Part shown: positions 1 through 55,147 of the stretch, piece by piece
Position numbering within the stretch: the first letter of the stretch is position 1
Layout: each line of letters opens with the position of its first letter
NCBI GenBank assembly: GCA_036490175.1
Contig: DASXEJ010000361.1
Span: 1 to 55,147 of the forward strand
Origin: Pirellulales bacterium
Lineage (GTDB): Bacteria; Planctomycetota; Planctomycetia; Pirellulales; JACPPG01
Direction: 5' to 3'
DNA length: 55,147 bases
Translations under genes and position numbers: made by a program
Notes under the pieces: model-generated
Databases searched by the model: none
What the model was told of the DNA's origin: nothing
What the model saw: only the letters and a program-made list of their open reading frames with translations

Positions 1-241
1 TCGGAAACGACGTGACAAGCCGTCGTCCCGGCAGCATAATCTCGGTTGACACGACCGCATCTCCTGCCCGAAGCCACCAGCCTCGCCCCGTATTTTCTCT
101 CCTACCCACATACCGTCGCGATGTACTCGTAGCGACACGCTGTCTGCTATTTATCGCAATCCGGCACGTTCCTGGAACTCGCTGACTGGCGTTTACACTA
201 GAGACGCGAGTTGGAAACGCGCCTTAAGACAGAGGCAAGCC
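1..241. other. Leading noncoding stretch
   Basis: No gene is supported here. The stretch precedes the first gene and should hold its promoter and leader. A TACACT hexamer near 193-198 could be a -10 element, but no convincing -35 partner stands out. Any gene further left ends outside the window. Confidence 0.4.
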
Positions 242-2410
242 ATGCTGAGACAAACACGCCGCGTAGGATTTATGGCAACGCTGAGCGCGCTATTGGTCGT
301 ACTGGGCAGCACCGCGACCTTTTCCCAAGCCACACTCGTGCGCGACGGAAAGGTGCGGGCTGTCGTGGTGACTGCCGCCAAGCCATCTCAGGTGGCCGCC
401 TACGCGGTCGAAGAGTTGGTCAATCACGTCAGGCAGGCCACGGGGCAGCAATTGCCCGTGGCAGTCGAAACCGACATCCCCACAGGTTTCGACAGCCGGG
501 TTTTCGTCGGTGTCTGCGCTGCGGCTCAAAAACAAGGAATCGATGCCGACCAGCTTGCCATCGAAGAGTACGTGATTCGCACCGTGGGCAACGATCTGTA
601 CGTCGTCGGAAAGGAATTGTTTCCCGAGCAATATCACGGCACGCGTCCGCTTTATTCAGAGCCGTGGAATCCGCTGAGCATGGAATGCGTACATAGCGGC
701 ACGCTGCTCGGCGTTTACGAGCTGCTCGAAGGCGATCTCGGCGTGCGCTGGCTCTGGCCGGGCGATCTTGGCACCTATGTACCGCGGCGGGACACGGTCG
801 TAATTCCTGCTTCCGAAAAAACCGTCAAGCCCCGGTTGCTCTATCGGAATCTAGGCGGATGGGACTTGCCGCAAATATTCCTTACTGGTTCCTACTTTGG
901 CAGAAAGGTTGCACGCAACTATCGCGTCGGTGGAATGTCCGAGGAGTTCGTCAGCAAGCTTGTGTTTCCCACTGAGGAGGCAGGCTACAGCTATGGCAAG
1001 GCGGTGGAAACCTACAACCGCCGGCATCGCCGAGTGACCCAAATCGAGAATCCGCGCTGTCTCTTGGGGTCGCACGTGATCGCGGGCGTGACAGATTGGT
1101 GGGAAACGTACGGCAAAGAGCATCCTGAATGGTTTGCCATGCGCGACGACGGGCAACGTGGGCTGAAAACGCTTCGCGCCGGTGCCTGGACGCCACTCTG
1201 CGTCTCGAACCCCCAACTCCACCATTGCATTGTGGAGCAAGCCTGGGATGGCAGCGGCATTTTGACCTTGGGCGAAGCCGATGCCGCCGGCGAAAGTATG
1301 TGCCATTGTCCGCAATGCCTGGCCTGGGACGGTCCGCAACAGACCGGCTTCCCCGAGGATTTCCGTCTGTTGAAGTATACGCCGCGCGCCATGGGCGATC
1401 GCTACGCTCGCTATTGGAAAACAGTCTACGATCTGGCCGTCAAGCGCAACCCTGATGTCAAAGTTGGCGTCTACATGTATCACAACACGCTGCCTGGACC
1501 GGTCACCGACGTCAAGTTGGGTAAGAATGTCTTCGGCGAGTTCGTGATCTACGGCTCTCGGGACGGGTGGTATCCCATGAGCACGGAGGAAGACCAGTGG
1601 TATCGCGATCAGTGGCTGGCCTGGGAAAAGACGGGGATGTCGCTCGTTTACGGTCCCAACTATTTGCTGAACAGCTATGCAACGCCCAATGTCACCACAC
1701 GTCAGTCCGGAGAATTCTTCAGATTCGCCGCTCAGCACGGTTTGGTGGGTACAAGTTTCCGCAGCTATACGTTCAGTTGGGCGGCCCATGGTCCGATGGC
1801 TTATATGCACCATCGTTTGCTGTGGAGTCCGGAGCTGGATATTGAGTCGATCAGGCAGGAATATTTTTCCGCTTTTGGACCTGCCGCCGCGAATATCGAA
1901 CGTTACTTCGATTATTGGGAGAATTACGCCAGTACGCGCCCACCGGTGCGAGATATCAGCAACGACCCCAGGGGCGCTTTGGAACGGCTGAAAAGAATCC
2001 GTGGGCATTACCTGGCCTATCCCCCTGCCGTCTATGCTCCTGCCGAAGCAATCCTGGTCGAAGCGCTCGCCGCCGCACGCCAAGATCCGCTCCCCGAGTT
2101 TGCCCAGCGCGTCGAGTTCTTGCAGGCTGGGCTGAAACACGCTCTGTTATCCACGCGCCTCCAGGAGTTTCTCGACTTCGAGAGTCCCTCGGCAGAACGC
2201 GGTTCGGCTCCGACGGATCCTGCGAAACTCAAGCAGGCTCGCCAGGCAATGCAGGACGTGATTGCGTTCCGCCGTGATCCTCGGAATCAGTTTGTTTCCG
2301 ACTACATCAGTAATGCGTCGGTGGAAAAGAACCAGATCATCAACATCGAGACTCTGTACCAGGGCGAGCCTGGAGCCGAAGAGTCTTTATTCAAAGACGA
2401 TGCCAATTAG
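242..2410 (+). CDS. Secreted DUF4838 domain protein (glycoside-hydrolase-like)
   Basis: This 722-residue protein begins with a signal peptide of about 30 residues (basic start, hydrophobic core, cleavage near FSQA), so it is probably exported. Residues 30-130 resemble the alpha-glucuronidase or GH20-type N-terminal accessory fold, with the AVEELVNHVRQATG segment typical of it. The middle carries a GEADAAGESMCHCPQC stretch; this Cys-rich pattern is characteristic of DUF4838 proteins, which are often found with polysaccharide-degradation genes in planctomycetes and Bacteroidetes. The substrate is unknown. The GNAT gene starts 39 bases downstream and may be co-transcribed. The family call rests on the overall pattern; a catalytic role is inferred from family neighbours. 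Confidence 0.75.
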   Translation: MLRQTRRVGFMATLSALLVVLGSTATFSQATLVRDGKVRAVVVTAAKPSQVAAYAVEELVNHVRQATGQQLPVAVETDIPTGFDSRVFVGVCAAAQKQGIDADQLAIEEYVIRTVGNDLYVVGKELFPEQYHGTRPLYSEPWNPLSMECVHSGTLLGVYELLEGDLGVRWLWPGDLGTYVPRRDTVVIPASEKTVKPRLLYRNLGGWDLPQIFLTGSYFGRKVARNYRVGGMSEEFVSKLVFPTEEAGYSYGKAVETYNRRHRRVTQIENPRCLLGSHVIAGVTDWWETYGKEHPEWFAMRDDGQRGLKTLRAGAWTPLCVSNPQLHHCIVEQAWDGSGILTLGEADAAGESMCHCPQCLAWDGPQQTGFPEDFRLLKYTPRAMGDRYARYWKTVYDLAVKRNPDVKVGVYMYHNTLPGPVTDVKLGKNVFGEFVIYGSRDGWYPMSTEEDQWYRDQWLAWEKTGMSLVYGPNYLLNSYATPNVTTRQSGEFFRFAAQHGLVGTSFRSYTFSWAAHGPMAYMHHRLLWSPELDIESIRQEYFSAFGPAAANIERYFDYWENYASTRPPVRDISNDPRGALERLKRIRGHYLAYPPAVYAPAEAILVEALAAARQDPLPEFAQRVEFLQAGLKHALLSTRLQEFLDFESPSAERGSAPTDPAKLKQARQAMQDVIAFRRDPRNQFVSDYISNASVEKNQIINIETLYQGEPGAEESLFKDDAN

Positions 2411-2449
2411 GAAAAGGCTAACCGAACGGGACATTCTCGGGGGCGCAGC

Positions 2450-2947
2450 ATGAGTCAGCCATCGATCCGCGACGCTCTGGCGGGCGATCTTCCTGCGATC
2501 AGCGCGATTTACAACTATTACGTGCTGCATTCGACGTGTACGTATCAGCTCGAGCCCGAGTCGCTGGCTGATCGTCAAGCTTGGTTCGATGTGCATTCGC
2601 CGGACAAGTATCCTGTCATCGTCGCCGAAACGAACGGCCAGGTCGTTGGCTGGGGTTCGCTCTCAAAGTTTCACGCGCGTGCGGGCTACGCCCCCACCGT
2701 AGAGGCATCCGTGTATATCGCTCACGACTTTCATCGCCGCGGCGTGGGACGGACGATTTTACAAGCGCTTGTTGATCGGGCGAGGTCCGCGCAATTCCAC
2801 ACCGTTATTGGCGGGGCGAGTGCCGATCAATCGGCCAGTCTCGCGCTGCAAGAACGCCTTGGGTTTGTTCGCGTCGGCCATTTGAAAGAAGTGGGCGACA
2901 AGTTCGGCAAGCGGCTGGACGTCGTCTACATGCAACTCATGTTGTAG
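2450..2947 (+). CDS. GNAT N-acetyltransferase, phosphinothricin acetyltransferase-like
   Basis: A 165-residue single-domain cytoplasmic enzyme of the GNAT fold, which transfers acetyl from acetyl-CoA to an amine. The N-terminal IRDALAGDLPAISAIYNYYV and the VEASVYIAHDFHRRGVGRTI segment match the phosphinothricin/methionine-sulfoximine acetyltransferase subgroup. The RRGVGR piece is the acetyl-CoA pyrophosphate-binding loop (motif A). ASLALQERLGFVRVGHLKEV is the usual C-terminal half with the GF-x-x-x-G pattern. Length is normal for the group. It follows the DUF4838 gene closely on the same strand. The true substrate could be methionine sulfoximine, another amino-acid analogue or an unrelated amine. 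Confidence 0.88.
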   Translation: MSQPSIRDALAGDLPAISAIYNYYVLHSTCTYQLEPESLADRQAWFDVHSPDKYPVIVAETNGQVVGWGSLSKFHARAGYAPTVEASVYIAHDFHRRGVGRTILQALVDRARSAQFHTVIGGASADQSASLALQERLGFVRVGHLKEVGDKFGKRLDVVYMQLML

Positions 2948-2971
2948 GCGCACAGCCATCACACGCGGCGG

Positions 2972-4552
2972 CTATTCCTTCGCCTCGTGATAGTCTTGCT
3001 CGGTGTTGACGTCCCAGATGTTCGCCTTGTCGGTCCGGCCGGCCAGGATGTTGTCTACCGCCATGATGGCGGTCAGCATCGAGTGGTCTTGATTATTGTA
3101 CTTATGCATGCCGTTGCGCCCGACGAGAAACAGGTTCGCAAAACGGTCAAGGTACTGCCGTATCTCGTCGAAGCGTTCGTACGTGCCGAAATAGGCCGGA
3201 TAAGTTTTGGGCATGCGGATCACGGTCGAATCGACGACATCCGCGCGATCAATAATCCCGATTCGCGACAACTCTTCGCTCGCCAGCGCCACGATCTCGG
3301 CGTCCGACATCTGCCAGAGCGCGTCGGACTCATAACAGAAATATTCCAGTCCCATCCAGATCTTGGACGGGTCGGCCACCATGTACGGACTCCAATTGTT
3401 GAAAATCTGCAATCGGCCCAACTGCACGTCCGGCTCCTGGATATAGATCCAGTTGTCCGTGATCGGTCGGGTGCCGTCGCGAAAGCGCTCGGACACGGCC
3501 AGCTTATTCACGAGCAGCCCGACGGTGATGAAATCGCGATAAATCAGCCCGCTGCCGACTTCGCGCACATTCCCAGGCACGCCCGCCGGCAACGCCTCGA
3601 TCAATTCCTGAACCGGCATGGTGGAGAAAAAGAATTCACCCGCGTAACGCGACACCTGGCCCGTTTGCAAGTCGACCGCGCTCACGGCCACGACCCGGTC
3701 TTCGACGATATGGACATGCGTGACTTTCTTGTGGGCGATGATTTCGCCTCCGCGACGCACAATGTCGTCGGCCACTGTTTCCCACATCTGGCCCGGGCCG
3801 AATTTGGGATAGAGAAACTGCTCGATCAGCGAGGTCTCGGTCCCCTTTTGCAACACATCCTGATCTTTGCCACGCAGCAGCCCCTTTAGAAAATGCGTCA
3901 TGGCTCGGGTGATCGACAGCCCCTTGATGCGCTGCGCGCCCCATTCGGCGCTAATCTTCGAGCAGCTTTCACCCCACACTTTTTCTGTGTAGGACTTGAA
4001 GAAAGTGAGATACAACTCGCGGCCGAAGCGGCTAATGAAGAATTCTTCGAGGCTCTTAGGCTGCTTGTTGGCGAATAGCGTGGCCTTGACGTAGCTCGTG
4101 CCGATCTTGACCATCCGCAGCACGCCGAGCTTAGCAACCGTGTCGGCGCTAAACTGGATTGGATAGTCGAAAAACTTCCGCAGGAAATAGATGCGGCTTT
4201 TCCGCGAGCGCAGCAGCATCACGCGATCGGTCGTCTGTGGATCGGGCCCCGCGTCAGGCCGCTCAACGTCGCGCGATTTGCCCTGGTAGGCGATCGTCGC
4301 CGCACCGGCGGCGCCGTGTTCGATCGGCATCCTCGCCAACCACCACTGCATGACGCGGTCGGACTTGGAAAAAAATCGGTGGCCGCCGATATCGATGCGG
4401 TTTCCTTTGTAGTTTACCGTGCGCGATAGTCCGCCGATCGCGTCGCTCATCTCCAGAACGACGGGGCGGATGTCCGATCGGTCCAGCAACTCGGCGGCGG
4501 CAGTCAGGCCGGCGGGCCCTGCGCCGATAATAATCGCGGTTCTGGTGCTCAC
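2972..4552 (-). CDS. NAD(P)/FAD-dependent oxidoreductase, UDP-galactopyranose-mutase-like
   Basis: A 526-residue flavoprotein. The N-terminus is a clear dinucleotide-binding Rossmann motif ([17 protein letters not shown]), followed by an acidic residue at the end of the second strand and a GGLSRT loop. The C-terminus has the FAD-binding pattern [18 protein letters not shown]. This layout is that of the amine oxidase/protoporphyrinogen oxidase superfamily, in the subgroup often found beside glycosyltransferase genes. It lies tail to tail with the GNAT gene and head to head with the TMTC-like gene at 4831. The reaction is not determined; a sugar-nucleotide or glycan-related oxidation or isomerisation is an inference from the subgroup. 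Confidence 0.8.
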
Positions 4553-4830
4553 AAGCTGGTCCCGATCAACTTCCGCCGCACCGTCATGCCGAGAATCCAG
4601 ACCTGCACGAGAACTGCTCCGCCCTTGCGAGTGACCCCAATGATCTAGACTAACATGCGAAGGTCAGGCCGTGGGAAGCTTTTATTGATCGCCACCGCAA
4701 CGGAAATGAAACGGGCGTTGCATGAGGGCGGCGCCGGACGCTTTACACGCCCTCGCGGCACATCATAATCGGCTAGTGACCACACGGCGAGCCGTCGCCG
4801 GGCAAATCTCTTGGACCCTCAGCAACCATC

Positions 4831-7110
4831 ATGGCGGTTGGCGGCGACGAATCTGCGCAGTTGTCGGTTGATACCGCAACAACAGCGGCATTGGCCCCTT
4901 TTTTGCGCCTGCCGCCCGCGGCCGCCGCAGCCTTGGCGACGCTGGTCTTGGCCGTCGGCGTGTGGGCGGTCTACGGCAAGACGCTCCGCCAGCCGTTTGT
5001 CTTCGACGACCGAGGCTCGGTCCTCGATAATACTTCGATCACGAGGCTCCGTCCGCTGTGGGGAGACACAAACGGCCCTGGCCCGTTGACTCCGCGTAAC
5101 CCGATCACGGGCGGACGGCCACTGGTGAATCTCTCGTTGGCAGTCAATTACCGACTGGGCGGCCTCAACCCGGCCGGCTACCACGCCTTTAACGTCATCG
5201 TACATTTGCTTTCGGCAATTCTGCTGTGGGCAGTCGTCAGCCGCACGCTACGGCTGACTTTTTTCGGCGCGAAGTTCGCATCAGTCGCCGATCCCTTGGC
5301 GCTGTTGGTCGCGCTTGTCTGGGCGCTGCACCCACTGCAAACGGAATGCGTTGCCTACGTCACGCAACGCACCGAGTTGATGATGGGATTGTTCTTCCTG
5401 GCGACACTCTACGCCAGCCTGCGCTATTGGAGCGCCACCTCGTCGGGCGGACGTGCGACATGGCTAACCGTGGCAACGCTAGCGTGCCTGTTAGGTATGT
5501 GTTGCAAGGAAGTCATGGTCACCGCACCTGCCCTGGTACTGCTCTTCGAGCGCACGTTCGTCGCAGGATCCTTCCGCCGCGCCGGCCGAGAATCGTGGCC
5601 GTTGTACGTTGGCCTGCTGCTGGGCTGGGGATTGCTGCTGACACTGAATATCGACGGACCGAGGTCGGGCACCGCGGGATTTGGCCACGGGGTACCCGCC
5701 TTTGCCTGGTGGTTCACCGAGGCCAAGGTGCTGCTGATGTATCTAAAGCTGACGTTCTGGCCCTGGCCGCTGGTGATCCATTACGAGATGCCGCGTCTGA
5801 ACACGCTTGCTGAAGCCTGGCCCTGGGTGTTGCCCGTAGCGCTCTTGGGAATCGCCACCGTTGTATGCGTGGCACGGCGAACGGCTGTGGGATTTCTGGG
5901 AGCCTGGCTGTTCGTGATCCTCTCGCCGACGCTGGTCGTCCCCATGACGGACGAGGTTGCGGCCGAACGGAGAATGTACCTGCCGTTGGCGGCGATCGCG
6001 GCCTTGGTCGTGGTCGGCGGATACACGGCGGCGCAACGAGCTAACCAGCTCCGCGGGTCCGACGGCGATCGCGCAGCAGCCGCCTGGTGGCCGCTGGGAC
6101 TTACCTTCGGCGCAACATTGCTAGCCGTCGCGATCCTCGCACTGCTGTCCGCGCGGCGCGTGGCCGTCTATGACTCGCCCCTTACCTTGTGGCAGGACGC
6201 GCTGCTGCACCAGGCCGATGATCCGATTATCCATGCCAATTTGGGTGCCGCCCTGAACAATGCTGACCGCCCCCAAGAGGCGATCCCGCATTTTCAGGAA
6301 GCGATACGATTGAAGCCTGGCGACGATAACTTGCACTACAAGCTGGGCCTCGCTCTGGTTCGCGCCGACCGATTGCCGGAGGCGATTCAGCAGTTCGAAG
6401 AAGCCCTGCGGATTGTGCCTGGCTCGGCGACCTATCATCACGTGCTGGGTTCCGCATTGGTAAACGCCGGTCGTCCGGAAGAAGGAATTGCGCATTTCCG
6501 AGAAGTCTTGCGCATCGATCCGCGCTCGGCCGAGACGCATCAGTATCTGGCCGCGGCATTGCTGAACGCCAATCAACCGCAGGAGGCTATTACCCACTTC
6601 GAGCAAGCCCTGCAAATCGGGCCTGATTCTGCAACGTTGCAACGCCAACTGGCGTTTGCGCTGGCCAAGTCGGGCCAGGCCCAGGCCGCGGCCCGTCGCT
6701 ACGAGCAGTCGCTGCGGTTGGCCGCTGACACGCCTTCGGAGCGTTACTTTCTGGCAAAGACTTTGGCGGCCGCCGGTCAATTGCAAGCGGCAATCGCCGA
6801 ATACACGGCCGCCTTGCGACTGGCACCTGACGCGGCGCCGCTCCATTATGATTTGGCCTTGGCTTTGCTCCAAGCCGACCGGCAACTCGACGCGATCGAA
6901 CACTTCACTCGCGTCGAACGCCTGCGACCAGACGACGTAGATGTACGCATGCAACTCGCCACGACATTTGCCGGCTTGGGCCGAACGTCGGATGCGATCA
7001 CCGCGGCGGAAAACGCACTGAAACTGGCGCGCTCTCAGGGGAAGCAGGCCGACGCTGAAAAGGTCGAAACCTTGTTGGCTAAACTTCGCCAACCGGAGCC
7101 GAATCCATGA
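4831..7110 (+). CDS. TMTC-like membrane protein with TPR repeats (putative glycosyltransferase)
   Basis: 759 residues. After a short N-tail there is a first membrane segment, then an exoplasmic loop with VFDDRGSVLDN. This acidic motif after the first helix is typical of the O-mannosyltransferase-like TMTC/GT-C proteins. Several hydrophobic segments follow up to about residue 445, including the family-typical VAAERRMYLPLAAI stretch. From about residue 455 to 750 there are eight or so tetratricopeptide repeats of roughly 34 residues (for example NNADRPQEAIPHFQEAIRLK), probably on the outer face of the membrane. Such proteins are common in planctomycetes and are thought to glycosylate exported proteins. 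The fold is well supported; the acceptor and sugar donor are unknown. Confidence 0.8.
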   Translation: MAVGGDESAQLSVDTATTAALAPFLRLPPAAAAALATLVLAVGVWAVYGKTLRQPFVFDDRGSVLDNTSITRLRPLWGDTNGPGPLTPRNPITGGRPLVNLSLAVNYRLGGLNPAGYHAFNVIVHLLSAILLWAVVSRTLRLTFFGAKFASVADPLALLVALVWALHPLQTECVAYVTQRTELMMGLFFLATLYASLRYWSATSSGGRATWLTVATLACLLGMCCKEVMVTAPALVLLFERTFVAGSFRRAGRESWPLYVGLLLGWGLLLTLNIDGPRSGTAGFGHGVPAFAWWFTEAKVLLMYLKLTFWPWPLVIHYEMPRLNTLAEAWPWVLPVALLGIATVVCVARRTAVGFLGAWLFVILSPTLVVPMTDEVAAERRMYLPLAAIAALVVVGGYTAAQRANQLRGSDGDRAAAAWWPLGLTFGATLLAVAILALLSARRVAVYDSPLTLWQDALLHQADDPIIHANLGAALNNADRPQEAIPHFQEAIRLKPGDDNLHYKLGLALVRADRLPEAIQQFEEALRIVPGSATYHHVLGSALVNAGRPEEGIAHFREVLRIDPRSAETHQYLAAALLNANQPQEAITHFEQALQIGPDSATLQRQLAFALAKSGQAQAAARRYEQSLRLAADTPSERYFLAKTLAAAGQLQAAIAEYTAALRLAPDAAPLHYDLALALLQADRQLDAIEHFTRVERLRPDDVDVRMQLATTFAGLGRTSDAITAAENALKLARSQGKQADAEKVETLLAKLRQPEPNP

Positions 7111-7534
7111 ATCGCCACGTCGCGCATCGGCGCCGTATCTCGGTCGACCTTATCCGAATCGACAACCGAACATTGCGCATGCCATACGACGGCGCGCCCT
7201 AACGAGCGCTTGGACACCCCCCTGCAGAATGAAACATGCCCGTTGGCCTTGAGACGTTGAATAATCCGGGATTTCCTTTGACCGTAAGGCGGCCGCTTGT
7301 GTAGATTGCTGCATGTCGGCAGGCGAGCAGGAAAACCTCCCAAAAAGCGGCTGAAGAGGTCATGGCTGCACGCCAATCCGCGGACTTGGTGGGGACCGTC
7401 CGCATGCCCGACAGGGCATTCGCAACATTTGTGAATCCACGCTCTGATGCCTGGGACCAGGCGGTTATGCGACGTGCGTCGGATGGACGAGTCTCCTCCG
7501 TCGATGCCGAGCTCTCGGAAAAGGACAAGAGGCG
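7111..7534. other. Noncoding stretch before the S53 peptidase gene
   Basis: About 420 bases without a supported gene. Several open frames cross it on both strands, but none has recognisable content. It presumably holds the promoter for the giant peptidase gene that begins at 7535. An AAGAGG-type ribosome-binding site sits just before that start. Confidence 0.35.
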
Positions 7535-10500
7535 ATGCAGCCACGCAGTGCGAAGACTCCGCGCAACGGTAGTGCTCGTTCCAGGGATGGTCGATCGCGA
7601 CGCGGTCGAGTAACAATCTTCGAACGACTTGAAATACGTCGCTTGCTGACGGTCGATGTGGGCCCGATACCGTACGCGTCGTCAGGCTGGTCAGAGCCCG
7701 TCGCGATGGTCGACCGTCCCAACGGCGACGCCGAGCCATTGGGCAGCTCGGCCCCCGTCGGATTTCAGCCGGCGCAAATCAGGCACGCTTATGGATTCGA
7801 TCAAGTCTCAGTAAGCGGCGGGATCGTGGGAGACGGCAGCGGACAGACCATAGCCATCGTCGATGCCTATGACACACCGAACATTCTCAGCGAGTTGCAG
7901 GCCTTCGACGCCCAGTTTGGGATACCCGACCCACCCAGCTTTAAGCGCGTCGCGCAAGACGGATCGACGAACTACCCGCCCGTCGATCCGCGCGGCGCAG
8001 GCGTTAATAATTGGGAGCTGGAAACGGCGCTCGACGTCGAATGGAGCCATGCCTTGGCGCCCGGCGCCAACATCCTGCTTGTCGAGGCCGCAAATAATGG
8101 CCCGGCACTCGATGGTATTGCCGTGCCATTCGCGGCCAGCCAACCGGGCGTTTCGGTGGTTTCGATGAGCTTCGGCTCCAGCGAGACTCCCACCGAGATT
8201 GGACTCGATGCCGACTTCACGACCCCCGCAGGCCACACGGGAGTAACATTCGTCGCCTCGACCGGCGACGGAGGCGCCCCCGGCGAGTATCCAGCCTACT
8301 CTCCCAATGTGCTGGCCGTGGGCGGTACTACCTTGTCACTCAATAATCAGAATCAAATCTCGAGCGAAACCGGCTGGAGCGGCAGTGGAGGCGGGATCAG
8401 CACGATTGAATCACAACCAGGCTATCAAGCCGGAGTCGTGACACAAAGCACCACGCAACGCACCATTCCCGATGTCTCGCTCATCGCTAACCCTAGCACG
8501 GGTGTGACGATCTACGATTCGTACAATGGCGGTACCGCGACGCCCTGGGAACAAATTGGCGGCACCAGCGTATCGGCACCCAGTTGGGCCGCAGTGATCG
8601 CGATCGCCAATCAGGGACGCAGCGCGGCGGGCCTACCGAATCTCGATGGGCGCAGTGGCACGCTTCCAGCGATTTACAATCTACCCGGCTCGGACTTTCA
8701 CGACATTACCAGTGGAAGTAACGGCACCAATTCCTCGGCCGGACCAGGCTACGATCTTGTCACGGGGCGCGGCAGTCCGAATGTGCCATTGATCGTTGGC
8801 GGCCTGGCCGGCACGTCGATTATCTCGGGCAGCGTTTTTTCCGATACCAACGACAACGGCACACTTGATTCCAGCGAAGGGGGCCTGACGGGGTGGACCG
8901 TCTTTGACGATTTGAACAATAACGGAATCCTCGATCCTCCCGCGCAATCCACCGTTAACTCGTTGAATGCACCTTTGACGATTCCCGCCCGCTCGACCAT
9001 TACGTCGACAACAACCGTGACCGGCTTTGTCGGCGGAGTCATCGATCTGAATGTCAATCTGTCGATCGCCGTAGTGCGGGCCTCTAACCTCATACTGACG
9101 CTCACCGGCCCGGATGGTACCAGCGTCACGCTGGCCAACCGCAACGGCGGCACCGCCGCCAACTTTACGAACACCACGTTCGACGATCAGGCGGCGACGG
9201 CAGTCGCCAGCGGCACGGCACCCTACACTGGCAGCTTTCGCCCTACGGGCTTGTTGTCGGCCTTCAATGGCAAAGCCGTCAACGGCGTGTGGACGCTCAC
9301 CGTCAACGGCGTCAACAGCACAACCGCGGGCACGCTCAACAATTGGTCATTGCAGGTTCTGAGTCCTACCGAGCCCAGCGTTACGACCGGCGCTGGCGGT
9401 ATCTACGATCTGCCAGTTAGCGCCGGCGCGCACCATATTCGCGAGATTTCGCAAGGCGGTTTCGCAGCCACCGGTCCGACGGGCGGAGTTTACAATGTGA
9501 CGATTGCCACAGGACAGAATTCACTGGGAAACAACTTCGGCAATCTTCCTTCATCGATCTCGGGCCAGGTATTCGACGACCCGAACGACAACGGCGTGCT
9601 CGATCCTGGCGAGAACACCACTCAAGGTGTCGTCTTCGACGATCTGAACAACAACGGCCTGTACGACAGTACGTCTCAGTGGAACGTTACTTCACTCGAC
9701 GTCCCCAAGCCCGTTTCCACGCTATCTACCGTTTTGTCGAACACCGTCGTCGACGACCTGGCCGGCTCGATTTCAGACCTCAACATCAACCTGTCGATCA
9801 ACGACACGCAAGACTCGAACCTGTCCGTGTCGCTCATCGGGCCAAACGGCACAACTGTCAATCTTATCAATCACAATGGCGGGAGCGGCGTCAACTTTGT
9901 CAATACAACGTTCGACGACCAAGCCACCACCGCCATCGGCAGCGGCGCAGCGCCATTCACTGGCAGTTTCAAACCGGCCAGCGTGCTGTCGGCCTTCATT
10001 GGCAAGAGCCCGAATGGAACGTGGACGTTGGCCGTGACCGACACCGGGTCACCCAACACAGGCACGGTGGTAAGCTGGTCGTTGCAGTTCACGACTAATG
10101 CCGGGGAACCAGCGGTTATATCTACCGACGGTAATTATCAATTCACAAATCTTCTGGCCGGAACACATCACATCCGTGAGTTGATCTTGGGTGACACGTT
10201 GGAAACGTCTCCTCCGGGTGGCGCATACGTCGTCGCCGTTTCTACGCAATCGACCACCACCAATGCAAACTTCGGCAACCACGCGGCCTCGGTGGGCGGC
10301 ACGGTTTTCTTGGATGCCAACAACGACGGAACGTTCGACTCAGGGGATAGCGGACTGGGCGGGTGGCTAGTCTACGACGACCAGAATGACGATGGCATAT
10401 TCACCCAGGCCGTGCAATCGAATACCGCCGCACTTGACGACCCGCAGCCGATCACTAGTCAAAACACGACAACGTCGGACATCACCATCAGCGGACAAAC

Positions 10501-12679
10501 GTCGCCCATTTCGAATGTCATCGTCAATCTTTCGCTGCACTATCCCAACGATGGCGACCTGTCGATCACGCTAACGGATCCCGCGGGCAACTTGATATCG
10601 CTCGATAATCAGGTGGCGACCGGGGCGAACATGATCGATACCACCTTCGCCGACGGGGCTACGGCTCTCACCAACGGAGTTGCCCCCTACACGGGCAGCT
10701 TCCAGTCGAGCGATTTGATGGCCACGCTGAACGGCGATAATGCCAATGGCGTTTGGCAGCTGCAAGTCACCGACGAAGGCCAGGTTAGTTCCGGTACGCT
10801 CGACGGTTGGAACCTTGTGTTGACGACAGGTACGACCGAACCCAACACCACGACCAACCCCGACGGCAGTTTTCAGTTCAATGATCAGACCGAGGGCGTT
10901 CATCACTATCGCGAGATTCCTCCGGCCGGTTACGTCGAGACTTCGCCCGCCAGCGGAGTGTACGACGAGACGTTGGCGACAGGTGCCTACGTGACCGGCG
11001 TCAACTTTGGCAATATCGCCGTGATCAGTGCAACACCCGGCGCGCCGGCGTTGTTGCCTGCCAGCGATACCGGCATCTTAAATACCGACGGCATCACGCG
11101 GCTGAACAACGCGAACGCCTCAAACGAGTTGAGCTTCCTGGTTTCCGGCACAGTGGCTGGCGCCACAGTGACTCTCGACGCCGATGGCCAGCAGATTGGC
11201 AGCGCCGTGGCCAGCGGCAACACGACCACGATCACCACCAACGGCTCGCTGAGTCTGGCCGACGGCAGCCACTTGATCACCGCATTCCAGACCGAGCCGG
11301 ACAAGCTGGCCTCGACCGCTTCCTCGGCCCTGCCGATCACGATCGACACTACGCCCCCTATCGCGACGGTGGTTGCAGTCACGCCGAATCCGCTCACGAC
11401 CAGTCCCAACAGCCTGACCATCACGTTCAACGAACCAGTGAGCGGGCTGGATCTCAGCGATCTCGCCTTCACGCTCAACGGGGGTCAAAACCTGCTCACG
11501 TCCGCCCAAACGATCTCATCGACAGATGGCATCACCTGGACTCTGTCGAACCTAAGCGCGCTGGCCACCGTGAGTGGGACGTATCAATTGACCCTCAATC
11601 CGGTCGGCACGCCGGTTGTCGACCTGGCCGGCAATCAAGATACCGCGACGGCCAGTACCACATTTGCTCTCAATCTTGGCCCCGGCCCGGAAGTGACGGA
11701 TGTGCTGGTCGACGGTACGGCCTGGACCGGCAATTTCCTTGGTGCCCTGCAATCCGCGGGTGAAGGGAATGGCAGCGGCTATGCAATTCCCGTTGGTTCA
11801 GCGGCGCAATCGGCCCCGCTGCCGTGGATCAACCTGAATCAGGTCCAGATCACGTTCAACGAGGACGTCAATGTTCAACAGGCAAGCCTCGCGCTGACAG
11901 GTCTGAACGTTGCTAACTACGCGTTCAACGGGTTCAGCTACAACAACAGCACTCACACCGCCACCTGGACCTTGGCCAGCCCGATCGGCGCGGACCGGTT
12001 GCAACTTAATTTGGCCTCGACAGGCGCCGCGGCGGTAAAAGACAACGCCGGCAACTCACTCGATGGCGAATGGACTAGCGCCGCGAGCAGCTATCCCTCT
12101 GGCAATGGAACGCCTGGCGGGGATTTCCATTTTGGCTTCAATGTCCTGCCGGCGGATTTGAACCAGGATGGGGTCGTCAATGGACTGGACATCAATCAGA
12201 TCGCCTCGCATTGGTTGGCGACCGGAGGCCTGCTCGGCGACGTGAACGGTGACGCCGTTGTCAATGGACTCGATATCAACGCCATCGCATCGCAATGGTT
12301 GACAAGCCTGCCCGCGGGGGGCGGCAGCGGCACTGGCGCCGCCAGCCTGGCCGTTTCATCACAACTGTCTCCGAGCATGCCGTCGTTTGCCAGTCCGCAA
12401 CCGATAGATCGCCTGGCCAATTACGTTGGCAACCTCAGCCTGCCAAACAACGCGGGTCAGGTCGACAGTCTCATATCGCAAAATGCGGATAACGACGGGC
12501 TCGTCCTTAGCCGCCTGGCCCAGGCAACGGTCGCGCTTCCAGCCAGCAATATTGCTAGTGATTTGACCGGTTCGCGCGATTCGATCATCGGCCTGGCGAC
12601 GGAAATCGAAACGTCGGCTTCGTTCATCCACGACGAATTGCTCAACACGCTGGTAGCAAGCCGTCGCTCACGCGTGTAA
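7535..12679 (+). CDS. Giant secreted S53 (sedolisin) peptidase with three SdrD-B/P-domain repeats and dockerin
   Basis: 1714 residues. The N-terminus is basic and lacks a classical signal peptide; instead it has a LEIRRLL motif (residues 32-38), a variant of the planctomycete LEPR-XLL export signal. Residues 75-420 form a sedolisin domain. E163 and D167 lie in LETALDVEWS, the oxyanion Asp is D245 in STGDGG, and the nucleophile is S345 in GGTSVSAP. Three tandem units follow (about residues 430-672, 673-918 and 919-1160). Each couples an SdrD-B-like segment (DDLNNNGILD type) to a proprotein-convertase P domain. Ig/cadherin-like domains, a paired dockerin (about 1540-1595), a Gly/Ser linker and a 105-residue C-terminal tail complete it. 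The tail and dockerin half are shared with the peptidase at 26377. It likely acts outside the cytoplasm. Confidence 0.85.
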   Translation: MQPRSAKTPRNGSARSRDGRSRRGRVTIFERLEIRRLLTVDVGPIPYASSGWSEPVAMVDRPNGDAEPLGSSAPVGFQPAQIRHAYGFDQVSVSGGIVGDGSGQTIAIVDAYDTPNILSELQAFDAQFGIPDPPSFKRVAQDGSTNYPPVDPRGAGVNNWELETALDVEWSHALAPGANILLVEAANNGPALDGIAVPFAASQPGVSVVSMSFGSSETPTEIGLDADFTTPAGHTGVTFVASTGDGGAPGEYPAYSPNVLAVGGTTLSLNNQNQISSETGWSGSGGGISTIESQPGYQAGVVTQSTTQRTIPDVSLIANPSTGVTIYDSYNGGTATPWEQIGGTSVSAPSWAAVIAIANQGRSAAGLPNLDGRSGTLPAIYNLPGSDFHDITSGSNGTNSSAGPGYDLVTGRGSPNVPLIVGGLAGTSIISGSVFSDTNDNGTLDSSEGGLTGWTVFDDLNNNGILDPPAQSTVNSLNAPLTIPARSTITSTTTVTGFVGGVIDLNVNLSIAVVRASNLILTLTGPDGTSVTLANRNGGTAANFTNTTFDDQAATAVASGTAPYTGSFRPTGLLSAFNGKAVNGVWTLTVNGVNSTTAGTLNNWSLQVLSPTEPSVTTGAGGIYDLPVSAGAHHIREISQGGFAATGPTGGVYNVTIATGQNSLGNNFGNLPSSISGQVFDDPNDNGVLDPGENTTQGVVFDDLNNNGLYDSTSQWNVTSLDVPKPVSTLSTVLSNTVVDDLAGSISDLNINLSINDTQDSNLSVSLIGPNGTTVNLINHNGGSGVNFVNTTFDDQATTAIGSGAAPFTGSFKPASVLSAFIGKSPNGTWTLAVTDTGSPNTGTVVSWSLQFTTNAGEPAVISTDGNYQFTNLLAGTHHIRELILGDTLETSPPGGAYVVAVSTQSTTTNANFGNHAASVGGTVFLDANNDGTFDSGDSGLGGWLVYDDQNDDGIFTQAVQSNTAALDDPQPITSQNTTTSDITISGQTSPISNVIVNLSLHYPNDGDLSITLTDPAGNLISLDNQVATGANMIDTTFADGATALTNGVAPYTGSFQSSDLMATLNGDNANGVWQLQVTDEGQVSSGTLDGWNLVLTTGTTEPNTTTNPDGSFQFNDQTEGVHHYREIPPAGYVETSPASGVYDETLATGAYVTGVNFGNIAVISATPGAPALLPASDTGILNTDGITRLNNANASNELSFLVSGTVAGATVTLDADGQQIGSAVASGNTTTITTNGSLSLADGSHLITAFQTEPDKLASTASSALPITIDTTPPIATVVAVTPNPLTTSPNSLTITFNEPVSGLDLSDLAFTLNGGQNLLTSAQTISSTDGITWTLSNLSALATVSGTYQLTLNPVGTPVVDLAGNQDTATASTTFALNLGPGPEVTDVLVDGTAWTGNFLGALQSAGEGNGSGYAIPVGSAAQSAPLPWINLNQVQITFNEDVNVQQASLALTGLNVANYAFNGFSYNNSTHTATWTLASPIGADRLQLNLASTGAAAVKDNAGNSLDGEWTSAASSYPSGNGTPGGDFHFGFNVLPADLNQDGVVNGLDINQIASHWLATGGLLGDVNGDAVVNGLDINAIASQWLTSLPAGGGSGTGAASLAVSSQLSPSMPSFASPQPIDRLANYVGNLSLPNNAGQVDSLISQNADNDGLVLSRLAQATVALPASNIASDLTGSRDSIIGLATEIETSASFIHDELLNTLVASRRSRV
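8822..11016 (+). repeat. Three tandem coding repeats (SdrD-B segment plus P domain)
   Basis: Three units of about 730-740 bases within the peptidase gene, starting near 8822, 9553 and 10291. Each encodes a Ca-loop-like SdrD-B segment, then a P-domain core with a GPDGT or GPNGT loop and a TTFDDQA-type segment. Each unit ends with a short strand pair finishing in NFGN. The copies are similar but clearly diverged, so they are old duplications rather than recent slippage. Confidence 0.75.
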
Positions 12680-13133
12680 TAGTCCGCTGCGCATTCGCGC
12701 GCCGCGGGAAATGGGGCGCAGCAGGAACGAGGCATCTGCTTTAGTCGCTCGATTGCGCTTCTGGCGATTTCTCTCGCTTTTTCTGACCCGAACGGCCGAA
12801 GGCGTAATGGCTTTGTCGCAGCCGCGACGGATCACTGACGCTGTATATCCCACACAAGTCGCCCGGAAAAGGTCGGGAGGCCAACCGGTGGCCGGCCCCA
12901 AAAAAGGTCGCGTAAGGCGACATTCGACGCGCTGGAAGGGGGCGGCTGGTTTGGATGCCAGAGCACGCTTGCACGCTCGGACCTAAAACGGTCGAGAATT
13001 GAGCTTTGCAATTGTTTTCCCGAGAGCAAACGGATTTGTGACACGCACTGAGTGAGCGAATATACTAGGGCGGCACTGTCATATTTGGCCTCTTCGGCGG
13101 CATGCACTCGCTTGGCGTCGCCGCGGGCTAAGT
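12680..13133. other. Noncoding stretch between two giant genes
   Basis: About 450 bases with no credible gene. A GGCCA-N5-TGGCC inverted repeat occurs within 12880-12900 but has no T-run, so a terminator is not claimed. A possible promoter for the next gene is listed separately near 13036-13066. Confidence 0.35.
13036..13066 (+). promoter_or_regulatory. Possible promoter for the dockerin/LamG gene
   Basis: A TTGTGA hexamer (13036-13041) and a good TATACT -10 hexamer (13061-13066) are spaced by 19 bases, slightly long for a housekeeping sigma factor. They lie about 70 bases before the chosen start. This is seen by eye only and is low confidence. Confidence 0.25.
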
Positions 13134-15539
13134 ATGGCTGCTGACAGTGACAGAGTAGCAAGCGGTTCGAGCAGAGAGCGCCGGCCCACCCTGGCGGCAG
13201 TTGATATCCAAATGTTCAGGAACGCATATCCTCCGCGGCGCAGTCCTGCTGAGCGGCGCTTGCACGTCGAAGCACTCGAGTCCCGCCACTTGCTGAGCGC
13301 GTCGGGTGTTGTCGGGGATGCCAATAACGATGGCATCGTCAATGGCCTGGATATCAACCTGGTAGCAATGCATTGGCTGAGCACCGGTGCGCAGCCGTTG
13401 CCTGGTGACGTCAACGCCGACGGTCACGTCAATGGGCTCGATCTCAACATCATTGCTACGAATTGGATGCAAAGGGCAACTCCGCCGTCGGTCACTGTTC
13501 CGGCTGGTCCTTTGAGCGTCAATCAGAATCTCAACCTGGCGATCACTGGCGTCTCGGTGGCAGACAGCGCGCTGTCGCCCAGCACCAGCACCGTGAAGCT
13601 AACGCTGTCGGTCGGACACGGCGCGCTCACGCTGGCTACGAACGTGACGGGTGGGCTAACCAGCGGGCAAGTTTCGCAGAACGGAACCACCACGGTGACG
13701 GTCACCGCCCCGTTGGCAGCGATCAATGCCACGCTCGCCACCGCGAATGGTCTGCTGTACACGCCGACGAGCGGCTATTTCGGTCCCGATACGTTCCTGG
13801 CCTCGATGACTGATCTAGGCCATACCAGTTCAGGCATCCCGCAAACCGTCTCGCGAAGCACACAAATCACTGTCACGGTTCCGAGCGTCGCGCCGACAGA
13901 TGTGCCAGGCTTGCAATTCTGGCTCGACCCTTACGATACCAGCACGATGACGTTGACCAACGTCGCCGAGACCAAGGGAAGTCCCACGAGCAATTTGCAA
14001 TCAACCAGTGGCACACCGTTCGACTTCCAAGGCAACGGCACGTCCAGCCAGTTCACGATGGCCTTCTGGGTTTATCCCGAAAGGACCTGGTCTGATGCCA
14101 GCTGGCTGATGGCGAACGCGAAAAACACCTTCCGCAATAACGATATCAGCTGGTTCTTGTCGATTGCCAATGGTGCCACGGGCACACTCCGTACCACGTA
14201 TTCGACCGCCAGCTCGACCTCGACATTAAAGGACTACGCTGGCGCGATGCCTGTTGCCAATCAATGGTACTTCGTCGTCATCACGTACGACGGCTCGCAG
14301 GTGGGCACTGCCACAACCCAGGATCAATTGCGCCAGCAAGTGTATGTAAACGGGCAACAAATTCCGACGCCGGCCGGTGATTCGCTACCGCAAAAGATCT
14401 ATGCCGCGGCCAATGCCGGCAAACTCTACTTGGGGGCTGTCGACGCCGCCATCAACAACACCACGCCCGAGCAATTCCAGGACGTCGGCTTCTGGAACCA
14501 TTGGATCAGCAGCAGCACCGCGGCCGCGCTTTGGAACGGAGGAGCCGGCGTTACGTATGCCACTTTGCCGGCTGGCGCCAACGATCCGTTCGCCTATTAC
14601 TCGATGAATGAAGCCAGTGGCACGCGGTTCGACTCGACCAGCAATCACTACGATCTGTCGGCCGGATCCGCGGGCGTAGGCAGCGTGCAAGAAATCAGCG
14701 CCTGGCGCGACAAATCACAAAACCATATCACTATGCTCTTCGGCTACAATCCAGACACGGGAATTCAACAGCGTCAGTTCTTCGGCGTTTACTCCCTGAC
14801 CGCCCGCGACGGTCTGCCCGGCGTGGTGATGCCAGCCGGAGCGTGGGCCTACGCCGCCTCGACGACCATCAGCACGCTGTCGTCAGGCAACCTGTTCATG
14901 AACGTGCAGCTTGACGCACCCAACCGTGGCGAGAACGAACTGTTTGATTTCTCCGACGATGTGACCGACGGGCAAGACAGCTTCATGGGGATCAACTACA
15001 TCGGGCCGAACACGGCGCCTGATGCCGGCCCCCCCGCCGGCAGCGGAAACCCCAACACCAGCACCTATGTGCCCACATTCCATACTCACGCCGGCAATGC
15101 CGTCACGCACGCGGGGGGCTGGACGGCGAATATCTTGAACATCAATGGCCCCGAAGGGACCGGAGCGCAGGTATCGAATAACACCTACTTTGCACAGGGT
15201 GGAGACTACAGCTACGAATTTGAAAACGTTCTCAACGGCACCGCGGGCACGGGCACCGCGCCCGGACCGTACCGCATGTGGATCAATCAATCTCCACAGA
15301 CGATCTATGTTGCCGACGGCGGCGGCGGGTCCATCCCGCAACTATGGGGCGACGGCTTCGCCGCGTCCGGCGGACAACTTTCATGCATCACCCTGGGCGG
15401 GCTAGCCTCGCGCAGCGCGACAGGCGTGTGGCGAATCACTACCGCCACCGGCGACACCTACGGTGACATCATGGAATACGGCCCGGTCGTGACCGGTACG
15501 AACGACGCGGCGCTACGCCAATTCATGGCCAATCGATGA
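13134..15539 (+). CDS. LEPR-type secreted protein with N-terminal dockerin and LamG domain
   Basis: 801 residues. An LESRHLL motif (residues 48-54) is a LEPR-XLL variant and suggests the same export route as the two S53 peptidases. A two-repeat dockerin follows at once (about residues 58-115); its N-terminal position is unusual, since the others in this window are C-terminal. Residues 120-250 are a cadherin-like beta sandwich. The segment GLQFWLDPYDTSTMTL near 257-275 and SAWRDKSQN near 522-532 look like the two halves of one surface module, separated by a LamG/concanavalin-like domain (about 290-510). The rest is an uncharacterised beta-rich region. No enzyme motif was seen. The start could instead be the ATG at 13212, which still keeps the export motif. 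Confidence 0.7.
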   Translation: MAADSDRVASGSSRERRPTLAAVDIQMFRNAYPPRRSPAERRLHVEALESRHLLSASGVVGDANNDGIVNGLDINLVAMHWLSTGAQPLPGDVNADGHVNGLDLNIIATNWMQRATPPSVTVPAGPLSVNQNLNLAITGVSVADSALSPSTSTVKLTLSVGHGALTLATNVTGGLTSGQVSQNGTTTVTVTAPLAAINATLATANGLLYTPTSGYFGPDTFLASMTDLGHTSSGIPQTVSRSTQITVTVPSVAPTDVPGLQFWLDPYDTSTMTLTNVAETKGSPTSNLQSTSGTPFDFQGNGTSSQFTMAFWVYPERTWSDASWLMANAKNTFRNNDISWFLSIANGATGTLRTTYSTASSTSTLKDYAGAMPVANQWYFVVITYDGSQVGTATTQDQLRQQVYVNGQQIPTPAGDSLPQKIYAAANAGKLYLGAVDAAINNTTPEQFQDVGFWNHWISSSTAAALWNGGAGVTYATLPAGANDPFAYYSMNEASGTRFDSTSNHYDLSAGSAGVGSVQEISAWRDKSQNHITMLFGYNPDTGIQQRQFFGVYSLTARDGLPGVVMPAGAWAYAASTTISTLSSGNLFMNVQLDAPNRGENELFDFSDDVTDGQDSFMGINYIGPNTAPDAGPPAGSGNPNTSTYVPTFHTHAGNAVTHAGGWTANILNINGPEGTGAQVSNNTYFAQGGDYSYEFENVLNGTAGTGTAPGPYRMWINQSPQTIYVADGGGGSIPQLWGDGFAASGGQLSCITLGGLASRSATGVWRITTATGDTYGDIMEYGPVVTGTNDAALRQFMANR

Positions 15540-15564
15540 GGGACAGGAAGAATCGCTGGGAGCG

Positions 15565-16092
15565 TTATCCGTGCGCGCGCTGCACGCTGATGCGCTTGAT
15601 CATTCTGATCCAACGAACCGGCCGCTTTTCATCGGGGATGACAAGCCGAAATGGGGCCTCTCTTTCGCCCAGTACGGCACCATCGCGGTGGTCGGCCAGT
15701 AGCATCACTTTGTCGGTCGTGGCGGGATCGACCTCGGCAATGGCAACCACCACCCGGTAACCATCCGTCGCCTCAATGAGCACATAGCTGGCGAGGCGCG
15801 GCCCGCGCAACTCCTTGCCCAAGGCCACGCCGCAGTGTGACAGCAAGTCTGGCAAGCTTACCCCCTGATACTCGATCGACCCCATCGCAGCGTCGGGCAC
15901 TTTAACAGCCTTGCGGGGCAACTTTCCCAAATCCTCGATCGACAAAACGTGCGACGTTCCCTGCTCGTCGACGATCGTCAGCGCGACGGGTTTCTCGTCG
16001 GCCAAGGCTCTCGGCGTCGCAACAAAAAACGAGGTCGCCAGCGCACATGCCAAGAGAACAAGGGGCGCCGATCGCCGAACTGCTGTTGTCAT
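15565..16092 (-). CDS. Small exported molybdopterin-type oxidoreductase
   Basis: 175 residues from the chosen ATG. I prefer this start because it opens directly into a signal peptide (basic MTTAVRRS, hydrophobic core, cleavage near ALA); a longer frame would bury it. The mature part resembles the sulfite-oxidase-fold molybdopterin-binding domain (Pfam oxidoreductase molybdopterin family): LSIEDLGKLPRKAV near the start, then YQGVSLPDLLSHCGV, then PFRLVIPDEKRPVRWIRMIKRI. Cysteine in SHCGV is at the place where these short proteins usually keep one. Being short and lacking a dimerisation domain, it may be a stand-alone cofactor domain. It is divergent from a ModE-like regulator at 16476, which supports a molybdenum link. 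Confidence 0.75.
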   Translation of the reverse strand: MTTAVRRSAPLVLLACALATSFFVATPRALADEKPVALTIVDEQGTSHVLSIEDLGKLPRKAVKVPDAAMGSIEYQGVSLPDLLSHCGVALGKELRGPRLASYVLIEATDGYRVVVAIAEVDPATTDKVMLLADHRDGAVLGEREAPFRLVIPDEKRPVRWIRMIKRISVQRAHG

Positions 16093-16475
16093 CGAATGCT
16101 TCTCAACTGAAGTGGACCTTGCGCAAGCGGCCTGCGACATTTCACACGATATCTGTGATTTCCGCGTGGCCATCTGGTGACGGGCCGCGTGGATGACACG
16201 GTGATCGTTCCCGGCGCCCCCTCACTTTCGCGGTAACAGAGCACTAGAATAATTCTAACAGACGCGGCGACCTACGCCCGGGTGGCGCGCAGCAGGACGA
16301 TTGCTAAGTCCAATTTGTGTTTGGGCGGCTCGGGTCGAGCGCAGCGAGTTCCCAGTATGTCGCTAAAATCTGGGGGCGGCGAATAGGCCGACCCCAGGCA
16401 CTCAGCGACTTTGCAATCCTCCTGTGGTGCGCACGGCAGCCCGCGAGAATTCCCCAAGCCGAACTGAAGCAACCC
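16093..16475. other. Divergent intergenic region of the molybdenum gene pair
   Basis: The region separates the minus-strand molybdopterin protein from the plus-strand ModE-like regulator, so promoters for both should lie here. Apart from the inverted repeat at 16245-16257, listed separately, no other element is clear. A longer open frame from 16317 reaches into the regulator, but its N-terminal 53 residues do not look like a ModE domain. Confidence 0.4.
16245..16257. promoter_or_regulatory. Perfect inverted repeat, candidate operator
   Basis: TAGAAT and ATTCTA flank a single central A, giving a perfect 13-base inverted repeat in the divergent region. Its place between a ModE-like regulator and a molybdopterin protein makes it a candidate binding site. 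It does not match the E. coli ModE box closely, so the link is inference. Confidence 0.4.
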
Positions 16476-16817
16476 ATGGCTAAGAAATCGACCTGGACCT
16501 GCGGCATGCGCGTATGGCTGGAAAGCGATGGCCACGTTGTCGTCGGGCGCGGGCGCGTGGAGCTGCTCGAAGCCATCGACCGCCATCACAGCATACGCCA
16601 GGCCGCCGCCAGCCTCGGTATGTCTTACCGCCGCGCTTGGCTGCTGGTGAAAAGCATCAATTCCGCAACGGACTCGCTACTGGTCGAGGCCACCAAGGGA
16701 GGCAAAGCCGGCGGTGGCGCGCTACTGACCCCCTCGGGCAAAGACGCCATTCGTCAATTCCACGCTCTCGATCGCGCGCTACGCGACAAGGCCGCGCAAG
16801 TGCTGAAAAAGCTCTGA
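16476..16817 (+). CDS. ModE-like winged-helix molybdate regulator (N-terminal domain only)
   Basis: 113 residues from the chosen ATG. The protein is essentially the ModE N-terminal winged helix: MRVWLESDGHVVVGRGRVEL, then LLEAIDRHHSIRQAAASLGM with the recognition helix in SYRRAWLLVKSIN, then a GGKAGGGALLTPSGK wing. It lacks the C-terminal TOBE/molybdate-binding domains of full ModE, so it may bind DNA without sensing molybdate itself, or sense through a partner. Single-domain ModE-like regulators are common in bacteria. It faces away from a molybdopterin oxidoreductase gene, which is a sensible target. Confidence 0.85.
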   Translation: MAKKSTWTCGMRVWLESDGHVVVGRGRVELLEAIDRHHSIRQAAASLGMSYRRAWLLVKSINSATDSLLVEATKGGKAGGGALLTPSGKDAIRQFHALDRALRDKAAQVLKKL

Positions 16818-16827
16818 AGGTCGAGTG

Positions 16828-18096
16828 CTAATTCGGTCGGCCGAGACCGTAGATCCCCTGCCCTTCGGCCGAGTACGTCGTGAAGTACAACTCTCCCTTT
16901 TCGTCTTCGCCGAAGGACATGATGGGAATGCTCTTGGGAAGCGGAATCTCGCGGTTGGCGGTCACGACTTTCTTATCGGCGTCGTACCACAACGCCCACA
17001 ACTTGCCGGAGACATAGTCCGCGTACAGGTACGCACCGGCGAGTTCCGGAATGTTTTTGCCGCGATAAACCGGGCCACCCGTGATCGACTTGCCCAGATC
17101 GTGGTGGTACTCCCAAATGGGATCGATCACATCGCTCGGTTTCTCGGCGTTCGCCGGTGCGGTCGTGCCCTTCTTGGCAAACGGGTGCAATCCCTCGCGG
17201 ACGTTCCAACCGTAGTTGCCACCTTTAACAATCAGGTCGATCTCTTCCCAAGTGTCTTGGCCTACGTCAGCGGCCCACAAGACGCTCGTCTTTGGATCGA
17301 AGGCAAACCGCCACACGTTGCGCAGCCCATAGGCCCAGATCTCGGGCCGGGCATCTTTATTGTCGACCAGTGGGTTGTCGGCGGGGATCGCGTAGGGGCG
17401 ATCCGAGCCTTTGCCATCGACGTCGATGCGCAGGATCTTACCCAGCAGCGTCGACAGCTTCTGACCGTTGCCGAACGGATCGTTCGCCATGCCGCCATCG
17501 CCGACGGCAATGTACAGAAACCCATCCGGCCCGAAACCCAACGTGCCCCCGTCGTGATTCCAGAACGGCTTGTCCAGCACTAGCAAGATCTCTTCCGAAT
17601 CCGCGTCGGCCTTGTTGGGATCGTCCTTGCTGACGCGGTAGCGAGCGATCACGTTCTGATGCCGCTTGTTCTTGTTGGTGTAATAGACGAAGAACTGGCC
17701 GCTCTCTCGATACTTGGGATGAAACGCCATCCCCAGGAAGCCCTCTTCGTTGGTCTTGTCGTTGTACGAGACCTTGTCCGAAACGTCCAAAAACACATCG
17801 GCTTTGGTCCCCTGCTGGTCATTCGGCAGCACGTAAATCACGCCTTGCTGCGTGGGGACGAAAACGCGGTTGGTACTATCTCCCGCGTGCGTGAGCAGGA
17901 TCGGACGGATTGGGTTGTCGATGCCAGATTCCTCGGCGCTCGTCCAGCCAGGCCATTTGACGTCGGCGAATGCGAGCGCGACTTTGAGCGGCAGCGGACT
18001 CGTGTCTACCTCGGCGGCACACAGCGGGCGCGTTAGCACGGCCACGATCAACAGCACGATCGCCAATCGCAATCTCTGGCAACAGGCAGATATCAT
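16828..18096 (-). CDS. PQQ-dependent glucose/sorbosone dehydrogenase family protein
   Basis: 422 residues with a signal peptide (hydrophobic core then PLCAAE), so it acts in the periplasm. It is a six-bladed beta-propeller of the GSDH family. Family patterns seen are EEGFLGMAFHPKY, FWNHDGGTLGFGPDGFLYIA, VGDGG, LGKILRIDVDG, AYGLRNVWRFAFDP, and GNYGWNVREG. The His in NHDGGTL and the Arg in GLRN correspond to conserved residues of the family active site. Such enzymes oxidise aldose sugars with PQQ as cofactor, although many planctomycete members are of unknown substrate. It converges on the ModE-like gene, with 10 bases between them. A second quinoprotein lies at 44702. Confidence 0.85.
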   Translation of the reverse strand: MISACCQRLRLAIVLLIVAVLTRPLCAAEVDTSPLPLKVALAFADVKWPGWTSAEESGIDNPIRPILLTHAGDSTNRVFVPTQQGVIYVLPNDQQGTKADVFLDVSDKVSYNDKTNEEGFLGMAFHPKYRESGQFFVYYTNKNKRHQNVIARYRVSKDDPNKADADSEEILLVLDKPFWNHDGGTLGFGPDGFLYIAVGDGGMANDPFGNGQKLSTLLGKILRIDVDGKGSDRPYAIPADNPLVDNKDARPEIWAYGLRNVWRFAFDPKTSVLWAADVGQDTWEEIDLIVKGGNYGWNVREGLHPFAKKGTTAPANAEKPSDVIDPIWEYHHDLGKSITGGPVYRGKNIPELAGAYLYADYVSGKLWALWYDADKKVVTANREIPLPKSIPIMSFGEDEKGELYFTTYSAEGQGIYGLGRPN

Positions 18097-18204
18097 GTGG
18101 ATTCCCTTTGGGCAGTCATGGTGAGTGTCAATGAACGGGTCCGAATCGGTGTTCGACTCTAATAAGCGGGAAATGAGTTCGCTACATACTCTCTTCGAAA
18201 GCTC

Positions 18205-18921
18205 TTAGCAGGTGGCCGGTTCGGTAACCAGGGTGGCCCAGTTTGCGAATACCGATTGCCCGATTTCGTCAAGCGCCGCAAGATTGGTAACGGCGGCACT
18301 GCGAATCAATTCAGGATCTATTTGATCTGCGGCCAACTCCTCGCCGAAAGTTTCAATCATGGCGTCCGGGTTCGTGGCGGTGGTCTCTAAGTGAAACAAG
18401 ACGCCGTAGGCCCGCTCGCGCCAGCGAAATGCTTGTAGCGGAGTCTTGGACGTTCTGGCCAGAGGCACGGCCTGGTCCGGCAATTCGAATACATCGCCGT
18501 GCCAATGCAGGGCCATGAACTCGCTGGGGACTTTGGCAAATAACCGGTCGGTGCGCGCATCGTCTCGCAGCATGACCTTGAACCAGCCAATCTCTTTGCT
18601 TGCACCCGGCGTAACTCTGGCCCCCAAGGCAGTGGCCAATAGCTGGCTCCCCAAGCAGATTCCTAGCACCGGCAGATTCTGATCACACGCGTCTTCGATC
18701 AGTGCAATTTCATCTCGCAAGTGCGGGTGCCGATCCACTTCGTAAACGCCCATCGGCCCTCCCATCACCGCCAACCCGGCCCAGCCCTGCATCAACGGCG
18801 GAATGGAGTCTCCGGCAAAGGGCCGCACGTAGCGAAACGGGATATCAGCCTGAGCGAGTGCGTGTGCGATGGTTCCGACGGTCTCACAGGCAATGTGCTG
18901 AAGGACCAGAACCTGTTGCAT
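18205..18921 (-). CDS. Class I glutamine amidotransferase (GMP-synthase-like)
   Basis: 238 residues of the GATase-1 fold, which hydrolyses an amide, usually glutamine. The nucleophile is C89 in LGICLGSQLLA; the His/Glu pair is in GVLFHLETT, replacing the more common FHPE. The N-terminal QHIACETVG and WAGLAVMGGPMGVYE segments fit the stand-alone GMP-synthase-like group (YfeJ/GuaA-like), whose members often act on gamma-glutamyl compounds. No synthetase partner is adjacent. The gene stands alone between the sugar dehydrogenase and the aldehyde dehydrogenase; its substrate is unknown. Confidence 0.85.
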   Translation of the reverse strand: MQQVLVLQHIACETVGTIAHALAQADIPFRYVRPFAGDSIPPLMQGWAGLAVMGGPMGVYEVDRHPHLRDEIALIEDACDQNLPVLGICLGSQLLATALGARVTPGASKEIGWFKVMLRDDARTDRLFAKVPSEFMALHWHGDVFELPDQAVPLARTSKTPLQAFRWRERAYGVLFHLETTATNPDAMIETFGEELAADQIDPELIRSAAVTNLAALDEIGQSVFANWATLVTEPATC

Positions 18922-19033
18922 GGCAAATCCGCGGATTCACGGGCCACGACCGTCGTTGTGCCGCCGTTCCTAGGGGGCACCAGCAGTGTGCCCTCTTAGG
19001 CGTCGAACAATATGTCGGCCGGGGCCGGACCTC

Positions 19034-19068
19034 TTGACGCCACCGTTATATCCGCTCAGATATATCGG
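19034..19068 (+). promoter_or_regulatory. Promoter-like hexamer with 26-base inverted repeat upstream of aldehyde dehydrogenase
   Basis: TTGACG (19034-19039) is a good -35 match. Just after it, CCGTTATATC (19043-19052) and GATATATCGG (19059-19068) form an inverted repeat with 9 of 10 positions complementary around a 6-base centre. An AT-rich -10 would fall inside the second arm. A repressor bound here would block transcription of the gene at 19156. Seen by eye; function is inferred. Confidence 0.4.
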
Positions 19069-19155
19069 TTCTAGAGCCGCCCCGAAAAACCGCTGCGTCG
19101 TATCCCGGCGCGGTCCAATGCGTTCACGCGTCTCACCTCTTTCAGGAGCCTGACA

Positions 19156-20631
19156 ATGACCACGGCGACCGCGCCCTCGAAGACTGCTCCTTCGATTACA
19201 CAGACCAAATTGCTGATCGATAACAAGTGGGTTTCTCCGGCCGAAGGGGGGACCTTCGAGACCTTGAATCCTGCCACCGGCGAAGTCCTTGCCGAGGTGG
19301 CCGCCGGCACCGCGGCCGACATCGATCGCGCCGTTAAGGCTGCCCGCCGCGCCGTCGAAGAAGGGCCCTGGAGCACAATGGACGCCGCGGATCGCGGCCG
19401 GCTGTTGCTGCGACTGGCGGACCTAGTGGACTCGCACGCCAAGGAATTGGCGGCGCTCGAATCGCTCAACTCGGGTAAGACGATCACCGACTCGCAAGGC
19501 GACATGGGCGGCGTCGCCGCCACGCTGCGCTACTACGGCGGCTGGGCAGACAAGATCGAAGGCCGCACCGTGCCGGTGCGCGGCAACTTTTTGTCGTACA
19601 CGCTGCGTCAGCCGGTGGGCGTCGTGGGTCAGATCATTCCGTGGAATTTTCCGCTGTTGATGTTGTCTTGGAAGTGGGGGCCGGCGCTGGCTTGCGGTAA
19701 CGCCATCGTGATGAAGCCGGCCGAGCAGACGCCGTTGACGGCGTTGCGAATTGGCGAGCTCGCGATCGAAGCCGGTTTTCCTGCCGGGGTGATCAACCTG
19801 GTGAACGGGTTTGGCGAGACGGCGGGCGCAGCCCTCGTGGCGCATCCCGATGTCGACAAGATCGCCTTCACCGGGCACGTCGATACCGCCAAGATCATTC
19901 AAAAGGCGGCCGCTGACTCGCTCAAGCGCGTCACATTCGAGTTGGGGGGCAAAAGCCCGAACGTGATCTTTGCCGATGCGGATCTCGACGAGGCGGTGGC
20001 CGGCGCGTTCCACGCCATTTACTTTCATGGCGGACAATGCTGCACGGCTGGCAGCCGGTTGTTTGTGGAAGAGAAGATCCACGGCGATTTTGTCGAACGT
20101 TTGGCTGCCAAGGCCAAACAGCGCCGCGTGGGAAATCCGCTCGACGCATCGACCGAGCAGGGCCCACAGGTCTCGCAAGAGCAGATGGACAAGATCCTCG
20201 GCTACGTGAGCCTGGGAACGAAGCAAGGCGCCAAGCTGGTCACGGGCGGCCAGCGCAAAGGCGAGCAAGGCTTCTTCGTCGAGCCCACGATCTTCGACAA
20301 TGTCAGCGATGAAATGGCCATCGCCCGCGACGAGATCTTTGGCCCCGTCGTCAGCGTGCTGCCGTTCCGCAGTTTCAAGGAAGTTACCGAGCGTGCCAAT
20401 CGTACCAACTACGGTCTGGCCGCGGCAATTTGGACCCAGGATGTCGACAAGGCCCATTTGTATGCCAAACGGGTCAAGGCCGGCACGGTGTGGGTGAATT
20501 GCTACCACGTCGTGGATACCACGACGCCGTTTGGTGGTTTTAAGCAATCGGGCCAAGGCCGCGAAAATGGCGAGGCCGCCTTGGAGCACTACACCGAGCT
20601 GAAGACCGTGACCGTGAAGCTAAAGGGTTGA
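19156..20631 (+). CDS. NAD(P)-dependent aldehyde dehydrogenase
   Basis: 491 residues, normal for the ALDH superfamily. The general base is E262 in FELGGKSPN and the catalytic nucleophile is C296, the second Cys of [10 protein letters not shown]; their spacing of 34 equals that in mitochondrial ALDH2. The cofactor-site segment [14 protein letters not shown] and the C-terminal [15 protein letters not shown] pattern are also present. It oxidises an aldehyde to the acid in the cytoplasm; the closest groups are retinal/betaine/phenylacetaldehyde-type enzymes. AGGAG before the ATG supports this start. A small gene begins four bases after the stop, suggesting one transcript. A putative operator lies upstream. 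Confidence 0.92.
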
Positions 20632-20635
20632 TTCC

Positions 20636-20956
20636 GTGACCGGATGCGAACGTGTCGTATTCGAGTTTGTAGGCGGCCCACGCGACGGCGAACGTCTGAG
20701 TGGCTGCCTCGACAGCGGTGCGCTGACCGAGGCGGGCGCCTTTTACCAATACACCGACGGTGCTCAAGTGGGCACGCGGTTTTGGTGTACTTGCGAATCC
20801 GCCGCGTCGGCCATGCGGACCATACCCTGGGAAAGTCTGGAGGCCCTGGATGCGGCTGGTTACCGCTTCCAGGGTCATCTCTATGAAATCTTCATGCGCT
20901 GTGAGAAGCGTCGGACGTTGCTCGTCCGTTCTCGGCATATCGGCTCGTCGGAATGA
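20636..20956 (+). CDS. Small protein of unknown function linked to aldehyde dehydrogenase
   Basis: 106 residues, GTG start, four bases after the aldehyde dehydrogenase stop, so translation is probably coupled. I do not recognise the family. It begins CERVVFEFVGGPRDGERLSG, a GGPxDG pattern seen in small planctomycete proteins of unknown role, and ends in a basic stretch (MRCEKRRTLLVRSRH). No signal peptide or membrane segment is seen. Its stop nearly touches the end of the converging chimera gene at 20961. Confidence 0.55.
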   Translation: MTGCERVVFEFVGGPRDGERLSGCLDSGALTEAGAFYQYTDGAQVGTRFWCTCESAASAMRTIPWESLEALDAAGYRFQGHLYEIFMRCEKRRTLLVRSRHIGSSE

Positions 20957-20960
20957 GCGC

Positions 20961-22076
20961 TCAGGCGTCTGAATTCAGACAAGGCTCGGATAATCGTGCG
21001 TCATTAGAGACCGATTCGTCAGGCACGAAGACGAATTGGGCGGCGCCAGCCGACTCTTGCAATCGCAGCCAGGTGCAGTGATCGACAAGTGATCGTTGGC
21101 CGCGGCGCAAGACCACTCCACTATCGTCGCACACCTCCGCAAACGGTCCGCGATAAATGACCGTATGCCGTCGCGCAGCGCCTGCGGGCCCTGGCTGCCA
21201 AGCGCGCATGCGCGTTTCGCGAAGTTCGGCCCCTGCGTGCCTGAAGCGATACACCTCGCCGAAAGTCACCAGTTCCAGCCCCACGAATCCCGCATGCCTG
21301 ACCGCGGCGAGGACTTCGCCGTCGGTCGACACATATTCAACCGCAGCCGCGGGTCCCGGCAAGCGCGGGGCATCGTCCAAAGGTCGATCGGCCGTCAGGC
21401 CACGCAGCAACAGTTTGCCCCCAGCGCGCAATACGCGTGCGGCTTCCTTCAGGACCAGGTTTGGCTGGATGTCGTTCGGGGTTGCATTCAACGTTCCTTC
21501 CAACACGATTTCGTCCAGCGAACCGTCGGCGGCCGGGATGTGGGCCGGTAGGGGATCGCCCAATTGGTGCGCCCAATGCGTCGGCGCTGCCAGCGGCGGT
21601 GGCGCGGGTAATCCCGCACTCAGAGGAGCGATTCCGATCGGCTCGCAGGCCGCGTCGCCCGGTTCTTCGAGCACGTAAAGTTCCCACAGGTTTCCGGCCG
21701 GATCGTTGACCCAGAACTTAGTCTGCCGCGAATGGCAGCAAGCGACGCTTGCCTCGCAATCGTGCGGCACGTTCGCCGCGACGAGACGGTCTTGCAAAGC
21801 CGCCAGCGCCTGATGACTGGGAAGACGAAATCCTATGTGATTCAGTCCCGCGCCATTCGGTACATCGGTCGGCACCAGCGATAGCACGACCGCCGGATCA
21901 GACAATTCGAACTTGGCATAGTCGACGTGTATCTGATCGGGCTTAGTTCCCAACAGCAGAGTCAGGAACTCGGCGGTTGCCCGCACGTCATGAACGTTCA
22001 GCGACAGATGAAATTTCGACGAACCCACGACTTGCTGCTCCGGCCTGTTGAGATGAACGCTCTTTGACCTGATCAA
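20961..22076 (-). CDS. ArsI-like C-As lyase (VOC) fused to C-terminal half of a methyltransferase
   Basis: 371 residues. Residues 20-140 are a VOC-fold domain with all ArsI hallmarks. The predicted Fe(II) ligands are H23 (KFHLSLNV), H80 (LNHIGF) and E132 (LWELYVL), and the vicinal pair is C113-C114 (VACCHSRQTKFWV), which binds trivalent organoarsenicals in ArsI. Their spacings nearly equal those I recall for Bacillus ArsI. Residues 180-290 resemble the second half of an ArsM-like class I methyltransferase (VLKEAARVLRAGGKLLLRG), but the glycine-rich SAM-binding motif is absent. Residues 300-360 (YRGPFAEVCDDSGVV) look like a tail found on some bacterial methyltransferases, from memory. It is 15 bases after the phytanoyl-CoA-dioxygenase-family gene. 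It could degrade or bind methylarsenicals; sulfur- or selenium-based chemistry is not excluded. Confidence 0.75.
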   Translation of the reverse strand: MIRSKSVHLNRPEQQVVGSSKFHLSLNVHDVRATAEFLTLLLGTKPDQIHVDYAKFELSDPAVVLSLVPTDVPNGAGLNHIGFRLPSHQALAALQDRLVAANVPHDCEASVACCHSRQTKFWVNDPAGNLWELYVLEEPGDAACEPIGIAPLSAGLPAPPPLAAPTHWAHQLGDPLPAHIPAADGSLDEIVLEGTLNATPNDIQPNLVLKEAARVLRAGGKLLLRGLTADRPLDDAPRLPGPAAAVEYVSTDGEVLAAVRHAGFVGLELVTFGEVYRFRHAGAELRETRMRAWQPGPAGAARRHTVIYRGPFAEVCDDSGVVLRRGQRSLVDHCTWLRLQESAGAAQFVFVPDESVSNDARLSEPCLNSDA

Positions 22077-22091
22077 CGTGCGGCCACAACG

Positions 22092-22883
22092 TCAAGCGAA
22101 GTAGACTTCTGTCCTGCCATACTCGGCGTAACGATCACGCAGCCATCCATGATATTCGCGGTAATGGGCCGCCCGACAGTTGCCGCCATCGCTCTCGGCG
22201 TTATAGCTAAAGTAGAGTTGCCGGCGCCAACGACGCGAGCGATTCACCCCCGAGCGATGAGGAGTGAATCCGCTAAAAAACGCCACGTCTCCCGGCGACA
22301 ATTGCAGTTTTACGCCCAGACGCTCGTCTATCATACCCGAGGGGATTTCGTGATACATGCCGTCGGCGGGCATCAACGGCCCCTGTTTGTGCATCCCCGC
22401 GAACACCTCGGTGCAACCACTTTGGGAATCGGCCACGTCTAGGGCCACGATTACGGTTAAGAAACTATGCGGGAACGTGGGCCAGGCAATGTAGTCCTGG
22501 TGCAGGGCATAACCACTTGCCCCGGGCGGCTTGAAAATCAACTTGTCCTTGAAAAGCCGGCCTCGCTCGCCGTACAGTATCTGCAGCAGAGCATGGATCT
22601 TCGGATCATTCGCGGCGCGGGCCATTACGGCACCGAGATCGACGATGGGGTCAAAGGCGTCAAAGATGCACGCCCCGGTCTCGGCGTCGGTTTGCCAACG
22701 ACAGCGCAGGTTGTTGGTTTCGATCAAGTCTTCGCGCTTGACGAGTTGCCGGGCCTCGGCATCGAACGCGGCTATTTCATCCGACGAAAACAAGCCGCGC
22801 ACGATGCCAAAGCCGTTGGCATGATAATGCTGCACGGTGTCGTCGAAGTCCTGCGCTTGGGAAGGTAGAACCGCGTGCGACAT
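22092..22883 (-). CDS. Phytanoyl-CoA dioxygenase (PhyH) family Fe(II)/2-oxoglutarate oxygenase
   Basis: 263 residues of the PhyH family, a jelly-roll fold that uses Fe(II) and 2-oxoglutarate. The facial triad is H and D in ALHQDYIAW plus the distal His in FTPHRSGVNRS, with the Arg of that segment as the likely 2-oxoglutarate anchor. The N-terminal YHANGFGIVRGLFSSDEI is the usual start of the fold. Length is typical. It sits between an ArsR regulator and the ArsI chimera on the same strand, an uncommon place for this family. Substrate cannot be read from sequence; hydroxylation of a small organic or organoarsenical compound is only a context-based inference. Confidence 0.85.
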   Translation of the reverse strand: MSHAVLPSQAQDFDDTVQHYHANGFGIVRGLFSSDEIAAFDAEARQLVKREDLIETNNLRCRWQTDAETGACIFDAFDPIVDLGAVMARAANDPKIHALLQILYGERGRLFKDKLIFKPPGASGYALHQDYIAWPTFPHSFLTVIVALDVADSQSGCTEVFAGMHKQGPLMPADGMYHEIPSGMIDERLGVKLQLSPGDVAFFSGFTPHRSGVNRSRRWRRQLYFSYNAESDGGNCRAAHYREYHGWLRDRYAEYGRTEVYFA

Positions 22884-23014
22884 GCGAGAGACTCCCCATT
22901 CGTCAATCAGCCAACGCTACGGCAGGCCGCTTACGGTCGGCCGCCGCACGGCTCGGGAATACCCGAAGGTCACAGCATACGCGGATCGCGCGGCCGCCCC
23001 AAGGATTCATTCCC

Positions 23015-23428
23015 TTATCGCCGCAATTTGTGTAGCCCGCGGTCCGTCCCCTGGCGTGGTGATTCGAGTTGGACCAGATCAAGTTGGCAACACCCCAAGT
23101 CGATGGTTCTTGTTCCGGCGGCGCTGACGTTACCGGCCGCCACCTCGGGCGAGAGGGAGTAGATGACGAATTTTCCCTGCTTTTGTGTCGACACTAGATG
23201 AGCCACCCGCAACACCCCCAAGTGGTGCGAGACCTTGTCGATCGGCATCCCCAACTCATCGCCCAAACCGGTGACGCTCTTTTCGCCGCGCAACAAACTG
23301 TTAACAATCCGTAAGCGGTCTGGATCTGCCAAGGCCTTCAGCCGCGACGCGCACGATTGATAATCGCTCTCCGTCCGCATCGCCGCGTGCAACGTTATCG
23401 CTTTGCCGTTGCGTTGTCGTGCAGTCAT
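23015..23428 (-). CDS. ArsR/SmtB-family metalloregulator
   Basis: 137 residues from the ATG at 23428, preceded by AGGAAT; a longer frame adds 72 residues with no resemblance to the family. The winged helix runs SCASRLKALADPDRLRIVNS to VSHHLGVLRVAHLVSTQKQG, with a YSL wing end, as in ArsR repressors. After the wing there is a C-terminal tail with a vicinal Cys pair in DLGCCQLDL, a plausible As(III)/Sb(III) site; the classic ELCVCDL box of E. coli ArsR in the recognition helix is absent. The first gene of a three-gene minus-strand cluster (131 bases to the dioxygenase). A perfect palindrome lies about 205 bases upstream. Confidence 0.85.
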   Translation of the reverse strand: MTARQRNGKAITLHAAMRTESDYQSCASRLKALADPDRLRIVNSLLRGEKSVTGLGDELGMPIDKVSHHLGVLRVAHLVSTQKQGKFVIYSLSPEVAAGNVSAAGTRTIDLGCCQLDLVQLESPRQGTDRGLHKLRR

Positions 23429-23886
23429 GAAGCATTCCTTTGTTCTGAGGATGCTAAAGTCAATCAGATTATGTCCATACGCCCAAAATAGGGAAGACCC
23501 GAGCCCCCACCCTGGGCCCATGCCGTTCGCGCAGCGTATTGTGCAAGACTGCCACGAACTGTTACTCCCACGTGAAAATACCCCTGGCGACTTGCACAGT
23601 GGAATAAAACGTGATAACAATGTCACGCCCGTACGATTGTACAATCGTCTGATTAATCGTCCAAGGGTTCATGCATCTACGGTTTGACATAGACCTAACC
23701 CCACCGAATAATTCCGGCCTGCCCCAGTTATCCATCCTGGCGAGCATCGTAGTGAATCGCTGGAGCCGGCAAACGGCAGAGTGCCAGGCTAATGGCCTGG
23801 AAGCCAGTAATTCGTCCGACCCCCATTGTAAATCGTTGCAGTCGGCATCTTAGTTTTGACATCCCCGAAAAGAAGCGGAGTATCGC
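23429..23886. other. Divergent region between the ars-like cluster and a PEP-CTERM gene
   Basis: No credible gene. This 458-base region should hold promoters for the minus-strand arsR-led cluster and for the plus-strand gene at 23887. It contains a perfect palindrome (23633-23648), a second half-site at 23655-23660, and a CGTGA-N8-TCACG repeat (23610-23627), listed separately. Confidence 0.4.
23610..23660. promoter_or_regulatory. Cluster of inverted repeats, candidate ArsR operator
   Basis: ACGATTGT (23633-23640) joined directly to ACAATCGT (23641-23648) is a perfect 16-base palindrome. The AATCGT half-site recurs at 23655-23660, 12 bases on, inside GATTAATCGT. A separate repeat, CGTGA (23610-23614) and TCACG (23623-23627), lies just before. 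Symmetric AT-centred sites are typical for ArsR/SmtB repressors. They are about 205 bases from the arsR start, so a long leader or control of the divergent gene is possible. Confidence 0.5.
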
Positions 23887-25212
23887 ATGCGTCTCTCGAG
23901 CATCACCTCGCGTTTTCTGTCGTTTGCGTTCCTCGTAGTGGTAACTTCCTCGGTCGCCCAAGCTGACGTGGTGGTGCCCGATTATGGGTATTTTGGTAAT
24001 TCGACCGGCGTCTATCGATTCGACGAGACGACTGGTGCGCCCGTCGGCAGCCAGCCGGTCGTGCAGCCCGTCGGCAGCCCCGGCAATCCGGCCGACCCCG
24101 GCTACGTTGGTGACGGTTACCAGGCTGAGGGATCGGCCTATGGCCCGGATGGCAACCTGTACGTTGGCTATTTCATCGCGCAAGGAAACGACGACACCGG
24201 CATCGGCGAGGTGCGTCGTTACAACGGCGTGACTGGCGCATACATCGACACGTTTGTCGCTCCGGGGAGCGGCGGTCTCGTGCAGCCGGGAGATCTGAAG
24301 TTCGACGGCTCTACCTTGTACGTGGCCGACCACGGCAATATCGTAGGCGCCGAAACGCCGACTCCTATTCCCTATGGTGGGACGAGTGTTATCACATACA
24401 GCGCCACGACCGGCACCTCGAACGGCGCGATCAACTTCGGCGCACCGCTCGGCCCCTCAGGCCTGGCATTTGATCCTCGTCCGGCCAGCCTCGGCGGCAA
24501 TCCCAACAACCTGTACATCAGCCTGTTCAATGCCAACGAAGTCGTTCAGTACAATACGCTCACGCATGCGATGACCACCTACGCAGCCGGCAGCGGAATG
24601 ACCACGCCCAGCGGCATCGCCTTTGGCCCCAATGGCGATTTGTACGTAGTGAACCTTTTTACTGCTTCGGTACAAGAGTTCCACCAGAACGCGGGCGGTA
24701 CGGCCGACTATGTGACGGCCTTGCCGACGACCGGCGCAAATTCGTTTCCGGATGGCATCGCCTTCACGCAGGGAGGCCAACTGCTTGTATCGACTCTGGG
24801 ACCGGGCCTGGCGCCGGGCGCCGTGCTGTCGTACGACGCCGCAGGTTCAACCTGGAATACCTTTGCCACCTCTCCCTCACTGGGCAGCCCTGGTCCTATC
24901 ACCCTCACGCCGATTGGTGGCGATGCTAATGCCGACGGTGTTGTAAACGGTCTCGATCTCAACCTGGTCGCCAGCCACTGGCTATCTGGCAGTCCGTCGG
25001 GCGACGTCAACGCCGATGGCGTCATCAATGGTCTGGATATCAATCTGATCGCCCAGAACTGGCTTCATACCAACAGCATCTATGGTGGCGGCGGCTCGGG
25101 CGGCGGAGCCGGAGCCAACGTGCCCGAGCCCTCGACGATGGCCATGCTGATCGGTATCGGGATCTGTGGACTTACGAGTACACTACGGCGTCGGAAGTCG
25201 ATCGGATCCTAG
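23887..25212 (+). CDS. Secreted beta-propeller-like protein with dockerin and PEP-CTERM
   Basis: 441 residues. A signal peptide (SFAFLVVVTSSVAQA) leads to an NHL/SMP-30-like propeller with repeating YGPDGNLYVGY, FDGSTLYVADHG and FGPNGDLYVVNL strands. A paired dockerin follows (about residues 345-395; DANADGVVNGLDLNLVASHW then DVNADGVINGLDINLIAQNW). A Gly/Ser-rich linker and a C-terminal VPEPSTMAMLIGIGICGL segment plus basic tail (RRRK) complete it; that is a PEP-CTERM sorting signal, processed by exosortase. It probably ends up on or outside the cell surface. No enzyme motif is seen. The DUF1559 gene begins 24 bases after its stop. Confidence 0.85.
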   Translation: MRLSSITSRFLSFAFLVVVTSSVAQADVVVPDYGYFGNSTGVYRFDETTGAPVGSQPVVQPVGSPGNPADPGYVGDGYQAEGSAYGPDGNLYVGYFIAQGNDDTGIGEVRRYNGVTGAYIDTFVAPGSGGLVQPGDLKFDGSTLYVADHGNIVGAETPTPIPYGGTSVITYSATTGTSNGAINFGAPLGPSGLAFDPRPASLGGNPNNLYISLFNANEVVQYNTLTHAMTTYAAGSGMTTPSGIAFGPNGDLYVVNLFTASVQEFHQNAGGTADYVTALPTTGANSFPDGIAFTQGGQLLVSTLGPGLAPGAVLSYDAAGSTWNTFATSPSLGSPGPITLTPIGGDANADGVVNGLDLNLVASHWLSGSPSGDVNADGVINGLDINLIAQNWLHTNSIYGGGGSGGGAGANVPEPSTMAMLIGIGICGLTSTLRRRKSIGS

Positions 25213-25236
25213 CGAGTGTGCCGGCGGTTGCCTTCT

Positions 25237-26253
25237 ATGCGTCGAATGCAGAAAAAACGACGCGGATTCACGCTCGTCGAGCTACTGGTGGTGATCGCCG
25301 TCATCGGGGTGCTGATCGCACTATTGCTGCCGGCGGTGCAAATGGCCCGCGAGGCCGCGCGGCGCATGAGCTGCGAAAACAATTTCAAGCAGCTTGGGCT
25401 TGCGTTACATGATTTTGAAAGCGCAAATGGACAATTCCCTACAGGCTCTGTGGCAAAGGCCTATCCTCCGGGGAATCTAAGCTTTCTCCAAACTTTTTAT
25501 CGCTGGTCGGCGTTCGCGTACCTGGCCCCCTACTTCGAACAAGGAAACCTGATCGGAGCGCTGGACCTCACCGTGCCCATGTATGGCGCGAGCGGCCCGG
25601 CGGCTGCACAGAACGGCATCGTTTTCGCTACTGTGATTCCGTTGCTACTTTGTCCAAGTGATATTCAGGAAGTAACGGACATCGGCTTCGGCCCGACCAA
25701 CTATGCGATGTGCGCCGGCACCGGCCTTCCGGGCGGAAGTCCGATCGCGGCCGACGGATTGTTCTACGTCAATTCGGCGACACGCTTCGCCGATATCATT
25801 GACGGTTCCTCACAAACGCTCGCGGCTTCTGAAAGTTTGTTAGGTACCGGCTTGGAGCCACTGACCGTAGCGTCGCAAGTGGATCCTCGCCGCGATTACT
25901 CTTTCTATCTGGGTGCGCCAATAAGTGACGCGATCTGCGCCGCACCAACGATTTGGAACTTCACCAATCGTCGCGGTTTTTCCTGGGCTGACGGCGAACT
26001 GCGGTGCGCACTCTACAATCACTATTACCCGCCAAACTACCGCGGCACCGACTGTATGGGTGCGAACCAATCAGGGCAACCGACTTTGCGTAACACAGCC
26101 TATGGTTGGCGTGCCGCCAGAAGTATGCACCCCGGCGGTGTGAATGCATTGCGGGCCGACGGATCTTGCCAGTTCTTTAACGAATCGATTGATCTGGCTA
26201 CGTGGCAAACGCTCTCCACGCGCGGGCAGTCGGAAGTCCCCGCTGGCAATTGA
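25237..26253 (+). CDS. DUF1559 prepilin-like protein
   Basis: 338 residues from the ATG at 25237; an in-frame GTG at 25216 would add seven residues. The N-terminus is a type IV prepilin leader, [20 protein letters not shown], cut between G and F by prepilin peptidase, followed by [19 protein letters not shown], the DUF1559 signature. The C-terminal [20 protein letters not shown] is also family-typical. Planctomycetes carry dozens of these; they are thought to form pseudopilin-like or surface structures. It may be co-transcribed with the PEP-CTERM gene 24 bases upstream. Specific role unknown. Confidence 0.92.
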
Positions 26254-26376
26254 TGGGTGTGCCGGAAGCAGACTAAGCCGCCGCCCAATGCCGCCAGATT
26301 GTCTTGCTTGCCGGATCGAATTCAGGCAGTTGAAATACTGTTGTGCACGGCGCGTCGTTCGGAAAAAGTGCGTTCG

Positions 26377-29300
26377 CTACGCGCTTCTAAATCGCCCGTC
26401 GGCCGCCAGCACATCGAGCAAGTCTTCGTCGACGCTCGAAGCCAGCAATTGACCAAACATGGCGGTCCCGGCATCAGCGACGGGCCATTTCGACGAATTC
26501 GGCACAGATTTGCCTGATTGATGTGCCGCCGAGGATAAAGTCGACAAACCCGCCAGGCCGCCGCTGACCGACTTCTGTGAAAGAACGTGGTCGATCGATG
26601 CAGCAAACTGCGGCGCGTCGAGCTTGCCGATAAACGATGCCGTACGATCAAGCGCCTGCGGACTGGCGAACGACGGCGCGAGCTCAAAGAGCAGCTGTGC
26701 CGGCGAGGATGCCACAGCACTCGTCACGTTCGCACTGGCAACGCTCAACGCCGCAACGTCAGCCCGCGCTGCGGCAAGCACGCTGCCATTGGCGTCGTTT
26801 TGCGCTACTTGGATAACTGCAGCGCTGGCCGCAGCGCCGTTAATATTATCGATCGTGGCGTTGCCGGTTCCGACGGTATCGATATCGCCCGCGCCGGCGC
26901 CACTTCCGGAACCGCCGCCGGCCGGGAGCGTTTTCAACCATTGCGAAGCGATTACATTTATGTCCAAGCCGTTGACGATGCCATCGCCATTGATGTCGCC
27001 GGCCAGGCCGCCCACCGACAGCCAATGCGACGCGATCTGGTTAATATCCAGACCGTTGACGACTCCGTCTGGGCTTGTGTCGCCAGGCAGGATATTGACG
27101 CCGAAGCGGAAATCGCCACCGGGGCTGCCGTTGCCCGACGGAAACACGCTTGTGCCATTCGTCCAGTCCCCGTCGAGGGGATTGCCTAAGGAATCGGTAA
27201 CGGCATTCACGCCGGTCGACACTAGATCGAGTGTTAGTCGGTCCGTGCCGATCGGGCTGGCCAACGTCCAAATAGCCGTGTGCGTTGTATTGCTATAGCT
27301 AAATCCGTTGAACGCGTACTGGCCCACCGACACGCCCGTGACTACCAGACTATTCTCCGAGACGTTCACGTTCTCATTGAATGTGATCTGGATCTGATTC
27401 AAGGTGTTCCAGGGCAACGGTTGCAACTGCGCTGACGAGCCGACGGGGATTTGATAGCCCGTCGCGCCTAGACCCGCGTTCTGCAAGGCACTCTGAAAGG
27501 TTGGCGCCCAGGTCGAGCCGTCGACCACCACCGCGGCGACACGCGGCGGCACTACAACGTTGATCGTCATGCTCTTGGGCAACGGATCCAGGTTGATGCC
27601 GCCGTTAGCGGTACCGCCGTTGTCCTCGACCTGGAACATGAAACTCGTATACGGCGAGCCACTGGCGCCGGCGGACGACGTAAAGGTGAGCAATCCGGCG
27701 GCGATGTCGGTGGCGCTAACCAATTGCCCCGCGGTAACCGCCACGCCGTTATCGGCCAAAGTTCCGACCGTGGGCACAGGCACAGTAGTGATCTCGACTG
27801 CCAGCAGCGAGTTCGGCGGATTGTCGTTGGGATCGCTGAAGCCAAAATCGCTCGCGGCAAACTGGTAGGGCGTCCCCTGAAATTCGGTGATCGTGTTATT
27901 AGTGCCGGTCGGTGCGTGGTTAATGCTCATCACAGTGAAAGACAGTGGACTGCTGGCCGCGGCCAGCGCGCCGGCTCCGTCAAATGCCTGCACCTTCCAC
28001 TGGAAGCTATCCCCCGTGGCTAACCCCGCGGCCGGCGTGTAGCTGGTGCCAGTCACCGAGATGCCGTTGGCAATCGTGGTCTGCGTGGTCGTGTCAACGA
28101 TTGTCAGAAAATAGCCCGTCGCGTCTGGGACTGATGACCACTGAAACGTGGGAGTCGTTGTACTCACGGTTCCGCTAGGTGCCGTCGGGGTCGGCACTTC
28201 GCTGATGCCCGCCAATGCTGACACGATCGTATTGGCGCGCGGACTGCCCAGACCGGTTACATAGTCATAACCTGGCCCGGCGGACAAACCGCCCGTATTC
28301 GTTCCGGACGTCACATCGAGAAAGTCATAGGCGTAACTACCATTGGAGTAGAGCGCGTAGAGGTCGTTCAATGTGGTGAGGCCGGGCAAGGCGCCCGCCG
28401 TCCCGCGGGCCTGATCGGCAATGGCCACCAACGCGGCCCAAGAGGGTGACCCCAAGCTAGTTCCGCCGACATTGAACCAAGGTTGGCTGATACTGCCGTC
28501 GTACGTGTCGTATACATATACACCCGAAGCGTTATTGGCATCGAAGGACACATCCGGGGCCATGCGGAGGCCGGGATTCGATCCTCCCGACGGCTGTACG
28601 CCGTGCTGGTAGGAGAATTGCGGATTGGGGCTGGGGCCGCCGTTGCTGTCAATCCAGGCTACCTCGCCGGCGTATGTCCCGTCGGCTGCGATCGAGAGCG
28701 TAGTGCCTCCGACGCCCAGCACATTCGGATCGGTGGCGGGATACTCGCCCGCCCCTCCGGAATCCCCGCTCGAAGCGATAAACGTCACGCCCACTTTGCC
28801 CGACGGAGTGCTGTACAGGGCGGGATCGTTCTGCGAGAAGGTCTCGATCGCACCATAGCTCATCGAAACGACCGAAGCCGCCGGCAGGCTCGACAATGTG
28901 CCGATACCAGAATGGACCGCGGTAGAAACTGCAACATCCAGGTTCGAAAAACTGTTGTCGGTCGCCTCGACAAGCAAGATGTTTGCCCCGGGCGCCAGCG
29001 CGTGCGCCCACTCGACGTCGAGCGAGATCTCGATGCCGGCATTCGCATTATCGCCCGTCTTCGGCGCATTGCTTGGCAACGGAGAGGCATTGCCGTTTTG
29101 GTTGACGACTGTCAGTTGAGGATCCGGCAGACCAAACGCGTGATCAAAGGCCTTCAGGTCCGAGACAATGTTCGGCTGATTCCACGGATCGACGATGGCA
29201 ATCGTCTGGCCGGTGCCATCCCCTTTGGTAGGGCCGCTTGGACCGTTCGGCGGAAAGAAAATATTGTTGAATCCATAGACCATTGCAATTTGCGCAGGTT

Positions 29301-29625
29301 TAAATGGCGAGGACAGGTTAACCAGCGGCTCTGCCCCTCCGGACGAGGCGTCTTGATCACTGGCCGACGAAGCGCCGGCCGTCGCCGCTCCAGAACCGGC
29401 CGCCGTGATAGAGGTGATGGATGCCGATGAAGCGTTGACGACCGAATCGCCAGGCGCCGCGGTGGGCGTGGCAATAATCTGCGAACTGGCGGCGTCAAAT
29501 AGATAGCGCTCTTCAAGCGACTCTAAACGCAACGCGCGCGCGCGACACCGTGCGCGCCGCTTCGCTGGTTTATTTATCCAAACACCGTGTTGTTGCGCAA
29601 AGCTGCCTGCCGCGCGACGTGCCAT
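26377..29625 (-). CDS. Secreted S53 (sedolisin) peptidase with dockerin, paralogue of the 7535 gene
   Basis: 1082 residues from the ATG at 29625 (an upstream ATG at 29676 would add 17). LEERYLF (residues 37-43) is a LEPR-XLL variant. The sedolisin domain spans about residues 120-480: E199 and D203 in EISLDVEWAHA, the oxyanion Asp in ASSGDSGG, and nucleophile S390 in GGTSLGSP. Then come an Ig-like domain (FQWSSVPDATGYFL), a cadherin-like domain, and an Ig-like segment shared with the other peptidase (FSYSNTTHTAIWTLASPIG). A paired dockerin, Gly/Ser linker and a C-terminal tail follow (PSFASPQALDRTASFIGKL). Unlike its relative it has no SdrD-B/P-domain repeats. Secreted; substrate unknown. Confidence 0.85.
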   Translation of the reverse strand: MARRAAGSFAQQHGVWINKPAKRRARCRARALRLESLEERYLFDAASSQIIATPTAAPGDSVVNASSASITSITAAGSGAATAGASSASDQDASSGGAEPLVNLSSPFKPAQIAMVYGFNNIFFPPNGPSGPTKGDGTGQTIAIVDPWNQPNIVSDLKAFDHAFGLPDPQLTVVNQNGNASPLPSNAPKTGDNANAGIEISLDVEWAHALAPGANILLVEATDNSFSNLDVAVSTAVHSGIGTLSSLPAASVVSMSYGAIETFSQNDPALYSTPSGKVGVTFIASSGDSGGAGEYPATDPNVLGVGGTTLSIAADGTYAGEVAWIDSNGGPSPNPQFSYQHGVQPSGGSNPGLRMAPDVSFDANNASGVYVYDTYDGSISQPWFNVGGTSLGSPSWAALVAIADQARGTAGALPGLTTLNDLYALYSNGSYAYDFLDVTSGTNTGGLSAGPGYDYVTGLGSPRANTIVSALAGISEVPTPTAPSGTVSTTTPTFQWSSVPDATGYFLTIVDTTTQTTIANGISVTGTSYTPAAGLATGDSFQWKVQAFDGAGALAAASSPLSFTVMSINHAPTGTNNTITEFQGTPYQFAASDFGFSDPNDNPPNSLLAVEITTVPVPTVGTLADNGVAVTAGQLVSATDIAAGLLTFTSSAGASGSPYTSFMFQVEDNGGTANGGINLDPLPKSMTINVVVPPRVAAVVVDGSTWAPTFQSALQNAGLGATGYQIPVGSSAQLQPLPWNTLNQIQITFNENVNVSENSLVVTGVSVGQYAFNGFSYSNTTHTAIWTLASPIGTDRLTLDLVSTGVNAVTDSLGNPLDGDWTNGTSVFPSGNGSPGGDFRFGVNILPGDTSPDGVVNGLDINQIASHWLSVGGLAGDINGDGIVNGLDINVIASQWLKTLPAGGGSGSGAGAGDIDTVGTGNATIDNINGAAASAAVIQVAQNDANGSVLAAARADVAALSVASANVTSAVASSPAQLLFELAPSFASPQALDRTASFIGKLDAPQFAASIDHVLSQKSVSGGLAGLSTLSSAAHQSGKSVPNSSKWPVADAGTAMFGQLLASSVDEDLLDVLAADGRFRSA

Positions 29626-30392
29626 ACCCCAGTCCCTTCCCCCTTCCGGCATCGGCCAGTGCCGGTCGATGATCAATCTAGGCTAACCGACTCGGCGTGG
29701 CAATCAAGACCAGGACGTAGGGCGTGCTGGTACTCGATCGGGGCTAGCCGATTGGGCATCCCCTCATTTCCGCATTACTTACGAAGCGGCAATCGCAAAG
29801 CGGTGCTGAACCGGGTCAGAAGCCATTCAGGAATCCGACCGATTGCTTGACAACGATTTCCTTCGGCACACGGAATGGAAGAGATCCCAGCCGGCCAACT
29901 TTACGTCGGCACGGACTTGCCCTTCGCCGGCCTTGCGACAAATCGCGGCATGCCGCGCCAGAAATCGCGGCGGCTTGTCGAACTGAAAGAAGCGCTCCAG
30001 GGCCATCTCGGGAGTGACAACCAACGTGCCAGCATGCGCACCACGTCGTCTTCGCAGCGGTTAATGTTTTCAAGTTGGTCACTGGAATCTTCCGAGGCGC
30101 TGACACGTCTCGGCGCTTATAACAGATCCGCACCAGAACGGATCGCAGTGGCAGCATAGCGTAGCTGGCAAAACAAACGAGCGGCATCAAAGCAGACCGT
30201 GCATGATGCTTGCAAATTATTCAGGCAACCCGGCGGCGTCCATGCTAGCCCTCCTGTGACTCGTTCAAGCGGTCTTGTGGAGCACCTTGGAAAGAGGTAT
30301 CAGTTTCGCCTTACCGCTCTCTCCGGGGTGCGCGACGACGGGTCCGGGGTAGGAGCCCTACCCCCGCATTGGACCTTATCTTGGTCGATCGG
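29626..30392. other. Noncoding or decayed stretch
   Basis: No gene is supported in this 767-base stretch. On the minus strand around 29816-30024 two overlapping frames each contain protein-like pieces (LERFFQFDKPPRFLARHAAI in one, LPFRVPKEIVVKQSVGF in another). This could be the remnant of a frameshifted gene, but no family is recognisable and the idea is weak. Confidence 0.3.
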
Positions 30393-31355
30393 ATGATTCC
30401 GCCGTACCGCAAAGGTCGGTTTCTTTGGGCGTGCATCATGTGGTGCCTCCCCCTGGGAGGCTGCGCCCTGAAGCCATATCAATACGGGCATTTCCATGAT
30501 TCGACGGCCGAGGAAGCGCCGCCGCCAAGTGTGGTGATCGAACGGGGCGCTCCCAATAAGACGCTCGACCGTATCGCCAACATTGTTGGTTTCCCGGCCC
30601 GCATCTTGCCCATGAATTCCAAGATCAACGACCACAATATCGCGCCTGAGACAGAAGAAAAGCTGAAGACGTATCTGGTGAAAAACGAGTTGACGGATGT
30701 CCGCGTATTCGTCAACGAGTATGCCCCGAAGGATCGGTGGCGGAGGCTGCGCGACAACAAGCTTGTCAGCGCGGGGTGGCGTTACACCGTGGGCTCGCTC
30801 AGCGTGATCGGTTACACGATCTTTCCGGGGCGTATTTTCGGCGGCGATCGCTACGACCCCTTTACGAATAGCTTGGACCTTAACTCCGACGTCGCGGCCG
30901 TTGTGCTGCGCGAGGCAGCCTATGCCAAAGACGTTCACTCCCACAAGCTGCCGGGCACCTACGCCGTAACCCAAGAATTGCCCTTGGTGGGATTATTAAG
31001 CGATGGCCGTTCCGTGCGCGACGTGATCGGCTACGCCCGCGATCAAGATGATTGGGAAGTCGAGCAGGAGGCATACCATGTGTTGTTCCCACAAATGGGC
31101 GCGGCGAGCACATCGCTGGGGGGTGCCTTCGTTTCTTCGGTTTGGTGGGGCGGGCCGGTGCTTGGCGCAGGTGGCGCGGCGGTCGGGCATGTCGCCGGCC
31201 GCACGATGTCTAAACGCGAGGCCGCCAAGCACGAGAAACCGGAATCGCCCACGGAGCCTGAGAATACCGACGTGCAACAAGCCCGCTACATTGAGAGCAA
31301 GGCGACGGAAGAACCGTCATCCGAGCCGAAGTTGCTCCGCTTGCCTCCGCCGTAA
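30393..31355 (+). CDS. Putative lipoprotein of unknown function
   Basis: 320 residues from the ATG at 30393; a TTG at 30369 is an alternative. A short hydrophobic segment ends in a lipobox (PLGGC), so the mature protein should be lipid-anchored at Cys. I do not recognise the rest. Residues 40-130 hold a mixed alpha/beta stretch; then YTVGSLSVIGYTIFPG and a GDRYDPFTNSLDLNSDVAAVV segment followed by EAAYAKDVHSHKLPG. Near residues 235-265 a small-residue, Gly/Ala-rich hydrophobic stretch (WWGGPVLGAGGAAVGHVAGR) may insert in or lie on a membrane. The tail is Glu/Lys/Pro-rich and probably disordered. No close neighbour suggests a role. Confidence 0.65.
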   Translation: MIPPYRKGRFLWACIMWCLPLGGCALKPYQYGHFHDSTAEEAPPPSVVIERGAPNKTLDRIANIVGFPARILPMNSKINDHNIAPETEEKLKTYLVKNELTDVRVFVNEYAPKDRWRRLRDNKLVSAGWRYTVGSLSVIGYTIFPGRIFGGDRYDPFTNSLDLNSDVAAVVLREAAYAKDVHSHKLPGTYAVTQELPLVGLLSDGRSVRDVIGYARDQDDWEVEQEAYHVLFPQMGAASTSLGGAFVSSVWWGGPVLGAGGAAVGHVAGRTMSKREAAKHEKPESPTEPENTDVQQARYIESKATEEPSSEPKLLRLPPP

Positions 31356-31881
31356 TTGCCGATCGATTTCGGGCTGAGCAGAGCGAGAAGTTCGGACTAT
31401 CATTGTTCCCAGGCGTTCACTTGCCTGGCAATCGTTCGGCAGTGATCAGCGGCAGGCCTTGATCGCGTCGTGGATAGAGTCCCAGAGCACGATCCGCGCC
31501 TGCAATGACCCGACCGCGGCGCACGTGGCGCGACGCCATTTTGCCGCGTCCGATGCGCAAAGCTCCTCGATCAAGCGAGCCGCCATGGGCCCGCGCTCGT
31601 CACCGTCTAACTAAATATGCCGCAACTAATAGTAGTCGAAGGAGGCCAATGCTCCGTCGGCGGGTAGATTGTAATCATCTGGGCGGACCTGGGGATTGGG
31701 CCCATAAACGATGCGTCGGCGCGTCTTTCTCGCTAGCTTTTCACGTTCTTTTCATGTTGGCACGTTAAATTGTGGCCGGTTTCGCCAGACCTGTGCCGCG
31801 ATCAGTTGCGACTACCAGTAGATTCTGAATCTCACATTCCGCAAAAACACCTCTTGTCCCGGCGCACACTCTTGGAGGGCC
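31356..31881. other. Intergenic region before the two-component system
   Basis: About 525 bases with no credible gene. A 39-codon open frame starts at 31649 with an AAGGAGG three bases upstream, which is too close for efficient initiation, so it is not called. TCACGTT-type repeats lie near its end (31741-31766). Confidence 0.35.
31741..31766 (+). promoter_or_regulatory. Tandem TCAYGTT repeats, candidate OmpR-type regulator box
   Basis: TCACGTT (31741-31747) and TCATGTT (31752-31758) are spaced 11 bases start to start, with a further GCACGTT at 31760-31766. Two 7-base direct repeats with 4 bases between is the classic arrangement for PhoB/OmpR-type regulators. They lie about 120 bases upstream of the response-regulator start, so autoregulation is plausible but inferred. 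Confidence 0.4.
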
Positions 31882-32556
31882 ATGCGAGTCTTGTTGATCG
31901 AGGATTTCGAGCTGCTGCGAGATTCCCTCGCCACGGGACTGCGCGAAGCAGGGTTCGCTGTGGATGTTGCCGCGGAAGGAAAGACAGGTCTGTGGTATGC
32001 CACGACGATTGATTACGACGTCATCATTCTGGACCTGATGCTCCCTGAAATCGACGGACTTTCGATCCTTAAACAGCTGCGTAGCGAGGGCCGGGGAACG
32101 CACGTCTTGATTCTGACTGCCAAGGATACCTCGGCCGATCGAGTGACCGGCCTCGACGCCGGAGCCGATGACTACCTGGTAAAGCCGTTCGACTTTGCCG
32201 AATTGCTCGCGCGCGTACGCGCCCTGGTGCGGCGCAAGTACGACGCGAAGTCTCCCACGATCAGCGTGGCCGATCTGGAGCTCGATACAACGACGCGCTC
32301 CGTTCGCCGCGGAGGGCAGGTCGTCGAGCTGAGTGCCCGAGAATTTGCCTTGCTCGAGTTTCTGGCGTCGCGCGCCGGGCAGGTTGTGTCGCGAACCGAG
32401 ATTTGGGAACACGTTTACGAGTTCAATTCGACGGCGGATAGCAACGTGGTCGATGCCTTCATCCGCCTGTTACGGCGGAAAATCGAAAGCCCCGATCTGC
32501 CGAAGCTGATCCATACGCGGCGTGGCCACGGATATTGCCTGGGGGAGAAACCTTGA
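31882..32556 (+). CDS. OmpR/PhoB-family response regulator
   Basis: 224 residues. The receiver domain (residues 1-115) starts MRVLLIEDFELLRDSLATGL, has the phospho-acceptor D51 in DVIILDLMLPEIDG, the Thr in ILTAKD and the Lys in DDYLVKPFDF. The C-terminal winged helix (about 130-222) has the OmpR-type LSAREFALLEFLASRAGQVV and VDAFIRLLRRKIE segments. It binds DNA when phosphorylated by its partner kinase, encoded immediately downstream: the stop TGA overlaps the kinase start as TGATG. GGAGG before the ATG supports the start. The signal sensed is unknown. Confidence 0.95.
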   Translation: MRVLLIEDFELLRDSLATGLREAGFAVDVAAEGKTGLWYATTIDYDVIILDLMLPEIDGLSILKQLRSEGRGTHVLILTAKDTSADRVTGLDAGADDYLVKPFDFAELLARVRALVRRKYDAKSPTISVADLELDTTTRSVRRGGQVVELSAREFALLEFLASRAGQVVSRTEIWEHVYEFNSTADSNVVDAFIRLLRRKIESPDLPKLIHTRRGHGYCLGEKP

Positions 32557-33989
32557 TGCCCTCGGTTCGCAGCCGCCTCTTGTCGCGGACGACCACGCTA
32601 CTAGTTTTGATGTTCGCCGTCGCAGCGGTGGCCGTCTACGTTCCCATGCGCGCTTCGCTACTGAACGCTTTCGATGCGGAATTGCAGCTTGAAGCGCGCG
32701 CCTTGGCCTCGCAGGTCGAGCAGATGGGAGGAGAGATCGTTCTAGAGTTCGAACTGGGGGAACTGCCCGAATACGCCAGAGAGGAGCGGCCGCACTATTT
32801 CCAGATTTGGTCATCCAACGGGCATACCGAGGCCAAATCACACTCGCTGGCAAACCGGGATCTCGAGAAGCCGGCGCCTCTTGCGGACGTCGTCGCTTAT
32901 CAATCGATCGCCTTGCCCGATGGTAATGCCGCACGGCAAGTATCGCTCGAGTTTCAACCACGCTTGGAGGATGCCGGCCCAAACGTGCAGGAGCCACTGC
33001 ATGACCCGCTAATCATCACCGTGATCCGGGACACAGTCGAACTCGATGCCACTCTGGCAACATTGGCCTGGTCGCTGCTGATCGTGATGGGGCTCACCGT
33101 GACACTGTCGATCTTATTGCTCGACCGGCTTATTCAACAAGGTTTGAAACCCCTTAATATCCTGGCCGCCGGGATTTCGCAGGTGGGCATCGCGGATCTG
33201 GCCGAGCGATTGCAAATGGCTGACGCTCCCGCGGAGTTGGCCCCCGTCGTCGAGCGGCTCAACGAGTTGTTGGCGCGACTTGATGCGACGCTCACACGAG
33301 AGAAATCATTCACCGCCGATGTGGCACACGAGTTGCGCACGCCTCTAGCCGGCTTACGCGCCGCGCTAGACGTTTGCGCAACCAGGCCGCGCTCGCCCGA
33401 GGCCTATCAACTGGTGATCGGCAAATGTCTTCGTGTAATCGAGAGCATGCAGGCGATGGTCGGCAACCTGTTGATGCTGGCCCGCGCTGACGCTCAGCAA
33501 CTGACCGTCACTTCCGAATCGGTCCCAATGGACAACTTGTTGCGCGCTTGTTGGTCTCCCTATGCCTCGACGGCACAGGGGCGGCAGCTCGATCTGCAAT
33601 GGGATGTCGACGTCGACGCAGTCGTACAGCTCGATCGCGAGAAAGCTTCGCTCGTCTTCAAGAATCTCTTCGAGAATGCCGTCGACTACGCGGCCGAAGG
33701 GGGCTGGATTCGCGTCACGGCCCGTTTTGCCGATGGCAATCCGCGGATCATTGTTGCCAACAACGGCTGTCAATTAAAGGACAAAGACATTGGACAGCTC
33801 TTCAGTCGTTTTTGGCGCGGCGATACGGCGCGGACCGACGCCGTATTGCACAGCGGGCTGGGTCTGTCATTGTGCCAAAAAATCATTGAGGTTCTCGGCG
33901 GCACGGTCGTTGTGAGTCTGGACCGGGACGTCTTTGCGGTCAAAGTCGTTCTGCCTCGGACGTCTCTAGCAACTCCGGTTGCACTCTGA
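32556..33989 (+). CDS. Sensor histidine kinase
   Basis: 477 residues from the ATG overlapping the regulator stop (TGATG), with GGGGGAG as ribosome-binding site; a TTG upstream is less likely. It has a transmembrane helix near residues 12-30, an extracytoplasmic domain of about 135 residues rich in acidic residues, and a second helix near 170-190. A HAMP-like region follows (about 195-245), then a DHp helix with H258 in FTADVAHELRTPLAG, and an ATP-binding domain with NLFENAVDYAAEGG (N box) and SGLGLSLCQKIIE (G2-like box). It phosphorylates the adjacent response regulator. The ligand is not evident; the periplasmic part is not a familiar sensor domain. Confidence 0.93.
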   Translation: MPSVRSRLLSRTTTLLVLMFAVAAVAVYVPMRASLLNAFDAELQLEARALASQVEQMGGEIVLEFELGELPEYAREERPHYFQIWSSNGHTEAKSHSLANRDLEKPAPLADVVAYQSIALPDGNAARQVSLEFQPRLEDAGPNVQEPLHDPLIITVIRDTVELDATLATLAWSLLIVMGLTVTLSILLLDRLIQQGLKPLNILAAGISQVGIADLAERLQMADAPAELAPVVERLNELLARLDATLTREKSFTADVAHELRTPLAGLRAALDVCATRPRSPEAYQLVIGKCLRVIESMQAMVGNLLMLARADAQQLTVTSESVPMDNLLRACWSPYASTAQGRQLDLQWDVDVDAVVQLDREKASLVFKNLFENAVDYAAEGGWIRVTARFADGNPRIIVANNGCQLKDKDIGQLFSRFWRGDTARTDAVLHSGLGLSLCQKIIEVLGGTVVVSLDRDVFAVKVVLPRTSLATPVAL

Positions 33990-33996
33990 GCCCCGT

Positions 33997-34650
33997 ATGA
34001 CGAGCCCACGTCCGCCCGACGATTTTCAGCAGGCCTTTAATCAACTTGACGGCGAGGTTGCGCGGTTACACCGCGAGTTCGACACGTATCGTGCATTGTT
34101 TTCCGGCAACGAAAGCATCGACTTATTGCGTCGCGCGAGTGAATTCACGATGGCGGTCATCAAGGACGCCCTGGCCTCGGATATATCTCGCGGCATCATC
34201 CGTCTTATCGACAAGTCCGCGCTTCTCGGTCAACCTCAGGTAACGCTGCTGTGGCTCGCCGATCGGCTGCCGGTGGACTTCGACCTTGCAGAGCGAGAGG
34301 GCCTAGCCGCGATTCTGCGCGACATTCGCGTGCTGACCGGACCTTTTCGCGACCATGGCGCAATGGCACCCATCAGGATCGACGTATCGATTCGTCGCGG
34401 ACGCTTGCTGCGGGGCATGAGCCTGACGGACATCGCCAAGGTGCTGCACCTGATGCTGGATTTTGTCAATGTCGTCCGCACGCATTTTGGCAACGTTACG
34501 GTGCAATCGACGGATGTCATCCAAATTGGCAGTACGTCGCAACTGTTAACCGTCTTACGAGACGGCCTGGCGCTGCGAGATACCCGCGACCGCCTGCGGG
34601 CCGGGCGCATGTCTTTGGAACAGGCCTGCGCCTCGCTCAGCCTAACCTGA
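33997..34650 (+). CDS. HEPN/AbiU2-like helical protein
   Basis: 217 residues, beginning seven bases after the kinase stop, so probably on the same transcript. It is all-helical. The segment YRALFSGNESIDLLRRASEF, then a few residues on, IIRLIDKSALLGQ, resembles the AbiU2-like HEPN pattern (a Tyr/Phe-rich helix, then R-x-x-D on a second helix). That family includes abortive-infection and toxin-like proteins and also domains of uncertain role. Here RLID supplies the R-x-x-D. The C-terminal half is not recognisable. The call comes from pattern memory only. No antitoxin partner is visible, so a toxin role is not claimed. Confidence 0.5.
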   Translation: MTSPRPPDDFQQAFNQLDGEVARLHREFDTYRALFSGNESIDLLRRASEFTMAVIKDALASDISRGIIRLIDKSALLGQPQVTLLWLADRLPVDFDLAEREGLAAILRDIRVLTGPFRDHGAMAPIRIDVSIRRGRLLRGMSLTDIAKVLHLMLDFVNVVRTHFGNVTVQSTDVIQIGSTSQLLTVLRDGLALRDTRDRLRAGRMSLEQACASLSLT

Positions 34651-34846
34651 TGCGGAACCTTCGCGCCGCCGCCTAATTCGCGTGCCAGCTTTCGATCGCA
34701 CACAGCGCATGCGCGTCGTACCGCGCAGGTTCGCGTCCCGCGTGTTCTGTTCACCTGCCGGGTGCCTGGGCAGTAGACCGTCGACATGGCAGAATTGGCT
34801 TCGCGACGCACTACATCGTTCGCCGTCACCGTGCAAGGAGAGACCG

Positions 34847-35611
34847 TTGAAGTTGCAAGGAAAGAAGGCCGTCATTACCGGCGGAGCATCCGGAATCGGC
34901 CAGGGCTGTGCCATGGCCCTCGCGGCAGCAGGTGCCGATGTGGCGCTCAATGATCGAAGCGATGGACCTGGACTGCAGGCGGTGCTAGCCGATATTCGCA
35001 GGTTAGGCCGGCAGGCCGTCGGTGTTCCAGGCGACGCTTTCGACCGCGCCGAGTGCGAGCGGATCGTGGCCGCCGCCGTCGAAGGGTTGGGGCAGATCGA
35101 CATTCTGGTCAGTAGCCCGGCTTACACGGCACGGGCACCGTTTCTCGACTTCGATCCCCAAAAGTTCGAAGCGGTTCTGCGCGGCACGCTGGTGGCCGGC
35201 TTTCACATCAGCCAATTGGTTGCGCGGCACATGGTCGATCGCGGCGCGGGGGGCAAGATCGTGTTCATCTCGAGCGTGCAGGCGCGAATTCCTTATACGC
35301 GCAGCGTGGCCTACAATGCGGCCAAGGCTGGACTGAATAACATGGCGTACACGATCGCCAACGAATTGTTGCCGCATCGAATCAACGTCAATTGCATCGA
35401 GCCCGGCTGGATCGATACGCCGGGCGAACGTGCCGCGTTCGGTGACGAAGCCATCGCGCGGGATGGTCCACAACTTCCCTGGGGTCGGCTAGGAACCGCG
35501 GCCGATGTAGGAAATGCCGCTGCGTTTCTCGCTTCGGAGGAAGCGGCCTATGTCACCGGAACGACACTGGTAGTCGACGGCGGGTTATGGCTCAAGGCGG
35601 CGCGCGCTTAG
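34847..35611 (+). CDS. SDR-family NAD(P) oxidoreductase
   Basis: 254 residues from the TTG at 34847, which has an AGGAG six bases upstream; the longer frame to 34682 adds 55 residues without SDR character. The cofactor motif is TGGASGIG. The catalytic triad is S143 (FISSVQAR), Y156 and K160 (AYNAAKAG). The usual NNAG motif after the fourth strand is replaced by VSSPAY, which is unusual. The C-terminal EPGWIDTPGE and ASEEAAYVTGTTLVVDGG segments are family-standard. It reduces or oxidises an alcohol/ketone with NAD(P)H; the substrate is unknown. The class IV aminotransferase gene follows on the same strand after 62 bases. Confidence 0.9.
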   Translation: MKLQGKKAVITGGASGIGQGCAMALAAAGADVALNDRSDGPGLQAVLADIRRLGRQAVGVPGDAFDRAECERIVAAAVEGLGQIDILVSSPAYTARAPFLDFDPQKFEAVLRGTLVAGFHISQLVARHMVDRGAGGKIVFISSVQARIPYTRSVAYNAAKAGLNNMAYTIANELLPHRINVNCIEPGWIDTPGERAAFGDEAIARDGPQLPWGRLGTAADVGNAAAFLASEEAAYVTGTTLVVDGGLWLKAARA

Positions 35612-35673
35612 CCCCGCGCCTATTTGCAATCGCAAGTTACGATCCGAATCTCAACATGGCTTGAAGAATCCTC

Positions 35674-36615
35674 GTGAGCGAACCGTTAGTATTCCTCAAC
35701 GGCGATCTGCTGCCGGCCTCGCGCGCGCATTTGGCGATTTACGACGCCGGCCTGGTATTTGGGGCCACGGTGACCGAGATGACGCGGACCTTCAGTCATC
35801 AACCCTTTCGTTTGCAAGATCACTTGGATCGACTGTTTCGCTCTTTGAGTTCCGTGGGATTCGACATCGGCATGTCTCGCGATGAGCTGTCCGAGGTTTC
35901 GCAGAAGTTGCTGGCACACAACGCGGCACAAATCGAGACTGACGATGAGTTGGGTTTGATCCATTTCGTCACCGCCGGCGAGTACAGCCGCTACGCCAGT
36001 TCGCCGAATCAGGCCGTCCGCACGACGCCCACGATTTGCGTCCACACGTTTCCCTTGGCATTGCACATGTGGGCGGCCAAGATCGAGCACGGAGCCCATT
36101 TAATCACTCCCCAGATCCGTCACGTACCGCCGGAGTGCTATGACCCACAGATAAAGAATCGCAGCCGGCTCCATTATTACCTGGCCGAGCAGGAGGCGCG
36201 ATCCGTCGATCCGGATGCCTCGGCATTGCTCTTGGATCTGGATGGAAACGTCACTGAAACGAGCGCCGCCAACTTTCTCATGGTCGAACAAGGCACGATC
36301 GTTTCTCCCCCGCTAGCCCGTACTTTGCCAGGGATCAGCCGGCAGACAGTGAGCGAACTGGCAGGAAAACTCGGCATCCCGTTTGTCGAGCGCGATATCG
36401 CACTCTCGGAAGCTCTTCGCTCTGACGAGGCGCTATTGTCGAGCACATCCTATTGCCTTCTGCCGGTAACACGAATCAACGGCACGGCAATTGGCAGTGG
36501 GCAGCCCGGTCCTCTGTTCGCACGGCTCATCGACGGCTGGAGCGGATTGGTTGGCCTCGACATTCGACGGCAAATCCTCTGCAGCAGCGGCGGCAATTCC
36601 CGCCGTGGTATCTGA
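35674..36615 (+). CDS. Class IV aminotransferase (BCAT/ADCL-like)
   Basis: 313 residues, GTG start. It is a PLP enzyme of fold type IV. The N-terminal VFLNGDLLPASRAHLAIYDAG is typical; the PLP-binding Lys is K161 in PQIKNRSRLHYYLAEQEA; the glycine loop and ETSAANFLMVEQGTIVSPPL are also characteristic. The C-terminal ISRQTVSELAGKLGIP is the usual helix. It could be a branched-chain aminotransferase, D-amino-acid aminotransferase or aminodeoxychorismate lyase; the LHYYLAEQEA context suits a BCAT-like or D-amino-acid group, but I cannot decide. It probably shares a transcript with the SDR gene 62 bases upstream. Confidence 0.88.
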   Translation: MSEPLVFLNGDLLPASRAHLAIYDAGLVFGATVTEMTRTFSHQPFRLQDHLDRLFRSLSSVGFDIGMSRDELSEVSQKLLAHNAAQIETDDELGLIHFVTAGEYSRYASSPNQAVRTTPTICVHTFPLALHMWAAKIEHGAHLITPQIRHVPPECYDPQIKNRSRLHYYLAEQEARSVDPDASALLLDLDGNVTETSAANFLMVEQGTIVSPPLARTLPGISRQTVSELAGKLGIPFVERDIALSEALRSDEALLSSTSYCLLPVTRINGTAIGSGQPGPLFARLIDGWSGLVGLDIRRQILCSSGGNSRRGI

Positions 36616-36936
36616 CGTCAAAGTCCATCCGTGCAATGTGACAGCCCATCGAAGTTTATCGGTCTTGCGTGGTAACGAATGGGCCGGCACTTTCGTTGGC
36701 CCCTTGAAATCTGTCAGGGTATTGACGCCGGATGGCCAGCCGACAGGGTCACGCACCGTCGCGCCAGGCATTACACCTGCCTACAAATCCGCCAAAACCT
36801 ACAGATTCGTTAGCTTCGGAAGCTCCTCTTGCGGGGTTAGATACGTAATGAATTAGAATAGGGATAAGCTCTCGGCCGATGGATTTTGAAGCGGACGACA
36901 TCCGGCCGGCGCGGCACATCGAATTTCGGGGATCCC
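36616..36936. other. Intergenic region before the PSD1 gene
   Basis: About 320 bases with no gene. A TTGCGG (36829-36834) and TAGAAT (36854-36859), 19 bases apart, could form a weak promoter for the PSD1 gene. Nothing else stands out. Confidence 0.3.
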
Positions 36937-39438
36937 ATGCGGACTGTACGCGTCGGTTCGGGGGCCGTGCTGTTGGTGCTGCTCGTGATTGGCAAAGCAT
37001 ATTGTGCTGCGCCCACGATGACCTCACGGCCGTCGAAAGAAGGCCTCGACTTCTTCGAAAAGCACATCCGACCCGTCCTCGTCCACAACTGTTACGAATG
37101 CCATTCGGGCGATGCCGCCAAAGCCAAGGGGCACTTGCTGCTTGATACTGCCGAAGGAATGCGCAAAGGGGGCGATTCCGGCGCAGTGATTCTACCTGGC
37201 CATGCCGATTCGAGCTTGTTGGTCGAGGCCATCCGCTACGAGGGGCTCGAAATGCCCCCCAAGGCGCAGCTGCCCGACGACGTGATCGAGGACTTTGTGC
37301 AGTGGATCGACATGGGCGCCCCTGATCCGCGCGTCGGCAAAGCGGCCAAGCCCAAGGGCAAGATCGATCTGGCCGAGGCGCGCAAGTACTGGGCCTTCCG
37401 ACCGCCGAAGCGCGTAACGCCGCCCGAAGTGAACGACTCGCGATGGCCCTACAACGATATCGATCGTTTCGTGCAAGCACGCCGCGAGCAAGAACACCTG
37501 GCACCGGCGGCCGACACAGACCGCTTGACTTTGATTCGCCGCGTCACATTTGACCTGACAGGATTGCCTCCCACCCCTGCAGAAGTGGACGCCTTCTTGA
37601 AGGACCCTTCAGCAGGAGCGTTCGGCACGGTTGTCGATCGGCTCTTGGATTCTCCGCAGTTTGGCGAGCGCTGGGCACGGCATTGGTTCGATGTCGTTCG
37701 TTACGCGGAATCGACGGGCAAAGATCGCAACGTCCCCTACCGCTATGCCTGGCGCTATCGCGATTACGTCATCGACGCCTTCAATGCCGACAAGCCGTAC
37801 GATCGATTTATCCTCGAGCAGTTGGCGGGCGATTTACTGCCGGCGCGCGGGCCCAAGGAAAAGAACGACCACGTCATCGCTACAGGGTTTCTGGCCTTGG
37901 GACCAAAAGCGGTCAATGCCAAGAATGCCGAACAGTTCGCCATGGACGTGATCGATGACCAGATCGATGTCACTGGCCGCGCCCTACTAGGGATGACGAT
38001 CGCATGTGCCCGCTGCCATGACCACAAGTTCGACCCGATTCCCACCAGCGATTATTACGCGCTGGCGGGCATCTTCCGCAGCAGCGACACCTACTCCGGC
38101 ATCGTGGCCGGCAAAAAGAGCGCCGTCGACGCCCAGCTGATCTCGTTGATCGACACGGACAAGAGCCAACGGCCTTCGCCCGAGCAACTGAAGGCGGCCA
38201 AAGCCCATCAGGAAGAGATCTCACAGATCGAATCGCAGATCGATAATGTGAAAAAGATGGCCAAACAGGCCCGCAAGGGTCCGAATCAAAAAAAGGGAAA
38301 AGGGAAGCAGCAAGCCCCTCGGACGCAGGTCAATCCGCAAGCAGTGCGCGAGCAAGTCAAAGAGTTGAATGACAAGCTCGAAAAGCTAGAGGCCGAGCCG
38401 ACCCCGCCGGGTAACTACGCAGTCGGCGTCGTCGAGAGCGGGTCGCCGACGAATTGCCAGGTGCTGGTACGGGGCGAAATCAAGGACAAGGGCCCTGAAG
38501 TTCCGCGCGGCGTACTGACCGTGCTCAAGACGCCAGCGGCAAAAATCAATCCACGCCACAGCGGTCGCTTGGAGCTGGCACAATGGATCGCCAACAAGAG
38601 CAACCCGCTGACGGCTCGCGTAATGGTCAACCGCGTGTGGGGGCATTTATTCGGGCAGGGACTCGTCGATTCCGTCGACAACTTCGGCACGCTCGGCAAC
38701 GAACCGAGCCATCCCGAGTTGCTCGATACCCTGGCTGTGCAATTCATGGACGAAGGCTGGTCGGTCAAGAAACTGATTCGCTCGATCGTCCTCAGTCACA
38801 CCTATCAATTGAGCAGCGCGCATGACGCCAAGAATCACGATCTCGATCCCGCGAATCGGTACTTGTGGCGCATGGAGCGGCGCCGGCTGGATGCCGAGGA
38901 AATTCGCGACGCCATGCTGGTGGCTAGCGGCCAGTTGCAGTTAGAGCGGCCCGAAGGCTCGCCCGTCATGCAACTCGGCAACGGTCCGGTACGCGGCCGC
39001 GAGCTGCAAGACGTACGCAAGCCGAACAGCTTGCGCAGCATCTATCTGCCCATGATCCGCGGAAACGTTCCCGACATGCTGCAGGTATTCGACGCCGCCG
39101 ACCCGAGCCTGATCGTCGGCAAGCGCGATGTTACGACGGTGCCGACCCAGGCCCTGTTTTTGATGAACAATCCCTTCGTTCTGCAGCAGTCGTCCGAAAT
39201 GGCCAAGCGAATTCTGGCGGAAAAAGATCGCGACCAGTCGACCAAAATCGACCTGGCCTATCGCAACGCACTCACTCGCCTGGCCACCAAGGACGAACAC
39301 CAGCGGGTGGCGAAGTACCTGAACGAGTATCGTCACGCGTTGGAACAGGCAGGTGGTAAGGTCAGCCCGCAAGTGGCGGCTTGGACCAGCTTGTGCCAGA
39401 CCCTCTTTGAATGCGGCGAGTTTCGTTACGTTTATTGA
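36937..39438 (+). CDS. Planctomycete cytochrome-type DUF1549/DUF1553 (PSD1) protein
   Basis: 833 residues from the ATG at 36937 with a signal peptide (VLLVLLVIGKAYCAA). The first domain is planctomycete cytochrome c (PSCyt1) with a CYECH haem motif at C52-C55-H56. The DUF1549 domain (PSCyt2) has FDLTGLPPTPAEVDAF and ERWARHWFDVVRYAEST; its second CxxCH, CARCHDHKFDPI, is family-conserved. A Lys/Gln-rich linker (about residues 440-490) is followed by DUF1553 (PSD1): HSGRLELAQWIANKSNPL through LLRSIVLSHTYQ-like helices to VPTQALFLMNNPFV. Exported; thought to be redox proteins that work with DUF1501 partners in planctomycete polysaccharide metabolism, but the reaction is unknown. The DUF1501 gene follows 25 bases later. 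Confidence 0.92.
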   Translation: MRTVRVGSGAVLLVLLVIGKAYCAAPTMTSRPSKEGLDFFEKHIRPVLVHNCYECHSGDAAKAKGHLLLDTAEGMRKGGDSGAVILPGHADSSLLVEAIRYEGLEMPPKAQLPDDVIEDFVQWIDMGAPDPRVGKAAKPKGKIDLAEARKYWAFRPPKRVTPPEVNDSRWPYNDIDRFVQARREQEHLAPAADTDRLTLIRRVTFDLTGLPPTPAEVDAFLKDPSAGAFGTVVDRLLDSPQFGERWARHWFDVVRYAESTGKDRNVPYRYAWRYRDYVIDAFNADKPYDRFILEQLAGDLLPARGPKEKNDHVIATGFLALGPKAVNAKNAEQFAMDVIDDQIDVTGRALLGMTIACARCHDHKFDPIPTSDYYALAGIFRSSDTYSGIVAGKKSAVDAQLISLIDTDKSQRPSPEQLKAAKAHQEEISQIESQIDNVKKMAKQARKGPNQKKGKGKQQAPRTQVNPQAVREQVKELNDKLEKLEAEPTPPGNYAVGVVESGSPTNCQVLVRGEIKDKGPEVPRGVLTVLKTPAAKINPRHSGRLELAQWIANKSNPLTARVMVNRVWGHLFGQGLVDSVDNFGTLGNEPSHPELLDTLAVQFMDEGWSVKKLIRSIVLSHTYQLSSAHDAKNHDLDPANRYLWRMERRRLDAEEIRDAMLVASGQLQLERPEGSPVMQLGNGPVRGRELQDVRKPNSLRSIYLPMIRGNVPDMLQVFDAADPSLIVGKRDVTTVPTQALFLMNNPFVLQQSSEMAKRILAEKDRDQSTKIDLAYRNALTRLATKDEHQRVAKYLNEYRHALEQAGGKVSPQVAAWTSLCQTLFECGEFRYVY

Positions 39439-39463
39439 TCTGCACCTCTTAGCTCTGCAGGGC

Positions 39464-40849
39464 ATGAACATGGCCAACAATATCTTCAAGCACGGTCTTT
39501 CTCGACGGGCACTCCTGAAGACTGTGTCCTGCGGCTTTGGCTATCTGGCCTTGGCCGATCTGGCCTCGCAGACACTTGCCACGGAGTCGCCGAACGTTCT
39601 GGTGCCCAAATCCACACACTTTCCTGCCCGCGCCAAGCGGGTCATCTTTCTGTTTATGGCTGGCGCGCCTTCGCACGTTGATACCTTCGATTACAAGCCG
39701 AAGCTACAGGCAGATGATGGCCGCCCGGCCGACGGTAAAGGGGCTTCGCGCAAGTTGATGAAGTCGCCGTTCAAGTTCGCAAAGCACGGACATTCGGGCC
39801 TGTGGATCTCGGACATATTTCCCAATCTGGCGACACATGCCGATGATCTCTGTCTGCTCAACAGCATGTATACCGACGTGGGCGTGCATCCGCAGGCCGT
39901 GATCGAAATGCACACCGGCACGTTCCGCTTTCAACGCCCATCGATGGGGGCCTGGACGCTGTATGGTTTGGGGAGCGACAACTCCGAGCTGCCCGGGTTC
40001 ATTACGATCAATCCCACCGGCGGCGCGCCAACCTACGGCAGTGCCTTTTTGCCGGCCTCGTACCAGGGCATCAAGATCGATGGCGTGCAGGAGAAAAACG
40101 GTGGCGGCCGCATGGCCAATATCGCCAACCCACGACTGTCTGCCGAATTGCAGCGCAAGCAGCTCGACCTGTTGGCCAGCTTGAATAAAGATCGCCTGGC
40201 CAAGGATGGCGTCAACACCGAACTGGAGGGCCTGATCGAATCCTACGAGCTGGCTTTCCGCATGGAAGGAGCCGTGCCGGCGATCATGGATATCTCGAAC
40301 GAGACGCAAACCACGCGCGACTCCTACGGCGTCGGCACCAAGGGGACCGACAATTTCGGGCGGCAGTGCCTGATCGCGCGGCGGTTCGCCGAAGCTGGCG
40401 TGCGCTTTATCGAACTGGGCATGGGGGGCTGGGATCAGCACAATGACCTGCGCGCAAAGCTGACGACAAACGCGCGCAGCATCGATAAGCCCATCGCGGC
40501 TTTGCTCGCCGACTTGAAACAACGCGACATGCTCAAGGACACGCTGGTCGTATGGGGGGGCGAATTTGGCCGTACGCCGGCTGCGCAAAAGTCTGACGGT
40601 CGTGATCACAACGCCAGCGGATTCAGCATGTGGATGGCCGGCGGCGGAGTGAAGGGGGGCTATCGTCACGGCGCCACCGACGAGCACGGCACCAACGCCG
40701 TCGACAAGAAAATGCACATCAACGATCTACACGCCACGATGCTGTATCTACTTGGGCTCGATCACACCAAGCTGACGTACCAGTACAGCGGCCGCGAAGT
40801 ACGCTTGACCGACCTGGCCGGCCAGGTGGCACACGACATTGTCGCTTAG
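39464..40849 (+). CDS. DUF1501 protein (Tat-exported), partner of PSD1
   Basis: 461 residues from the ATG at 39464, 25 bases after PSD1. The N-terminus carries a twin-arginine signal (LSRRALLKTVSCGFGYLALA). Typical DUF1501 patterns follow: IFLFMAGAPSHVDTFDYKPK, LCLLNSMYTDVGVHPQAV and, near the C-terminus, VVWGGEFGRTPAAQKSDGRDHN, then HINDLHATMLYLLGLDH. The fold is that of alkaline phosphatase/sulfatase-like proteins, with the metal-binding Asp/His at these motifs. It is nearly always next to a DUF1553 gene in planctomycetes. Function unproven; the pair probably acts at the cell surface. Confidence 0.93.
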   Translation: MNMANNIFKHGLSRRALLKTVSCGFGYLALADLASQTLATESPNVLVPKSTHFPARAKRVIFLFMAGAPSHVDTFDYKPKLQADDGRPADGKGASRKLMKSPFKFAKHGHSGLWISDIFPNLATHADDLCLLNSMYTDVGVHPQAVIEMHTGTFRFQRPSMGAWTLYGLGSDNSELPGFITINPTGGAPTYGSAFLPASYQGIKIDGVQEKNGGGRMANIANPRLSAELQRKQLDLLASLNKDRLAKDGVNTELEGLIESYELAFRMEGAVPAIMDISNETQTTRDSYGVGTKGTDNFGRQCLIARRFAEAGVRFIELGMGGWDQHNDLRAKLTTNARSIDKPIAALLADLKQRDMLKDTLVVWGGEFGRTPAAQKSDGRDHNASGFSMWMAGGGVKGGYRHGATDEHGTNAVDKKMHINDLHATMLYLLGLDHTKLTYQYSGREVRLTDLAGQVAHDIVA

Positions 40850-40871
40850 CGCCCGCGGTGGCCTTGCGACA

Positions 40872-42185
40872 TCAGCGCCCGGGCGGACGTGTGCCCACAC
40901 GGCGCAAGAAGAGCAGCAGCGTTCCGCCGCAACACCCCAGCAGCCACGTCGCGGGTTCTGGCACGGCTGATCCACTGCCTGCCCCGCTTCCTGTGCCGTA
41001 AGTCGCCAACCAATTGCCGGCGATCGTGTTGACGTCCAAGCCATTTACGACACCGTCGCCGTTGACGTCGCCAGCCACATTGCTGCCGACGGCCAACCAG
41101 TGTCCGGCCAGCTTATTGATGTCCAATCCGTTGACGATGCCGTCGCCATTGGCGTCACCAAGTCCCGGTGGCGGCGGGGCGTAGCTGATCACGTAGTTTG
41201 AATACGGACCGAGCGTAGCGGCCAGCGTGTCGGAGCCTCCGTAGGTCAGACCCGCATGCTGTAGAATCTGCGCTTCGCTGAATAACGGGACCCCGGCGTT
41301 GTAGCCGGTATCCAGGGCCTGCGCAAACAGATTGCCCAGCGTCCCCTGCAAAGTGGTGTATGGGTGGATGCCATCAACGCAGAATCCGGCGGTCGACGAG
41401 GTACTGCTCGTGCTTTGGGTCAGGTTGATCGTCACGTTGCCAATCTTGACCGTGGTGTTGAAGCTTCCTTCGGAACCAAACACCTTGCTGATCATCGCCG
41501 ACAGATCGGCAACCACGATGTGATCCGATTGCGCGATACCATTGATGCCCGTGTTGACCTGTGCCACGGCGTTGGCAACCAGTTGCCGTTTGGTCGCGTC
41601 GGGATAGTCGGCTTGCACGGTGGGCGTGATGCCGTAGTCCGGCACGGTCGCCACGACGACTTTCACACCGGTCGGCAGAATATCGCCGAGCGCGGTGCTG
41701 ATGTTCGAGACCACGCTGTTGACGTAGCTCGTAATTTGCGACTGCGACCACACGCCCCCGTAAATGTCGTTGTAGGCCGTCGTGCCGGGACCAAAATCAT
41801 TGGCCCCGATGGCGAATACCGCGTAGTCGATACCCGCGCCGCCGGCGTTTGGAATCTGCGCAGCCAAGCCGCTGGCCTGGCCACCAGACAGAACCGTGGA
41901 GCTGGTCGCGCCGGCTAGCGCCCAGTTTTGGTTGTATCCCTCCCCGCGCGGAGGAGGATTCGCAGGGCTCGTGACGAGTGGTCCAAGGTTCGCGCTGTCA
42001 TAGGTGGCAAACTGCTCGGTCCAGTTCGTCGCGTACGTGCGGCCATTGAACATGTACTCATCGCTCAGGCTGTCGCCCATGACTCCCAGGTTGATCTCGG
42101 CCCGCGCTCGCTCGGGCGACAAGATCACCCCAAGCAACGTGATCGCAGCTACGCGAGACCAGAGCCGACGAAACGTCAACTTCAT
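40872..42185 (-). CDS. Secreted SGNH/GDSL hydrolase with dockerin and PEP-CTERM
   Basis: 437 residues with a signal peptide. The SGNH domain (about residues 30-320) has block I GDSLSDEY (nucleophile Ser), block III GAND (FAIGANDFGPG) and the C-terminal D-x-x-H pair in CVDGIHPYTT. It should hydrolyse an ester, perhaps on a glycan or lipid. A paired dockerin (DANGDGIVNGLDINKLAGHW, DVNGDGVVNGLDVNTIAGNW), a GTGSGAGSGS linker and a PEP-CTERM segment (VPEPATWLLGCCGGTLLLFL plus RR tail) follow. It converges on the DUF1501 gene with a short gap. This is a good example of the shared dockerin-linker-anchor cassette of this window. Confidence 0.88.
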   Translation of the reverse strand: MKLTFRRLWSRVAAITLLGVILSPERARAEINLGVMGDSLSDEYMFNGRTYATNWTEQFATYDSANLGPLVTSPANPPPRGEGYNQNWALAGATSSTVLSGGQASGLAAQIPNAGGAGIDYAVFAIGANDFGPGTTAYNDIYGGVWSQSQITSYVNSVVSNISTALGDILPTGVKVVVATVPDYGITPTVQADYPDATKRQLVANAVAQVNTGINGIAQSDHIVVADLSAMISKVFGSEGSFNTTVKIGNVTINLTQSTSSTSSTAGFCVDGIHPYTTLQGTLGNLFAQALDTGYNAGVPLFSEAQILQHAGLTYGGSDTLAATLGPYSNYVISYAPPPPGLGDANGDGIVNGLDINKLAGHWLAVGSNVAGDVNGDGVVNGLDVNTIAGNWLATYGTGSGAGSGSAVPEPATWLLGCCGGTLLLFLRRVGTRPPGR

Positions 42186-42499
42186 GACGGCACTCCCCCG
42201 AACGCAGGACTGGAGGCGAGAAACGCTTCTGACGAGCGGCGCAACTGACGTGGTTTTCGCAAAGGAGCCAACTAGTGACCGACCTGACTTCGCGAAGACA
42301 TTGCTCAGCCTAGATCACGCCCGACGGCGATACAAGCAAAAGGCCACGGCAGGGCCAACAGCCCAACACCTGGGCGTGGCAAAGCAGGCTGGTCGGGGAA
42401 CCTTTTGCTAGGCTTTTCACACCGTGGGAATGTGAGGGCCCAATCAGCAGTCGCCGCACATGCCGCGCTGCCGCCCAGCCACTCGGCGTCATCCAAATG
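42186..42499. other. Intergenic stretch between GDSL and ThuA genes
   Basis: About 315 bases between two minus-strand genes. No gene is supported. It likely holds the promoter of the GDSL gene and the end of the ThuA transcript; no clear hairpin with a T-run was found. Confidence 0.3.
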
Positions 42500-43321
42500 C
42501 TACTTGGCCGGTTTCAAGTGCGCATCGTCCAGCTTGTCGACCGACCACAACAGGCCGCGTGTCACCAAGTCGAGATACCGCGGATCTGCCACTGTCTGAT
42601 TGTTGTGCCCCAAGGTTGTGGCGAACACCTTGGCCTTGCCGTTGTACGTGTTCGTCCAGGCCACGATGTAATTCATCGTGGTCGCCTTGCCGTCGCGATT
42701 CTTTACCTCTTGCGCACCACGGGCCAGGGGCCGTGCCGTATCCAATAGTTGCCCGGCGCTGTTGTTGTAAAGTTCCTCGTTGACCGTGGTCCAGTTTTCC
42801 AGGGCCTTTGTAATCGGACTTTCGCGATCGACGAACGTTATTGCGATAGGCTGTTGTGGACCGTGCCCCGTGCTTTGCAAGCCGGTGAACTCGAACCATG
42901 GCGTGACGTTCGGGTATCCCTCGCTACGATAACAGTGCATACCGCAGTGCAACACCACGGCAGGCAATCCCGCGCGGTGCGGCTTGAGGATGCCATCGAT
43001 GACCTGTATATCTTTCACATCCGATGAGCACTCGTCGTGAATGATCACGTCGAAGCCGTCGGCCCAATCGGGGTTGTCATACACAGGATTCTTATGCGCT
43101 GTGGTCTTGTCTGGGTCGTAGGCGATGGTCCACACGACATTCGCCCGGGCCGAGATCCCTGCGGTCAGAATGTCTTTCTGCTTGCCGTAATCGTGACAGC
43201 ACCCACCGAGGACCAACAGTGCCCGGATCGGCTTCGTATCTGCGCCACGCACCGCGCCAGAGAGCGCCACGAGCAGGCAAAGCGAGACCGCAACGCACCT
43301 ACTCAAATCCAATCCCCTCAT
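42500..43321 (-). CDS. ThuA-domain protein (exported)
   Basis: 273 residues from the ATG at 43321; a longer frame adds 62 residues before a good signal peptide (SRCVAVSLCLLVALSGAVRG), so the shorter start is chosen. The ThuA domain, a class I glutamine-amidotransferase-like fold, begins IRALLVLGGCCHDYGKQKDI; then VIIHDECSSD and GLPAVVLHCGMHCYR; the C-terminal FATTLGHNNQTVADPRYLDLVTRGLLWSVDKL matches the family. In planctomycetes ThuA proteins accompany sugar-degrading enzymes such as DUF1080. No catalytic mechanism is established. It is divergent from the esterase at 43605. Confidence 0.88.
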   Translation of the reverse strand: MRGLDLSRCVAVSLCLLVALSGAVRGADTKPIRALLVLGGCCHDYGKQKDILTAGISARANVVWTIAYDPDKTTAHKNPVYDNPDWADGFDVIIHDECSSDVKDIQVIDGILKPHRAGLPAVVLHCGMHCYRSEGYPNVTPWFEFTGLQSTGHGPQQPIAITFVDRESPITKALENWTTVNEELYNNSAGQLLDTARPLARGAQEVKNRDGKATTMNYIVAWTNTYNGKAKVFATTLGHNNQTVADPRYLDLVTRGLLWSVDKLDDAHLKPAK

Positions 43322-43604
43322 GCAAGTTCTCCCTGGCAACCTTGATAATGTTGATGGCGGAAACGTACTGCCCACCGAAAATGGGCCCGTGCCCAAATGC
43401 TGTTCAGCATTGACCTCATGCGGTCCCTCAGGGACACGATTTCGATCTGCGATCATCGCCCGAGGAGACCCGCTTGGCAAGCGTAGTGCTTGCTTGGACG
43501 TAGGCACCGTGCCAGACTAACGCCCGGCCGGCCGCGCCGGTGCGTACCAATTGGTGGATTCGGCGGTGATTTCCGGCCACATTTCGTCGCAGGAGGTTCA
43601 ATCC

Positions 43605-44636
43605 ATGGGATGCAGCACCCATACACCGGCTATCTTGGCGCAGCATTTCGCAGCTGTTTCTTATGAGGGATGGCGTGCGTGGCGCGTTATCGCCGGATTG
43701 GCCGCCACGATGTTCTTGCTGCTCTTTTCGTTGGGCGCACTGCGTGCCGAGGAGCCGGCCTTGGAAAAGCAGACGATCGCCTACAAAACCGTCGGCCCGA
43801 CGAAGATTCATGCCGACGTCTATCGTCGTAATGATGACACGCCACGCCCGGCTGTTGTGTGGATCCACGGCGGCGCCCTGATCATGGGCAATCGCGACGG
43901 GATTCCTCGCGAGATCCGTCAACTTTGTCGGGAGCAGAACTATGTCTTGATATCGCTCGACTATCGCCTAGCACCTGAAATCAAACTGCCGGGAATCATC
44001 GAAGACATTCAGGACGCGTTTCGTTGGATTCATACCGACGGCGTCCGACAATTCCACGTCGACCCGGCCAAGATCGTGGTGAGTGGCGGATCAGCCGGCG
44101 GCTATCTCACGATGATGACGGGCATCTGCGTCGAGCCACGCCCCCGGGCGCTAGTCACCTATTGGGGCTATGGCGATGTCGATGGTCCTTGGTATGTCAC
44201 GCCGTCGGCCCACTACCGACAACAGCCGCTGATTTCGAAGGAGGATGCGTACCGCGTCGTCGGTGGCGAGGTGCAGACCGGCAGCGATAGTAAACCGCGT
44301 GGCACTTATTATCTATATCTGCGCCAGAACGGCTTGTGGACGCGCGAGGTCACGGGCTTCGATCCAGACACGGACAGCGCCAGGCTCGACCGCTACTGCC
44401 CGGTGCGTAACATCACCCCGCAATATCCTCCGATCCTGATGATCCACGGCACGGCCGACACCGATGTTCCCTATCAGGAGTCGGCCGATATGGATAAGGA
44501 ACTAACAAAGCAGGGCGTAGCGCACGAATTCGTCACTGTCGAAAAGGGCGGCCACGGCCTTGGCGGCGGCGACCCCCAGGCGATTTCCGCTGCCCATCAA
44601 CAGGCACTCGCCTTCATCCGCAAACACTTGGACTGA
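43605..44636 (+). CDS. Exported alpha/beta hydrolase (esterase/lipase, BD-FAE-like)
   Basis: 343 residues from the ATG at 43605, which has AGGAGG eight bases upstream; a TTG at 43551 is less likely. A hydrophobic segment (about residues 31-48) ending ALRAEE acts as signal peptide or anchor. The alpha/beta hydrolase core has the oxyanion HGG (VVWIHGGALIMGN), the nucleophile S163 in SGGSAGG, an Asp in MIHGTADTDVP and a His in GGHGLGGG. This matches the BD-FAE/hormone-sensitive-lipase-like esterases common beside planctomycete carbohydrate genes. It could deacylate a sugar or release an aryl ester. The PQQ dehydrogenase gene follows on the same strand after 65 bases. Confidence 0.88.
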   Translation: MGCSTHTPAILAQHFAAVSYEGWRAWRVIAGLAATMFLLLFSLGALRAEEPALEKQTIAYKTVGPTKIHADVYRRNDDTPRPAVVWIHGGALIMGNRDGIPREIRQLCREQNYVLISLDYRLAPEIKLPGIIEDIQDAFRWIHTDGVRQFHVDPAKIVVSGGSAGGYLTMMTGICVEPRPRALVTYWGYGDVDGPWYVTPSAHYRQQPLISKEDAYRVVGGEVQTGSDSKPRGTYYLYLRQNGLWTREVTGFDPDTDSARLDRYCPVRNITPQYPPILMIHGTADTDVPYQESADMDKELTKQGVAHEFVTVEKGGHGLGGGDPQAISAAHQQALAFIRKHLD

Positions 44637-44701
44637 AGTGCCGTGTTCCTTAAGCGTTTTCCACAGTGCAACCGTCGGTTCTCTAGGAACTTCTGATCGC
44701 A

Positions 44702-46618
44702 ATGAATACGCGAACCATATTTTGCATTCTTGCACTTCCCGCCATTCTAGGAAGTGTCGCTACTTCTCAATCCGCATCGGCGCAGGATAGTAAGCCGCCC
44801 GGCGCGCAGCCCGAAGAGTTTGCCGGGGCCGACTGGTCGCAGGTGGGCGCCGACAGTGGTGGCAAGCGTTTTTCTGCACTACGGCAAATCAACAAAGACA
44901 ATGTGCAAAAACTCGAGGAGGCGTGGGTTTACCACACACATGACGCCGGCGAGAAGACAACCATCGAATGTACGCCGATCGTCATCGACGGTGTTATGTA
45001 TATCACGACCGCGCGTACCAAGGTCGCTGCGCTCGACGCGGCGACTGGCCAAGAAATCTGGCGATTCGATCCCTATGACGACGATTCCAAGAAGTGGATC
45101 AGGGCCTCCGGTGGCGTGAATCGCGGCGTGGCCTATTGGTCGGACGGCCACCCGGGCGGTGACCGCCGGATTCTAGCGGGCCTATCGGATGGACGCTTAA
45201 TTTCACTGGACGCCAAAACGGGACGACTCGATTCCGGCTTCGCGACGAATGGACAGCTCGATCTGCGCAAAGGCATCGAGCGCGACATCTCGAAAATGTC
45301 ATACGGTCCGACGTCGGCTCCGATGATCTTCGAGGACGTGGTGTTTCTGGGATTTTCCAATGACGAAGGCCATCCAGGATCACCAGGTGACATCCGCGCC
45401 TTCGATGTGAAAACTGGACAACAGCGCTGGCGGTTTCACACCGTACCGCGGCCGGGGGAAGATGGCTACGACACCTGGCCGCCGAATGCTTGGGAACGGC
45501 GCGGTGGTGCCAACGCCTGGGGTGGGCTGACACTTGATAAGGCCAGTGGCATGTTGTTTTGTGGCACTGGTTCGGCAGGCGCCGATTTTTACGGTGCAGA
45601 CCGCACAGGCGCGGGGCTCTTCGCCAATTGCACGCTTGCCTTGGACGCGCGCACGGGTCGTCGCGTCTGGCACTTTCAGACGGTGCACCACGACCTTTGG
45701 GACCATGACAATCCTTGCCCACCGGTAGTCGTCAGCGTGCAACACAAGGGCCGTACGATTGCCGCCGTCGCGCAGCTGACGAAGACGGGATACTGTTATC
45801 TTTTGGATCTTAAAACGGGATCGCCGCTCTTTCCCGTGCGCGAGCAACCGGTGCCTCCCTCGGACATTCCCGAAGAGACGGCGTTCGCCACGCAGCCCAT
45901 CCCCGACAAGCCCCCGCCATTTTCTCGGCAGACGTTCACCGATGACGATATCACTACAATTTCGCCGCGGTCCCGCGACTTTGTGCGTGCCGAGCTAAAG
46001 ACTCTCCGCTACGGACAAGCCCATATACCACCGAGCGTGCAGGGCACTGTGGTCACTCCGGGCTTTCACGGAGGCGCGACATGGAGCGGTGGCTCGTTCG
46101 ACCCGTCGACAGGCTATTTGTACGTAAACTCTAATGAACTTCCGGCCATCATCGCCATGCACAAGGATGAGCATGGTGGATACCGATTCGGCGGCTACCG
46201 GAATTTCGAAGACGACGCCGGCTATCCGGCAATAAAGCCTCCTTGGGGACGTTTGACGGCGATCGACCTGAACAAAGGCGAGTTCGCCTGGCAGGTCGTG
46301 CTGGGAGAAGTCCCGGCATTGATCGCTCGCGGCATAGCTCCGACCGGCACGGAAAACTTCGGCGGTACGATTGTCACCGCCGGCGGGCTGGTGTTTATCG
46401 CAGGCACGAAAGATGAAAAATTCCGCGCCTTCGACAAACACAGCGGCAAAATACTGTGGGACCATCAGCTCGACGCGGGAGGTTACGCCACGCCCTGCAC
46501 TTACGCGGCGGGCGGACGACAATTCGTCGTCATTGCTTGTGGCGGCGGTGGCAAATTGAAAACCAAGTCGGGCGATGCATTCGTTGCCTTTGCCTTACCG
46601 CAGCCGGGTACTAAATAG
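44702..46618 (+). CDS. PQQ-dependent dehydrogenase (quinoprotein glucose-type)
   Basis: 638 residues with a signal peptide (about 27 residues, ending SASAQ). It is an eight-bladed quinoprotein. Family patterns include DWSQVGADSGGKRFSALRQI near the N-terminus, CTPIVIDGVMYITTARTKVAALDAATGQEIW, FQTVHHDLWDHDNPCPPVV, GGATWSGGSFDPSTGYLYVN, and the C-terminal TENFGGTIVTAGGLVFIAGT. This is the layout of the soluble/membrane glucose-dehydrogenase-like quinoproteins, without a cytochrome domain. It oxidises an aldose or alcohol in the periplasm with PQQ; electron acceptor unknown. Whether the PQQ cofactor is made by this organism cannot be told from the window. Confidence 0.9.
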   Translation: MNTRTIFCILALPAILGSVATSQSASAQDSKPPGAQPEEFAGADWSQVGADSGGKRFSALRQINKDNVQKLEEAWVYHTHDAGEKTTIECTPIVIDGVMYITTARTKVAALDAATGQEIWRFDPYDDDSKKWIRASGGVNRGVAYWSDGHPGGDRRILAGLSDGRLISLDAKTGRLDSGFATNGQLDLRKGIERDISKMSYGPTSAPMIFEDVVFLGFSNDEGHPGSPGDIRAFDVKTGQQRWRFHTVPRPGEDGYDTWPPNAWERRGGANAWGGLTLDKASGMLFCGTGSAGADFYGADRTGAGLFANCTLALDARTGRRVWHFQTVHHDLWDHDNPCPPVVVSVQHKGRTIAAVAQLTKTGYCYLLDLKTGSPLFPVREQPVPPSDIPEETAFATQPIPDKPPPFSRQTFTDDDITTISPRSRDFVRAELKTLRYGQAHIPPSVQGTVVTPGFHGGATWSGGSFDPSTGYLYVNSNELPAIIAMHKDEHGGYRFGGYRNFEDDAGYPAIKPPWGRLTAIDLNKGEFAWQVVLGEVPALIARGIAPTGTENFGGTIVTAGGLVFIAGTKDEKFRAFDKHSGKILWDHQLDAGGYATPCTYAAGGRQFVVIACGGGGKLKTKSGDAFVAFALPQPGTK

Positions 46619-47291
46619 CTGTTTCAAATCCCCCTCACCGCCAGCAGCATGGCACGGCCCAAAGACCCGTCGGATGGTTGCGATGATAGAAATCGTCTTG
46701 CGACCCCCAGGGGCGTCCACGTTGCAACTGGCGGCAGTTGTCGCCGGCGCTCGGGCAGCGCTCGAAAAGATTGCGGTGCCAAACAGCTCGAGACATGTCA
46801 CCCAACGAAAATAGAGCGTCCCCGCTGGTGATCCTTCCGAACGCGAATCGTCACTGGCGAGTGCCTGGCGCCGACCCCCGAGATCGGCACCGAGGTAAGT
46901 AGCAATGCTACCGTGGCCAAAGTGTTCCGAAGGTGGCACAACAAATCCAACGAAAACGCAAGTATTAATGTATTTTCCATGCGCCGCACGGGGCACAGCT
47001 CGTACTAGCGGGCAATAAATACTGCGGCAACGGCCCGATGGGGACGTCGGTGAATCGGCCCTGTTCAACGCGCCCCGTCGAATTGTCCAGGCCACGACTG
47101 ACGGTTTGAATCGGCCGCCGCTCCGCTGCCTGCCGATCGAGACCACGTCAACGGGCGGGCACCGGGCAAGCCAACTGGCCTGTTTTGTTATGGCGGTTTT
47201 GCTAGGCTGCATTTGGGTCGTCCGGGCCAGTAGCCACGATTTCGGATGCCCAACCATCACGCAGGGGTTAGCAACATGAGATGTGGTACTG
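46619..47291. other. Long intergenic stretch
   Basis: About 670 bases without a supported gene. An 864-base minus-strand open frame crosses it and runs into the next gene, but its composition is that of antisense shadow and no family is recognisable. No hairpin or promoter is clear. Confidence 0.35.
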
Positions 47292-48200
47292 ATGAGTCGT
47301 TTATTTTTAATGCTGTTTCTCGCCTGCGCTGCTTCCGTTACTAAGTGCCCGACCGCCCTGGCCGGGCCGATCGCCGTCCCCGCCGGTTTGACTGCCGGCG
47401 ACCAATATCGTTTGGTCTTTGTCACCAGCACGTCGACCAATGCCCTGTCGAATAACATTGGCTACTACAACTCGTTTGTGACCAATGCCGCCGATCTAGA
47501 TCCCGCGCTTGTCGCGCTGGGGACGACATGGACAGCGCTCGCCAGCACTCCGACAGAGTCCGCCCGCGATAATACGAACACCAGCCCCTCCTCGATGAGC
47601 GTGCCCATCTACAATACGGCAGGCCAGCTTGTCGCGACTTCCAACGCCACTTTGTGGGATGGCAGCATCGCGCATTCAATCGCGTTTGACGAAAATGGCG
47701 TGCCGCCAATCCCAGGCTACACCGAGGTGTGGACAGGCACGGGTACTTCGGGTGCCCCCGATGATCCTTCCGATCCGCTCGGCACAGCGATTCCCGTTTG
47801 GGGAGATACCAAGTCTGCCATGTCCAATTGGATCGACACGGGCGGATACTACGAGGCTGCCGGGAACCACACCATGTACGCCATCTCTGGACCACTTACC
47901 GTGGTGCCGGGGGACGTAAATCGTGACGGCGTGGTTAACGGTCTTGATATCAGCGTCGTGGCCAGCAACTGGTTGCAAACCGGCATGCACATGCCCGGCG
48001 AGTCGAGCAGCCAGCAAGTGGCGAATGGCCTCGCGATCAGCTTGGTAAATTCAAACTGGCTAAAGACCGCCGGCGACGCGACTACCAGCAGTATGGTCAG
48101 TGCGTCTGGTCAAGTGAGCGTCGTCCCCGAGCCCGCAACAATCGTCACGGCCGCAATCGGCGGACTTGCGTTAATGGCCTGTCGCCGCCGAAGGGCGTGA
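47292..48200 (+). CDS. Secreted PEP-CTERM protein with a dockerin, second repeat degenerate
   Basis: 302 residues from the ATG at 47292. A signal peptide (FLMLFLACAASVTKC then ALAG) is followed by an uncharacterised beta-rich domain (GLTAGDQYRLVFVTSTSTNA at its start) that resembles other planctomycete and myxobacterial surface proteins. The first dockerin repeat is intact (DVNRDGVVNGLDISVVASNW). The second keeps the shape (VANGLAISLVNSNW) but has lost the acidic Ca-binding loop (ESSSQQ). PEP-CTERM follows (VPEPATIVTAAIGGLALM, then RRRR). Surface location likely; function unknown. Confidence 0.8.
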   Translation: MSRLFLMLFLACAASVTKCPTALAGPIAVPAGLTAGDQYRLVFVTSTSTNALSNNIGYYNSFVTNAADLDPALVALGTTWTALASTPTESARDNTNTSPSSMSVPIYNTAGQLVATSNATLWDGSIAHSIAFDENGVPPIPGYTEVWTGTGTSGAPDDPSDPLGTAIPVWGDTKSAMSNWIDTGGYYEAAGNHTMYAISGPLTVVPGDVNRDGVVNGLDISVVASNWLQTGMHMPGESSSQQVANGLAISLVNSNWLKTAGDATTSSMVSASGQVSVVPEPATIVTAAIGGLALMACRRRRA

Positions 48201-48455
48201 CACATCGGTCCTCTGCCGTCGTTTCAAACCGTGGCCCTGGCTCGTCTCGAAAACCTTAAAACCGTCCATCGGCGGGACTCTGCGTGTCGACCAATTCACG
48301 AGGGTCCCAAAAAACACCTCAGGGCTCGCGACGACGAACCCAGTCCGCGTTAAGTGAAATCCAGTTCGCGAATGGATCATTCGCCGGCCAGGAAGGCCGT
48401 GGACTACTGCTGGTCAACCTATGCCAGTACATGCTGACCCGCGGCAGCGTGACCT

Positions 48456-49892
48456 CTAACCCAAATCCCGAATTATGCGGCCCGTACTCAGTTTCTGTTG
48501 CACCTGCTGGAATTCGTCCCAATAGTCGCGGCTGAAATCGATCCCCAGATGAAAGAGGATCGTCGCCGACAGATCGGCCGGCGACACGGGACGATCCTTC
48601 ACAAAGGCCCCGATCCGATTCGTCTCGCCATATACCTGGCCTCCACGCACGCCGCCGCCGGCCAGTAAGACGGTAAAGGCATGAGGCCAGTGATCGCGTC
48701 CGCTCTTTTCGGTCATGCCATTCTGTACGATCTGTCCAATGCGAGGCGTCCGGCCGAACTCGCCTGTCACCACGATGAGCGTCGTTTCGAGCAACCCACG
48801 GTCGGCCAGATCTTCCACCAAAGCTGCAAAACTCGCATCGAACGCCGGCGCCAGGCGATTCTTGAGCGACGTGAAATTGTGATTGTGCGTATCCCAGAAA
48901 GGGGAGACCTTTTCGTCTCGGCTGTCATCGTCCCAATTGACCGTGATCAACGAAACACCGGCCTCGACCAGTCGTCTGGCCAGTAGCAGGCTTTGCCCGA
49001 ACTTTCCGCTGCCATAGCGAGCCCGCGTTGGCGACGACTCCTTGTCGAGTCGGAACGCCTCGTGAGCCCGCAGGTCGCCAAGCAGCGAAAAGGCCGTGTC
49101 GGCATGGTTGGCAAATGTCTGCACGGTTGGCTCGCCTGCGAGCGACAGGGGCAGCACGTTTTGCAACTGGTGCAGCAATTCGCGGCGGGCTCGCACTCGA
49201 TCGACCTGCACGTCGGCGGCCAGTCGGATGCCCTGTACCTCAAATCCTTCGTCGCTAGGATCGCCTTGGACAAGGAACGGATTGTGCATTTCGCCCATCC
49301 GCCCGCCCGTCTGGCCGGCAATGCGTTTGTCCTGTCCGCCGAACTGCGTGTACCACGGCAGCACCACCGAAGATGGTAATGCAGCGCGGCGCTCGGCGAA
49401 GCGCATCGTGAGGGCCGCCAGCGATGGCCAATCCTCCGAACGGGCCTGATCGGTCACGGGCGGACCGAAATACGGCCGTCCAGAATACATCTCGCTGCAT
49501 GCCGGGCCATGCACTGGCATGCGATGCTCCATCGAACGCAGCAGGCAAAGCTTATCGATTTGCGTTGCCATCCGCGGCAGATGTTCGCAAATCTGGATGC
49601 CCGGCACGCTAGTTGAGATCGGCTCGAAGTCGCCGCGAATTTCTCGGGGCGCCTGCGGTTTCATATCCCACAGATCGATGTGGCTGGGGCCACCGAAAAG
49701 GAAAATGAAGATACACGAATTGTGCCGACCCCGCGCGGGTGCAGCATCAATGGGCTCGGCGGCGCGTAAGCGCGCTAAATCGAAGCTGCTGAGCCCCAGT
49801 TGGCTCAATCCGCCTATACGCAGCAACTCGCGCCGCGACAGCGGACTGCCAGACGTAGTTTGCTGCTCGGTCGCTCGGAAAATCGAAAACAT
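48456..49892 (-). CDS. DUF1501 protein (Tat-exported), unpaired
   Basis: 478 residues. The twin-arginine signal is SRRELLRIGGLSQLGLSSFD. DUF1501 patterns are present: CIFIFLFGGPSHIDLWDMKP, LCLLRSMEHRMPVHGPACS, ITVNWDDDSRDEK and VTGEFGRTPRIGQ, with the C-terminal PADLSATILFHLGIDF helix. It belongs to the subgroup with LFGGPSHIDLWD rather than the FMAGAPSHVDTFD subgroup of the copy at 39464. No PSD1/DUF1553 gene lies next to it here, which is unusual; the partner may be elsewhere. It is likely exported and folded before transport. Confidence 0.93.
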   Translation of the reverse strand: MFSIFRATEQQTTSGSPLSRRELLRIGGLSQLGLSSFDLARLRAAEPIDAAPARGRHNSCIFIFLFGGPSHIDLWDMKPQAPREIRGDFEPISTSVPGIQICEHLPRMATQIDKLCLLRSMEHRMPVHGPACSEMYSGRPYFGPPVTDQARSEDWPSLAALTMRFAERRAALPSSVVLPWYTQFGGQDKRIAGQTGGRMGEMHNPFLVQGDPSDEGFEVQGIRLAADVQVDRVRARRELLHQLQNVLPLSLAGEPTVQTFANHADTAFSLLGDLRAHEAFRLDKESSPTRARYGSGKFGQSLLLARRLVEAGVSLITVNWDDDSRDEKVSPFWDTHNHNFTSLKNRLAPAFDASFAALVEDLADRGLLETTLIVVTGEFGRTPRIGQIVQNGMTEKSGRDHWPHAFTVLLAGGGVRGGQVYGETNRIGAFVKDRPVSPADLSATILFHLGIDFSRDYWDEFQQVQQKLSTGRIIRDLG

Positions 49893-50310
49893 GGCAAACC
49901 ATCGGCCAGCGAGAGGCCACGTATATTATGTCAATTCCAACCGCCTGGGCCCACGACGGCGATTATCAATTTGCAGTTTCCGCTTGTGAATGGCTTACTG
50001 TCAACTGACTTTTTCCCAAACCGACTGAGTCTGGATCCGGGCCAAAGTCGCACTAAACGCTGAAGGTTGACCAGATACTCCCGATGCTGCAGGAGGAGCG
50101 TAAATCGACTGAGACACGTCTCGTCCGATGTTTTAGGTTCGCTGAGACGTCAACGTGTGGTCAAGCCGCAAGCATCCAGGAAACGAGCTTTATTCGGCCT
50201 AGTTCAAAGGTAAGGTCGCCCGGACTAGCCCGACCCCGCGTCTGCGCCATCGGAAGTAACGCCGGAAACATGACCCGATGGCAAAATGCGTCCGGAATCG
50301 TCAAAGCTCG
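49893..50310. other. Intergenic stretch
   Basis: About 420 bases with no gene. On the minus strand, TTGACA (rev. complement of 49930-49935) lies near an AT-rich piece, which might belong to a promoter for the DUF1501 gene, but spacing to a -10 is not convincing. Confidence 0.3.
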
Positions 50311-50919
50311 CTACAGGCTTGTTCTTGGGAGTCGACCGACAGCGGGGTCGGCCCTGGCGATGATCTCGTCGATGACCGCCGTCTTGGCGTCAGCATAGTT
50401 CTGGATGTACGCCCAGTCTTGCGATGCGAGCTCGCGCTTTTTGGACTCGTAGAGCAGGCGGTCAGCAGCATCGGATCGCAGGTGATTCCGAAATCGCAGC
50501 ATGCGGTCGACTTCTGGGCAGCCGACTGTGAAGACGTGCAGGTTCACATCCGTGTCGGGCCCTTTGAACATCCGGTGTTCCCACCAATCGGGCTCACGAA
50601 TGCGCAACTCATATCCGTTTGACTCAAGCGGTGTCACGTAGGCCGGCTCATCATTTGAGTCAGCCACTTCCATCAAGATGTCGATGATCGGCTTGGCCGC
50701 AAGACCAGGCACCGAAGTTGAGCCTACGTGCTCGATAGTTATGGCCTTGTCGCCAAGCACTTGCGTGACACGTGCCGCCTCTCGCGCAAACATGTCGGGC
50801 CAAGCAAAGTCATACTCGGCTAAAATAACAGGTCCGCCATGCAATCTGGCACCCCCGATGGTGCGTGCTTCGATGTCTGCTTCGATCGCGGGCATCCGTT
50901 CTTTTTGGGGGTCTTCCAT
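50311..50919 (-). CDS. GrpB-family (UPF0157) nucleotidyltransferase-like protein
   Basis: 202 residues. GrpB proteins are small members of the nucleotidyltransferase fold; the signature ITIEHVGSTSVPGLAAKPIIDILMEV is present, with the Gly-Ser pair and the two Asp-type positions of the NTase fold. DWWEHRMFKGPDTDVNLHVF and FRNHLRSDAADRLLYESKKREL are also family-typical. The first 28 residues precede the usual start of the domain. Many members are of unknown role. It is a single gene in a gene-poor stretch, and no operon context helps. Confidence 0.9.
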   Translation of the reverse strand: MEDPQKERMPAIEADIEARTIGGARLHGGPVILAEYDFAWPDMFAREAARVTQVLGDKAITIEHVGSTSVPGLAAKPIIDILMEVADSNDEPAYVTPLESNGYELRIREPDWWEHRMFKGPDTDVNLHVFTVGCPEVDRMLRFRNHLRSDAADRLLYESKKRELASQDWAYIQNYADAKTAVIDEIIARADPAVGRLPRTSL

Positions 50920-51045
50920 ATGCTCGACGATTCGGTTAGCGGTGGTATTTCATGTGTGCCGCCGTCAGCAGCGACAACGTCGAGCGTTCGAGAATGGCTG
51001 CGGCTGTGATGGGAAATGAGACACGGCATTACCGCAAGGGGCGAC

Positions 51046-51285
51046 TTAGCCAGAAAACCAGACCGCCGGCACGACGGGCACGATCGCAAACACGATATAG
51101 GTCACAGCAAGTCCAATCAAGGTTGTCGGTTCAAGAGAAGAAAGCCGCCAGTACTCTCGACTACGAATCGTGGGCCGTGCCTTTCCTAGCCATCTGAGCG
51201 CGACGCAAATACCAACGAGCACGGCGGCAAACACTCCTCGTCCAGCCCACACGCGATGCTCGTCCGGAACCATCCCCCAACGCAT
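51046..51285 (-). CDS. Small two-helix membrane protein
   Basis: 79 residues from the ATG at 51285, preceded by GAGGAG at a six-base spacing, which supports a real start; a longer frame to 51369 lacks such a site. Two hydrophobic segments, VFAAVLVGICVALRWL (about residues 18-33) and TLIGLAVTYIVFAIVPVVPA (about 55-74), should cross the membrane. The loop between is basic and polar. I do not recognise the family and see no conserved neighbour. Confidence 0.5.
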   Translation of the reverse strand: MRWGMVPDEHRVWAGRGVFAAVLVGICVALRWLGKARPTIRSREYWRLSSLEPTTLIGLAVTYIVFAIVPVVPAVWFSG

Positions 51286-52583
51286 CGTTCGCTCCTCGTT
51301 GCACCGCGAACCGGATCTTTCGTCCGTTGAGCTTCGTTCAGACTTTGCCAGATGTTCGCTGGCCATCATGACAATGTCAAAGTCCGATGTCTGGAACTAG
51401 GAGATGTAGCTGACCGACATTTATTGCTGGGCCAGGGTTATAAACGGTGTTGATCGGGGATCGATTGCTGCTTCTTTTCTTCGCGCGAAGCGCTTCGTCA
51501 TTTCTTCGACGTTCATGCTGGCAAACGCCTTGCGACAGATCGCCATGCCAGCTTCGCGGTCAGTTTCCTGCGCTGCCTGACGGCTCTTAAGAATCGTCAG
51601 AGCGCGCGGCAGATCACCCAATACGGCCAGCGGTCTTTCCCCGATCCTGGCGGCATTTTCGTGCGCCAGGGAAAGAAAGCGATGTCAGGCGCCGGTTCCG
51701 GGCGGCGAAAGACCAGGTGGTAGGGAGTCCAGCCCCCATGCAAGCTTGGGCCATCGCGATGAAGCTCAACCGTCATAAAAAAGTCGCCTTGCACGCGCAA
51801 CGTCAGCGGATCGAGGCACGTCGCGGTAGACGTGCAAAAAGGGACGCCGACAAGCTCGTTACGCTGGACGGCGACCTTGATTCACCTGAAGGGCGTCAGC
51901 TTTACAGGCAGATGCTCCGGGACACGAAAGAGCAAAAGACCACATCGGTCCCTGCCCGCTGATTGGCGTACCGTTCGCACGCTTTCGCTATTTGGTTAAA
52001 GCGGACAATCTGCGTGCGTGTCGCCAGCGTCCCTAAAGTTGTCTCGTGGCCACCGGCACGGGTGGCCGTCGAGACCCTAGTCCGCTTCTACCGGCCGGGT
52101 GAGCACGGAGGAGAAGCGGAAAATACAATCAAATCAAACCCCTACGGCTGCAAGCCGAGATTGATCTCTGCCCTGAACGAATCGCAGCCTTACAAAATGC
52201 TTGAACAGGCGCGTTCTATCGTGCGGTAACACGCGTCCAACGACGCAGTGGATCACCACGGGATTGCGGATCGCAATACCATGGCCCGGCACGTTCCTCA
52301 ATCCAGCTGGACGCACCCCACGGCGTACCTTTCGGGGCATGCTGGGGGCACGTTCTGCGGCCAGCGCATGAAAACGGCCGGAAGGCGGGGCAGGAACCTG
52401 AGCGGCCCGCCCGCTTTGTTCAAATGAGCGTTTCATCTGCTACCCTTCTTCAGCACAACCGAGACATGGCCTTCGCGATAAGTCAACGGTACCTTGGCGC
52501 GCAGAGCAGCTTTTCTTCTACTTTTATTCCCGCAGCTCTTCATTCCTCGTTCATGTTTTCTCGCCGTCTAAAAGCGGCACATC
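51286..52583. other. Gene-poor stretch of about 1.3 kb
   Basis: Several short open frames occur on both strands but none is convincing. The minus-strand frames around 51421-51800 overlap by 25 bases in different frames and could be pieces of one frameshifted gene; the plus-strand frame 51741-51962 encodes a very basic Lys/Arg-rich peptide. No family is recognisable in any of them, and the stretch may be decayed coding sequence. Confidence 0.3.
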
Positions 52584-52835
52584 ATGCGATTCATGTCTGC
52601 CCTCGTCGCAGTCATCGTTCTGCTAATGGCCCCATCCGCCCAGGCCGTGTCGTTGGTTGTGATGCCGGTCAACAGCAATATTGGCGTCGCCGTGGCCAAG
52701 GCATTTATGATTGGCGTGCAGGTCACCGCCGCCGATCTGGCAGCAAGTCCCCATGCGACTCTATTCGTCCAAAAAGATCGCCTTCAAAGGTGGCAATGCG
52801 AATACTCCGGTTCAGGCCGGATCGGGCCTGGGACA
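52584..52835 (+). pseudogene. Truncated, frameshifted copy of the PEP-CTERM gene at 52970
   Basis: The first 60 codons encode a signal peptide and VNSNIGVAVAKAFMIGVQVT, closely matching VNSNIGIAGAKAFTIGLQVT of the intact protein downstream. At a run of five A (52771-52775) the frame is broken; reading one A fewer restores KIAFKGGNANTPVQAG, which aligns with the NISITGNALGPIQAGG region of the intact copy. Similarity then stops, so the 3-prime three quarters, including the PEP-CTERM end, are missing. It is a decayed tandem duplicate, not a functional gene. The end coordinate is approximate. Confidence 0.75.
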
Positions 52836-52969
52836 CGTTCCGCCCTGTTGTCGAACCCGTAGCCGCCAGTTAGTCTGTTCAGTTCGTCGTGCCTACCTGC
52901 GCACGCGCGTGACTTCAACAAAACGATCCGTTCGCACTATCGTCAGTTACCATCTAGGAGGGGCGCACA

Positions 52970-53908
52970 GTGAAATTTAGAGCTTGCCTAATCGTTGCTT
53001 TTGTTCTGGCAATGGCGACTTCTGCCCAGGCAGTGCAATTGGTTGTGATGGCCGTCAACAGCAATATTGGCATTGCTGGCGCTAAGGCGTTTACGATTGG
53101 CTTGCAGGTCACTACCGCCGACGTTGCTGCTAATCCCGGCACGCCGGACCTGTTCGTGCAGAATATCTCGATCACCGGCAATGCCCTTGGCCCGATTCAG
53201 GCCGGTGGGGTAAATAACGTGCCGGATATTCAGACCGCCTGGACGTTTGTCGATGCCAACAGTCCAAACTCCATTTCCAATGGCGGTTCCGGTGGACCGA
53301 GCTTCCCGACCGCAGGCGCCGCCACAACCGCACTGTACAAGGACAGCTGGTGGTACTCGAGCGACTTCGGATCGTTGCAAGGTATCAACGGCTTCGCCAA
53401 CGACGGCACGACCGACAACTTCGGCACCGTCAGCACCGTTGACAGCGGGCAAGGCGTCTACGCACAGGGGCCAGCTGCCGCGATGGGCACGACGGGATAT
53501 CTTTTCAGGCGCCTAGCTACGGGTGTAACCGGTGGTGGTGCAGCCGTGGGCGGCAACAATGCGGACATGGGGTTCTCCGGCATATACGGACCCCTGGGGC
53601 AAAACCGGTTGGATCAGGCTCCGTTGGCGAGCCAGTTCGTGAACGGTGTGCTGACCGTCCCTTTGGCTCAGATAATTTCCAAGGGTGACATACACCTTCC
53701 GGATTTCTACAACAACGGTGCGGGCCAGTTCATCGGAATCGGCGGGACCGCCTACAACTATTTTGGTGGCGTTGCCGCTGCTAGTGCTGATCCAGGCGTA
53801 CTAACCATTGACTTTGCCACTGGCCAAATCGCGATCCCCGAGCCTTCCTCGCTGATCCTCGCCGCGTTCGGCGGAGTCGCGCTGCTTGCGTATCGCCGTC
53901 GACGATAG
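52970..53908 (+). CDS. Secreted PEP-CTERM protein of unknown function
   Basis: 312 residues, GTG start with AGGAGG about eight bases upstream. A signal peptide (LIVAFVLAMATSAQA) leads to a Gly/Ala/Asn-rich domain of unknown function, beginning VQLVVMAVNSNIGIAGAKAF. It has no dockerin. The C-terminus is a clear PEP-CTERM signal (IPEPSSLILAAFGGVALLAY followed by RRRR), so it should be processed by an exosortase and delivered to the surface or matrix. The frameshifted pseudogene just upstream is a diverged copy of its N-terminal quarter. Confidence 0.85.
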   Translation: MKFRACLIVAFVLAMATSAQAVQLVVMAVNSNIGIAGAKAFTIGLQVTTADVAANPGTPDLFVQNISITGNALGPIQAGGVNNVPDIQTAWTFVDANSPNSISNGGSGGPSFPTAGAATTALYKDSWWYSSDFGSLQGINGFANDGTTDNFGTVSTVDSGQGVYAQGPAAAMGTTGYLFRRLATGVTGGGAAVGGNNADMGFSGIYGPLGQNRLDQAPLASQFVNGVLTVPLAQIISKGDIHLPDFYNNGAGQFIGIGGTAYNYFGGVAAASADPGVLTIDFATGQIAIPEPSSLILAAFGGVALLAYRRRR

Positions 53909-54051
53909 ATCCGCAGTTTGCATCGCCGTGACTGCGTAAATTACCCGAGCAAGTCCGCGCAATCAATCTTATGGGATCTAGTGCTGACAGCGGCTAATGT
54001 CGCCCGCCGATCAATTGCTCATCGATCAGCGGCAGATAAGCAACCACGCCC

Positions 54052-54807
54052 TCAATCCAGCACTCTTACACGCACGTTGCGGTAGCGGACGAATTCCTTG
54101 GTGTGGTCGCCGCCGCCGTGGACCTGCAGCGCGATGCCGCCGGTATCGGGATGACGTTTTTCCGTGTCCTTGAATTCCATGAAACGGACGCGGTTGATCC
54201 AGGTCGTGATCTGCGGCGGGTTTCCTTCGATCCGAGCCCGCAGTTCGTTCCATTTGCCGTGTTGCCACAGCTTGGGCCAATCGGCCGGCTTGATCGGTAG
54301 TGGGAACGCGCAATCGTGCTGCTTGATCTCGGTGACCTTTTCCAGGAAATCGAAGTTGCGCAGGTGAATACCGCCGGTCAGCCCCTCGCCATAGACGCCG
54401 GCCAGGTTGCCTGCGGAGTGATAATCGACCATGTATTGATAGGCCTGCCCTTTTTCGTTGCTGCGCAGGAACAATCCGCTGTCGGGGCCGAAGTCGTTGT
54501 TCATCTCGACCACGACTTCGAAATTGCCGTACTGCTTGTCGGTGAGAATGATGCCGCCGTTGCCGGGAATGTCTTGGCTTCCCGTGATCGCGCCATCTTC
54601 CACGACCCAGCGACCGCCACTCTTGTGCTTGCTCTTGCCGCTGTGACCGGTTTCGGCGCTGACGTGCCAGCCGTCCAGGTTCTTGCCGTCGAAGATCGTG
54701 GCGAACCCCTTGTCGTCGAACGTATCGCGGCGAAACTCCTCGGCCGCGGCGCGGTCGAAATGCGACGTGGCGCAAACGAAAAGCACAAACGCATAGATCG
54801 ATCGCAT
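54052..54807 (-). CDS. DUF1080 (3-keto-disaccharide hydrolase) domain protein
   Basis: 251 residues from the ATG at 54807, with AGGAG ten bases upstream and a signal peptide (IYAFVLFVCATSHFDRAAA); the longer frame begins with an Arg-rich non-family stretch. The single DUF1080 domain, a jelly-roll, shows FATIFDGKNLDGWH, YGNFEVVVEMNNDFGPDSGL, FLRSNEKGQAYQYMVDYH and GGIALQVHGGGDHTKEFVRY, and ends NVRVRVL. These proteins hydrolyse 3-keto-disaccharides or related glycosides and are very abundant in planctomycetes. Exported; stands alone here, with a VOC-family gene upstream. Confidence 0.93.
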   Translation of the reverse strand: MRSIYAFVLFVCATSHFDRAAAEEFRRDTFDDKGFATIFDGKNLDGWHVSAETGHSGKSKHKSGGRWVVEDGAITGSQDIPGNGGIILTDKQYGNFEVVVEMNNDFGPDSGLFLRSNEKGQAYQYMVDYHSAGNLAGVYGEGLTGGIHLRNFDFLEKVTEIKQHDCAFPLPIKPADWPKLWQHGKWNELRARIEGNPPQITTWINRVRFMEFKDTEKRHPDTGGIALQVHGGGDHTKEFVRYRNVRVRVLD

Positions 54808-54968
54808 CGGTGTCAGGCTCCTGTTGATTTGCTCGGCAAAGCCAGGCCGGCGGCCAGCCCTGCGATGAGTCGACCAGAATAACACGCGCGCCGTGGCCAG
54901 ACTACCACTCGGATGTCGGCGGCGCCCGCTGAAAAACGCTCGCCGGCTCTTCCTGGAACCTAGCAACT

Positions 54969-55147
54969 TCACGGCCCGGGGATTTCCCGCGCTTGCCGCA
55001 CGTGCCAACAGACGCCTCCCGGGTCGATGATGTGCATCTCTCTGCCCCACGGAAAATCGGTCGGCGGTTTGAACCGGACACCCGGAAAACGCGCGGTGAT
55101 TTCCTGGCTGTCTAATTCCTGCCAGTAGAGATCCAAGTCGGGCACTT
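54969..55147 (-). CDS. VOC-family (glyoxalase/bleomycin-resistance-like) protein, C-terminal part
   Basis: The gene is cut by the right edge of the window. The visible 58 or so C-terminal residues read LDLYWQELDSQEITARFPGV, then KPPTDFPWGREMHIIDPGGV, then CWHVRQ and the stop. WGREMHIIDPGGVCWHVRQ is the typical C-terminal strand of a VOC-fold domain, with Glu as metal ligand. The rest of the protein and its exact family cannot be seen. Confidence 0.7.
   Translation of the reverse strand, partial: VPDLDLYWQELDSQEITARFPGVRFKPPTDFPWGREMHIIDPGGVCWHVRQAREIPGP

Follow-up and report, generated by a model that had tools for sequence, protein, structure and literature searches.

A PhyH-type oxygenase linked to an ArsI–half-ArsM chimera in Planctomycetota and Verrucomicrobiota: an ArsR-associated cassette possibly for oxidative breakdown of organic arsenic compounds

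Biological cleavage of the carbon–arsenic bond is known mainly from ArsI acting on trivalent methylarsenicals, and little is known of how organoarsenicals that are pentavalent or larger, such as arsenosugars, arsenobetaine and methylarsonate, are degraded. The canonical ars operon, arsR-acr3-arsC-arsI, combines an arsenite efflux pump and an arsenate reductase with ArsR. The ArsR protein SpArsR senses MAs(III) only, through its C-terminal pair C101–C102 (PMC13236881). Methylphosphonate is broken down in two steps, in which the Fe/2OG enzyme PhnY* hydroxylates the substrate and the Fe(II) oxygenase PhnZ then frees formate and phosphate, as described for Gimesia maris and Prochlorococcus (PMC6581173). 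The locus described here resembles each of these systems in part. It lies in a 55,147-nucleotide stretch of DNA from a Pirellulales bacterium (contig DASXEJ010000361.1), hereafter the window, whose relevant features are as follows.

20961–22076, minus strand: VOC-MTc chimera of 371 aa (TTG at 22076, stop at 20961; the real start may be slightly downstream)
21006–21590, minus strand: MTc domain, residues 163–357 of the chimera, resembling the C-terminal half of an ArsM-type methyltransferase (NF040538, alignment, Foldseek)
21663–22019, minus strand: ArsI-like VOC domain, residues 20–138 of the chimera, with H23, H80, E132 and C113–C114 (alignment to ArsI 5dfg, conservation, tree)
22092–22883, minus strand: PhyH-type Fe(II)/2-oxoglutarate oxygenase of 263 aa, with H128-x-D130...H209 and R220 (PF05721)
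23015–23428, minus strand: arsR, ArsR/SmtB repressor of 137 aa (ATG at 23428, stop at 23015; profile scans)
23633–23648, no strand assigned: perfect 16-bp palindrome ACGATTGTACAATCGT, candidate ArsR operator (absent in relatives)
23636–23663, minus strand: promoter-like site for arsR, TGGACG-16-TACAAT (consensus match only)
23684–23712, plus strand: divergent promoter-like site, TTGACA-17-AATAAT, directed towards 23887 (consensus match only)
23887–25212, plus strand: secreted NHL-repeat/dockerin/PEP-CTERM protein, divergent from arsR (architecture and position)
25216–26253, plus strand: DUF1559 (PF07596) pseudopilin-like protein of a cassette-specific type (loci count, tree)

The open reading frames match the first-pass annotation, which had described arsR, an oxygenase and an ArsI chimera as three genes on one strand, here the minus strand, with gaps of 131 bases (arsR/PhyH) and 15 bases (PhyH/chimera). 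Profile scans place the ArsR in HTH_5 (6.6e-10) and among the NF033788 metalloregulators (78.2 bits against a cut-off of 55), and find in the chimera a glyoxalase/VOC domain (3.7e-11) followed by a Methyltransf_11/ArsM C-terminal half. The oxygenase matches PF05721 at 3.1e-26 (93.4 bits against a Pfam cut-off of 22). No arsC, acr3 or arsP was identified in family scans of part of the window's ORFs, as had been claimed, and gene content bears out the statement that the set lies outside the standard ars set: the window shares ArsR and ArsI-type parts with the canonical operon yet lacks its efflux pump and arsenate reductase, whereas the cassette adds PhyH, half an ArsM, an MFS carrier and either DUF1559 or a TonB receptor. 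Two flanking frames, an aldehyde dehydrogenase (19156–20631) and the ORF at 20636–20956, were considered as members and rejected, as neither was found near other cassettes. Several window proteins carry dockerin type I domains (23887–25212, 26377–29676, 13134–15539), one of them together with PEP-CTERM.

The association between PhyH and the chimera is not due to chance. Across 398 genomes of the class, 57 carry both genes, 4 only PhyH, 8 only the chimera and 329 neither (PhyH in 61 of 398, the chimera in 65), and about 15% of the sampled class genomes hold the cassette; the Fisher p of 4e-55 for this co-occurrence is overstated and merely indicative, since the genomes are related. The two genes are usually close together in these genomes, with 54 of 67 PhyH places lying within 7 kb of a chimera. 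Among 98 relatives searched, the chimera is patchy, being found in roughly ten of the order's genomes and absent from four congeners, and PhyH adjoins it in all but one of those order loci. When named genomes were scanned with the PhyH profile, 60 loci had identities of about 41% and above; they belong to Planctomycetota and Verrucomicrobiota, apart from a few whose records bear the label Nevskiaceae/Stagnimonas. A VOC gene stands in the fetched flanks of 54 of the 60, and several of the six loci without one end at contig ends. The association is kept across phyla, and the outcome that would have refuted the first-pass annotation, genes that do not adjoin one another in related genomes, did not occur. 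Metagenome bins make up most of the cassette genomes, although Zavarzinella formosa, Limnoglobus roseus and Planctomycetales bacterium 10988 also carry the cassette. A first genome-contig scan with the chimera as query gave no matches, and a plasmid search returned plain ArsI matches only, nothing covering 80% of the chimera. Tandem VOC-MTc genes occur in six loci (L052, L054, L057, L062, L070, L093), where first and second copies fall mostly into separate clades, which suggests that the gene duplicated long ago and that the copies have divided their tasks; four class genomes (G146, G267, G340, G125) hold such pairs with no PhyH nearby.

The identification of the oxygenase stands: beyond the PF05721 match, the Fe/2OG triad H128, D130, H209 and the 2OG arginine R220 are invariant in 79 relatives, and an AF2 model (pLDDT 93.8) shows an Fe/2OG fold, with SnoN, proline hydroxylase and EctD as its closest structures. 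At the sequence level, NCBIfam ranks methylphosphonate hydroxylase (PhnY*, NF052437) first for the window protein and its relatives, at 73.7 bits for the window protein and 77–101 for the relatives, all below the cut-off of 500. Of 60 cassette-type PhyHs, 55 carry Cys61, against 0 of 19 distant homologues, a difference that may reflect descent. Such distant homologues (34–42%), lacking both VOC/ArsR neighbours and Cys61, were found in Paenibacillus (L107, L109, L111, L117, L118, L120, L122) and in Poribacteria (L112–L116, L119, L121).

The first-pass annotation had also seen an ArsI-type lyase fused to a methyltransferase-like region; the fusion and the ArsI site stand, but methylation is not to be expected. 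Starting with the VOC half, the best PDB match is ArsI C–As lyase (1e-15), and H23, H80, E132, C113 and C114 match ArsI positions in the alignment and recur in 36–39 of 41 homologues; the first three correspond to the metal ligands of TcArsI. The chimera thus keeps an ArsI active site, from which lyase activity is predicted. With ArsI (NF041414; TcArsI 5c4p/5dfg) it has in common the VOC fold, the vicinal cysteine pair and the ArsR partner. Unlike ArsI, it is fused to half an ArsM and tied to PhyH, and in the tree the VOC domains of the cassettes fall into a single, well-supported clade separate from canonical ArsI. Its window copy scores 96.7 bits against NF041414 ArsI/CadI, under the cut-off of 116 that cassette relatives pass with 130–140 bits.

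The MTc half resembles ArsM (NF040538, 4fr0, planctomycete full-length ArsM) in profile and fold, but over its C-terminal half only. The NF040538 match covers positions 168–348 and begins at 168 of 356, such that the SAM-binding N-terminal half, with motif I, is missing. In the SNCV- and SGC-type columns, cysteine stands in 14 of 14 full-length ArsMs and is replaced by other residues in the chimeras, and only a tail-near cysteine of MTc aligns with ArsM. Because both the SAM half and the ArsM cysteines are lost, a methyltransferase activity of MTc was rejected. The AF2 model of the chimera (pLDDT 84.9) shows two ordered domains, which match ArsM (4.8e-12) and ArsI in Foldseek; since the VIA-align list held mostly VOC structures, MTc was assessed by Foldseek and the CrArsM row. 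MTc is also dispensable, the VOC domain standing alone in L080 and L083.

Turning to regulation, the C-terminal cysteine pair earlier noted in the ArsR is present as C113–C114. Together with Cys26 these are the protein's only cysteines, and all three are invariant in six cassette ArsRs. SpArsR (PMC13236881) likewise has a C-terminal vicinal pair, and in the cassette ArsR no cysteine stands shortly after the pair; the cassette ArsR differs in the further invariant Cys26 near its N-terminal helix, a possible third ligand that an ArsR of the SpArsR type would lack. The palindrome at 23633–23648 covers the −10-like element of the arsR promoter-like site and adjoins the divergent one. It is only a candidate operator, because it is not common to relatives; no shared ArsR operator motif was found across 30 loci.

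A direct tie to arsenic comes from three genomes of one genus only (G136, G167, G217), in which the cassette adjoins arsR-acr3-arsC-arsI. One strand there carries, in order, DUF1559, PhyH, MFS, VOC-MTc, a Cys-Cys ArsR, a gene that we take to be DUF488-like (no NCBIfam match), a second ArsR, ACR3, an ArsC-like arsenate reductase and a plain ArsI; the first four are spaced as in an operon, at most about 10 bases apart. Since a plain ArsI stands next door, it can be argued that the chimera does something other than plain ArsI. This bears on a simpler account, which we consider unlikely: a methylarsenite-resistance set, in which VOC-MTc would be an ArsI variant demethylating MAs(III), the MFS carrier would export arsenicals and PhyH would be a secondary modifier or protector. 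The intact ArsI site and the likeness of the Cys-pair ArsR to the MAs(III)-specific SpArsR (PMC13236881) agree with such a set. PhyH, however, is no less constant than the VOC gene, which sits poorly with a secondary role, and with canonical ArsI a few kb away in those three genomes the chimera is no mere substitute. MFS exporters often occur in ars operons, which again suits resistance, but the TonB receptors of other cassettes point to uptake.

Over the class as a whole, a link to ACR3 was considered and dropped, ACR3 and the cassette showing no association beyond chance (11 genomes, p 0.15), and a search of the window genome found no ACR3 and no ArsB. A canonical arsR-arsI-arsC set does occur on a 7.8-kb contig with proteobacterial-looking genes (G000:C99, L132, 1666–3386); this contig, the sole place of arsC seen in the bin, is possibly a contaminant. 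The missing class-wide ACR3 link and the loss of the ArsM catalytic cysteines from MTc favour a function unrelated to arsenic, in which ArsI and ArsM parts were exapted for another thiophilic element, an organometal or metallophore, or an arsenic-free organic acid. So does a CobW/COG0523 metallochaperone-type GTPase, which is fused to the end of VOC-MTc in five verrucomicrobial loci (L064, L065, L068, L072, L075) and lies nearby in others. The fusion lengthens the protein to 717–737 aa, and the L064 product ends in Cys-Cys. The highest-scoring models for the cassette MFS are likewise those of organic acids. A non-arsenic role is nonetheless improbable, for the Cys-Cys pairs are retained in both VOC and ArsR, and arsR-acr3-arsC-arsI adjoins the cassette in three genomes.

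The three genes first described are linked as claimed, but the cassette proves larger, usually including an MFS carrier plus DUF1559 or a TonB-dependent receptor. An MFS gene is found in 50 of the 60 loci and ArsR in 30; DUF1559 lies near PhyH in 35 loci, and 12 have a TonB-dependent receptor, never both in one locus, an exclusion that phylum explains in part. In the window a DUF1559 gene is present and an MFS gene is absent. Its DUF1559 protein (25216–26253) groups in the tree with cassette copies, apart from 10 of the 11 paralogues in the window genome (exact placement moderately supported), and is assigned to the cassette. Loci L038, L045 and L046 similarly lack an MFS and show a divergent layout with a secreted NHL/PEP-CTERM protein beyond arsR; L038 and L046 additionally carry a DUF1559 gene. 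The NHL/PEP-CTERM-type proteins at this place (L038, L041/L046, L045) are alike in architecture and have no BLAST similarity to 23887–25212. A cassette-type MFS gene at a contig end (G000:C76:48488–49681), beside a modABC-like molybdate transporter, was rejected as the missing cassette gene of the window genome: congeners without the cassette carry it too, and the MFS-less cassette genomes (G036 and the genomes containing L045, L081, L090, L052 and L057) lack such an MFS, so it is not evidence. No modABC was found as a recurring cassette neighbour.

The TonB receptor scores 313.6 bits against the siderophore-type model TIGR01783 (cut-off 223.5), and siderophore-type receptors, Fe/2OG oxygenases and MFS carriers are all common in metabolite clusters. 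A biosynthetic cassette, whose PhyH and VOC-MTc would build an arsenic metabolite that leaves the cell through the MFS carrier and is taken up again by means of the TonB receptor or the DUF1559 protein, would fit these parts, as well as the finding that the ArsM model nearest to the MTc half is that of arsinothricin. We judge it quite improbable: no enzyme forming C–As bonds, be it a complete ArsM or an ArsL/ArsS radical SAM protein, was seen recurring in the cassette, and no full-length ArsM of the kind searched was found in the window genome.

The reading preferred here, held tentatively and at a little under an even chance, is that of an ArsR-controlled cassette that takes in an organic arsenic compound and breaks its C–As bond by oxidation. 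Import would rely on a surface component, DUF1559 in this locus and a TonB-dependent receptor in others, usually together with an MFS carrier; PhyH would add a hydroxyl group to the arsenic-bound carbon, much as PhnY* acts on methylphosphonate. The ArsI-like VOC domain would then hold trivalent arsenic via Cys113–Cys114 and Fe(II) and cleave the C–As bond, with the half-ArsM domain serving perhaps as a binding or docking module, and ArsR would leave its promoter upon meeting a trivalent (methyl)arsenical through its C-terminal cysteine pair. As in PhnY*/PhnZ (PMC6581173), an Fe/2OG hydroxylase would be followed by an Fe(II) oxygenase cleaving a carbon–heteroatom bond; here, by contrast, the second enzyme is a VOC protein and not an HD-domain protein like PhnZ, control is by ArsR, and the PhyH scores lie below the PhnY* cut-off. 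Counting for this oxidative reading are the linkage of PhyH and VOC-MTc, the ars adjacency with the cassette's own Cys-Cys ArsR, the ArsI residues, the relatives above the NF041414 cut-off, the methylphosphonate hydroxylase match, Cys61, the surface and transport genes, and the SpArsR-like pair. Against it count the distance from the PhnY* cut-off, the missing class-wide ACR3 link, the confinement of ars linkage to one genus, the lack of ACR3/ArsB in the window genome and of an MFS in the window copy, and the dispensability of MTc.

The gene set is apparently undescribed, though present in dozens of planctomycete and verrucomicrobial genomes. No description of a PhyH–ArsI combination or an ArsI–ArsM chimera was found in the open-access literature searched, in keeping with the earlier suggestion of novelty; with most subscription journals outside the search, this is weak evidence. 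The cassette would be a variant of arsenical processing based on ArsI, and there is a sizeable chance that it represents a new pathway. Its fullest form is possible but doubtful: a pathway acquiring and mineralizing environmental organoarsenicals by envelope uptake, Fe/2OG hydroxylation of the arsenic-bound carbon and cleavage by ArsI–half-ArsM, which would be for arsenic what PhnY*/PhnZ is for methylphosphonate and would extend across Planctomycetota and Verrucomicrobiota. The chimera itself illustrates an unusual domain fate, half a methyltransferase retained as the non-methylating partner of a predicted lyase. By uniting a dedicated oxygenase, putative uptake genes and an ArsI chimera, the cassette points to an unrecognized route of organic-arsenic breakdown, and it supplies named genes and strains (Zavarzinella formosa DSM 19928, Limnoglobus roseus PX52 and Planctomycetales bacterium 10988) in which such a route can be directly tested.
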